Source: Methylotenera sp.
Lineage (GTDB): Bacteria > Pseudomonadota > Gammaproteobacteria > Burkholderiales > Methylophilaceae
Assembly (NCBI GenBank): GCA_020035195.1
Contig: JAIQBT010000026.1
Span: 1-40,315 of the forward strand
Direction of reading: 5' to 3'
DNA length: 40,315 nt
Shown: positions 1 to 40,315 of the stretch, in pieces
How positions within the stretch are numbered: the first letter of the stretch is position 1
How the letters are laid out: each line of letters begins with the position of its first letter
Position numbers and translations under genes: made by a program
Notes under the pieces: generated by a model
What the model saw: only the letters and a program-made list of their open reading frames with translations
Database searches by the model: none
What the model was told of the DNA's origin: nothing

Positions 1-39
1 CTGCATTATAACCGAGGCCATCGCTGTGCATGGCAGGAA

Positions 40-2070
40 TTACTTATTGGCCAGCATGGCCTTGATGTTGGCCATTTTGGATTTGCCAAACTCTTTGCTG
101 ATTTCTGGATCGTTAAAGGGGTTGCCAAAATGGCGCACGTCGTCTTTAGGCAGTTCGGCGATGAAACGACTGGGCTCACACAACTCCATTTCACCTGCGC
201 GTTTACGTTTTTTACACCAAGATATGTTTAAAGATTTTTGTGCGCGGGTAATGCCTACGTACATCAAGCGGCGTTCTTCTTCGATTTTAGTTGGGTCTAG
301 CGTGGCTAAATCGACGCTTTCTCGGTGCGGCAGTATGCCTTCTTCCACGCCTATCAAAAACACATGGCCAAACTCCAAGCCTTTGGCGGCGTGTAAGGTG
401 GACAGCTTGACCGCGTCTACTTCGCCGCCATCTTGACCTTCTAGCATGCTCATTAAGGACACCATTTGCGTGAGCTCCAGCAGGTTCTTAGCCTCGGCTT
501 CGTTGCCGTATTCAGTATTGGCCTCGCCTTTTTTGCTTAGCCAGCCTACAAAGTCCAAGACATTGGCCCATTTGCTTTCGGCGGCACGCGGCTCCTCACT
601 GTCGTATAAAAAAGCTTCGTATTGTATGGTATTGAGTAAGTCGTCTAAGACCTCATTCGCGGGGTCGCGCACCGATCTTTGCTGCAATTTGTTGATGTAG
701 GCGCAAAAGTTAAGCAAATCATCCAATTGTTTAGCGCCCACGTCACTTTGAAAGTCGGCTTCAAAGGCCGCGGCAAACAAGGAGATTTTATGTGCACTGG
801 CAAATTCACCTAAGCGCTCCAGCGTGGTATTACCTATGCCTTTTTTCGGGGTGGTGGCGGCGCGTATAAAGGCTGGATCGTCGTCTTCGTTGGCTATCAG
901 ACGTAAGTAACTGACCAGGTCTTTAATTTCGGCTTTATCAAAAAATGACTGCCCACCCGACACCGTGTAGGGAATTTTATGGTTGCGTAATTGCTGTTCA
1001 AAGATGCGCGCTTGGTGGTTGCCTCTGTATAAAATGGCGTAATCTAAAAATTTGGTTCTGTGCTCAAATTTGTGCGCTTGTATTTTCATGATGACAGCTT
1101 CGGCTTCGGCTTCTTCGCTCATGGCGGCCGACACCTGAATTAAATCGCCAGTGCCTAAATCGCTCCACAATTTCTTATCAAATAATTTCGGGTTGTGGCT
1201 AATGACTTGGTTGGCAGCCCTTAATATACGCACGGTGGAGCGGTAGTTTTGCTCTAATTTAATGACCTTTAATTTACTAAAGTCATCGGTGAGTTGGCGC
1301 AGGTTTTCCACATCTGCGCCGCGCCAACCGTAGATGGCTTGGTCGTCGTCGCCCACCGCGGTGAATTGACCACGCAGGCCGGTGAGCATTTTAACCAGCT
1401 TGTATTGGCAGGCGTTGGTGTCTTGGTATTCGTCTATCAGTAAGTATTGCAATTTGCGCTGCCATTTATTGAGCGCGCTTTCCTCTTGTTCAAACAGTTC
1501 GACCGGCAACTTGATTAAATCATCAAAATCCACCGCTTGGTATGCTTTGAGCGTTTGTTGGTACAGTTGGTAGACTTTGGCGGCCGCGTGGCTGAGCTCT
1601 TCGTCGGCCTGCGCTTTGGCTTGGTCGGCATTGATGAAGGCGTTTTTCCAGGCGGAGATTTGCCACTGGGTTTTGCGCACCAATTGCTTGTCTGTGGTAG
1701 CTAAAATATCCGCCACGATTTTGTAGCTATCCGAGGAGTCCAGTATGGAAAACTGCGGCTTGTAACCCAACAATGCCGCTTCAGCCCGCAGTATTTGCAA
1801 GCCTAGGGAGTGAAAAGTGGCAATAGTAAGGCCTTTGGTGCTCTTGCCTTGCATCAGCTTGCCCACCCGTTCTTGCATTTCCCGTGCGGCTTTATTGGTG
1901 AAAGTGATGGCGGCTATTTCTTTGGGGGCATAGCCTGCTTCGTCGATGAGGTAGCTGATTTTTTGGGTGATGACGCGAGTTTTGCCGCTGCCTGCCCCTG
2001 CCAGCACCAGTAAAGGACCGTCCAGGTATTTGACTGCTTCGCGTTGTGGTGAGTTAAGGCTGTTTGGCAT
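40..2070 (-). CDS. rep: ATP-dependent DNA helicase Rep (UvrD/PcrA superfamily 1)
   Basis: SF1A 3'-5' DNA helicase that removes obstacles at replication forks and helps restart them. The Walker A motif AGAGSGKT lies at about residues 24-31, the Walker B/motif II DEYQDTN follows near residue 210, the QAIYGWRGAD motif comes next, and GITRAQKSL (motif VI) is near the C-terminus. At 676 aa it has Rep length, shorter than UvrD. The N-terminus NSPQREAVKYLDGPLLVLAGAG is Rep-like, so I prefer Rep over UvrD or PcrA. The ATG at 2070 has no clear Shine-Dalgarno sequence, but it starts right at the conserved N-terminus. The gene stands alone; only 39 bases of the window lie downstream of its stop, so any operon partner there is out of view. 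Confidence 0.93.
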   Translation of the reverse strand: MPNSLNSPQREAVKYLDGPLLVLAGAGSGKTRVITQKISYLIDEAGYAPKEIAAITFTNKAAREMQERVGKLMQGKSTKGLTIATFHSLGLQILRAEAALLGYKPQFSILDSSDSYKIVADILATTDKQLVRKTQWQISAWKNAFINADQAKAQADEELSHAAAKVYQLYQQTLKAYQAVDFDDLIKLPVELFEQEESALNKWQRKLQYLLIDEYQDTNACQYKLVKMLTGLRGQFTAVGDDDQAIYGWRGADVENLRQLTDDFSKLKVIKLEQNYRSTVRILRAANQVISHNPKLFDKKLWSDLGTGDLIQVSAAMSEEAEAEAVIMKIQAHKFEHRTKFLDYAILYRGNHQARIFEQQLRNHKIPYTVSGGQSFFDKAEIKDLVSYLRLIANEDDDPAFIRAATTPKKGIGNTTLERLGEFASAHKISLFAAAFEADFQSDVGAKQLDDLLNFCAYINKLQQRSVRDPANEVLDDLLNTIQYEAFLYDSEEPRAAESKWANVLDFVGWLSKKGEANTEYGNEAEAKNLLELTQMVSLMSMLEGQDGGEVDAVKLSTLHAAKGLEFGHVFLIGVEEGILPHRESVDLATLDPTKIEEERRLMYVGITRAQKSLNISWCKKRKRAGEMELCEPSRFIAELPKDDVRHFGNPFNDPEISKEFGKSKMANIKAMLANK

Positions 2071-2224
2071 GCGGTAGTTGAAATGGTTGGGTGTAGGTAA
2101 TCGGGCAGGCTGAGATTTTAGCGATTAAGGGGCTAACTAGCTACCTAAACTTAAGTTCGCCCGAGGAATGCCTAAAGCATGCCATAATTAAAAATCCCAA
2201 ATAAAACCTAGCAAGGAATTAAGC

Positions 2225-2485
2225 ATGCGATCCACAAAAGCCAGCGCCGCTATCGACAGACTCAAGCGTCGCAGTGACAACCCACTTTATTCCATGAGCA
2301 TGACCAGTGGCGGCTTGTTTTGTTTGCTGTTAGGCGATGGCTTGGGCAATACCACCCGTTTATCCGAGCCCTTGGCCATGGATGCGTTTGTGACTTGGGT
2401 GAATGGCTACGGGCCGCAAATAGTAAAACGCGTGAGTAAATTGGAGTTGGCGTTTAGTCAGCAATTGCAAAAAAAAGACATTTAA
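2225..2485 (+). CDS. small conserved hypothetical protein (86 aa)
   Basis: I do not recognise a named family. It is an 86-residue protein with a basic N-terminus (KASAAIDRLKRRSD), a central hydrophobic and glycine-rich stretch (GGLFCLLLGDGLGN) and a C-terminal part that looks helical. No signal peptide or catalytic motif is visible. A good ribosome binding site (AAGGAA, 2213-2218) precedes the ATG, which argues that it is translated. It is divergent from rep, and its stop codon overlaps that of ylqF on the other strand (2482-2485), so the two genes end tail to tail with no spacer. The hydrophobic centre is too short and glycine-rich to call a membrane helix with confidence. Confidence 0.7.
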   Translation: MRSTKASAAIDRLKRRSDNPLYSMSMTSGGLFCLLLGDGLGNTTRLSEPLAMDAFVTWVNGYGPQIVKRVSKLELAFSQQLQKKDI

Positions 2486-3420
2486 TCGCTGCTGTCTGTA
2501 TTCGCACTTGGGCTGGCTTCAGCCACTGGCAGGCTGTCTTGCATCATTAAGTCACGACTGCTGGGTGTTTCTAAACTGATGCGACCTATGGCGCCACTGC
2601 GGTAATCCGTCAGAAAAGCCACTGCCGTTTTTTCCTTGTCCCACAAGCCGTCATGCCGCTTATAGGATCGTCTTTTTGCGATGGCTTCCAATAAATCCAC
2701 GCCATCCATTTTACTGACATCCAACATCGCGCCATTGTGTTTCATGGTGTCCAGTTTGTAACGTGCGTTAAGTAGGGCAGGGTAAGACTTTAGCAGGTTG
2801 TCGGCCAAAAATAGCGCCACGTCTTCGTCTATCACGGCATTACGGCCTATGGCATGACTAGCGGCTAGCATGTAGCCGTCGGATTCGAATTGAATTTTTG
2901 GCCACATCATGCCTGGGGTGTCGGTGATGCTCATGGTTTCAGATAAATCAAAGCGTTGTTGGCTCTTGGTGACGGCGGGCTCATCCCCCACTTTAGCCAC
3001 GCGTCGATTTAATAGCGCGTTCATCAGGGTGGATTTGCCGACATTGGGTATGCCCATGATCAGCATGCGTAATGGCTTTAAATGCGTGCCACGGTGAGGT
3101 GTAAGCGCCAGGCAGTGCTTAGGGATTTTATTGGCATCGCCTGGTTTTTTGCAGGACAGGGCGACCGCTTTGGTATTGGGCTGACTATTAAAATAATTAA
3201 GCCAGGCTTGGGTGGCGACTGGGTCGGCTAAATCGGCTTTGTTGAGAATTTTGAGTTGAGGGCGCTGACGAAACAGACGCATTTCATCTATCATGGGATT
3301 GTGGCTGGCCGCAGGCACGCGGGCATCCAGCACCTCAATCACGATGTCGGTGAATTCCATGGTTTCTTCGGCTTTTTTGCGCGCTTGGGTCATGTGCCCC
3401 GGATACCACTGAATCGCCAT
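2482..3420 (-). CDS. ylqF: ribosome biogenesis GTPase YlqF/RbgA
   Basis: Circularly permuted GTPase of the YlqF/RbgA/MTG1 family, which acts in late maturation of the large ribosomal subunit. The motif order is permuted as expected: G4 NKAD at residues 60-63, then G1 GIPNVGKST at 123-131, then G3 DTPG at 167-170. The N-terminus IQWYPGHMTQARK is the family signature, and the 312-aa length is normal. The C-terminal tail (SLPVAEASPSANTDSSD) is low-complexity and probably disordered. The gene is divergent from the methyltransferase gene at 3577 across about 156 bases and convergent with the small gene at 2225. The symbol follows the Bacillus name; function is taken from family knowledge. Confidence 0.9.
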   Translation of the reverse strand: MAIQWYPGHMTQARKKAEETMEFTDIVIEVLDARVPAASHNPMIDEMRLFRQRPQLKILNKADLADPVATQAWLNYFNSQPNTKAVALSCKKPGDANKIPKHCLALTPHRGTHLKPLRMLIMGIPNVGKSTLMNALLNRRVAKVGDEPAVTKSQQRFDLSETMSITDTPGMMWPKIQFESDGYMLAASHAIGRNAVIDEDVALFLADNLLKSYPALLNARYKLDTMKHNGAMLDVSKMDGVDLLEAIAKRRSYKRHDGLWDKEKTAVAFLTDYRSGAIGRISLETPSSRDLMMQDSLPVAEASPSANTDSSD

Positions 3421-3576
3421 CTAACACCTCTAAAAATAAAAAAACTATGCGCCATTAAGCGCTCGCCTATTGGCTAAATCCAAAAAGATAGGCTGCATTT
3501 TAACATTAGGCGCTGTAATTGCCCTTTTTATCTGCGGCTGCGGTGTTTATCGCCTTTTTGCCTTAAAATAACGGCC

Positions 3577-4398
3577 ATGACCACGCCGGCTGAAATTCGT
3601 CCTAACCAATCCGTAGATTTGCTTAAAGCGCTGCACATACTTACGCGTGATGGCAAGCTCAATCAAGACAGTCGGCGTAAGCTCAAACAGGTCTACCACT
3701 TGGTGAATTTCATAGAGCCTTTGTTTAAGGAAGCGCTATTGCGCAACGATCAGCCCGTCATCGTCGACCATGGTGCGGGTAAGTCTTACCTGGGTTTTAT
3801 TTTGTATGATTTGCTTTTGAAGCAGCTGCAGGCCGGCCAAGTGATAGGCATAGAGACTAGGGCAGAATTGGTCGCGCAATCAAAAAGTTTAGCGGCAGAT
3901 TTGCAATTCCAGCGTATGAATTTTCAGCATTTAACCGTGGCTGAATCGATAAGCTCACCCACCTTGCCAGCTAAGGTAGACATGGTCACGGCCTTGCATG
4001 CCTGCAATACGGCGACCGATGATGCCATACGCTTTGGCTTAAGTAAGCAGGCTAGCTACATGGTCTTGGTGCCGTGCTGTCAAGCAGAAGTGGCGGAAGC
4101 TTTGCGCTTGCACAAAAACGAAAGCTTTGGCTTAACGCCACTAAGTGAGATTTGGCGTCATCCTATCCATACCCGTGAGTTTGGCAGCCAACTCACCAAT
4201 GTCTTGCGCTGCTTGCAGCTAGAAGCCGCTGGCTACCAGGTGACCGTGACCGAGTTGGTTGGCTGGGAGCATTCCATGAAAAATGAATTAATCATTGCCA
4301 AATACACCGGTCAGCCGCGCAAGAATGCGCAAGCTCGATTGGACGCGATATTGCAAAGTTTAAATTTGACCGATTTACACGCACGCTTTGCTGCCTAA
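3577..4398 (+). CDS. class I SAM-dependent methyltransferase, METTL25/RRNAD1-like (Methyltransf_32 type)
   Basis: The SAM-binding motif I is VDHGAGKSYLGF, with an acidic motif II (VIGIETR) and then VTALHACNTATDDAI and VPCCQAEV. The HAC and PCC elements are typical of the Methyltransf_32 family, which includes eukaryotic METTL25 and RRNAD1. The 273-aa length covers one complete Rossmann-type domain, with an N-terminal helical part (residues 10-60) and a C-terminal region ending in a helix. No transmembrane segment is visible. The substrate is unknown; an RNA or protein target related to translation would fit the relatives but is only inference. The ATG lacks a good ribosome binding site. The following two-component genes are 125 bases downstream, so co-transcription is uncertain. 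Confidence 0.75.
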   Translation: MTTPAEIRPNQSVDLLKALHILTRDGKLNQDSRRKLKQVYHLVNFIEPLFKEALLRNDQPVIVDHGAGKSYLGFILYDLLLKQLQAGQVIGIETRAELVAQSKSLAADLQFQRMNFQHLTVAESISSPTLPAKVDMVTALHACNTATDDAIRFGLSKQASYMVLVPCCQAEVAEALRLHKNESFGLTPLSEIWRHPIHTREFGSQLTNVLRCLQLEAAGYQVTVTELVGWEHSMKNELIIAKYTGQPRKNAQARLDAILQSLNLTDLHARFAA

Positions 4399-4434
4399 GC
4401 GCTTGGCTTGCAGTGCGATAAACGCTTTTTATTC

Positions 4435-4449
4435 TAGTGAATATCACTA
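4435..4449. promoter_or_regulatory. inverted repeat upstream of the MoxY-like kinase gene
   Basis: TAGTGA-ATA-TCACTA is a perfect 6-bp inverted repeat with a 3-base spacer. It lies about 75 bases before the kinase start codon, in the intergenic region where a promoter is expected. This geometry suits a dimeric regulator, possibly autoregulation by the response regulator encoded downstream. It could also be chance in AT-rich DNA, and there is no second copy nearby. Confidence 0.3.
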
Positions 4450-4523
4450 TGTTGCTATTGCTATAAACTTGTTAAACTAAATTCTGTTCTAAGACCAATA
4501 AGAAAGCAAAGTTAGCCGAATAC

Positions 4524-5852
4524 ATGAGTTTAAAATTCCGATTAAATCTATTGATTACCTTGCTGTCGCTGGCATTCATACTGGTGGTGGGCAGCATATT
4601 GGTGAATGACACGCGCACATCGATTAGGGAGCGCGTTGAAGCCGCCAGTCGGGTGACCGTGCAGTTGCTGGATACGGTCATCGTGAGCTCGGCGCTCAAC
4701 CCAGAGTACGGCCAAACCGACAGGGTGTTGCAAAGCTTTTTGCAATCCTTGGGTTACGTGCGCAGCAGTCACATAGAGCTTTACGATATCAGCGGTAATT
4801 TGCTTTACGTATCGCCGTCTTCAAGCTACAAAACTGACGTTCACGCGCCGTCTTGGTTCGCTAAATTGGTCCAGCCGCCAGTGGAGACGGTGGAACGCAA
4901 AATACGCTATGGCACGTTGGTGGTTTCATCCAGTGCGGCTGGATCCATACGCGAAGCCTGGTCAGGCTTTAGGCAGTTGATGTGGGTGGGTTTGTTTTTC
5001 TTTATCTTGCTGAATTTAATGGTGTACGCATTATTAAGTCATTCGCTTAAGCCGATTAAGCCGATATTGGCGTCGATTAACCGCATGGAGCGGGGTGACT
5101 TGACTACGCGTTTGCCCACGTTTGCTTTGCCGGAATTCAATCGCATAGGCCATAGCCTAAATCGCATGGCTGAGTCCTTGGCGATGGAGCGGCAGTTAGA
5201 AGAAAATCGCCAATTAACGCAGTTGATACAAGCCCACATAGAAGACGAGCGACGCAGCTTGGCTAGGGAATTGCATGATGAGCTTGGCCAGTACGTGACG
5301 GCCATCAAGACCTTTGCGGTGGCCATTGCCAATAAGGCCAAAGAAAAATCACCGGACATCGCCGCTAATGCGCAAACCATAGTGTCTGCGGCCAATCAAA
5401 TATACGAGGGCATGCACAGCATCATACGGCAGTTGCGCCCTGGTGCCCTGGATAACTTAGGCTTGTCTGAAACCTTGCGTGATGCCATCAATTATTGGCG
5501 GAAATCGCATGCCAACGTGCGCTTTGACTTAAAGTTGAGCGGCCATTTGGACGTTTTAGGCGAAAGTTTGAATATCAACATTTACCGCATCGTTCAAGAG
5601 TCCATCAACAATGCTTTAAAACATGCGCAAGCGACCAGCATAGAGGTGGCTTTGTCTGGGCTTAAGGCTGAGTTGAGTTTGATTATTAAAGACAATGGGC
5701 TGGGCATGAATCTCGCGGCAGTCGATCAAACCCAGCATTTTGGTTTGCTAGGCATACGTGAGCGAGTGCAAGGATTTCACGGAAGTTTTAACTTGGTTTC
5801 TGAACCGAATCAAGGTACGGCAATCCATATCACCATTCCACGGTCAACTTAG
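4524..5852 (+). CDS. sensor histidine kinase with LapD/MoxY-type periplasmic domain (MoxY-like)
   Basis: Membrane histidine kinase of the NarX/UhpB class (HisKA_3). The first transmembrane segment is at about residues 6-27, a periplasmic domain at 28-150 resembles the LapD_MoxY_N type, and the second transmembrane segment is at about 152-172. A HAMP linker follows (LKPIKPILASINRMERGDL), then the phospho-acceptor region ERRSLARELHDELGQ with His251. The HATPase part has the N box ESINNALKHA and the G boxes DNGLGM and GLLGIRERV. The response regulator gene starts 26 bases downstream, so the two form an operon. MoxY in methylotrophs controls methanol dehydrogenase genes; whether this pair does the same is not shown by the sequence, since no mxa or xox operon is present here. 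Confidence 0.88.
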   Translation: MSLKFRLNLLITLLSLAFILVVGSILVNDTRTSIRERVEAASRVTVQLLDTVIVSSALNPEYGQTDRVLQSFLQSLGYVRSSHIELYDISGNLLYVSPSSSYKTDVHAPSWFAKLVQPPVETVERKIRYGTLVVSSSAAGSIREAWSGFRQLMWVGLFFFILLNLMVYALLSHSLKPIKPILASINRMERGDLTTRLPTFALPEFNRIGHSLNRMAESLAMERQLEENRQLTQLIQAHIEDERRSLARELHDELGQYVTAIKTFAVAIANKAKEKSPDIAANAQTIVSAANQIYEGMHSIIRQLRPGALDNLGLSETLRDAINYWRKSHANVRFDLKLSGHLDVLGESLNINIYRIVQESINNALKHAQATSIEVALSGLKAELSLIIKDNGLGMNLAAVDQTQHFGLLGIRERVQGFHGSFNLVSEPNQGTAIHITIPRST

Positions 5853-5878
5853 GCCGCATTTAATTAACGGGTAAAACA

Positions 5879-6517
5879 ATGAGTGTTATTCATGTGATGT
5901 TGGTGGACGACCATGCCGTAGTGCGTATGGGTTTTAAAATGCTATTGGAAACCGATGCGGAAATTAAGGTGGTATGCGAAGCTGAAAGCGGCGAGCAAGC
6001 CATACAGCGTTACATGGAATTTAAACCCAACGTGGTGGTGATGGACATTACCATGCCTGGCATAGGGGGCTTGGAGGCGATAGAGCGGATTTTGGCCAAA
6101 GACCATGCTGCAAAAATTCTGGTGCTGTCCGCCCACGAAGATTCAGTCCACCCTAAGCGGGTTCTTAACGCGGGCGCCATGGGTTATTTAACTAAGCGTA
6201 GTGCCGCTGAAGAAATGATCAAAGCCATACGGGTGGTGGCCAGCGGTAAAAAATACCTAGAAGCCGGCGTAGCTCAGCAAATGGCCATTCAACAGTTGTC
6301 TGGGGATCAAAATCCGGTGGACGTGTTGTCGCCGCGTGAGTTTGAGGTGTTTATGGCGTTGGCTAAGGGTAAGGCCACCAATGAAATTGCCGAAACCTTA
6401 TTTTTAAGCCCACGTACGGTGGGTACCCATCTTTACAACATCAAACAAAAACTAAACGCTAACAATTCGGCTGAGATTGCCTTAATTGCGATGCGTAGCG
6501 GCCTGTTAGAGGCCTAG
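5879..6517 (+). CDS. NarL/FixJ-family response regulator (partner of the MoxY-like kinase)
   Basis: Two-domain transcription factor. The receiver domain (about residues 3-120) has the acidic pair DDH at 10-12, the phospho-acceptor Asp56 in VMDITMPG, a conserved Ser in VLSAHED and a Lys in YLTKRS. The LuxR-type HTH (about 145-205) has LSPREFEVFMALAKGKATNEIAE followed by the recognition helix region SPRTVGTHLYNIKQKL. The 212-aa length is typical. Overall it is most like MoxX/UvrY/GacA-type regulators. It sits directly after its kinase gene and ends one base before the convergent transporter gene, so the module is just the two genes. Its targets are unknown; the inverted repeat at 4435 is one candidate. 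Confidence 0.9.
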   Translation: MSVIHVMLVDDHAVVRMGFKMLLETDAEIKVVCEAESGEQAIQRYMEFKPNVVVMDITMPGIGGLEAIERILAKDHAAKILVLSAHEDSVHPKRVLNAGAMGYLTKRSAAEEMIKAIRVVASGKKYLEAGVAQQMAIQQLSGDQNPVDVLSPREFEVFMALAKGKATNEIAETLFLSPRTVGTHLYNIKQKLNANNSAEIALIAMRSGLLEA

Positions 6518-6518
6518 C

Positions 6519-7451
6519 CTAACCTAACGGCTTGCTACGCAGGCTAACTAGACCACTAAGCACGATGAGCGCGATGGCTATGCCATCGTTTAAGCTTAAA
6601 AGTTCACCCCAGAAAATGACACCAAATAAACTCACTAAGATCACCGTGGAGTAAGCCAAGCTTGCCACCACCAAGGTGTCCCCGGTTCGGTAAGCGCGCG
6701 TCATGGCTAATTGAGCGGCCGTGGCCGTAGCCCCCAATCCCATTAGCACAGGCACATCCTGCCAGAGCAAGGGATGAAAGTCACTAAACAGCAATGACGG
6801 CATGCCGTCTAATCGTTGCATCTGTGGCGCCACCAGCATCCATGTGCCAGCCATTAGGGTGGATACTAGCGTGAAATAAAATACTGTGCGTGTGTCCGGT
6901 TCCTTTAGCTGCCCCAATTGTTTGACGTGCACATAAGCCCATGCCGCTCCAAGCCCAGACAGTAGACCCAAACTGCCGGCTAGGCCGTCTTCGCTAGTTA
7001 AAGTGGGTTTAAGCAGTAAGCTGACGCCGGCAAAGCCTAGGACGAGGGCGACGATTAACGTTTTCTTCAGGCGCTCCTGCAGTAAAAATGGGGACAGCAT
7101 GGCCAAAAATAAAGGCGAGGTGTAATTGAGGGTGATGGCCGTTGCTAGGGGTAGGTGGGCAATGGCATAAAAAAACAAAACCAAGGACGCAAAGCCTACC
7201 ACCGCGCGGGACATTTGCTTAAAAAGCACCGGGGTGGCTAAGCTCAAGTTTTGGCTGCGCAAATAGATGTAGATGGCGATTAATCCAAACAGCGAACGGT
7301 AAAACACCAGCTCGCTGCTGCTGAATTTTTCCGCACCCAACTTAACTAAAGCACCCATCACAGCAAAACCAAGCGCAGCCACTAACATCCATAAACTGCC
7401 CAAATTAGGTAGTTGAGGACTGTTTAATCGAAAATACTTATTTTTTTGCAT
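6519..7451 (-). CDS. DMT-superfamily transporter (two EamA domains)
   Basis: Inner-membrane protein of 310 aa with about ten hydrophobic helices arranged as two EamA repeats, for example WMLVAALGFAVMGALVKLG at the start of repeat 1 and LMGLGATATAAQLAMTRAY in repeat 2. The repeat 1 motif LNYTSPLFLAMLSPFLLQERL and the repeat 2 counterpart AYSTVILVSLFGVIFWGEL are classic for drug/metabolite exporters of the RhaT/EamA group. Substrate cannot be read from the sequence. It is convergent with the response regulator gene (one-base gap) and divergent from argD across 256 bases. Its neighbour argD makes an amino-acid exporter role thinkable, but this is speculation. Confidence 0.85.
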   Translation of the reverse strand: MQKNKYFRLNSPQLPNLGSLWMLVAALGFAVMGALVKLGAEKFSSSELVFYRSLFGLIAIYIYLRSQNLSLATPVLFKQMSRAVVGFASLVLFFYAIAHLPLATAITLNYTSPLFLAMLSPFLLQERLKKTLIVALVLGFAGVSLLLKPTLTSEDGLAGSLGLLSGLGAAWAYVHVKQLGQLKEPDTRTVFYFTLVSTLMAGTWMLVAPQMQRLDGMPSLLFSDFHPLLWQDVPVLMGLGATATAAQLAMTRAYRTGDTLVVASLAYSTVILVSLFGVIFWGELLSLNDGIAIALIVLSGLVSLRSKPLG

Positions 7452-7502
7452 GGGTTTTTGCGCTAAGCCACTGTTTTTAATGTGCTAGCCAGCTTGCTAG
7501 AC

Positions 7503-7531
7503 TTGCCAATTATAGGGTTTTCAGATAATCT
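7503..7531 (+). promoter_or_regulatory. possible sigma-70 promoter of the argD leader
   Basis: TTGCCA at 7503-7508 is followed by TAATCT at 7526-7531 with a 17-base spacer; an alternative -10, GATAAT at 7524, gives a 15-base spacer. It points toward argD and would create a 5' leader of roughly 170 bases containing the two hairpins described below. The match is moderate, and the region is AT-rich. Confidence 0.3.
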
Positions 7532-7607
7532 CACACATATTATTTCAAGTGTATTTATAAAAGCAAAGTCAGCTTGTTTGATGCAACTGTAGCTGATTGT
7601 AAATGCA

Positions 7608-7624
7608 GGCATGGTTTACATGCC
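7608..7624 (+). promoter_or_regulatory. leader hairpin upstream of argD
   Basis: GGCATG-gttta-CATGCC is a perfect 6-bp stem with a 5-base loop. A competing pairing, GTAAA (7599-7603) with TTTAC (7615-7619), shares bases with it, so the two structures are mutually exclusive. Together with the terminator-like hairpin at 7648 it could form part of an attenuator. No experimental or comparative support is available here. Confidence 0.35.
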
Positions 7625-7647
7625 AAATCCACTCACTTCAGTCCCAG

Positions 7648-7670
7648 CGGCGGCATTGGTCGCCGTTTTT
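7648..7670 (+). terminator. intrinsic-terminator-like hairpin in the argD leader
   Basis: CGGCGG-cattgg-TCGCCG forms five GC pairs plus one G-U pair around a 6-base loop and is followed directly by five T. It sits 38 bases before the argD start codon. No plus-strand gene lies between the divergent transporter and argD, so a terminator here has no upstream gene to end. It is therefore more likely an attenuator of the arg operon or the end of a small RNA. Confidence 0.5.
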
Positions 7671-7707
7671 CATTATTGTTTTGGGTTAATTTTTATTAAA
7701 GAGTGCT

Positions 7708-8889
7708 ATGTCAGATCATTTAATGAACACGTATATGCGTCAGCCCGTTACCTTCACTAAAGGCGAAGGCATTTGGCTTTGGGATACGGCCGGAGAAAAA
7801 TACCTGGATGCCTTGGCCGGTGTTGCGGTGAATGGCTTGGGTCATGCACACCCTAAATTGGTGCAAGCCATCAGTGCGCAGGCGGCCAAGCTCATCCATG
7901 TCTCCAATTATTATCACGTTGCCGAGCAAGAAGCGCTAGCGGATAAGTTGTGCGCTATTTCCGGCATGGATAAGGTGTTTTTTTGTAACTCCGGTTGCGA
8001 AGCCAATGAAGCCAGTATCAAGCTAGCTAAGCTTTACGGGCATAACAAAGGCATCAGCAACCCAGAAATTATCGTCATGGACAAGTCTTTTCATGGTCGC
8101 ACCATGGCGACTTTATCGGCCACTGGCAACCGTAAAGTCCAAGCCGGTTTTGAGCCCTTGGTCAGCGGTTTTATTCGCGTGCCTTACGATGATGTTGACG
8201 CCGTTAAACAAGTGGCCAGTAGCAATCCTAACGTGGTGGCCATCTTGGTTGAACCGGTGCAGGGCGAAGGCGGCATCAACATCCCTAAGGACAGCGGTGC
8301 TTATTTGGAAACATTGCGGCAGATTTGTGATGCACACGGCTGGTTGTTGATGCTTGACGAAGTGCAAACTGGCGTAGGCCGAACTGGCACTTGGTTTGCT
8401 TATCAGCATACAGCCATCATGCCGGACGTCATGAGTTTGGCTAAAGGCTTGGGTTCGGGTGTGCCTATAGGCGCATGCTTAGCCAGAGGAAAAGCCGCAG
8501 AGGTGTTTGTCTATGGTAAACATGGTTCAACCTTTGGTGGCAACCCACTGGCTTGTGCCGCTGGGTTAGCCACCTTGCACGCCATAGAGCAAGAAGGCTT
8601 GTGTGCCAACGCAGAACAAATGGGCGACTTAATTAGATCGGGTTTTCAGGCCGAATTTGCACATACCCCAGCCGTCAAAGTCGTGCGTAATGCCGGCTTG
8701 ATGATAGGGATAGAACTGGATAGGCCATGCGCTGAGCTGGTTAAAATGGCATTAGAAGCCAAGTTGTTAATCAATGTCACGGCAGACAAGGTGGTGCGTT
8801 TATTACCCCCTTTGGTCATTAACGAAGATGAAGCGCAAGACTTGGTTAAGCGCTTGTCTGCTGTAATAAAAACATTTATAAACAATTAA
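7708..8889 (+). CDS. argD: acetylornithine aminotransferase ArgD
   Basis: PLP-dependent class III aminotransferase that converts N-acetylglutamate semialdehyde to N-acetylornithine in arginine synthesis; many ArgD enzymes also serve the lysine pathway. The PLP lysine is K246 in SLAKGLGSG. Other family motifs seen are NSGCEANEASIKLAK, SFHGRTMATLSATG, VEPVQGEGG and LDEVQTGVGRTG. The 393-aa length is full. AAAGAG precedes the ATG. It is first of the cluster argD-argF-argG, with 85 bases to argF. The direct linkage with argF and argG supports an arginine role over a generic ornithine aminotransferase. A dedicated DapC-type enzyme is encoded at 23825, so this ArgD need not supply that lysine step. 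Confidence 0.95.
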   Translation: MSDHLMNTYMRQPVTFTKGEGIWLWDTAGEKYLDALAGVAVNGLGHAHPKLVQAISAQAAKLIHVSNYYHVAEQEALADKLCAISGMDKVFFCNSGCEANEASIKLAKLYGHNKGISNPEIIVMDKSFHGRTMATLSATGNRKVQAGFEPLVSGFIRVPYDDVDAVKQVASSNPNVVAILVEPVQGEGGINIPKDSGAYLETLRQICDAHGWLLMLDEVQTGVGRTGTWFAYQHTAIMPDVMSLAKGLGSGVPIGACLARGKAAEVFVYGKHGSTFGGNPLACAAGLATLHAIEQEGLCANAEQMGDLIRSGFQAEFAHTPAVKVVRNAGLMIGIELDRPCAELVKMALEAKLLINVTADKVVRLLPPLVINEDEAQDLVKRLSAVIKTFINN

Positions 8890-8921
8890 TTAGAATGATA
8901 TTTGCTTCAATTAAGTTAAAA

Positions 8922-8945
8922 ATAGCTTCCTTTATTTCAAGCTAT
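8922..8945 (+). repeat. inverted repeat between argD and argF
   Basis: ATAGCTT and AAGCTAT form a perfect 7-bp stem with a 10-base loop in the 85-base gap between argD and argF. The T-run after it is weak (ATTTT), so strong termination is unlikely. An mRNA processing or stabilising hairpin, or partial attenuation, is possible. Confidence 0.4.
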
Positions 8946-8974
8946 GCATTTTGGAATTAAAGCGGTAAACAATT

Positions 8975-9889
8975 ATGGCAATAAAACATTTTTTACAATT
9001 TAATGATTTATCTCGCGAAGAGTTGCTCTATGTATTTGAGCGAACACGCATCATTAAAAGCCAATTCAAGGCCTATCAACAATACTGGCCTTTGCAAGAC
9101 CGTACCTTGGTGATGATATTTGAAAAAGCCAGCACACGGACGCGATTATCGTTTGAAGCCGGTATGCAACAATTAGGTGGCTCGGCCATTTATCTCAATA
9201 CCCGTGATTCGCAATTGGGTCGTGGTGAGCCAGTGGAAGATGCGGCACAAGTCATTTCGCGTATGAGCGATATCGTCATGATACGGACGTTTGAGCAGGA
9301 AATTATTGAGCGTTTTGCCCTTAATTCTCGCGTGCCGGTAGTTAATGGCTTGACCAATGAATACCATCCCTGCCAAATTTTGGCCGACATTTTTACCTTC
9401 ATCGAGCACCGTGGTTCCATCCAAGGTAAGACCGTGGCTTGGATAGGCGACAGCAATAACGTATGCAATACCTGGCTGCAAGCGGCAGAAGTGTTGGATT
9501 TTAATGTGCATGTTTCCACGCCACCGGGCTATGAAGTGGAGCCTGAACGAGCCAATTTATACGGCAACAACCATTTTGAAGTGTTTGCCGACCCCATGGA
9601 TGCGGCGCGCGGCGCTCATTTGGTGACCACCGACGTATGGACAAGCATGGGGTTTGAAGCAGAAAATGAAGAGCGTTTGCGGGACTTTGTCGATTGGCAA
9701 GTGGATGGCGACATGATGGCCGTGGCTGCCAAGGATGCCCTGTTCATGCATTGTTTGCCGGCTCACCGCGGTGAAGAAGTGTCTGCTGAGGTAATTGATG
9801 GTCGTCAATCCGTGGTTTGGGATGAGGCAGAGAATCGCTTGCATGTGCAAAAAGCATTAATGGAATATTTATTATTAGGAAAAGTGTAG
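8975..9889 (+). CDS. argF: ornithine carbamoyltransferase ArgF
   Basis: Catalyses citrulline formation from ornithine and carbamoyl phosphate. The carbamoyl-phosphate loop STRTR is at residues 53-57 ([12 protein letters not shown]), the HPCQ-type motif appears as [14 protein letters not shown], the ornithine-binding region includes DVWTSMGFE, and [10 protein letters not shown] is present near residue 260. The 304-aa length is typical of the short anabolic form. It lies between argD and argG, with a two-base gap to argG, so translation is probably coupled. Catabolic ornithine transcarbamoylases are excluded mainly by context. Confidence 0.96.
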
Positions 9890-9891
9890 CA

Positions 9892-11127
9892 ATGAGCTCA
9901 GTGAAAAAGAACATTAAGAAAGTCGTCTTAGCTTACTCAGGTGGCTTGGATACTTCGGTTATTCTTAAGTGGTTGCAAGACGAATACCAATGCGAAGTGG
10001 TGACGTTTACTGCTGACTTAGGTCAAGGTGAAGAGTTAGAGCCGGCCAGAGCCAAAGCTAAAGCGGCTGGCGTTAAAGAGATTTATATCGATGATTTACG
10101 TGAAGAGTTTGTGCGTGACTTCGTTTTTCCTATGTTTAGAGCCAACACCGTGTATGAAGGTGAATACTTATTGGGCACCTCAATTGCGCGACCATTGATA
10201 GCCAAGCGCTTGATTGAAATTGCTAGAGAAACCAATGCCGATGCTATTTCACATGGCGCAACCGGCAAGGGAAACGATCAAGTGCGTTTTGAATTGGGTG
10301 CTTACGCCTTAAATCCCAATATCCACATCATTGCACCATGGCGTGAGTGGGATCTGCTAAGCCGTGAAAAATTGATGGCGTATGCAGAAAAGCACGGGAT
10401 CTCGGTAGACATGAAGCATAAGCAAGGTGGTAGCCCATACAGCATGGATGCCAATTTATTGCATATTTCCTACGAAGGCCGTCATCTGGAAGACCCGGCG
10501 GCAGAAGCGGAAGAGTCCATGTGGCGCTGGAGCGTTAGCCCTGAAAAAGCACCAGATGCGGCTGAGTATTTAGACATTGAGTACGTGAATGGCGACCCAG
10601 TGAGTTTGAATGGCGAGGCCATGCAGCCGCATGAGCTACTGGCACAGCTGAATGCAATGGGTGGAAAACATGGCATTGGCCGTCAGGACCTAGTGGAAAA
10701 TCGTTACGTGGGCATGAAGTCACGTGGCTGCTATGAAACGCCAGGTGGGACCATACTGTTAAAAGCACACCGTGCTATCGAGTCCATTACCTTAGATCGT
10801 GAAGTGGCGCACTTAAAAGATGACTTAATGCCACGTTATGCCAGCATGATTTATAACGGCTATTGGTGGAGCCCGGAGCGGATTGCTATCCAAACCTTGA
10901 TAGACCATACCCAAACTGAAGTGAATGGCTGGGTGCGCGTTAAGTTGTATAAAGGCAATGTGATTGTGACTGGCCGTGACAGCGACACTAACTCCTTGTT
11001 TGACTCCACCATCGCTACTTTTGAAGACGATAAAGGCGCATACGATCAAAAAGATGCAGGCGGCTTTATTAAATTGAACGCCTTGCGCTTGCGCATAGCC
11101 GCGAATTTAAAACTTAAACAAAAGTAA
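9892..11127 (+). CDS. argG: argininosuccinate synthase ArgG
   Basis: Joins citrulline and aspartate with ATP to make argininosuccinate. The N-type ATP pyrophosphatase P-loop AYSGGLDTS is at residues 14-22; other family motifs include [38 protein letters not shown] (read here in part) and [19 protein letters not shown]. The 411-aa length fits the common ArgG type. It is the last gene of the argDFG operon; argH is not in this window. A strong intrinsic terminator follows 19 bases after the stop codon. Confidence 0.96.
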
Positions 11128-11145
11128 TCCACATGCAAACAGACG

Positions 11146-11187
11146 GCGCTTGTGCTACGTGGCTAACGCGTACGCAGGCGCTTTTTT
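11146..11187 (+). terminator. intrinsic terminator of the argDFG operon
   Basis: A bipartite hairpin: outer stem GCGC/GCGC (11146-11149 with 11178-11181), then inner stem TGC-TACG with CGTA-c-GCA (11153-11159 with 11169-11176, one bulged C), a 9-base loop, and six T at 11182-11187. It lies just after argG. It also falls inside the upstream extension of the next ORF, which supports the downstream start for that gene. Confidence 0.7.
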
Positions 11188-11210
11188 CTAGCGTAATAGG
11201 TGACCACTGT

Positions 11211-12002
11211 ATGGCTTTTAAGCACATCGTTTCACGTGATAATCCGGTTTTTAAGCAGCTAAAAAGATTGGCCGACAACGCCCGTGAGCGGCGCAGCGAG
11301 GGCTTGACCTTGCTGGACGGCGTGCACCTTATTGAAGATTACATGGCCGCTTTTGGTGAGCCGACTACAGTGATTATTCCGGAGGGCCAAAGCAGCGTTG
11401 AAGCCACTGGCTTAATTCAATCCTTGGAGCATGTGGACACCATTATGTTGCCCACCTTGATGTTTGCGGAATTGAGCCCAGTGATCAGTGCAACAGGCAT
11501 CTTAGCCTTGGTGAGCATTCCTGATATGGCTTTGCCAGTGCAGCCCAATTTTGTATTGATGCTGGAAGACATTCAAGATCCAGGTAATTTGGGCAGCATG
11601 CTGCGCACTGCCGCTGCGGCTGGTGTGGATGCGGTTTATTTGAGCAGCAGTTGCACTGATCCTTGGTCGCCTAAAGCTCTACGCGGTGGGCAGGGCGCAC
11701 AATTCGTTTTGCCCATACAGACGCGAGCTGACCTGATGGCTGAGCTGGAAGGTTTTGACGGGACTAGTTATGCCGCGGCCATGGAGGGGGAGTCTTTGTA
11801 CAGCCAAGACTTGCGATCAGCTTGCGCGTTTGTGTTTGGGAATGAAGGTGCTGGCTTACGTAAGCAAACCATGACTGCTGCCAAGAAGCGCATCACCATT
11901 CCGATGGCACAAGGGCAGTTAGGCCGGGTTGAATCCTTAAATGCCGCCGCCGCCGCGGCGGTTTGTTTATTTGAACGCAAGCGACAGCAAGCTGAGCATT
12001 AA
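11211..12002 (+). CDS. TrmH/SpoU-family RNA 2'-O-methyltransferase
   Basis: SPOUT-class methyltransferase. The N-terminal substrate-binding part (about residues 1-100) begins FKHIVSRDNPVFKQLKRLADNARERR. The C-terminal knot has motif 1 EDIQDPGNLGSMLRTAAAAG, motif 2 VFGNEGAGL and motif 3 IPMAQGQLGRVESLNAAAAAAV. The ORF track opens at 11133, but AGGTGA at 11198-11203 places the start at 11211, the homologous N-terminus begins there, and the argG terminator occupies the upstream extension. The product is 263 aa. The most likely target is 23S rRNA, but the exact nucleotide cannot be read. It is a paralogue of RlmB encoded at 38243. Its stop overlaps that of hslO by four bases. Confidence 0.85.
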   Translation: MAFKHIVSRDNPVFKQLKRLADNARERRSEGLTLLDGVHLIEDYMAAFGEPTTVIIPEGQSSVEATGLIQSLEHVDTIMLPTLMFAELSPVISATGILALVSIPDMALPVQPNFVLMLEDIQDPGNLGSMLRTAAAAGVDAVYLSSSCTDPWSPKALRGGQGAQFVLPIQTRADLMAELEGFDGTSYAAAMEGESLYSQDLRSACAFVFGNEGAGLRKQTMTAAKKRITIPMAQGQLGRVESLNAAAAAAVCLFERKRQQAEH

Positions 12003-12907
12003 TGCACTTTGGCTGGGCTTGACGCATCCACGTTGGCCATTAAAAACTGCGTGGCATCGACTTTATCAAAAGCGTAATAGGCATTACAAAAATCGCAATT
12101 AACCTCTATCTGACCTTGTTCTGCCAGTATGTTTTGCAACTCTTCATCACCTAACATGCGTAACATGCCGGCCACGCTATCACGGCTGCAACTGCAATAA
12201 AATTGCGTGTTGCTGGCCGTAAAAAGGCGCACGTCTTCCTCGTGAAATAGCCTGGTCAACAAAGTTTCTGCTGGCAAGTTTAATAGCTCATCATGCGTTA
12301 CTGTGCTGGCTAAATGGCCTACACGGTTCCAAATATCGTCGTCTTGCTGCACGGTGGTCTGGTTCATGGTTTCGGGTAATTTTTGCAATAACATGCCAGC
12401 TGCCGTTTCACCATCACAACACAGCCAAATTCGCGTATCAATCTGCTCTGAGCGCAACATGTAGTTTTCCAATAGGGTGGCAATGTTATCGCCTTCTAAT
12501 GGCACTATGCCTTGATGCGCTTGGTTGCCGTCTTTTGGATCCAGCGTGATGATGAATTGGCCTTGCGAGATTAAGTCAAAAACATTCTGCTGTTCATCTA
12601 TGTCGCCTGTCCACTTGGCTGTGGCGCGCATCCGAAGCGGGGTGTCGGCATCGGAGGTGCACTCTACCACCAAAAGTTTTAGTGCGCCTTTGCTCTGAAT
12701 TTGCAAGACTATGCTGCCGTTCATTTTTAGTGTGGCTGACAGTAAGGCGCTTGCTGCCATCAATTCGCCCAAGGATTGCCTTAATCTCTTTGGCAAATTT
12801 TGTTTATTTAGTGCCATTTGTAAGGTCAGGCTAAGGTTAACCAAATTACCTCGTACCGGGCTGCTTTCAAAGATGAAGCGCTGCAAACTGTCTTGATTTT
12901 TTTTCAT
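11999..12907 (-). CDS. hslO: redox-regulated molecular chaperone Hsp33
   Basis: Cytoplasmic holdase chaperone activated by oxidation. The C-terminal zinc centre is seen as CSC, 30 residues, then CDFC (CxC-X30-CxxC), the redox switch of the family. The N-terminal domain (RFIFESSPVRGNLVNL) and the EQIDTRIWLCCDGETAAGMLLQ region match Hsp33. The 302-aa length is full. The DUF3301 gene lies 71 bases upstream on the same strand and may be co-transcribed. Its end overlaps that of the convergent TrmH-family gene. Confidence 0.95.
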   Translation of the reverse strand: MKKNQDSLQRFIFESSPVRGNLVNLSLTLQMALNKQNLPKRLRQSLGELMAASALLSATLKMNGSIVLQIQSKGALKLLVVECTSDADTPLRMRATAKWTGDIDEQQNVFDLISQGQFIITLDPKDGNQAHQGIVPLEGDNIATLLENYMLRSEQIDTRIWLCCDGETAAGMLLQKLPETMNQTTVQQDDDIWNRVGHLASTVTHDELLNLPAETLLTRLFHEEDVRLFTASNTQFYCSCSRDSVAGMLRMLGDEELQNILAEQGQIEVNCDFCNAYYAFDKVDATQFLMANVDASSPAKVH

Positions 12908-12978
12908 GTAGGCATTTTAACATCGCGCCCGTGCATTCCAAAGAACGTGCGCGTGTTATGGGCTTTTTCTGAACTTGC

Positions 12979-13281
12979 TTATTGCTGGTAAGGCGGGATG
13001 TGCCAAGTGTGGAGTCTGTCACCAAGGAGCTCAAGTTCGCAATGTAAGCGATCTAGCCCGTTGGCGCTAACGTCAAATTCGTAGCGTCTTAGGAATTGCA
13101 CATGGCCGCGTGTATTGCGGCTGAGCCACAACTTATTACACGCCACTGTTTCATCCAATAATTGCAGCGAATACCGTGCAGCCAATTCGGTGCCTAGCAG
13201 TATGGCTCGCTCTCGCTTACCCAGGCTGTCCAGCCAGAACCAAGCTGCTAGCACTAAGGCCAACATCAATACTAATTCCAT
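12979..13281 (-). CDS. DUF3301-type small membrane-anchored protein
   Basis: A 100-aa protein with an N-terminal hydrophobic anchor (MELVLMLALVLAAWFWLD) followed by a soluble part with KRERAILLGTELAARYSLQLLDETVA and an aromatic-rich beta region. This is the pattern of DUF3301 proteins, common in beta- and gammaproteobacteria and of unknown function. The membrane segment is probably uncleaved. It lies upstream of hslO on the same strand and divergent from amtB. No catalytic residues are evident. Confidence 0.75.
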   Translation of the reverse strand: MELVLMLALVLAAWFWLDSLGKRERAILLGTELAARYSLQLLDETVACNKLWLSRNTRGHVQFLRRYEFDVSANGLDRLHCELELLGDRLHTWHIPPYQQ

Positions 13282-13351
13282 TTAATTGGATCCATTTTAT
13301 GATTAGTACCGCAGTATGTCGCCATGGACCTGGCTTGTAAAGTGTTGAACT

Positions 13352-13370
13352 AAGCACTGTTATAGTGCTT
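13352..13370. promoter_or_regulatory. NtrC-type enhancer box 1 upstream of amtB
   Basis: AAGCACTGTTATAGTGCTT is a perfect inverted repeat containing GCAC-N7-GTGC, the core of the NtrC (NRI) site. Its centre is about 116 bases upstream of the start site predicted from the sigma-54 promoter, a normal enhancer distance. Confidence 0.8.
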
Positions 13371-13383
13371 TAAGAAAGCACGC

Positions 13384-13398
13384 GCACTAAATTTGTGC
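13384..13398. promoter_or_regulatory. NtrC-type enhancer box 2 upstream of amtB
   Basis: GCACTAAATTTGTGC is a second GCAC-N7-GTGC palindrome. Its centre lies 30 bases from that of box 1, about three helical turns, so two NtrC dimers could bind on the same face of the DNA. It is about 86 bases upstream of the predicted start site. Confidence 0.8.
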
Positions 13399-13450
13399 AT
13401 AAAATATCATCATATCAAGGGGTAGTTATTGAAAAACAGTTACTTAATGG

Positions 13451-13467
13451 TTGGCGCGCTATTTGCT
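13451..13467 (+). promoter_or_regulatory. sigma-54 promoter of amtB
   Basis: TTGGCGCGCTATTTGCT fits the sigma-54 consensus: GG at 13453-13454 (-24), exactly ten bases, then GC at 13465-13466 (-12). Transcription would start near 13477, giving a leader of about 28 bases that contains the GGAGA ribosome binding site. Because it lies inside the 5' extension of the track ORF, it also excludes the 13395 start. Confidence 0.87.
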
Positions 13468-13505
13468 TAGTAATCTTTCATAAAAAATACTGGAGAAGCT
13501 TAAAA

Positions 13506-14696
13506 ATGGAAACTTTAGTCTCAGCAAGTGATGTTTTATTTGTATTGTTAGGCGCCATTATGGTGCTTGCCATGCATGCTGGTTTCGCCTTTTTAGAGGT
13601 GGGGACAGTGCGTAAGAAAAACCAAGTGAACGCCTTGGTGAAAATCATGGTGGACTTTTCCGTGTCTACCGTGGCCTATTTCTTCATAGGCTACAGCATC
13701 GCTTATGGCGTAAATTTTTTTAGTGGGGCAGAAGTGCTGGCGGCAAAAAATGGCTACGATTTGGTTAAATTCTTTTTCTTGCTTACCTTTGCTGCGGCCA
13801 TCCCGGCCATCGTTTCAGGCGGCATAGCCGAGCGTGCTAAATTCAATCCGCAGTTAGCTGCCACGTTTGCCTTGGTGGGTTTTGTTTACCCGTTTTTCGA
13901 GGGCATCGCTTGGAATAACCACTATGGTTTTCAAGATTGGCTGCTACTGAATTACGGTGCTAAATTTCACGATTTTGCCGGTTCTGTGGTGGTGCATGCC
14001 ATGGGTGGTTGGATAGCTTTGGCTGCCGTGATCTTGTTAGGCGCACGCAATGGCCGTTACGCTAAAGACGGCAGGTTGCACGCCTACCCGCCGTCCAATA
14101 TCCCATTCTTGGCCTTGGGTGCTTGGATACTCACTGTGGGCTGGTTTGGCTTTAACGTGATGTCAGCGCAAGCCATACAAGGCATCTCCGGTTTGGTGGC
14201 AGTCAATTCCTTGATGGCTTTAGTGGGTGGCACTTTGGCGGCTTTAATTGTGGGTAAAAACGACCCTGGCTTTGTGCACAATGGACCACTTGCGGGCTTG
14301 GTGGCCGTTTGTGCGGGTTCCGACCTTATGCATCCCTTGGGGGCCTTGGCGACCGGTCTAGTGGCTGGCGCCTTGTTCGTTTGGGCCTTTAATTTAACGC
14401 AAAATCGTTTGAAAATTGATGACGTATTAGGTGTGTGGCCATTGCACGGTTTATGCGGTGCTTGGGGTGGAGTTGCTGTCGGTGTATTTGGTGCAACTGC
14501 CTTGGGTGGCCTAGGTGGCATCAGTTTAATGGCGCAGATACTAGGCACGGGCTTAGGTGTAATCATTGCATTGGTCGGTGGGGCTTTAGTCTACGGCGTA
14601 TTAAAAATGCTGATGGGCATACGCTTGAGCCAAGAAGAAGAGTTTGATGGCGCGGATTTAAGCATACACAAAATTGGCTCCAGCGCAGACGATTGA
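13506..14696 (+). CDS. amtB: ammonium transporter AmtB
   Basis: Inner-membrane ammonium channel of the Amt/Mep/Rh family, 396 aa, with about eleven hydrophobic helices. Family signatures include FAFLEVGTVRKKN, FEGIAWNNHYGFQDWL and DFAGSVVVHAMGGW; the pore twin histidines are in VVVHAMGG and WPLHGLCGAWGG. GGAGA at 13492-13496 sits nine bases before the ATG, and the sigma-54 promoter lies upstream, so the start is 13506, not the track start 13395. The first helix begins almost at once, so there is no long cleavable signal peptide as in E. coli AmtB. No glnK/glnB gene is adjacent, although amtB is usually paired with one. Expression is predicted to be NtrC-activated during nitrogen limitation. 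Confidence 0.95.
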   Translation: METLVSASDVLFVLLGAIMVLAMHAGFAFLEVGTVRKKNQVNALVKIMVDFSVSTVAYFFIGYSIAYGVNFFSGAEVLAAKNGYDLVKFFFLLTFAAAIPAIVSGGIAERAKFNPQLAATFALVGFVYPFFEGIAWNNHYGFQDWLLLNYGAKFHDFAGSVVVHAMGGWIALAAVILLGARNGRYAKDGRLHAYPPSNIPFLALGAWILTVGWFGFNVMSAQAIQGISGLVAVNSLMALVGGTLAALIVGKNDPGFVHNGPLAGLVAVCAGSDLMHPLGALATGLVAGALFVWAFNLTQNRLKIDDVLGVWPLHGLCGAWGGVAVGVFGATALGGLGGISLMAQILGTGLGVIIALVGGALVYGVLKMLMGIRLSQEEEFDGADLSIHKIGSSADD

Positions 14697-14701
14697 TAGG
14701 G

Positions 14702-15775
14702 CTAATTGAGGTGTTGCGCTAAGGCCCATTTGACATGCTCTCGTAACACGGGCGATTCATCATTCGCGCGCACCTGCAAGGCCTGTATGATTTCTGGGCT
14801 GGTCTTGGCATTACCTAAACCGACGGCAATATTGCGCAACCATTGCTTGTAGCCTATGCGGTATATGGCGCTGCCAGACAGCTTGCTGTTAAATTCATTT
14901 TCCGTCCAAGTAAAGCAAGCTAGCAAAGCTATGTCATCCAGGCCGTGCTTGATGACAAAATCCGGCTCATGGCTAATTTCGGCAAATTTATTCCATGGGC
15001 AAGCCAGTTGACAGTCATCGCAGCCATACACACGGTTGCCTATCAAGGGTCGAAATTCCAGCGGTATGCTGCCTTTTAGTTCTATGGTTAAGTAGGATAT
15101 GCAGCGCCTGGCGTCGACTTGGTAGGGCGCAACGATTGCTTGGGTAGGACACACGGCTATGCAGTTGTCGCATGTCCCGCAATGGTTGCTGGCTTTATCG
15201 TCTAGCGGCAAGGGTAGGTTGGTGTAGATCTCGCCTAAAAAGAACCAAGAGCCATGGTCTTTGTTAATGAGTAAAGTGTGTTTGCCGCGCCATCCCATGC
15301 CGGCTTTCTCTGCTAAGGCCACTTCCATTACCGGTGCGCTGTCGGTAAATACCCGGTAAGCGAAGTCCGTATTATCCAACTGGGCCAAGGCGTCAGCAAT
15401 TTTATCGCTCAGTTTTTGCAGTTTTTTACGCATCACTTTATGGTAATCGCGTGCTAAGGCGTAGCGGGATATAAAGGCTTTTGAGTTATCGTCTAACGCC
15501 TCGTTGCTGGCTAAGGCATTGGCTGGCAAATAATCCAGGCGAGCGGAGATGACGCTTAGGGTTTTCGGTACTAATTCTTCAGGGCGACTTCGCTTCAGCC
15601 CGTGTTTTGCCATATAATCCATCTCACCATGAAAGCCTTTAGCAATCCAAGCTTGATGATGTGCTTCGGCCTCTTGCAAGTCCGTGTCGGTGATGCCGAT
15701 CTGATTAAAACCCAGCGCCATGCCCCAGCGTTTAATGTCTTGGGCGAGCGCTAGTAAAGTAGGTTGGTCTATCAT
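14702..15775 (-). CDS. queG: epoxyqueuosine reductase QueG
   Basis: Cobalamin- and iron-sulphur-dependent enzyme for the last step of queuosine synthesis in tRNA. Two 4Fe-4S motifs are visible: CGTCDNCIAVCPTQAI and YGCDDCQLACPWN. The catalytic-domain motifs YHGEMDYMAKHG-like (FHGEMDYMAKHGLKRSRP), SARLDYLPAN and SRYALARDYHKVMRKKL are clear. The C-terminal HEAT-like region ends WALAQHLN. I choose the ATG at 15773-15775, giving 357 aa, because homology to the E. coli N-terminus begins there; the track start adds 28 unrelated residues. The gene is head to head with tsaE, sharing the tetranucleotide CATG. No ribosome binding site is obvious. Confidence 0.94.
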   Translation of the reverse strand: MIDQPTLLALAQDIKRWGMALGFNQIGITDTDLQEAEAHHQAWIAKGFHGEMDYMAKHGLKRSRPEELVPKTLSVISARLDYLPANALASNEALDDNSKAFISRYALARDYHKVMRKKLQKLSDKIADALAQLDNTDFAYRVFTDSAPVMEVALAEKAGMGWRGKHTLLINKDHGSWFFLGEIYTNLPLPLDDKASNHCGTCDNCIAVCPTQAIVAPYQVDARRCISYLTIELKGSIPLEFRPLIGNRVYGCDDCQLACPWNKFAEISHEPDFVIKHGLDDIALLACFTWTENEFNSKLSGSAIYRIGYKQWLRNIAVGLGNAKTSPEIIQALQVRANDESPVLREHVKWALAQHLN

Positions 15776-16277
15776 GAGTATTGATTTTACACTTGATTTG
15801 CCCGATGAGGCAGCCACCTTGGCATTCGGCGCCTTGTTAGCCAAAGCTTTGCGTCCCAATTTAACCGTGTATTTGCAAGGCGATCTTGGTGTCGGTAAAA
15901 CTACATTGGTGCGTGGCTTACTTCGCGCGTTAGGGTTTGTTGGTAAAGTTAAAAGCCCGACCTACACCTTGTTGGAGTTATATCCCGTCGAATTGGCAGA
16001 CCAAACCCCAGTCCAGTTATGCCATTTTGATTTGTACCGATTTAATGATGAGGAAGAGTGGGAGTACTCCGGATTTCGCGAACACTTTAATGAGGGCAGT
16101 GTGTGCTTAATTGAATGGCCAGGTAAAGCCAAAAATTGTTTAAATCGGCCCGACCTGGAAATTGTTTTTGACGTTAAAATGTTAGCCAATTTATTAGGCC
16201 GGCATGTACGCGTTATGGCCTACACGCCATTGGGAAAACAATGTTTGCAAGCGATATCAACATTAAATCATGCTTAA
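15774..16277 (+). CDS. tsaE: tRNA threonylcarbamoyladenosine biosynthesis ATPase TsaE
   Basis: Small ATPase of the TsaBDE complex that makes t6A37 in ANN-decoding tRNAs. The Walker A motif GDLGVGKTTLVRG is at about residues 37-49; the following KSPTYTLLELYP, CHFDLYRF and IEWPGKA motifs are family hallmarks. The product is 167 aa from the ATG at 15774; AGG at 15761-15763 is a weak ribosome binding site. The track start at 15720 lies inside queG and adds non-homologous residues. amiC starts eight bases before the tsaE stop, so the genes are translationally coupled. In many relatives nnr (yjeF) lies between queG and tsaE; it is absent here. Confidence 0.93.
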   Translation: MSIDFTLDLPDEAATLAFGALLAKALRPNLTVYLQGDLGVGKTTLVRGLLRALGFVGKVKSPTYTLLELYPVELADQTPVQLCHFDLYRFNDEEEWEYSGFREHFNEGSVCLIEWPGKAKNCLNRPDLEIVFDVKMLANLLGRHVRVMAYTPLGKQCLQAISTLNHA

Positions 16278-17610
16278 GCTAAAACCTTACTTATTTGGCA
16301 TAGCACTATTGCTACTGGGCCTATGCCATGCCGTGCAAGCGGCCAATTCAGTTAATGCTGTCCGCGTTTGGCCTGCGCAGGACTATACCCGCATTACCCT
16401 TGAAGCCAACTCGGCATTCAGCTATAAAATGAGCTATATGCAAAATCCAGACAGAGTGGTGTTGGACATAGACAACATTGAGCTCAATCAGGCCGTGAAA
16501 TCCCTGGCTGATAAAGTGCTGGCCAGCGACCCTTATATTAAGCAGATACGCAGCGCTAACTTCCAGCAAGGCATACGCTTGGTGGTTGATTTAAAGGTGG
16601 CAGCTAAGCCGAATGCCTTTACCTTAACGCCAACCGGAGCCTACAAATACCGTTTGGTGTTGGATGTGTACCCAGCGCTAGACCCATTGATGGCCATGGT
16701 GGCAGAGCGAGATGTTAGCAAAACACAAGCCGCTGCTACGCCTGTGGTACCCGCAGAATTGCCGCCAGTGGCCAGCGTGGAGCCAGTACTAGCAGAGCCT
16801 GCTAGCGTTGTTGCTGCAGCGCTTAGCGAAACGCTGCCAGCCGCCACTGAAGGGCCGGTACTAAAAACCTGGCCAGTTGAAATTAAAAAAACCGGCAGGC
16901 AAATTGTGGTGGCGATTGATGCTGGGCATGGTGGCGAGGATCCCGGTGCACTTGGTGCAAGTGGCAGTCGAGAGAAGGACATCACTTTAATGGTGGCTAA
17001 AAAACTCAAGCAACAAATCGATGCTGAACCCAATATGCACGCTGTATTAACGCGGGATGGTGACTACTTTATTCCATTGCATGGCCGGGTTGTTAAAGCC
17101 AGGAGCATGCAAGCCGATTTATTTGTGTCCATACACGCCGATGCTTTCACCAAACAGTCGGCCAGGGGATCTTCGGTTTTTGCGCTGTCAGAACGAGGAG
17201 CAACCAGCGCCAGCGCTAGGTACTTGGCTAAAAAAGAGAACGAATCGGATCTCATAGGCGGGGTAAGTTTGAATGATAAAGATCCAATCCTGGCCAGGAC
17301 CTTGCTGGATTTATCGCAAACGGCGACCATTAACGACAGCTTGAAATTAGGCAAAGCTGTGTTGGGTGAGATTGGTGAAATTAACACCTTGCATGCTAGA
17401 AGGGTAGAGCAGGCTTCGTTTGCGGTATTGAAATCACCCGATATTCCATCCATATTGATAGAGACTGCGTTCATTAGCAACCCTGAAGAGGAGCGTCGCT
17501 TAAACGACGAGGCTTACCAAGAACAGCTCTGCGCCTCTATTTTAAATGGCATTAAGAAGTATTTTTCCACCAACCCGGCCCTGGCAAAAAGTAAAGTGGC
17601 GTACGATTAA
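16270..17610 (+). CDS. amiC: N-acetylmuramoyl-L-alanine amidase AmiC (AMIN + Amidase_3)
   Basis: Periplasmic zinc amidase that cleaves septal peptidoglycan during daughter-cell separation. A signal peptide is visible at 1-24 (YLFGIALLLLGLCHAVQA, cut after AQA-like VQA). The AMIN domain spans about 28-130, then comes a Pro/Ala/Val-rich linker at about 145-200, then Amidase_3 at about 213-438. Zinc and catalytic motifs: IDAGHGGEDPG, the Glu in SREKDIT, SIHADAF and IETAFISN. The 446-aa length fits. The gene overlaps tsaE by eight bases. AmiC-type enzymes need activation by EnvC/NlpD proteins, none of which is encoded here. AmiA/B/C naming is by domain layout only. Confidence 0.92.
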   Translation: MLKLKPYLFGIALLLLGLCHAVQAANSVNAVRVWPAQDYTRITLEANSAFSYKMSYMQNPDRVVLDIDNIELNQAVKSLADKVLASDPYIKQIRSANFQQGIRLVVDLKVAAKPNAFTLTPTGAYKYRLVLDVYPALDPLMAMVAERDVSKTQAAATPVVPAELPPVASVEPVLAEPASVVAAALSETLPAATEGPVLKTWPVEIKKTGRQIVVAIDAGHGGEDPGALGASGSREKDITLMVAKKLKQQIDAEPNMHAVLTRDGDYFIPLHGRVVKARSMQADLFVSIHADAFTKQSARGSSVFALSERGATSASARYLAKKENESDLIGGVSLNDKDPILARTLLDLSQTATINDSLKLGKAVLGEIGEINTLHARRVEQASFAVLKSPDIPSILIETAFISNPEEERRLNDEAYQEQLCASILNGIKKYFSTNPALAKSKVAYD

Positions 17611-17659
17611 TATCGCCACTTAATATGCGCCTCAGACCATCCATAGCAAAAGGTCTATC

Positions 17660-19036
17660 ATGCAATTAAGTTTTCTAGGTGCTACCGGCACCGTGACCGG
17701 ATCCAAGTACTTGCTCAGCCATGAAGCAGCAGACGGTTCTACAAGACGCATCATGATAGATTGCGGTTTGTTTCAAGGTCTTAAGCAATTGCGCCTAAGG
17801 AATTGGGTCGAGCTACCCATAGATCCAAAAATAGTGGATGCAGTGGTCTTAACTCACGCGCATATAGATCACAGTGGCTACTTGCCACTGCTAGTCAAAA
17901 ATGGCTTTTCTGGCAAGGTCTATTGCAGTCCTGCGACTCGCGATTTGTGTGAAGTGTTGTTGCTAGACTCGGCGCATCTGCAGGAAGAAGAGGCGCGCTA
18001 TGCGAACAAAAGCGGCTTTTCCAAACACAATCCAGCGCTGCCTTTGTACAGCACCGATGATGCGCAAAATGCGCTGGCCTTATTAACGCCTATTGCCTAT
18101 GACAAGGACCTGGATTTGGGCGCTGGTTTAACCTTGCGCCTAGCCCCCAGTGGTCATATTTTGGGTTCGGCATTCGTGCGCATACACAGCAAGAAAACCT
18201 CAGTGTTGTTTTCAGGCGACTTAGGTCGTCCGCACGATATGTTGATGAATGCGCCAGCAACAATTAAACAAGCCGATTATTTGGTGTTGGAGTCTACCTA
18301 CGGTAACCGTTTGCATGAGCGTACGGATCCACAGATTAAATTAGCGGAAATCATCAATCAAACCGTTAAGCAAAAAGGCGTGGTGGTGATCCCGGTGTTT
18401 GCTGTAGGGCGTGCCCAGGAATTGTTGTATTGCATCCATTTGCTTAAAGCATCCGGCGCCATTCCTAGCAACATACCGGTCTATCTCAATAGCCCCATGG
18501 CGGTTGATGCCACCGCGATATTTAATCACTTTAGCGATGAGCATCGCTTATCGGCAGAGCAAAGTCACGCTTTGTGCCATGTGGCTCATATGGTAAATGG
18601 GGTGGAAGAATCCAAGCGCCTTAATTTGATGCACGGCCCCATGATTATCTTGTCTGCCAGTGGCATGGCCACAGGTGGGCGAGTGGTCCACCATTTGAAA
18701 GCATTTGCGCCCCATGCCAATAACACCATTTTATTTGTAGGATTTCAGGCGGCAGGTACGCGAGGCGCTGCCATGTTGGATGGGGCGGAAAGCATTAAAA
18801 TCCACGGCGAGTATGTGCCGGTTTTGGCTAAGGTTGCCTTGCTGTCCAACCTGTCTGCACATGCGGATTATGCTGAGATTCTGGCCTGGTTAGCTGGCTT
18901 TAGTGCGCCGCCGAAAAAGACTTTCATCACGCATGGTGAGCCTGTGGCAGCGGATGCTATGCGTTTGCACATAGAAGAGCAATTGCATTGGCGGGTATCT
19001 GTCCCCGATTACCTAGAAACCGTTAACTTGGATTAG
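17660..19036 (+). CDS. MBL-fold beta-CASP ribonuclease (RNA-specificity metallo-hydrolase)
   Basis: Metallo-beta-lactamase nuclease with beta-CASP insert and RMMBL-type C-terminal region, the group that includes CPSF73 and RNase J relatives. Metal motifs: HAHIDHSG at about residues 66-73, SGHILGSAF, FSGDLGR and, near the C-terminus, SAHADYAE and THGEP. The beta-CASP region carries PVFAVGRAQELLY, LNSPMAVDAT and ILSASGMATGGRVVHHL. Its 458-aa length is typical of bacterial stand-alone members. A ribosome binding site AAAAGGT precedes the ATG. The gene lies 49 bases after amiC on the same strand. The predicted activity is RNA cleavage; substrates are unknown. See the finding on its neighbour, a Suv3-like helicase. 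Confidence 0.88.
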   Translation: MQLSFLGATGTVTGSKYLLSHEAADGSTRRIMIDCGLFQGLKQLRLRNWVELPIDPKIVDAVVLTHAHIDHSGYLPLLVKNGFSGKVYCSPATRDLCEVLLLDSAHLQEEEARYANKSGFSKHNPALPLYSTDDAQNALALLTPIAYDKDLDLGAGLTLRLAPSGHILGSAFVRIHSKKTSVLFSGDLGRPHDMLMNAPATIKQADYLVLESTYGNRLHERTDPQIKLAEIINQTVKQKGVVVIPVFAVGRAQELLYCIHLLKASGAIPSNIPVYLNSPMAVDATAIFNHFSDEHRLSAEQSHALCHVAHMVNGVEESKRLNLMHGPMIILSASGMATGGRVVHHLKAFAPHANNTILFVGFQAAGTRGAAMLDGAESIKIHGEYVPVLAKVALLSNLSAHADYAEILAWLAGFSAPPKKTFITHGEPVAADAMRLHIEEQLHWRVSVPDYLETVNLD

Positions 19037-19046
19037 TCAGGCCGTT

Positions 19047-19346
19047 TTAAAGGTGTGACTTAATGTACTGACAAGCGCTGCATTTTCCTACCACCGCCAA
19101 CTCTTGCAAGGTGGTCACACCCAGTATAACCATCACCCTGGCTTTAACCACTTTGACGGTAATCTCGGCCAGGCCAAGATGTTTGGCAATGTCTTTAACC
19201 AGCATGCCATTACTTAATAAATCAAACACCACTCTTTGCTTTTTGGTCAGTTGACTTAATTTGGCGCTGTAAATGTGCACCAACTTAACTTGATCCATTT
19301 CTAGCAGTGGGATGACGTTGAACGTATTGCTATCGGCATTTTTCAT
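19047..19346 (-). CDS. small LuxR-type HTH protein without receiver domain
   Basis: A 99-aa protein that is almost only a LuxR/FixJ-type DNA-binding domain: LTKKQRVVFDLLSNGMLVKDIAKHLGLAEITVKVVKARVM, at about residues 33-72. An N-terminal tail of about 30 residues replaces the receiver or ligand domain. The C-terminus carries CSACQYIKSHL, a CxxC pair that could bind metal or respond to redox. The ribosome binding site CGAGGT precedes the ATG. It lies between the convergent beta-CASP nuclease gene and, on the same strand, the helicase gene (123 bases upstream). It is probably a transcription regulator; its target and signal are unknown. Confidence 0.7.
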   Translation of the reverse strand: MKNADSNTFNVIPLLEMDQVKLVHIYSAKLSQLTKKQRVVFDLLSNGMLVKDIAKHLGLAEITVKVVKARVMVILGVTTLQELAVVGKCSACQYIKSHL

Positions 19347-19469
19347 GGTAAACCTCGTGTAAACGAAAGTCCATGCTACGCTGTATTTAAAAATGCGGTT
19401 TGATATACGTCAATATAGGGGTAATTAGTAGCTTTATTTGGATTGCATAGTTCGCTAGCCGTCATTACA

Positions 19470-21005
19470 TCAAGGCCTTTTCTGCATCAAGCTGTCCAAT
19501 TCTCGGCTGGTATCGCCATAGCCAACTTGGCATAGCAAGGCTTGCGCTATGTAGCGGCTGATGGCCTGACGTAAACTAGTCACTTGCGCAGCGTCGATAA
19601 AAATTTGTGGAAACTTAAAGCTTAGCCAAACATACAGGCTAAGGTTGTGACTAAGCAATTCTGCCTCTTCTAAGTGTTTAGCGTCGTTGGCTGTGAGCCA
19701 GTTTGGGGCAGTTGGCAAGCGGCGTGCTTGCGATAGGGCCACGCTGCGCAAGCACAGTAGGTAGTAGTCCTTTTCAAACGGCACATTGAGTGCTATGGGC
19801 GCGCAGCTAAACAGGTATTTATCTTTTAATGCCATGTCAGGCGCATATTGATCCACTAAGTGCGCTTGTTTAAGTTGCAGTTCGGCACTGCTAGACTGAA
19901 ACAAAGCTTGCTTGCTAGGTAGGCGGTCTTGTTGGTAGCTCAACACCTCGGCAATTCTTCTAGTGGGCAAGTGTGCTGCAATCTGTTCAATGTTCGCATA
20001 AGTAAAATTGACTGGCAGCTTCTCTAAATGCGTCTTGTCGTCGGTGCTGAGCATGTGGGCGATGTGAATTAGCTCATCGTCTTCCAAAGTGGTCACGTAG
20101 CCGTGTTCATATATGCCGTAGCGGCCTGCACGCCCAGCAATTTGCCTAACCTCGGTGGCGTTTAATGGCCGCGATGCAATGCCGTCAAACTTATGAATAT
20201 GGCTAAAAATAATGCGGCGTATAGGCAAATTCAAGCCCATGCCTATGGCATCGGTAGCGACCAAAATATTCGCAGCGCCAGAGCAGAAGCGCTCCGCCTC
20301 GGTGCGCCGTACCTCCGGTGACAGGGCCCCATAAATAGTTGCGACACTGAAACCCCACATACGGAAGCGAGCACTAAAGGTTAATACGTCCTTGCGACTA
20401 AAGGCAATCACCGCATCGCCTTTCTGTAAACGATTTTTTAACGCTTGTTTTTGGTAACGCCGACCGCACAGACTGGCCTCTTCCAGAATTAGCGGCGTCT
20501 TACGCTCTAAGTAGGTGAGTTGATGGGTCTCCTGCAAGGCGGCTATGGTAGCTAGGCAGGCGTCTGTGACGGCGTTCGATCCACAGCTATAGACTTGCGC
20601 TGCCGGCACACCCACTAAGGCGGCTGTCCAGGCGTTGCCGCGGTCTGGATCCCGTAACATTTGAATCTCGTCAATGACCGCAACCGCGACCACCTGCTTA
20701 GGGTTCATCATTTCTATGGTGGATGCCGTGTGTTTTGCGCCTGCCATGAGCACGCGTTCTTCCCCGGTGATGAGATTGCAGGGTACGCCTGCCGCCAGCA
20801 AGCGATCACGAATTTCCATGGCCAACAAGCGTAAAGGCGCAAGGTAGACGCCAGATTCTGCCTGCTGCAAGGCCAACAAAGCTTGGTGGGTTTTTCCGGA
20901 GTTGGTCGGCCCTAAATAGAAATGGTGGTGGCGTTTAATGCGCCTGGCGTGGGGGAAGCTGGCCAAGTAGGGATTTTCTGTTAGGGCTGGATTTAATGCG
21001 TTCAT
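19470..21005 (-). CDS. Suv3-like DExH-box RNA helicase
   Basis: SF2 helicase resembling mitochondrial SUV3, the RNA helicase of the mitochondrial degradosome. Motif I is GPTNSGKT at residues 32-39; motif II is IDEIQ, with DEIQ at about 112-115, the Suv3-specific variant; the C-terminal RecA domain has ATDAIGMGLNLPIRRIIF and EVRQIAGRAGRYG. A C-terminal helical extension (about 340-511) ends in KRP. The 511-aa length is short compared with eukaryotic SUV3 but includes both RecA domains. The mutL gene is divergent, 43 bases away. Bacterial homologues are known mainly from proteobacteria; their role is not settled. DNA/RNA hybrid unwinding or RNA decay is the family-based expectation. Confidence 0.85.
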   Translation of the reverse strand: MNALNPALTENPYLASFPHARRIKRHHHFYLGPTNSGKTHQALLALQQAESGVYLAPLRLLAMEIRDRLLAAGVPCNLITGEERVLMAGAKHTASTIEMMNPKQVVAVAVIDEIQMLRDPDRGNAWTAALVGVPAAQVYSCGSNAVTDACLATIAALQETHQLTYLERKTPLILEEASLCGRRYQKQALKNRLQKGDAVIAFSRKDVLTFSARFRMWGFSVATIYGALSPEVRRTEAERFCSGAANILVATDAIGMGLNLPIRRIIFSHIHKFDGIASRPLNATEVRQIAGRAGRYGIYEHGYVTTLEDDELIHIAHMLSTDDKTHLEKLPVNFTYANIEQIAAHLPTRRIAEVLSYQQDRLPSKQALFQSSSAELQLKQAHLVDQYAPDMALKDKYLFSCAPIALNVPFEKDYYLLCLRSVALSQARRLPTAPNWLTANDAKHLEEAELLSHNLSLYVWLSFKFPQIFIDAAQVTSLRQAISRYIAQALLCQVGYGDTSRELDSLMQKRP

Positions 21006-21048
21006 GGCTTAAAGAATTTAGCTTAAAACAGGTAAAATAGCCAACATT

Positions 21049-22860
21049 ATGCGCATCCACCTTTTACCCGATCAATTGATTAGCCAAATCGCTGCAGGCG
21101 AGGTGGTGGAAAGGCCAGCTTCAGCCTTAAAGGAGCTGCTAGAGAACAGCTTAGATGCCTGCGCTAGCGACATTCAGGTGTCCCTGCTAGAAGGGGGTGT
21201 CAAGCAGCTGCGCGTGATAGATAACGGCTTGGGCATTGCTCAGGACGACCTTGCTTTGGCTTTGACGCGTCATGCCACCAGTAAGATAGCCAGTCTGGAC
21301 GATTTGGAGGCCGTTGCCAGCCTGGGTTTTCGTGGCGAAGCCTTGGCCAGCATGGCTTCGGTATCACGCACGAACATCACTAGCCGAACCGGCGATGCGG
21401 CGCATGCTTGGCGCATACAATCCGACGGCAGCTTGATTTCCGCAGTGGCGCCAGCGGCATTGGATAGTGGCACGGTCATAGAAGTCAATGATCTGTATTT
21501 TAATACCCCGGCTCGCCGTAAATTCTTAAAAACCGAAAGCACCGAGTTTGCGCATTGCGAAGCGGCATTCAATCGCATAGCGCTATCACGTCCAGACGTG
21601 GCATTTTTGTTGCAGCACAACGGCAGGGCGCTTTGCCGTTACCCAGCCAGTGAGCCGGCCAAGCGGTTTGGCGATATTTTGGGGGCCGCTTTTAGTGCCG
21701 AAGCCATTGCTATCGATGAGTCAGCCGCAGGCCTGCGATTGTGGGGTGTTGCTGCCAAACCCACCTTTAATCGTCATAAAAGCGATTGCCAATACGTTTA
21801 CGTAAACGGCCGTTTTGTGCGCGATAAATTGATTAGCCATGCCATACGCCAAGCCTACCAAGACGTGTTGCACCATGACAGGCACCCGGCGTTCGTGTTG
21901 TTCATAGAATTGGCGCCTAATTTAGTGGATGTTAACGTTCATCCAAGTAAAACAGAATTACGCTTTAGAGACAGTCAAGCGGTGCACCGCTTTATTTTTC
22001 ATGGCTTGCACAAAGCCTTGGCTAGCCCAACCGGCGTCTCCAATGCGACCAGTGCCAATCAGGCCGCATACAATCCATTTTCCATACCCTGCACTACGCC
22101 TTACCCCAGTCAGCAAACGCAGATTAATTTGAGTGTCCATCAAGCTTCGGACTTTTATGGCCGTTTATTTGCCACTAAAGACGCGCCTAGCAGCATGCCG
22201 GACGCTACGCTGCAGGCCAATAGGGACGAGCATCCTGGCGATGGTCTGCAAAGCGATGTTGGCGAGCATCCGCTGGGATTTGCCGTGGCACAAATTCACG
22301 GCATTTATGTGCTGGCGCAAAACACCTTGGGTTTAGTGGTGGTCGACATGCATGCTGCCCACGAACGCATTATGTACGAGCGGTTGAAAAACGCATTGGA
22401 TCGGCAAGCCGTGGCCATGCAACCCTTGCTTATTCCGGTAAGTTTTAGCGCCGATCGCTTGGAAGTCGCTGCTGTGCAAGAAGCGCTGGCCAGTCGGGAC
22501 GGTGAGCTGCAGCAATTGGGTTTTGATTTGGCTGTGTTATCACCTACCACCTTGGTTGTACGCGCTGTGCCTAGCATGTTGCAAGAAGCGGATGCCGTTA
22601 GTTTGGCGCGCGATGTGTTGCGTGATCTGCGTGAATACGGCGCCAGTCGAGCGCTTACTGAACGCAGGAACGAGTTGCTAGGTACCATGGCCTGCCACGC
22701 CGCTGTACGTGCTAATCGCAGCCTAAGCATCACGGAAATGAACGCCTTGTTGCGCGATATGGAAGCCACCGAACGCAGTGGGCTTTGTAACCACGGCCGA
22801 CCGACCTGGTTTCAAGTGGGTATAGCCGATTTAGATAAAATGTTCATGCGCGGAAAGTAA
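21049..22860 (+). CDS. mutL: DNA mismatch repair protein MutL (endonuclease type)
   Basis: GHKL ATPase and matchmaker of mismatch repair. The N-terminal ATPase motifs are GEVVERPASALKELLENSLDA, DNGLGI and SLGFRGEAL; a linker at about 330-400 is variable. The C-terminal dimerisation domain carries DMHAAHERIMYE beginning at about residue 433, which fits the metal-binding endonuclease motif DQHA(X)2E(X)4E with Met for Gln, plus ACHAAVRA and CNHGRPT, which complete the usual site. It should therefore nick DNA itself, as in bacteria without MutH. The 603-aa length is normal. miaA follows six bases after the stop, as in many proteobacteria. Confidence 0.95.
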   Translation: MRIHLLPDQLISQIAAGEVVERPASALKELLENSLDACASDIQVSLLEGGVKQLRVIDNGLGIAQDDLALALTRHATSKIASLDDLEAVASLGFRGEALASMASVSRTNITSRTGDAAHAWRIQSDGSLISAVAPAALDSGTVIEVNDLYFNTPARRKFLKTESTEFAHCEAAFNRIALSRPDVAFLLQHNGRALCRYPASEPAKRFGDILGAAFSAEAIAIDESAAGLRLWGVAAKPTFNRHKSDCQYVYVNGRFVRDKLISHAIRQAYQDVLHHDRHPAFVLFIELAPNLVDVNVHPSKTELRFRDSQAVHRFIFHGLHKALASPTGVSNATSANQAAYNPFSIPCTTPYPSQQTQINLSVHQASDFYGRLFATKDAPSSMPDATLQANRDEHPGDGLQSDVGEHPLGFAVAQIHGIYVLAQNTLGLVVVDMHAAHERIMYERLKNALDRQAVAMQPLLIPVSFSADRLEVAAVQEALASRDGELQQLGFDLAVLSPTTLVVRAVPSMLQEADAVSLARDVLRDLREYGASRALTERRNELLGTMACHAAVRANRSLSITEMNALLRDMEATERSGLCNHGRPTWFQVGIADLDKMFMRGK

Positions 22861-22866
22861 GTTGTT

Positions 22867-23811
22867 ATGACGACAGCCCCCGCGGTATTTTTGATGGGCC
22901 CCACGGCCAGTGGTAAAACCGGTGCAGCCGTGGCCTTGGCGGCTCAACTGCCAGTGGAAATCATCAGTGTCGACTCGGCTTTGGTTTACCGTGACATGGA
23001 CATAGGCACGGCCAAACCGGATGCCGATATTTTGCAGCATGCGCCTCACCATTTAATTAATCTTATGCCACCCACCCAGGCCTACTCGGCGGCTAATTTT
23101 CGCCAAGATGCCTTGCGGTTGATGGCCGACATCACGGCGCGTGGCCACATTCCTTTGTTGGTCGGTGGCACCATGCTGTATTTCAAAGCTTTAGAGCATG
23201 GCATGGGCAACTTGCCTGAAGCGGACCCGATCGTGCGTGAAGCATTGGATGCTGAGGCAGCAGCAGTCGGTTGGCCGGCCATGCATGCTAAATTGGCCAG
23301 CATGGATGCGGCCACTGCCGCTAGATTGGCGCCTAATGACAGTCAGCGCATACAGCGGGCCTTAGAGGTCTTTGCCATTAGCGGCCGTCGACTATCCGAC
23401 TTGATCGCTGAGCAAAGCGGCCAAGCGCTGCCTTACCGTGTGCTTAAGTTGGCCTTGATGCCCAGTGAACGTAAGGCACTGCATGAGCGTATCGCTTTAC
23501 GTTTTGAACAAATGCTGGCAGCTGGCTTGGTTGATGAGGTGCGGGCCTTATTGAAAAAATACCCAGAGCTCACAACGGAGTCGACCGCTATGCGCTGCGT
23601 GGGTTACCGTCAGACCTTGCACTACCTAGCGGGCGACATGGATATAGATGCATTGCGTGAGCGCGGTATTTTTGCCACCAGGCAGTTGGCAAAAAGGCAA
23701 TTAACGTGGTTGCGTGGCATGTCGCAAGTGCAGCCGTTAGATTGCTTGCTATCCGACTTAAATGATCAGGTTATTAATCAAGTAAATCAGTTTATAAAAA
23801 CAGATAGTTAA
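22867..23811 (+). CDS. miaA: tRNA dimethylallyltransferase MiaA
   Basis: Adds a dimethylallyl group to A37 of tRNAs reading U-starting codons. P-loop [13 protein letters not shown] at about residues 11-23, then [17 protein letters not shown], and [14 protein letters not shown] are family motifs; the C-terminal part has [12 protein letters not shown] and the [13 protein letters not shown] end. The 314-aa length is standard. It is six bases after mutL, so it is almost certainly co-transcribed, as in E. coli. hfq, which often follows miaA, is absent; the convergent dapC comes next. Confidence 0.96.
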
Positions 23812-23824
23812 AGTAATTTATTAA

Positions 23825-25027
23825 CTACTTGTACAAGTTTTGGATTCGATTGGCCGCTTCTAGGCATTCGTCTAAACTGGCTACTAAGGCCAAGCGTACA
23901 AAATTTTCACCGGGGTTAATGTTATGTACTTTTCTGGCTAAGTAGCTACCAGGCAGGACCATGACGTTGAAGTCGCGGTATAGCCTTAAAGCGAATTCGG
24001 TATCAGACAGGCTTGAACCCGCTTGGAGCTTTATTTTTGCCCACAGATAAAAAGCCGCATCGGGTAAAGCTACGTCTAACACTTCACTTAATAATGGGGT
24101 CACTGCTGCAAATTTTTCCGCATACAAGCGGCGATTTTCAATGACGTGCGCTTCGTCGTTCCAAGCCGCCATGCTGGCCGCTTGCACCGCTGGATTCATG
24201 GCGCAGCCATGGTATGTGCGGTACAGAGCAAATTTTTCTATGATGTTAGCATCCCCGGCCACAAAGCCTGAGCGCATGCCGGGCACATTGGACCGCTTGG
24301 ACAAGGAGCTGAAAACCACTAGATTCTTGTTGTCGCGCTTGAGTTGACTGGCTGCCTGCAGTGCGCCTAAGGGCGGCTGATTTTCGTCGAAATAAATTTC
24401 CGAATAACACTCATCGGCAGCAATCACAAAGCCGTATTGATCGGATAAGTCGAACACTGTTTGCCATTGCGCAAGCGACATGACTTTGCCCGATGGATTG
24501 CCCGGGCTGCACAGGTAAACCAGTTGGGTGCGTTTTAAAACATCGCTGGGCACGCTAGCAAAGTCCATGGCATGCTGATTGACAGGCAAGGTGTTTAAAA
24601 AATACGGTTCAGCCCCGGCTAGCAAGGCTGCGCCTTCGTAAATTTGATAAAACGGATTGGGTGAAATGACCACCGGCTTGGTTTGGCTGCTATCAACAAC
24701 CACTTGAGCAAAAGCAAACAGCGCTTCGCGACTGCCGGTGACGGGCAATATTTCGGTTTCAGGATCAAGGGCGGCTATGCCGTAACGGCGTGCTATCCAT
24801 TGGGCTATGGCCTCGCGCAAGGCTGGGCTACCTAGCGTGGTAGGGTAGTTGGCTAAACCGGCTAAATTATCCACCAGCGCCTGTTTGATTAGTGGCGGTG
24901 TGGCGTGTTTAGGTTCGCCTATGGATAAATTGATGGGTGCGTAGGCCGGGTTGGCGGTAGTGCCCTTAAATAAGTCACGTAAACGCTGAAAAGGGTAAGC
25001 TTGCAGTAAGTTCAACTTGGTATTCAT
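23825..25027 (-). CDS. dapC: succinyldiaminopimelate transaminase DapC
   Basis: Class I PLP aminotransferase of 400 aa, in the betaproteobacterial DapC group that makes N-succinyl-LL-diaminopimelate for lysine and cell-wall synthesis. Motifs: SIGEPKHATPP near the N-terminus, PVTGSREALFAFAQ, LCSPGNPSGKV, ADECYSEIYFDE and the PLP lysine in SSLSKRSNVPGMRSGF. The C-terminus FVRLALVASLDECLEAANRI fits too. It is convergent with miaA (13-base gap; a 7-bp TAGTTAA/TTAACTA inverted repeat spans the junction) and divergent from the next transporter gene. dapD/dapE are not in view, so the assignment over other class I aminotransferases rests on sequence resemblance. Confidence 0.88.
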   Translation of the reverse strand: MNTKLNLLQAYPFQRLRDLFKGTTANPAYAPINLSIGEPKHATPPLIKQALVDNLAGLANYPTTLGSPALREAIAQWIARRYGIAALDPETEILPVTGSREALFAFAQVVVDSSQTKPVVISPNPFYQIYEGAALLAGAEPYFLNTLPVNQHAMDFASVPSDVLKRTQLVYLCSPGNPSGKVMSLAQWQTVFDLSDQYGFVIAADECYSEIYFDENQPPLGALQAASQLKRDNKNLVVFSSLSKRSNVPGMRSGFVAGDANIIEKFALYRTYHGCAMNPAVQAASMAAWNDEAHVIENRRLYAEKFAAVTPLLSEVLDVALPDAAFYLWAKIKLQAGSSLSDTEFALRLYRDFNVMVLPGSYLARKVHNINPGENFVRLALVASLDECLEAANRIQNLYK

Positions 25028-25126
25028 GGCCGCTATTGTAATATACCTGGCTTACTTCCCATAGCCCTTGGGACGGTTTGCTGATAGCATCTAGCCAGCC
25101 CTTTAGCCCATCAAGAAGCCCTTACT

Positions 25127-26038
25127 ATGCCTAGTCAAGAACCCAAAAGTCAGCCCAACGCCCAGCAGTCTAATGGTAGGCATTATCTGGCCATAACGGG
25201 TTTATTGTTTGGCGCATTGTGTTGGGGTGTCATCTGGTACCCTTACCGCTTAATGGCTGAGCAAGGCGTGTCTGGCGTAGCGTCAAGCTTTTATACCTAC
25301 GCCATTACCGTGGTGTTGGCCGGCTTGTATTTTGCTAAACATTGGCGTGGTTTATTTCAGCAACCTTTTAGCATCATCTACCTTGCGCTGGTGGCAGGTT
25401 GGACCAATTTAGCCTATGTGCTGGCCGTGATCGATGGTGAGGTTATGCGCGTCATGCTGCTGTTTTATTTATCGCCTTTATGGACATTGATACTGGCGCA
25501 CTTTTATTTGAAAGAAAAGACCCATAGAAATGGGTGTATAGCTATAGTCATTGCATTACTGGGGGCATTTATCATGCTCTACGATCCAACGCTAAGCGCC
25601 TGGCCGTTGCCAAGAAACAATGCGGAATGGCTGGCTTTATCGTCTGGTATGGGCTTTTCTTTAACCAATGTATTGACCCGTCAAGCGGCTTATTTGAGCT
25701 TACGTGCAAAATCATTTGCAGTTTGGATGGGGGTGTTGCTGGTCAGCCTGATGTTTATGCCATTTAGCTTATCGGCTTGGCCCAGCCCCTATTTTTTTAG
25801 TGCCAGCCATTGGTTGGTGATGGGGTTGATCGCTTTATTGCTATTAGCGGCGACATTGTTGGTGCAATACGGCGTAACCAAGATAGCGGCGACACGCGCA
25901 TCGGTGGTGTTTTTGTTTGAGTTGGTGGTTGCCGCCATTGCTTCCTATTATTTGGCTAATGAAAGCATGACGCTTAATGAGTGTTTGGGTGGCGGCTTAA
26001 TCGTCCTAGCCGCGGTATTTTCGGCTAAATCCGCTTAG
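25127..26038 (+). CDS. DMT-superfamily transporter (EamA family)
   Basis: Inner-membrane protein of 303 aa with about ten hydrophobic helices. Repeat 1 starts YLAITGLLFGALCWGVIWYPYRLM and includes LLFYLSPLWTLILAHFYLKEK; repeat 2 includes LSSGMGFSLTNVLTRQA and RASVVFLFELVVAAIASYYL. These are the drug/metabolite transporter signatures. The first 20 residues are polar and cytoplasmic. Substrate is unknown. It is not close in sequence to the other DMT protein at 6519, so a recent duplication is unlikely. Its 3' end overlaps the convergent OGT gene by 14 bases. Confidence 0.84.
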   Translation: MPSQEPKSQPNAQQSNGRHYLAITGLLFGALCWGVIWYPYRLMAEQGVSGVASSFYTYAITVVLAGLYFAKHWRGLFQQPFSIIYLALVAGWTNLAYVLAVIDGEVMRVMLLFYLSPLWTLILAHFYLKEKTHRNGCIAIVIALLGAFIMLYDPTLSAWPLPRNNAEWLALSSGMGFSLTNVLTRQAAYLSLRAKSFAVWMGVLLVSLMFMPFSLSAWPSPYFFSASHWLVMGLIALLLLAATLLVQYGVTKIAATRASVVFLFELVVAAIASYYLANESMTLNECLGGGLIVLAAVFSAKSA

Positions 26039-27965
26039 TTATTAGTTCCTGCCATACGGTTTGGTAGCAGCGTTCAAGCGCCCGAGCAAAGCTGCCGGGA
26101 TTAAATAAAGGGGAGCTTGCCCGTTGTTCGACTAGTTTTTGTTTAAGTTGCTGCAAGGCATCGGGGTGCTCGGTATAGTAGCGTGCCCGGTTTTCGTAGT
26201 CCGCCAAGTTGTAAGTAATCATTTCCGTTAAGCCCACTGTCTGGAGCAAACTGCCGGCCACCCGGGATGAAAAAGTCTGACCCACGCAGCTTAATACCGG
26301 CAAGCCCATCCATAAGGCATCGCTGCAAGTGGTGTGAGCGTTGTAAGGCAGGGTGTCTAAAAATAATTCCGCATGCACGTGCCGAGCAAGATGTTCGGCT
26401 ATGCTCAAACGCGGCGCAAATACCAGCTTATTGGCCGCTACCCCGTGGGCTAAGGCCGCTTTAATTAGATTTTCTTTGGCCCAGGGGTTGCACTCCAATA
26501 GCCAAAGCACGCTATTGGCTTGCGCCTTTAATAAGCGCATCCAAACGGCAAAGACCTCGGGCGTAATTTTAAAAGTTTGGTTAAAGCAGCAATACACAAA
26601 AGCGTCTTCTGGCAGTTGGCAACCGGCTCTGGACGGGGGCTTAGCCACCGGGCGCAGGCTGTCGTTGGCTTGATAACAGGGCAGCAAGACTAATTTTTCC
26701 GCGTAGTCCTGAGCGCTGTCGGCCGGGGTAATAAAGGCATCGCTGATCAGGCAGTCAAATAAGGGGCGCTTGGCTTCAACTGGCGAGCTGACGTGGCCCA
26801 TGGTGCCTGGGAAGCCCAGCCAATTGATGTGCACGGTGGCCGGTTTCAAAGCCACAATGCCACTGCGGCTGGTTTGCGTAAATCCACTTAAATCCACCAA
26901 TATATCGATGCCATGCTGATGTATGGTGTTTGCGGCGTCCGTTTCTGATAGGTGTTGAATGTCGTGAAATTGATCGAAAGCCTTTTTTAAGCGTGCTCTA
27001 GCATTGGACTGATCATTTTTTCCATACGAGTAAGCGTGAATTTCATAAGCGGCACGGTCGTGTTGCCCTATCAATTCAGTGATTAAAAAAGCCAATGGGT
27101 GCAATCTGAAATCGGCGGACAAATAGCCTATTTTTAGCTTACGTTTTAGTGTGCCGCTTCGTTCTTGAGTTTGTTGCTGCTTGAATGGGTTTTGCCTATT
27201 TTTCTCTATTAAACGCCCGTAACGTTGCGCCACCCATTGGTCCGCACAGCGCATTTGCTCGCTAGCCGTGGTGCCAGGCATGGCTAAAAAAGCGAATGGT
27301 GATATTTGCGCTTGCGCTTGGGTAGCTAAAGTGTGGCGTATTTCTACTATCTGCTCAGGCAAGCCTTGCCAATCGCAAACGTGCTGTTTTTGGTGCACCA
27401 AATGCACCTTGGCGTGATGCAGTTGAGGGTTGAGCAGCAGGGCGCGTTGGTAACTGCTTATGGCCAAGTCCAATTGGCCTAATTCGCGCTGCACATTGCC
27501 TAAATTATTGTGGGTATCGGCATCATTCGGGTCGTATTGCAGCGCTGCTTGGTAATGCTGCGCAGCTTCCTTGGGCAGGCCGAGTTCACGTTTGGCGTTG
27601 GCTAGGTTGTAATGCAAGGCCGCCTTGTCCATGACGTCCGTGGGTTGCAAGCTTAAGGCTTCGCTAAAGCAAAGGTCCGCTTGCTTAAACTGGCCTTGCG
27701 CATGCGCTTGATTGCCATATTGCATTAAACAATGGCCTAAGGCCAAGCGCGTTTGCTCATGGCTGGGTTGGCACTGCAGTAATTGACGAAAATAAACCGT
27801 GGCTTGCTCAATGCGCTTACTTTCATAGCAGAGTATAGCCTGTAGGTGCAAAGCGCCCTCGTGCTGGCCATGCTGGTTTAGCAAGCTTGTTAAGCATTGT
27901 TCGGCAGCGTCTGGCTGACCGCCGCGATACAGGGCTAATGCTTGCTTATACAGAGTTTCTAGCAT
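26025..27965 (-). CDS. TPR-containing O-GlcNAc transferase-like glycosyltransferase (GT41, SPINDLY/OGT type)
   Basis: A 646-aa protein with about five TPR repeats at residues 1-195 (for example DTHNNLGNVQRELGQLDLAI) followed by a GT41 catalytic region at about 270-640. Catalytic landmarks: IGYLSADFRLHPLAF (the His aligned with the OGT active-site His), DLSGFTQTSRSG, INWLGFPGTMG, CCFNQTFKI (the Lys aligned with the UDP-binding Lys) and DTLPYNAHTTCSDALWMGLPVL. It should move a sugar, perhaps GlcNAc or a deoxyhexose, from a nucleotide to Ser/Thr of a protein chosen by the TPRs. It is the last gene of the run ycaO-mnmD-mnmC-OGT, nine bases after mnmC. No flagellin or adhesin gene that might be its target is nearby. 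Confidence 0.88.
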   Translation of the reverse strand: MLETLYKQALALYRGGQPDAAEQCLTSLLNQHGQHEGALHLQAILCYESKRIEQATVYFRQLLQCQPSHEQTRLALGHCLMQYGNQAHAQGQFKQADLCFSEALSLQPTDVMDKAALHYNLANAKRELGLPKEAAQHYQAALQYDPNDADTHNNLGNVQRELGQLDLAISSYQRALLLNPQLHHAKVHLVHQKQHVCDWQGLPEQIVEIRHTLATQAQAQISPFAFLAMPGTTASEQMRCADQWVAQRYGRLIEKNRQNPFKQQQTQERSGTLKRKLKIGYLSADFRLHPLAFLITELIGQHDRAAYEIHAYSYGKNDQSNARARLKKAFDQFHDIQHLSETDAANTIHQHGIDILVDLSGFTQTSRSGIVALKPATVHINWLGFPGTMGHVSSPVEAKRPLFDCLISDAFITPADSAQDYAEKLVLLPCYQANDSLRPVAKPPSRAGCQLPEDAFVYCCFNQTFKITPEVFAVWMRLLKAQANSVLWLLECNPWAKENLIKAALAHGVAANKLVFAPRLSIAEHLARHVHAELFLDTLPYNAHTTCSDALWMGLPVLSCVGQTFSSRVAGSLLQTVGLTEMITYNLADYENRARYYTEHPDALQQLKQKLVEQRASSPLFNPGSFARALERCYQTVWQELITKRI

Positions 27966-27974
27966 GCTTTAATT

Positions 27975-29204
27975 TTAACCTAAACTCGCATGCATGCCAC
28001 TTGCAGCCACACTGGGTAAATTGCGTGCCAGTTTTTTTAAGCCCAATTGACGTAACAAAAAACGGTTTGGGTTGAGTCGACTGAGCATGGCAGGGTCTAT
28101 GGCAAGGTTTTCGCGACAAATTAATCCGGCCAGTATTTCTCCGCAATACGGCGCGCTGGTAAAGCCACGGCTGCCATGGGCTAGATTAACGTATAAGCCT
28201 TCGGACCAGGGCAGGGAGGCGGCATGGGCATTGGGTCTTGGTGGCTGGGCGCTTACGGCTGGGTGATCCAGTAATTCACCTAACAATGGAAAATAATCAG
28301 CGCTGCTGCAACGGAAGGAAACGCGACCACCCTGTAAATTATTTTTTAGGCTGCCGTACAGTCCTTTGGCATAGCTGTTTAGTTTGCTTAAATTGGCTTG
28401 CTGATCTAATTCGTCCAATGCCGCTGACCCGTCTTGCGAAAAGCTCGCGCCTAAGCTATGCCGGCCTTGGCTAGCCGGGCTTAAATAACCGTCGCTGCAA
28501 ACTATAGTTCTCAGGCTTGCGCTTAATGGGCTGACCCCAACAAAGCTTAATTGGCCTCGAACCGCATGGATTTTCAATTGCAAGCCTAAACCCAAATTTT
28601 GCGCTTGATTGGCATTGGCGAGCACGACGGTTGGACTTTTTTCTAGGCAGCTATCGCCGGCATAAACCTCAAATACGCCATCTTTTTTTAAAAGCCTAGT
28701 AATTTTTACGCTGGTTTTTACGGTGATGTTCCCATGCGCTATTAATGACTGACATAAGGCTTGTGGATTAAGCCATGCAGCATGGGGGAAGTATAAGGCC
28801 GGGTGCAGCAAAGCCATGCCGGCTTGTTGACTGGCTTCATCTTGATTGAGTAATCTCAGGTGTTTGGCCGCTTCCGGCCATGCCAGTACTTTTTGCAATC
28901 TGGCTAATTCTCTATCATTAAAGCCAAGTTGCAACATGCCGCAAGCATGAAAATCATCGGCTTGCAGTTGCAGTTTAGCTAGCAAATCGAGGCTGAACAG
29001 GTAGCAGGCCAGGGCGAATTGACTGGCGCTGTCACCGCCACTTAATCGCGGGTAGAGCATGGCTTGCGGGTTGCCCGAGGCCTCCGTCGCTATGCCATCA
29101 TGCTGTTCTATGAGCGTGACCTTGACGCCACGTTTTGCCAAGGCGTAAGCGCTGCTGCAGCCGGCTATGCCGCCGCCTATGATCAGCACGGATTTATTGG
29201 GCAT
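27975..29204 (-). CDS. mnmC: FAD-dependent MnmC oxidoreductase (stand-alone C-terminal half of MnmC)
   Basis: This matches the FAD domain of MnmC, which removes the carboxymethyl group from cmnm5s2U34 of tRNA. The dinucleotide motif IIGGGIAGCSSAYAL is at the N-terminus, GNPQAMLYPRLS follows, and the C-terminal LYVNLAHGSRGFTSAPYCGEILAGLI is characteristic. I use the ATG at 29202-29204, preceded by AGGAA, giving 409 aa; the track start at 29273 adds residues encoded within the mnmD region. In E. coli both halves form one protein; here the methyltransferase half is a separate gene overlapping this one by 11 bases in another frame. Either a true gene split or a single frameshift in a fused gene would look like this; the good start site favours a split. 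Confidence 0.85.
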   Translation of the reverse strand: MPNKSVLIIGGGIAGCSSAYALAKRGVKVTLIEQHDGIATEASGNPQAMLYPRLSGGDSASQFALACYLFSLDLLAKLQLQADDFHACGMLQLGFNDRELARLQKVLAWPEAAKHLRLLNQDEASQQAGMALLHPALYFPHAAWLNPQALCQSLIAHGNITVKTSVKITRLLKKDGVFEVYAGDSCLEKSPTVVLANANQAQNLGLGLQLKIHAVRGQLSFVGVSPLSASLRTIVCSDGYLSPASQGRHSLGASFSQDGSAALDELDQQANLSKLNSYAKGLYGSLKNNLQGGRVSFRCSSADYFPLLGELLDHPAVSAQPPRPNAHAASLPWSEGLYVNLAHGSRGFTSAPYCGEILAGLICRENLAIDPAMLSRLNPNRFLLRQLGLKKLARNLPSVAASGMHASLG

Positions 29205-29940
29205 GCGCCGTTCCTGTAAAGTGGCCGTAGAGCATTTCACGTTTTTTAGCAAAACCGACTTGCTTGTTGACATTGAAGCCCACTGCCATTAGCTCACGCC
29301 GCACCGCACTGGCGCTGGTGAAGGTGGCAAAACTGGTGGGTGGCTTAGATAGCAAGGCCATTTCCTGAAGCAGTGCAGCTTGCCACATGGCTGGATTTTT
29401 GGCCGGTGAAAACCCATCCAAGAACCAGGCGTCGACCTTGGTGTTTGCTGATTTCTGTCTAAAATTTCGATATACGTTAGTGGCGTCGCCTATGAGCAAA
29501 CTTAGCCGAACGCGGTCCTGGAATAAATTCAGCGTCATTTCCTGCAGGGCTTGGGGGTAGTGGCTGGTCAGCACATCACTCAATTCTTGGAGTTCCGGCC
29601 ATTGCTGCCATGCAGTTGTCATGTCATGTAAATTCAATGGGTATTTTTCGGCGCTTATAAAATGCAGGCTAGCCGAACTGGGCGCTAGCGCCAGCCACAA
29701 TTTTACTGCCAATAGAAAGTTAAGCCCTGTGCCAAAGCCTGTTTCAGCAATGGTAAAACTTTGCTCAGAGTAATCTAGCCAACGCTCAGCCAAGCGGTTC
29801 GCCTGCAAGAACACATAATCGCTCTCTAGCAAGCCATTGTCGCTGTTGTAATAGACGTCTTGAAAGTGTTCCGAGTAGGCCAGTCCGTTTCGCCATGAAA
29901 GCTTAGCGTGCGAACCTGGCAACATGCTTAGCGCTTCCAA
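29194..29940 (-). CDS. mnmD: tRNA 5-methylaminomethyl-2-thiouridine methyltransferase MnmD (N-terminal half of MnmC)
   Basis: SAM-dependent methyltransferase that completes mnm5s2U34 in tRNA. Motifs: LSWRNGLAYSEHFQDVYY at the start, the SAM loop AETGFGTGLNFLLA, ISAEKYPLN, DAWFLDGFSPAKNPAMW and the C-terminal GFAKKREMLYGHF. The 248-aa length equals the methyltransferase part of bifunctional MnmC. The track start is accepted, though the Met five residues later is possible. It overlaps ycaO by 13 bases upstream and mnmC by 11 downstream, so translation of the three is probably coupled. DUF752/MnmD proteins without an FAD domain are known elsewhere, so independent function is plausible. Confidence 0.87.
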   Translation of the reverse strand: MEALSMLPGSHAKLSWRNGLAYSEHFQDVYYNSDNGLLESDYVFLQANRLAERWLDYSEQSFTIAETGFGTGLNFLLAVKLWLALAPSSASLHFISAEKYPLNLHDMTTAWQQWPELQELSDVLTSHYPQALQEMTLNLFQDRVRLSLLIGDATNVYRNFRQKSANTKVDAWFLDGFSPAKNPAMWQAALLQEMALLSKPPTSFATFTSASAVRRELMAVGFNVNKQVGFAKKREMLYGHFTGTAHAQ

Positions 29941-31661
29941 ACCTTGCCGTAGGCGGCCAATAATTGTTGGTGCATGCGACTGCCTTCCATGTTATCGCCT
30001 AGGTTAATCATGCCAAAATACTGTTCGCTTTGATTAAGCAGCGTTTCAGCTTGCACTAAAGTTTCTGCGCCATACATCAATGTTAAGTTAGCGGCAAATA
30101 ATGTGCTATTGGGGTGGTTTAATTCCTGATTAATTTGCACTAAGTCTGCCAGGCAGCGGTAAACTTTTGCACGCTTAGTTGGCAGTTCGTTAAATTGGCC
30201 TATCCAAGCGCATCCATCCAAGATATCGTCCGTGCTATTGCAGGCCAATGCGGCCAGTGTTTTTAATTCCCCCACGCGCAAATCCACCCAAGCCGTGTTT
30301 GGGTCTGCGCATAGACCGATTAAAGTGGTGACCGGCAACTCGTCGGCTAAATCCAAATCCAATAGCGTGGCCAGCAAGCTGGCGGATTCGTCTTTTGTTA
30401 AGGATTGCAGCTTGATGGCATAGGGACGAATTAAATTGCCAACGCTGTTGTTTTCCCATTGCAATTCTTCAACCGGATAGATTTCACTCATACCAGGTAC
30501 GATAATACGGCAAGCGTATACGCCAAGATGGGTGAAGTCGGCGATGTAAATATCATGCCCACTAGCGTGTATGGTGTTGACGCACCAATGGTAATCTTCC
30601 TCGGTAGTGCTGCCAAAATTCCAGTCCACAAAAGCAAAGTCTGGTGTGCTGCGTAAGAACTCCCAGCTAATGACCCCGCTGGAATCGACAAAATGAATTT
30701 CTAAATTTTGCGAGTCAGCGATTTCTTCCATGTCAAAGCCCGGCGACACAAAGCCGTTTAAGTTGTCGATGGCACGGCCTTGCAATAATTCGGTTAAGGC
30801 CCTTTCTAGCGCCACTTCAAAGCGAGGGTGTGCGCCAAAACTAGCGAAACAACCTTGATCTTCAGGGTGCAGTAAGGTGACATTCATTACTGGGTATAAG
30901 CCACCCAAGGAAGCATCCTTGACCAAAATGCCGTAACCCGCATCACGCAGGCCTTTAATGCCGGCTGCAATGCGGGGATAACGGTTGATGACGTGCTCGG
31001 GCACGTCTGGTAAGCATAGGCCTTCGCGGATAATGCGGAATTTAATGTCACGTTCAAAGATTTCGGCTAAGGCTTGCGTGCGTGCTTCCATACGTGTGTT
31101 GCCTGCGCTCATGCCATTGCTGACATACAAATTGCCGATTAAATTGACTGGGAATAGCACGCTTAGCCCATCGCTTAGGCGCTGGTATGGAATGGTGCAT
31201 ATGCCACGCTCGGCATTGCCGGAATTGAGGTCAATTAATTGTTTGGCAAGCGCACCGCCTTCTGGATTGTAAAACGTTTGCAAGCTGGGTGTTAGCAATG
31301 CTGCCGGCCATTTTTCACCCTTGGACTTGAGCCATTGTTCATTCGGGTAATGGACGAAGTCCTTGTTGGCGATGTCGGTGCCTAAATAAAAATGCGTCCA
31401 AAAGTAATTGGTGCTTAAGCGCTCAAAATACTCACCCAAAGCACTGGCTCTGGCAGCCAATTGTGAGGCACCTTTGCCATTGGTGAATAGGCGTGGGCAA
31501 TCTTTATCAATGACGTGCACCGACCATATTCCCTCTATTTCATTGAGCCAAGATTTTTCTTCTACGTTGATACCTAAGGCTAGCAATTTGCTTTGTAAGG
31601 TGCGAATAGAGGATTCTAAAGAAGCATCTTTGCTGGGTATAAAGGTTTCACTTACGCTCAT
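29928..31661 (-). CDS. ycaO: YcaO, accessory factor for S12 beta-methylthiolation
   Basis: A close match to E. coli YcaO in length (577 aa from the chosen start) and sequence: ETFIPSKDASLE near the start, FTNGKGASQLAARASALGEYFERLSTNYF, NLYVSNGMSAGNTRMEARTQALAEIFER, and HLGVYACRIIVPGMSEIYP. The YcaO fold binds ATP through conserved acidic residues; the C-terminal 150 residues are TPR-like. In E. coli it assists RimO in modifying Asp88 of ribosomal protein S12; rimO is not in this window. I prefer Met at 31661 over the track start at 31694 because the first 11 residues have no counterpart. It is the first gene of the overlapping run with mnmD. Confidence 0.92.
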   Translation of the reverse strand: MSVSETFIPSKDASLESSIRTLQSKLLALGINVEEKSWLNEIEGIWSVHVIDKDCPRLFTNGKGASQLAARASALGEYFERLSTNYFWTHFYLGTDIANKDFVHYPNEQWLKSKGEKWPAALLTPSLQTFYNPEGGALAKQLIDLNSGNAERGICTIPYQRLSDGLSVLFPVNLIGNLYVSNGMSAGNTRMEARTQALAEIFERDIKFRIIREGLCLPDVPEHVINRYPRIAAGIKGLRDAGYGILVKDASLGGLYPVMNVTLLHPEDQGCFASFGAHPRFEVALERALTELLQGRAIDNLNGFVSPGFDMEEIADSQNLEIHFVDSSGVISWEFLRSTPDFAFVDWNFGSTTEEDYHWCVNTIHASGHDIYIADFTHLGVYACRIIVPGMSEIYPVEELQWENNSVGNLIRPYAIKLQSLTKDESASLLATLLDLDLADELPVTTLIGLCADPNTAWVDLRVGELKTLAALACNSTDDILDGCAWIGQFNELPTKRAKVYRCLADLVQINQELNHPNSTLFAANLTLMYGAETLVQAETLLNQSEQYFGMINLGDNMEGSRMHQQLLAAYGKVWKR

Positions 31662-31761
31662 GATAGGGGCTCTAGTATAAAGGCCTGACAGCATAGCATA
31701 CGGAGTGAAAATAGCGCTTAATTAGCCAATAGGCATGCCCATAAAAATAGTGGGGAATTGA

Positions 31762-32349
31762 CTAATCCGCATTGGATAAAGCGCGGCGGTAGCTTTCCAA
31801 TTTTGCTTGGTAGTTTTCCGCCTCACCGTAATCTAAAAAGCGCGCATAGCGCTTGTGGGTGCCCAATATTTTTCGCGCATGTTTGATGGGGCAGAAATAC
31901 TGCTCGGTACGGGCTATGATCTCGCTGACGTAGGAAATCATGCCACTACCATAAGCGCAATAGCTGCAATGAAATTTTTCTATGAAATTTAAATAACTTA
32001 GATGTTGCCTGTCGAAGATAATGTAATCGCCGCGCCGTACTTTTTTAATGCCGTAAATAGGAAAGCACGTCATTTGGTAAAAGCTAACAAACAAATCGGT
32101 CAGCAGCAATGGCACTATCATGGAATAAATAATAGGCCCGGTAATCAAGTTTTGCGGCCTGTCGCTGACAAGCCAATAAAAAAAATTTCTTTTTAGGCGT
32201 TTGTGCGCTTGTTTGATTGAATGCTCAAATTCAACCCGCTTGCCTTTAATTTGAAAAAATACGGCTGACGGTTGCTCGCTTAAGGCTTGACGTAAATCGT
32301 CTTCGAGCGCTGTTATTTGATCAAGTAAGCGTCTTATGCTTTCGTTCAT
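31762..32349 (-). CDS. conserved membrane-associated protein with HCxxC and EQYFCPIKHA motifs
   Basis: A 195-aa protein of unknown function. Residues 1-55 look like a charged helical or coiled-coil region, residues about 68-100 are hydrophobic (GPIIYSMIVPLLLTDLFVSFYQ) and form one or two membrane helices, and the remainder is soluble. Three cysteines and a histidine cluster as FHCSYCAYGSG at 127-136 and ARTEQYFCPIKHA at 147-159. I recall similar CxYCxY and RTEQYxCPIKHA motifs in uncharacterised proteobacterial proteins, so the pattern is probably conserved and could bind a metal or be redox-active. It lies about 100 bases upstream of ycaO on the same strand and is divergent from the quinoprotein gene. 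Confidence 0.65.
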   Translation of the reverse strand: MNESIRRLLDQITALEDDLRQALSEQPSAVFFQIKGKRVEFEHSIKQAHKRLKRNFFYWLVSDRPQNLITGPIIYSMIVPLLLTDLFVSFYQMTCFPIYGIKKVRRGDYIIFDRQHLSYLNFIEKFHCSYCAYGSGMISYVSEIIARTEQYFCPIKHARKILGTHKRYARFLDYGEAENYQAKLESYRRALSNAD

Positions 32350-32409
32350 GTCTTTTTCCTTGTTTTTATTAATCAGTATAAGCCTAAGCAGAGGCTAGCC
32401 AAATTTTAC

Positions 32410-32437
32410 TTGTTAGCCATATACAAATCTGTATACT
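32410..32437 (+). promoter_or_regulatory. probable sigma-70 promoter of the quinoprotein gene
   Basis: TTGTTA at 32410-32415 and TATACT at 32432-32437 are separated by 16 bases and lie 37 bases before the chosen ATG at 32475. The inverted repeat at 32420 occupies the spacer and part of the -10 element, as an operator would. Confidence 0.45.
32420..32435. promoter_or_regulatory. inverted repeat, possible operator of the quinoprotein gene
   Basis: TATACA-aatc-TGTATA is a perfect 6-bp inverted repeat with a 4-base spacer. It overlaps the -10 element of the predicted promoter, so a bound dimer would block transcription. The region is AT-rich, so chance cannot be excluded. Confidence 0.4.
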
Positions 32438-32474
32438 TTATTTGCAGTCTTTTTATTTTTTCGAGTCTTTGTAT

Positions 32475-34274
32475 ATGAAATCAGCCTACACCGTGAAGCT
32501 CAGCAGTAAGCTCTTCATCATGCTAATCAGTTTGGCCTTACTTGCGTGCGCTAAGCTCCCGCAACCTGATCATGGCGCTAGCAAAAGTTCGGATTGGCCT
32601 AGTTTTGGCGGCGATTACAGCAATAGGCGCATGTCAGCTTTAACGCAAATAAATCAGGAAAACGTTAAGCATCTCGAATTGGCCTGGCAATTTAAAAGCG
32701 GAGTGGTGGCAAGCTTTCAAGCTACGCCTATTGTCACGGCTGGGGTCATGTATGTCGCCTTGCCTTATAACCATGTGTTGGCACTTGATGCCAAAACTGG
32801 GCGCCAGTTATGGCGCTATGAGCATGTGCGCAAGCCTAATTGGAAAATGTGCTGTGGGCCTGCAAATAGAGGCGTGGCCGTCAGCGATGGTAAGGTTTTT
32901 ATAGGTACGGTGGATGCGCGCTTGATAGCCCTGGATGCAAAAACCGGCGTCAAAATTTGGGATATTGATGTTGCTGACGATACGGGTTTGACGGAAAACA
33001 CCGATGCTTTAAGTAAGGCGGATAGCAAAAGCAGTAAAAATGCCTACGGTGCAACTGGCGTCGGCATCGCTATGGCCCCGGTTGTTTTTAATGGCAAAGT
33101 TATTGTTGGGATCACTGGCGTTGGTTACGGTTTGCATTTGGATGCACCTACTGAATCAGCTCCCTTAGGCGCTGTGGTGGGTGTTGATGGTCGTTATGGA
33201 CGGCCTGGATTTTTAGCCGCTTACGACATCAACCATGGCAAACGCATCTGGCAATTCGACACCATACCTAGCCAAGGCTGGGAGGGCGATTTTGTACAAA
33301 CCACCTCGGATGGTATTTCATTAAACCGTGACGTAGTGGCAGAAAAAGCCAATATAAAAAATAATAAAGATGCTTGGCGTTATGGCGGCGGGTCAGCATG
33401 GAGCACACCAGCCATTGATGTTAAAACACATACGCTATATTTTGGAACGGGCAACCCATCGCCGCAAATGAATGACGTTTCACGGCCTGGCGATAATCTT
33501 TATACGGTTTCAATGGTGGCATTGGATACGGAAACAGGAGAAATAAAATGGTATTACCAGCAAGTGCCACATGATGTATGGGGCTATGATTTAGCCAGCC
33601 CACCTGTTTTGTTTGACTATAAAATCAATGGGTTAATTGTTGCTGCCGTAGGGCAAGCCAGTAAAACAGGCTGGTACTTCGTAAACGATAGAGCGACGGG
33701 TAGGTTGCTAATGAAGTCTGAGGCCTTTGTTCCACAAAAGAATTTATTTGCCAAAGCTAGCAAAGAAGGTACGGTGCTTTACCCGGGTATTTTAGGCGGC
33801 TCCAATTGGAGTCCCAGCGCCTTGGACGAAAAAAAACAAATTGCTTATGTAGCAGGTATTCATGCACCTATCAAATACACATTGGTTGAAGAGCCTGCTA
33901 AAAATGGTGCGCCAGCGATTCGCTATGCCTCCTCAGAACCAACCAAGGATGATAGGTGGGGTGTGTTGTCTGCGATTAATTTGATTAGTGGCAAGATGCT
34001 GTGGCAACGTAAAACTGCTCAACCCCTAATGGGCGGATTGCTTGCTACGCAAGCTGGCTTGTTATTCATGGGCGAGGGGGATGGTCACTTTAGCGCATAC
34101 AACAGTTATACAGGCGCTTTGCTATGGCAGACAAAGGTTGATGCTGGAGTTAATGCTCCGGCCATTACCTATCAAATTGATGGGGTGCAATATGTCGCGG
34201 TTGCTGCCGGCGGCAATGCTATATTTGGTTACACGGCCGGCGACAATATTATGGTGTATGCCCTAAGAAAATAA
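32475..34274 (+). CDS. PQQ-type quinoprotein dehydrogenase, predicted lipoprotein
   Basis: An eight-bladed beta-propeller of the PQQ-dependent alcohol/glucose dehydrogenase superfamily, 599 aa. The N-terminus is a lipoprotein signal peptide (LFIMLISLALLAC, lipobox LLAC), so it should be anchored in a membrane facing the periplasm. Family landmarks present: blade tryptophan motifs such as LDAKTGRQLWRYE, the vicinal cysteines in KMCCGPANRG, and GTGNPSP with the PQQ-site Asn. The expected catalytic Asp of WDYD/WDFD is Gly in HDVWGYDLASP, and the metal-site Glu in GGEFG is not obvious (GVGYG or GRYGRPG). The start at 32475 is chosen because the track start is a TTG with no homologous residues. 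It could be a distinct oxidase clade or a non-enzymatic binder. Confidence 0.82.
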   Translation: MKSAYTVKLSSKLFIMLISLALLACAKLPQPDHGASKSSDWPSFGGDYSNRRMSALTQINQENVKHLELAWQFKSGVVASFQATPIVTAGVMYVALPYNHVLALDAKTGRQLWRYEHVRKPNWKMCCGPANRGVAVSDGKVFIGTVDARLIALDAKTGVKIWDIDVADDTGLTENTDALSKADSKSSKNAYGATGVGIAMAPVVFNGKVIVGITGVGYGLHLDAPTESAPLGAVVGVDGRYGRPGFLAAYDINHGKRIWQFDTIPSQGWEGDFVQTTSDGISLNRDVVAEKANIKNNKDAWRYGGGSAWSTPAIDVKTHTLYFGTGNPSPQMNDVSRPGDNLYTVSMVALDTETGEIKWYYQQVPHDVWGYDLASPPVLFDYKINGLIVAAVGQASKTGWYFVNDRATGRLLMKSEAFVPQKNLFAKASKEGTVLYPGILGGSNWSPSALDEKKQIAYVAGIHAPIKYTLVEEPAKNGAPAIRYASSEPTKDDRWGVLSAINLISGKMLWQRKTAQPLMGGLLATQAGLLFMGEGDGHFSAYNSYTGALLWQTKVDAGVNAPAITYQIDGVQYVAVAAGGNAIFGYTAGDNIMVYALRK

Positions 34275-34285
34275 GCCGCTGAAAT

Positions 34286-34546
34286 TCAGTGTTCTTTTTG
34301 GCTGATTTTTAGGTAAAGTACGATGCAAGCTAGCACGAGTGTCAGGCTGTTGGCTGCAATGATAGGCCAGCTATTGATCATAATGCCATAGATTAACCAG
34401 GCCAACACGCCTAGGCTAAATAGGCTGTACATGGGCAGTGATACCCCAGACAAATCCCGGGTCTTCCATGAATGGTGGGCTTGAGGCACGAATGCCAAGC
34501 TTGTCAAAAATGCGGCCAGGTAGCCGGTTAACTCGGTAATGCTCAT
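34286..34546 (-). CDS. SemiSWEET sugar transporter (PQ-loop, MtN3/saliva family)
   Basis: A small three-helix membrane protein of 86 aa from the Met at 34546. The first helix contains the PQ-type motif in LTGYLAAFLTSLAFVPQ, followed by TRDLSGVSLPMYSLFSLGVLAWLIYGI and a third helix LTLVLACIVLYLKI. SemiSWEETs act as homodimers and move mono- or disaccharides by facilitated diffusion. The track start at 34612 is inside the cspA terminator hairpin and adds unrelated residues, so I reject it. The gene lies downstream of cspA but is separated by that terminator. The substrate is not readable from the sequence. Confidence 0.82.
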   Translation of the reverse strand: MSITELTGYLAAFLTSLAFVPQAHHSWKTRDLSGVSLPMYSLFSLGVLAWLIYGIMINSWPIIAANSLTLVLACIVLYLKISQKEH

Positions 34547-34586
34547 GAGGGAAGGTTGCCAATAGCCGATTGAATAAATTGCAGGC

Positions 34587-34618
34587 AAAAAAATGACCCA
34601 ATTAAGGGCCATTTTTTT
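34587..34618 (-). terminator. intrinsic terminator after cspA
   Basis: On the minus strand AATGGCCC-ttaatt-GGGTCATT forms an 8-bp stem (one G-U pair) followed by a run of T; the other strand also ends in T, so it may work both ways. It begins 14 bases after the cspA stop codon. Confidence 0.78.
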
Positions 34619-34631
34619 GGATTCTTGGTGA

Positions 34632-34835
34632 TTAAGCCTTCTGAATGTTAGAAGCTTGTTTACCTTTTGGTCCGTCTGTTACATCGAAACTTACGCGATC
34701 ATTTTCTTTCAAGCTTTTGTAACCGCTATCAACGATTGCTGAGAAATGCGCGAATAAATCGTCGCCGCCTGCATCAGGAGTAATGAAGCCAAAACCTTTT
34801 GAATCATTAAACCATTTAACTAAACCTGTAGCCAT
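34632..34835 (-). CDS. cspA: cold-shock protein CspA family
   Basis: A 67-aa single cold-shock domain that binds single-stranded RNA and DNA and acts as an RNA chaperone. RNP1 is KGFGFI and RNP2 is DLFAHF; the start [18 protein letters not shown] is classic. A probable promoter and a leader of roughly 100 bases lie upstream, and an intrinsic terminator follows directly, so it is a monocistronic gene as usual for the family. Which paralogue it is, and whether it is cold-induced, cannot be decided here. The leader length is compatible with structure-based cold control. Confidence 0.95.
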
Positions 34836-34943
34836 ATCTTATTCCATACTTTAAAAAAGGGAGGCACCCTAAATGAATGGGTTTTTAACAAATAATTAGT
34901 CTTGAGAACGTAACCAAATTAAACAACCAAACGCCGAAATTGC

Positions 34944-34972
34944 TTTTTACGGGGAAACGCCAATCCTGTCAA
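34944..34972 (-). promoter_or_regulatory. probable sigma-70 promoter of cspA
   Basis: On the minus strand TTGACA (34972-34967) is a perfect -35 element, followed after 17 bases by TAAAAA (34949-34944), a weaker -10. Transcription would start near 34937, giving a leader of about 100 bases before the cspA ATG. Confidence 0.5.
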
Positions 34973-35052
34973 GCATTATTTTCTATGTGCTTGCTCAAAT
35001 GAGTCGTCGGATAGATTTAGCTCTTTATAAATCATTTAGTTATGTTGATTTA

Positions 35053-35081
35053 TTGCCAAACAGGTAGGTCGAGTCTATAAT
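35053..35081 (+). promoter_or_regulatory. sigma-70 promoter of infA
   Basis: TTGCCA (35053-35058) and TATAAT (35076-35081) are separated by 17 bases. The start site would be near 35088, so the leader is about 90 bases long and contains the hairpin at 35095. The 343-base region between cspA and infA is thus explained by two divergent promoters and their leaders; I see no gene in it. Confidence 0.78.
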
Positions 35082-35094
35082 GCGCGCGATAGAT

Positions 35095-35119
35095 GGTGTT
35101 GCTGCGCTCAGTTAACACC
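35095..35119 (+). promoter_or_regulatory. hairpin in the infA leader
   Basis: GGTGTT (35095-35100) pairs with AACACC (35114-35119), with a further inner CTG/CAG pairing. It begins about seven bases after the predicted transcription start and may stabilise the mRNA 5' end. There is no T-run, so it is not a terminator. Confidence 0.4.
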
Positions 35120-35178
35120 GCAGGCCTAATGAATGAAAAGAATCAGACATGGGCTTGCATTTAAACTGGAGATAGGTA

Positions 35179-35439
35179 TTGGCTAAAGAAGAATTGATTG
35201 AAATGAATGGCGTGGTAATGGAGATCTTGCCAGATTCACGCTACCGTGTGACTTTAGACAATGGACACAAGTTGATTGCCTACACTGGCGGTAAAATGAA
35301 AAAAAACCACATTCGTATTTTGGCGGGAGATAAAGTCACTTTGGAATTATCCCCATACGATATCAACAATGGTCGCATTACCTTCAGGCACATTGAATCA
35401 GGTGGTCCAACGTACACGCCAAGAAAGCGCACCTACTAA
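35179..35439 (+). CDS. infA: translation initiation factor IF-1 (betaproteobacterial long type)
   Basis: An 86-aa S1-like OB-fold protein that binds the A site of the 30S subunit at initiation. It matches the betaproteobacterial second IF-1: [38 protein letters not shown] and [16 protein letters not shown], with an extra C-terminal tail of about 14 residues ([12 protein letters not shown]) beyond the 72-residue standard form. The start codon is TTG at 35179-35181, followed by AKEE; GGAG at 35168-35171 is well placed seven bases before it, and no ATG suits. It has its own promoter and no ribosomal-protein genes around it, so it lies outside the usual IF-1 location. A second infA elsewhere is likely but not visible. 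Confidence 0.93.
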
Positions 35440-35509
35440 TTACCCGGTGCAAAATGGCTGAGCAATTCAGCTATTGACTTCTGTATTGCAATTATATTAG
35501 CTGGGATTA

Positions 35510-35725
35510 TCAGTTAACTTTAATGGTGCAATTACCCACTGAGACTTCCTGGCCGCTACGAATTTTAGCGGTTTTTCTATGCTCAATTAACCCGTCTACC
35601 TTAACCAATCCTTCTGCTACCATAGCCTTGCCACGTCCACCACTATCTGCCAGCCCCAGCAATTTCAATAGGTTACATAATTCAATGTAGTCTGCGCTTA
35701 AGTCAAATTGCATGTTTTGTATCAT
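35510..35725 (-). CDS. S4-domain RNA-binding protein (YbcJ-like)
   Basis: A 71-aa protein made almost wholly of an S4-type RNA-binding fold: DYIELCNLLKLLGLADSGGRGKAMVAEG, then LVKVDGLIEHRKTAKIRSGQEV. It resembles E. coli YbcJ in length and layout. YbcJ-like proteins are thought to bind structured RNA, with a link to ribosome assembly only inferred. I take the Met at 35725 (GAGACG upstream); the Met four codons later is also possible. The track start at 35911 reads through non-homologous sequence and overlaps rnr. It is divergent from rnr across about 95 bases. Confidence 0.82.
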   Translation of the reverse strand: MIQNMQFDLSADYIELCNLLKLLGLADSGGRGKAMVAEGLVKVDGLIEHRKTAKIRSGQEVSVGNCTIKVN

Positions 35726-35820
35726 GAGCGTCTCGATGTATGAGGTAGAATGTGCATTAAGCAGCCTAGCAGCGCTGCATGGGTTTATGACGGCAACGGA
35801 TTCTATAATAAAGGTAAGCT

Positions 35821-38220
35821 TTGTCAATGACAAAAAAAATACAGTTAAATAAAAGACCGAAAGACCCCCACGCGGCCAGGGAGGCCAGTCGTTATGAGAC
35901 GCCACTTCCAAGTCGAGAGATGGTACTCAGCGTCATGGCTGATCAGGGTGTGCCATTAGGTGTGGAGCAGCTATACCTCTTACTTGCTATTGCAGAGGAT
36001 GAGCGCGAAATTTTCAATCGGCGCCTGAATGCAATGGAACGTGAAGGCCAAATTATTAAGAATAGAAAAGGCGATCTGTGTATAGCCGATAAATTGGATT
36101 TAATAGCTGGGGTAGTGCAAGGTCATCCAGATGGTTTTGGCTTCCTCGTCCCTGATGATAAAACAAAATGCAACGGCGAAGATTTGTTTTTAAGTCCTAA
36201 AGAAATGGCGCAAGTCATGCACGGTGACAGGGCTATGGTTAGAATGAGCGGCTTGGATAGGCGCGGTAGGCCCGAAGGGAAGTTGGTTGAGGTGCTGGAG
36301 CGGCGCACGCAGAAATTGGTCGGCCGAGTAATTCATACCACAGGCGTCACGATAGTGGCTGCTGAAGATAAGCGTATTAATTTGGATATATTGATACCTT
36401 ACCACTTGGACATGAACGCCAAGGCCGGTCAAGTGGTGATGGTCGAGTTGACTGAACAGCCTTCTGCGCATGCCCAACCCATGGGTAAAGTTGTGGAAAT
36501 TCTTGGTAACTATGCCGACAGTGGCATGGAAATAGAAATCGCCTTGCGCAAGCATAATTTACCGCATGAATTCAGTCCGGAAGCCATTGCGCTGGCTGAG
36601 TCTTATCCAAAGCTAGTCCAAGCTGGCGATTACAAGCACCGTATTGATTGCCGTGAAATGTCCCTAATCACCATAGATGGTGAAACCGCTCGTGACTTTG
36701 ATGACGCTGTATTTGCAGAGCCGCAGGGCAAAGGTTGGCGTTTAGTGGTGGCGATTGCTGACGTAAGTTTTTATGTGAAGCCTAAAGATGCGCTGGATAA
36801 AGGCGCATTCGATCGTGGTAATTCCGTGTACTTTCCACGCCGTGTTATCCCCATGCTGCCCGAGGCATTGTCTAACGGTTTGTGCTCGCTGAATCCTGAT
36901 GTTGAACGTCTGTGTATGATTTGTGACATGCAAGTCGACGGGCTGGGCATCGTTAAACAATACAAATTCTACCCCTCGGTTATGCGCTCTAAAGCGCGTA
37001 TGACATACACCCAAGTACACGAAATACTGCAAAATCCAGAAAGTCAATTGGCACAAGAGTACGCATGGCTCACGCCGCATTTAAAGCATTTAGAAGCTGT
37101 CTATAAATTGATGCTCATGCAGCGTGAGAAACGTGGCGCCATTGAGTTCGAAACATCTGAAACCGTCATGATATTTAATGATAATGGCAAAATTGATAGC
37201 ATCGTGCCTAGTCGTAGGAATGAGGCGCACAAGCTGATTGAGGAGTGCATGTTGGCCGCCAATGTTTGCGCGGCAGATTTTTTGAATGCACATGAACATG
37301 CTGCTTTGTATAGAGTGCACGAGGGGCCGACGCCAGAGAAGCTCGAATTATTGCGTACGTTTATGGCTGAGTTTGGTTTTGGTGTCGGTGGCGGCGATAA
37401 GCCGCATGCTAAAGATTACGGCAAACTGTTGGATAAGATTAGACCTAGACCGGACGCGCAATTGTTGCAAACCGTATTGCTAAGGTCCATGCAGCAAGCA
37501 GTTTACAGTCCGGACAATTTAGGTCATTTTGGCTTGGCTTATGAAGCCTACGCGCACTTTACCTCGCCTATACGTCGCTACCCTGATCTGTTGATACATA
37601 GAGCAATTAAAGCCGTTTTAAACGGAGATACTTACAAGCCGGGTGATTGGAATGATTTGGGCACGCAATGCTCAATGACTGAGCGACGGGCTGATGATGC
37701 TACTCGCGATGTAACCAATTGGCTTAAATGCTTTTATATGCAAGATAAAATTGGCGAGGTATTTGAAGGTACCGTCGCGGGTGTTACCAGTTTTGGCTTA
37801 TTTGTTGCATTAGATGGCGTCTATGTGGAGGGCTTGTTGCACGTTACTGAGTTGGGTAATGATTACTTCCATTACGATAAAGCGCGCCATGAAATGGCTG
37901 GCGAGCGAACTGGCGTCCGCTATCGATTGGGTGATAGACTAACCATTAAAGTGGCTAGAGTGGATTTAGAAACAACAAAAATTGATTTTTCTTTAGACAA
38001 TAAAAACAAGTCATTAGATAAGGATATTAATTCAATGGGTGAGGGTTCTTTGCCTAATAGCCAGCGTCCATCCGTGCGGACGTCCAAGCAAGCTGCCACC
38101 AACGCCAGTGCTAAATCGAATCTGGCCTCTAAAGCTAAATTCTCGACTGGCTCGGCTTTCAATAACCCAGCAAAACCGACTAAGTCTAAGAAAAGCCATA
38201 AAAAAACAAGTAAGCGTTAA
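35821..38220 (+). CDS. rnr: ribonuclease R
   Basis: Processive 3'-5' exoribonuclease of the RNase II/R family that degrades structured RNA. Domain order: N-terminal winged helix (about residues 30-80), cold-shock domains (about 85-240), RNB catalytic domain (about 275-600) with the metal-binding DGETARDFDDA, S1 domain (about 655-740), and a Lys/Ser-rich tail ending KKSHKKTSKR. The start is ambiguous: TTG at 35821 is six bases from AAGG, whereas ATG at 35827 gives 797 aa but a 12-base spacing. rlmB follows after 22 bases, the same order as in E. coli. The basic tail is typical of RNase R and helps it engage RNA and ribosomes. Confidence 0.95.
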   Translation: MSMTKKIQLNKRPKDPHAAREASRYETPLPSREMVLSVMADQGVPLGVEQLYLLLAIAEDEREIFNRRLNAMEREGQIIKNRKGDLCIADKLDLIAGVVQGHPDGFGFLVPDDKTKCNGEDLFLSPKEMAQVMHGDRAMVRMSGLDRRGRPEGKLVEVLERRTQKLVGRVIHTTGVTIVAAEDKRINLDILIPYHLDMNAKAGQVVMVELTEQPSAHAQPMGKVVEILGNYADSGMEIEIALRKHNLPHEFSPEAIALAESYPKLVQAGDYKHRIDCREMSLITIDGETARDFDDAVFAEPQGKGWRLVVAIADVSFYVKPKDALDKGAFDRGNSVYFPRRVIPMLPEALSNGLCSLNPDVERLCMICDMQVDGLGIVKQYKFYPSVMRSKARMTYTQVHEILQNPESQLAQEYAWLTPHLKHLEAVYKLMLMQREKRGAIEFETSETVMIFNDNGKIDSIVPSRRNEAHKLIEECMLAANVCAADFLNAHEHAALYRVHEGPTPEKLELLRTFMAEFGFGVGGGDKPHAKDYGKLLDKIRPRPDAQLLQTVLLRSMQQAVYSPDNLGHFGLAYEAYAHFTSPIRRYPDLLIHRAIKAVLNGDTYKPGDWNDLGTQCSMTERRADDATRDVTNWLKCFYMQDKIGEVFEGTVAGVTSFGLFVALDGVYVEGLLHVTELGNDYFHYDKARHEMAGERTGVRYRLGDRLTIKVARVDLETTKIDFSLDNKNKSLDKDINSMGEGSLPNSQRPSVRTSKQAATNASAKSNLASKAKFSTGSAFNNPAKPTKSKKSHKKTSKR

Positions 38221-38242
38221 TGAATAAATCTAAGGTGAAAAG

Positions 38243-38995
38243 ATGAGTGATGCCCGCATATTATTTGGCTTCCATGCCGTACTAAGTCGCCTGCGCCAAC
38301 ACAGCGCAAGTGTGCAAGAAATTTTAATCGATAGAGATAGGGTGGATGCGCGCATGAAAGACTTGCTGAAAATGGCAGAGTCTTTCGGTGTTCGAACCAT
38401 GGAAGTGGAACGCAGTCGCTTAGACGGTATGGCAGGCATGAATGGTCGTCATCAAGGTGTAATTGCACGCGTGGTGGATACACCTATCCCTTATAAAGAT
38501 ATCCATGACATCTTGGAGTCGGATTTAAATGAAGCGCCATTTTTCTTAATCTTAGACGGCGTTGAAGATCCGCACAACCTAGGCGCCTGCCTTCGTGTGG
38601 CTGATGCCATGGGTGTGCATGCTGTCATAGCGCCTAAAGACCGTGCGGTTGGTTTAAACGCCACTGTGCGCAAGGTGGCTAGTGGTGCCGCGGAAACCAT
38701 TCCGTTTATAGCCGTAACCAACCTGGCAAGAACCATAAGAGAACTCAAAGAAGCCGGTGTGTTTGTGGTTGGGACCACTATGGATGCGCCATCAAGCTTG
38801 CTTAACACCAAGCTTGATGGCCCTATTGCTATTGTGTTGGGCGCTGAAGGGGATGGTATACGCCGTTTAACAGCGGAAAACTGTGATGCACTGGTGACTA
38901 TCCCTATGTTTGGATCTGTGGAAAGCTTGAATGTAAGTGTGGCTAGCGGTATTTGTTTGTACGAGGCCCGTCGCCAACGTAGCCTTGCTGCTTAG
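38243..38995 (+). CDS. rlmB: 23S rRNA (guanosine-2251 2'-O)-methyltransferase RlmB
   Basis: SPOUT methyltransferase, 250 aa. The N-terminal L30e-like substrate-binding domain (LFGFHAVLSRLRQHSASVQEI) is at 1-80. The knot domain has motif 1 LDGVEDPHNLGACLRVADAMG, motif 2 VLGAEGDGIRRL and motif 3 VTIPMFGSVESLNVSVASGICLYE, all standard for RlmB. It modifies Gm2251 of 23S rRNA in the peptidyl-transferase P loop. It lies 22 bases after rnr in the conserved rnr-rlmB pair, which favours RlmB over the TrmH-family paralogue at 11211. A palindrome AGGCTTAAGCCT follows the stop but lacks a clear T-run. Confidence 0.94.
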   Translation: MSDARILFGFHAVLSRLRQHSASVQEILIDRDRVDARMKDLLKMAESFGVRTMEVERSRLDGMAGMNGRHQGVIARVVDTPIPYKDIHDILESDLNEAPFFLILDGVEDPHNLGACLRVADAMGVHAVIAPKDRAVGLNATVRKVASGAAETIPFIAVTNLARTIRELKEAGVFVVGTTMDAPSSLLNTKLDGPIAIVLGAEGDGIRRLTAENCDALVTIPMFGSVESLNVSVASGICLYEARRQRSLAA

Positions 38996-39001
38996 CTAGG
39001 C

Positions 39002-40315
39002 TTAAGCCTGTAATTTTAGCGTTTTTAAGGTGCGCTGACGCACGGCTTTAAGCAGTTCTTTATCCTCCATCAGTGACAGCTTGTAGCTAGGAATCAGCGA
39101 TCGAATTTTGTTCTGCCAATCAGTGCTTGAAAGCTGCTGGCTAAAGCACTGCTCTAGCACATCAAGCATAGCTTGTACTGCCACGGATGCACCAGGTGAA
39201 GCGCCGAGCAGGGCTGCAATCGTACCATCTTTCGCTGCTACAATTTCAGTACCAAATTCGAGTTTCCCGCCTTTTTCATCACATTTTTTAATGATTTGTA
39301 CCCGCTTCCCAGCATTTTCCAAACGCCAGTCAGCCTTTATTGCATCCGGATAAAATTGCCGTAAAACGGATATTTTTGAAGTATGCGTTTTCATCGCTTC
39401 CAAGATAAGGTAGCGTGTCAAATCGGTGTGTTGCTTACCCACTTTAAGCATGGGTTTAATGTTGCCTGGTTTAACGGATTTAATTAAATCCAGGTAGGAG
39501 CCCTCGTTTAAAAATTTTGTGGTAAATCCGGCATAAGGGCCAAATAGCAGGGCAGGCTTGCCGTCTATCAATCGTATGTCTAAGTGAGGCACTGACATTG
39601 GCGGAGCACCTAAGGCGGCCTTGCCGTAGACTTTCGATTTGTGTTTAGCCACCAGTTCAGCTTTGTCGCATACCAGCCATTGCCCGCTAACAGGAAAGCC
39701 TCCGTAACCATTACTTTCTGGCACCCCTGATTTTTGCAGCAACTTTAAAGCACCGCCGCCGGCACCTAGAAATACAAAGCCTGCATCAAATAACTGCATT
39801 TTTTTTGTTTTAAGATTGACTACGCTAAGCTGCCAGCGACCGTTGTCTAACTGCTTCAGGCTTTTCACCTCGCTATTTAACTTGAGCTTGAAGTTGGTTT
39901 TCTTGGTCAGATTGCCAACAAAGCTACGCGTTAAGCTGCCGAAGTCAACGTCGCTACCATACGCTACGCGCGTTGCAGCAACTTTCTGCATGGGGTCTCT
40001 ATTTTGCATTACCAAGGGCATCCAATGGCTAATAATGGCCGGATCCTCGCTGTACTCCATGTCCTTAAATAAATGGTGTGCTTTCAATAAATCGTAGCGT
40101 TTACGCAGAAAATTAACATCGTCTTCTCCCCAGACGAAACTAAGGTGTGGTGTGGGATTGATGAAGCTGGCGGGTGAGGGCAACAGATTTTTTTCAATCA
40201 GGTAAGACCAGAATTGCAAGCTGGTTTCAAAGGCCTCATTTATTGATAAGGCTCGCTTAATATCAATGTGACCATCGGGGCCGACTGGAGTGTAATTTAA
40301 TTCGCAGTAGCCAGC
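39002..40315 (-). CDS. mqo: malate:quinone oxidoreductase Mqo (5' part beyond the window)
   Basis: FAD-dependent peripheral membrane enzyme that oxidises malate to oxaloacetate and passes electrons to the quinone pool. Visible motifs: YCELNYTPVGPDG and ETSLQFWSYLIE (before the track start), FINPTPHLSFVWGEDDV, FVFLGAGGGALKLLQKSGVPE, GYGGFPVSGQWL, LLFGPYAGFTTKFL and LLGASPGASVAVQAMLDVLE. The track begins at a TTG (40219) inside the gene. Translating the frame to base 40315 continues the homology without a stop, so the gene runs off the edge; 437 C-terminal residues are seen and the N-terminal FAD-binding segment is missing from view. It is convergent with rlmB (six-base gap). Confidence 0.93.
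   Translation of the reverse strand, partial: AGYCELNYTPVGPDGHIDIKRALSINEAFETSLQFWSYLIEKNLLPSPASFINPTPHLSFVWGEDDVNFLRKRYDLLKAHHLFKDMEYSEDPAIISHWMPLVMQNRDPMQKVAATRVAYGSDVDFGSLTRSFVGNLTKKTNFKLKLNSEVKSLKQLDNGRWQLSVVNLKTKKMQLFDAGFVFLGAGGGALKLLQKSGVPESNGYGGFPVSGQWLVCDKAELVAKHKSKVYGKAALGAPPMSVPHLDIRLIDGKPALLFGPYAGFTTKFLNEGSYLDLIKSVKPGNIKPMLKVGKQHTDLTRYLILEAMKTHTSKISVLRQFYPDAIKADWRLENAGKRVQIIKKCDEKGGKLEFGTEIVAAKDGTIAALLGASPGASVAVQAMLDVLEQCFSQQLSSTDWQNKIRSLIPSYKLSLMEDKELLKAVRQRTLKTLKLQA

Follow-up and report, generated by a model that had tools for sequence, protein, structure and literature searches.

The region upstream of an amt gene in Methylotenera sp. is very probably an ordinary nitrogen-limitation promoter that is activated by phosphorylated NtrC, depends on sigma-54 and is probably helped by IHF. 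It lies in a window of 40,315 nucleotides (the whole stretch of DNA that was analysed), and its elements are listed in Table 1. When nitrogen is limiting, phosphorylated NtrC would occupy both boxes as an enhancer and oligomerise, and DNA looping would bring it into contact with the RNA polymerase-sigma-54 waiting at the -24/-12 site. A DNA bend at an IHF-like site, located between the enhancer and the promoter, would probably be of help. A second Amt without its own GlnK would then be made, raising uptake capacity when ammonium is scarce, and the gene would act alongside glnA and a separate glnK-amtB operon. NtrC binding, IHF binding and the induction of the window amt are predictions from the sequence and the comparisons described below.

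Table 1. Elements of the amt control region and the gene that it precedes. Positions are those of the window; distances are relative to the predicted +1.
Feature	Position	Strand	Sequence	Description and basis
NtrC-type box 1	13354..13368	+	GCACTGTTATAGTGC	Palindrome, exact GCAC-N7-GTGC; centre 13361, ~-117
NtrC-type box 2	13384..13398	+	GCACTAAATTTGTGC	Palindrome, exact GCAC-N7-GTGC; centre 13391, ~-87
IHF-like element	13434..13446	+	AAACAGTTACTTA	8/9 of WAWCAANNNNTTR, 7/9 of strict WATCAANNNNTTR; ~-44 to -32
Sigma-54 -24/-12 promoter	13451..13467	+	TTGGCGCGCTATTTGCT	12/13 consensus positions; predicted +1 ~13478
Ribosome binding site	13492..13496	+	GGAGA	From sequence; 9 nt 5' of ATG 13506
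amt gene	13506..14696	+		396 aa, Amt/Mep/Rh-family ammonium transporter, glnK-less second paralogue; profile scores, PDB relatives, alignment

The gene had originally been called amtB. The assignment to the Amt family of ammonium transporters stood, and the pore histidines H164 and H314 as well as D156 were invariant in the alignment. The protein did not reach the curated cut-offs for AmtB membership (PRK10666 and TIGR00836), scoring 306.3 bits against TIGR00836 (cut-off 343.3 bits) and 139.8 bits against the AmtB equivalog (cut-off 657). By these sequence comparisons the gene is a second, glnK-less member of the Amt family and not canonical AmtB. Its relatives in the PDB were 6eu6 (the best match), 8qj3, 2b2f and 1xqe. 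We take 6eu6 to be the Amt5 sensor of Kuenenia. Kuenenia Amt5 is an ammonium sensor (PMC5764959). A sensor role for the window Amt was set aside, as the protein has no kinase domain.

The neighbours of the window amt are a divergent DUF3301 gene and queG. That no glnK accompanies the gene was correct for this locus, where glnK is absent directly upstream, and did not apply to the genome, in which a canonical glnK-amtB pair sits behind a porin-like gene on another contig (G000:C23, L158:4417-7059). A -24/-12 match (TTGGCATACCAATTGCT, L158:4346-4362) precedes the first gene of this putative porin-like/glnK-amtB operon. The operon resembles the window locus in having an Amt-family transporter and a -24/-12 match. 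It differs in the linkage of glnK and the porin-like gene, in that no exact NtrC box pair was found before it, and in its AmtB, which shares only 32% identity with the Amt of the window.

Arrangement and conservation of the control region

The centres of the two boxes are exactly 30 bp apart, and no other exact GCAC-N7-GTGC match occurs in the window. The promoter reads TTGGCGCG-CTAT-TTGCT and was scored over the 13 defined positions of YTGGCACG-N4-TTGCW; the start site was placed by taking C13466 as -12. NtrC-activated sigma-54 promoters are characterised by -24 GG and -12 GC elements with correct spacing and by upstream NtrC palindromes on one helical face, and both features were found here. 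At their core, the window boxes fit the NtrC consensus of E. coli, TGCACCAnnnTGGTGCA (PMC8743547). The original prediction of the palindrome pair, the -24/-12 promoter and the ribosome binding site was confirmed at these positions, and its distances of about 86 and 116 bases between the predicted start and the boxes correspond to our figures of ~-87 and ~-117. Another strong -24/-12 match in the window, CTGGCACTTGGTTTGCT, was observed at 8384-8400 on the + strand.

When the window was shuffled 300 times with dinucleotide frequencies preserved, no pair of boxes 20-70 bp apart appeared; on average there were 1.2 single boxes and 0.43 promoter matches as good as TTGGCGCGCTATTTGCT per window. Single GCAC-N7-GTGC boxes occurred at 22 places in the genome, compared to 18 for a reversed control pattern, which is chance level. 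Single-box counts are uninformative, and significance is limited to the arrangement of a pair plus a promoter. As single boxes are not enriched genome-wide, the weight of the evidence lies in this arrangement and in its conservation.

Orthologues of amt were compared among genus mates (Methylotenera-like Methylophilaceae, 30 loci) and named genomes; the orthologue of Methylotenera oryzisoli is 95% identical to the window Amt. A box pair with a spacing of 30 was present at the orthologous position in 28 of the 30 genus loci, and in those 28 box 1 lies 96-98 bp from the promoter. The spacing was 31 instead of 30 in L039. L037 has kept the promoter and the IHF-like site and has no box pair at the usual position, which counts against the NtrC/sigma-54 reading. 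In a promoter-anchored alignment of the 30 loci, the mean information per column was 1.67 bits for the promoter, 1.3 for the IHF-like element and 0.7 for the boxes, compared to 0.38 for the linker and 0.25 for the spacer. When the alignment was anchored on box 1, the columns of the box half-sites climbed to 1.3-2.0 bits. At the level of the alignment this is a phylogenetic footprint, with the sites kept while the flanks and linker decayed. The NtrC/sigma-54 reading, its geometry and the predicted start site hold up, strongly backed by this conservation.

A conserved third half-site, TGCAC, lies between both NtrC boxes in many genus members. In the window, TGCAC does not occur at this register (13369-13383), and AGCAC is found at 13377-13381 instead; the half-site was dropped as a part of the window's control region because the register was not matched. 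Outside the genus, Comamonadaceae-type and some other orthologues (L105, L108, L118, L119, L129, L130, L133 and L134) have a -24/-12 match ~-88 to -99 from the ATG. No recognisable NtrC box pair was found at the usual place in these eight loci, which likely have a different enhancer arrangement.

The window region resembles E. coli glnAp2 in having a pair of NtrC palindromes separated by about three helical turns, ~90-140 bp 5' of a -24/-12 promoter. The NtrC sites of glnAp2 are spaced by ~32 bp, compared to 30 bp in the window. The window region differs from glnAp2 in driving a glnK-less amt, in having an IHF-like site and in its boxes being slightly nearer the start site. Within the genus, the glnA genes of 11 members all had a -24/-12 promoter, and in 10 of the 11 there were two boxes, neither with more than one mismatch, at a spacing of 30-31 bp. 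These glnA promoters share the two-box spacing and the -24/-12 promoter with the window amt. They differ in the distance from box 2 to the promoter (~73-75 bp, versus ~67 bp at the window amt) and have no IHF-like site at the amt register.

The IHF-like element

The IHF-like element is an addition to the original prediction, in which it was overlooked. The relaxed consensus WAWCAANNNNTTR was matched at 8/9 or better, 17-18 bp 5' of the TTGG, in all 30 genus loci; in base-shuffled sequence, 0.4% of loci would match at a fixed register by chance. Complete (9/9) matches to the strict IHF consensus WATCAANNNNTTR were found at the same register in five genus loci, and likewise, one base further upstream, in the two more distant loci L074 and L078. 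Genes for both IHF alpha (C52) and IHF beta (C76) are present in the genome, above the NCBIfam cut-offs. A predicted IHF site at this place, between the enhancer and the promoter, probably assists activation.

A class of promoters with an enhancer, an IHF-type site and a sigma-54 promoter within 200 bp has been described (PMC4740811). E. coli glnHp2 is an IHF-assisted NtrC promoter, as given by the citation of Claverie-Martin and Magasanik (1991) in PMC4740811. The window region resembles IHF-assisted NtrC promoters such as glnHp2 in combining these three elements in less than 200 bp. It differs from them in that IHF binding is predicted only, and its core departs from the strict consensus at two positions.

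The predicted IHF site has a serious rival, which covers this part of the control region only and leaves the NtrC/sigma-54 reading untouched. The AAACAAnnnnTTA element may instead be an A/T-rich, UP-like contact for the alpha subunit of RNA polymerase, or an extended part of the promoter. The register of the element is fixed relative to the promoter, its third position is A in most loci where the consensus has T, and the glnA promoters, with nearly identical boxes, lack the element at the amt register; all three observations are consistent with a promoter contact. The strict 9/9 matches speak for IHF instead, falling as they do at one register in the five genus loci and one base upstream in the two distant ones, as does the presence of both IHF subunits in the genome. 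We regard the UP-like contact or extended promoter as a tentative possibility, and an IHF site as the probable function of the element.

Nitrogen regulators in the genome and its relatives

The original prediction took the control region as showing that the genome encodes both RpoN and NtrC. The first part was borne out. A 521-aa frame on contig C82 of the window genome (G000) ends in the RpoN box ARRTIAKYRE and matches PF04552 with E=9.7e-67. It is preceded by lptB- and lptA-like genes, named after the usual gene order. The second part was not, as ntrB and ntrC were not found in this 80%-complete assembly, and this counts against the NtrC/sigma-54 reading. The best match to the NtrC profile in G000 scored 333 bits against a cut-off of 558.6 and is a different GAFTGA activator, encoded on C78. 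NtrC was likewise not found in the close relatives G061 and G006 (completeness of the three assemblies, 78-86%).

In the genus as a whole, 31 of 41 genomes had an ntrC that exceeded the NCBIfam cut-off. These include the close relative G002, in which ntrBC lies on a 3.2-kb contig; its NtrC has the GAFTGA loop, as does that of the complete relative G036. The gene order in G036 is glnA, a small gene, ntrB and ntrC, with dgt and aroB nearby, the names being assigned from the sequences without a profile scan. Searching with ntrB, glnA, dgt and aroB joined into one query gave no real orthologue in G000 or G006, glnA and aroB near contig ends in G061, and ntrB and glnA in G002. Since glnA, dgt and aroB are missing too and G002 has ntrBC, the absence of ntrBC from G000 is probably technical, an assembly gap, and we infer that the species of the window carries these genes. 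The 99%-complete relative G026 had no NtrC match above the family cut-off, which also counts against the NtrC/sigma-54 reading; its amt (L050) has kept the NtrC-type boxes, the IHF-like site and the promoter.

If NtrBC had truly been lost, the boxes and promoter might be used by another enhancer-binding protein, NtrX- or AtoC-like, such as the GAFTGA activator on C78. The failure to find NtrC in three incomplete assemblies and the presence of that activator in G000 are what would be expected in such a case. Real loss was nevertheless judged unlikely, as the neighbours of ntrBC are missing along with it from G000 and, similarly, from G006. G002 carries both ntrBC and a C78-type activator, and the boxes have kept NtrC half-sites. 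Use by a different activator is thus improbable, and NtrC remains the expected regulator. It is most improbable that the boxes and promoter arose by chance or are relics that no longer function. Single boxes do occur at background frequency genome-wide, but the shuffles contained no box pair, and conservation of the pattern does not extend to its flanks.

Expression data are available for OM43 strain NB0046, a cultured member of the Methylophilaceae, in which levels of glnA, ntrB and both amt genes increase in a nutrient-deplete regime (PMC5120137). The increase was hundreds- to thousands-fold for the PII-linked amtB operon and much smaller for the second amtB (PMC5120137), and we counted this weaker induction of the non-PII-linked gene against the NtrC/sigma-54 reading. 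By analogy, these data support the general direction of the predicted response and caution against assuming strong induction of the glnK-less amt.

NtrC and amt in Polynucleobacter-type genomes

A different arrangement was observed at seven Polynucleobacter-type loci (L077, L080, L082, L084, L089, L098 and L110). In all seven, amt has a single NtrC box whose centre lies exactly 39 bp 5' of a conserved CATAAT, a sigma-70-like -10 element, and the -24/-12 promoter is absent before the gene. The sigma-54 contact loop of NtrC in these genomes reads GAFPGA, not GAFTGA, and a scan of 36 genomes for ERGAFPGA gave matches in these seven only. No rpoN was found in six of the seven. The glnA region, read in five of these genomes, contains two boxes spaced by 51-52 bp, of which the second abuts AATAAT (ntrC and glnA loci, L206-L210 and L219-L225).

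On balance, these comparisons suggest that in Polynucleobacter and related genomes NtrC now activates amt and glnA with sigma-70, following a substitution in the loop. Rhodobacter capsulatus and Caulobacter have NtrC proteins that lack GAFTGA, the loop being deleted, and that are active at sigma-70 promoters (PMC10274813); in the Polynucleobacter type the loop is substituted (GAFPGA). Among the papers searched, Polynucleobacter and NtrC were named together only in a species description, which contains each term once.

The window region adds a good new example to the known NtrC/sigma-54 control regions, and the Polynucleobacter comparison is the more unusual result. For freshwater methylotrophs, the former provides a genus-wide, comparatively supported nitrogen-control element, and predicts NtrC control of a glnK-less Amt in addition to glnA. 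The latter offers a natural experiment on the survival of an NtrC regulon when sigma-54 is lost, in which the promoter, the activator loop and the sigma factor appear to have changed together.
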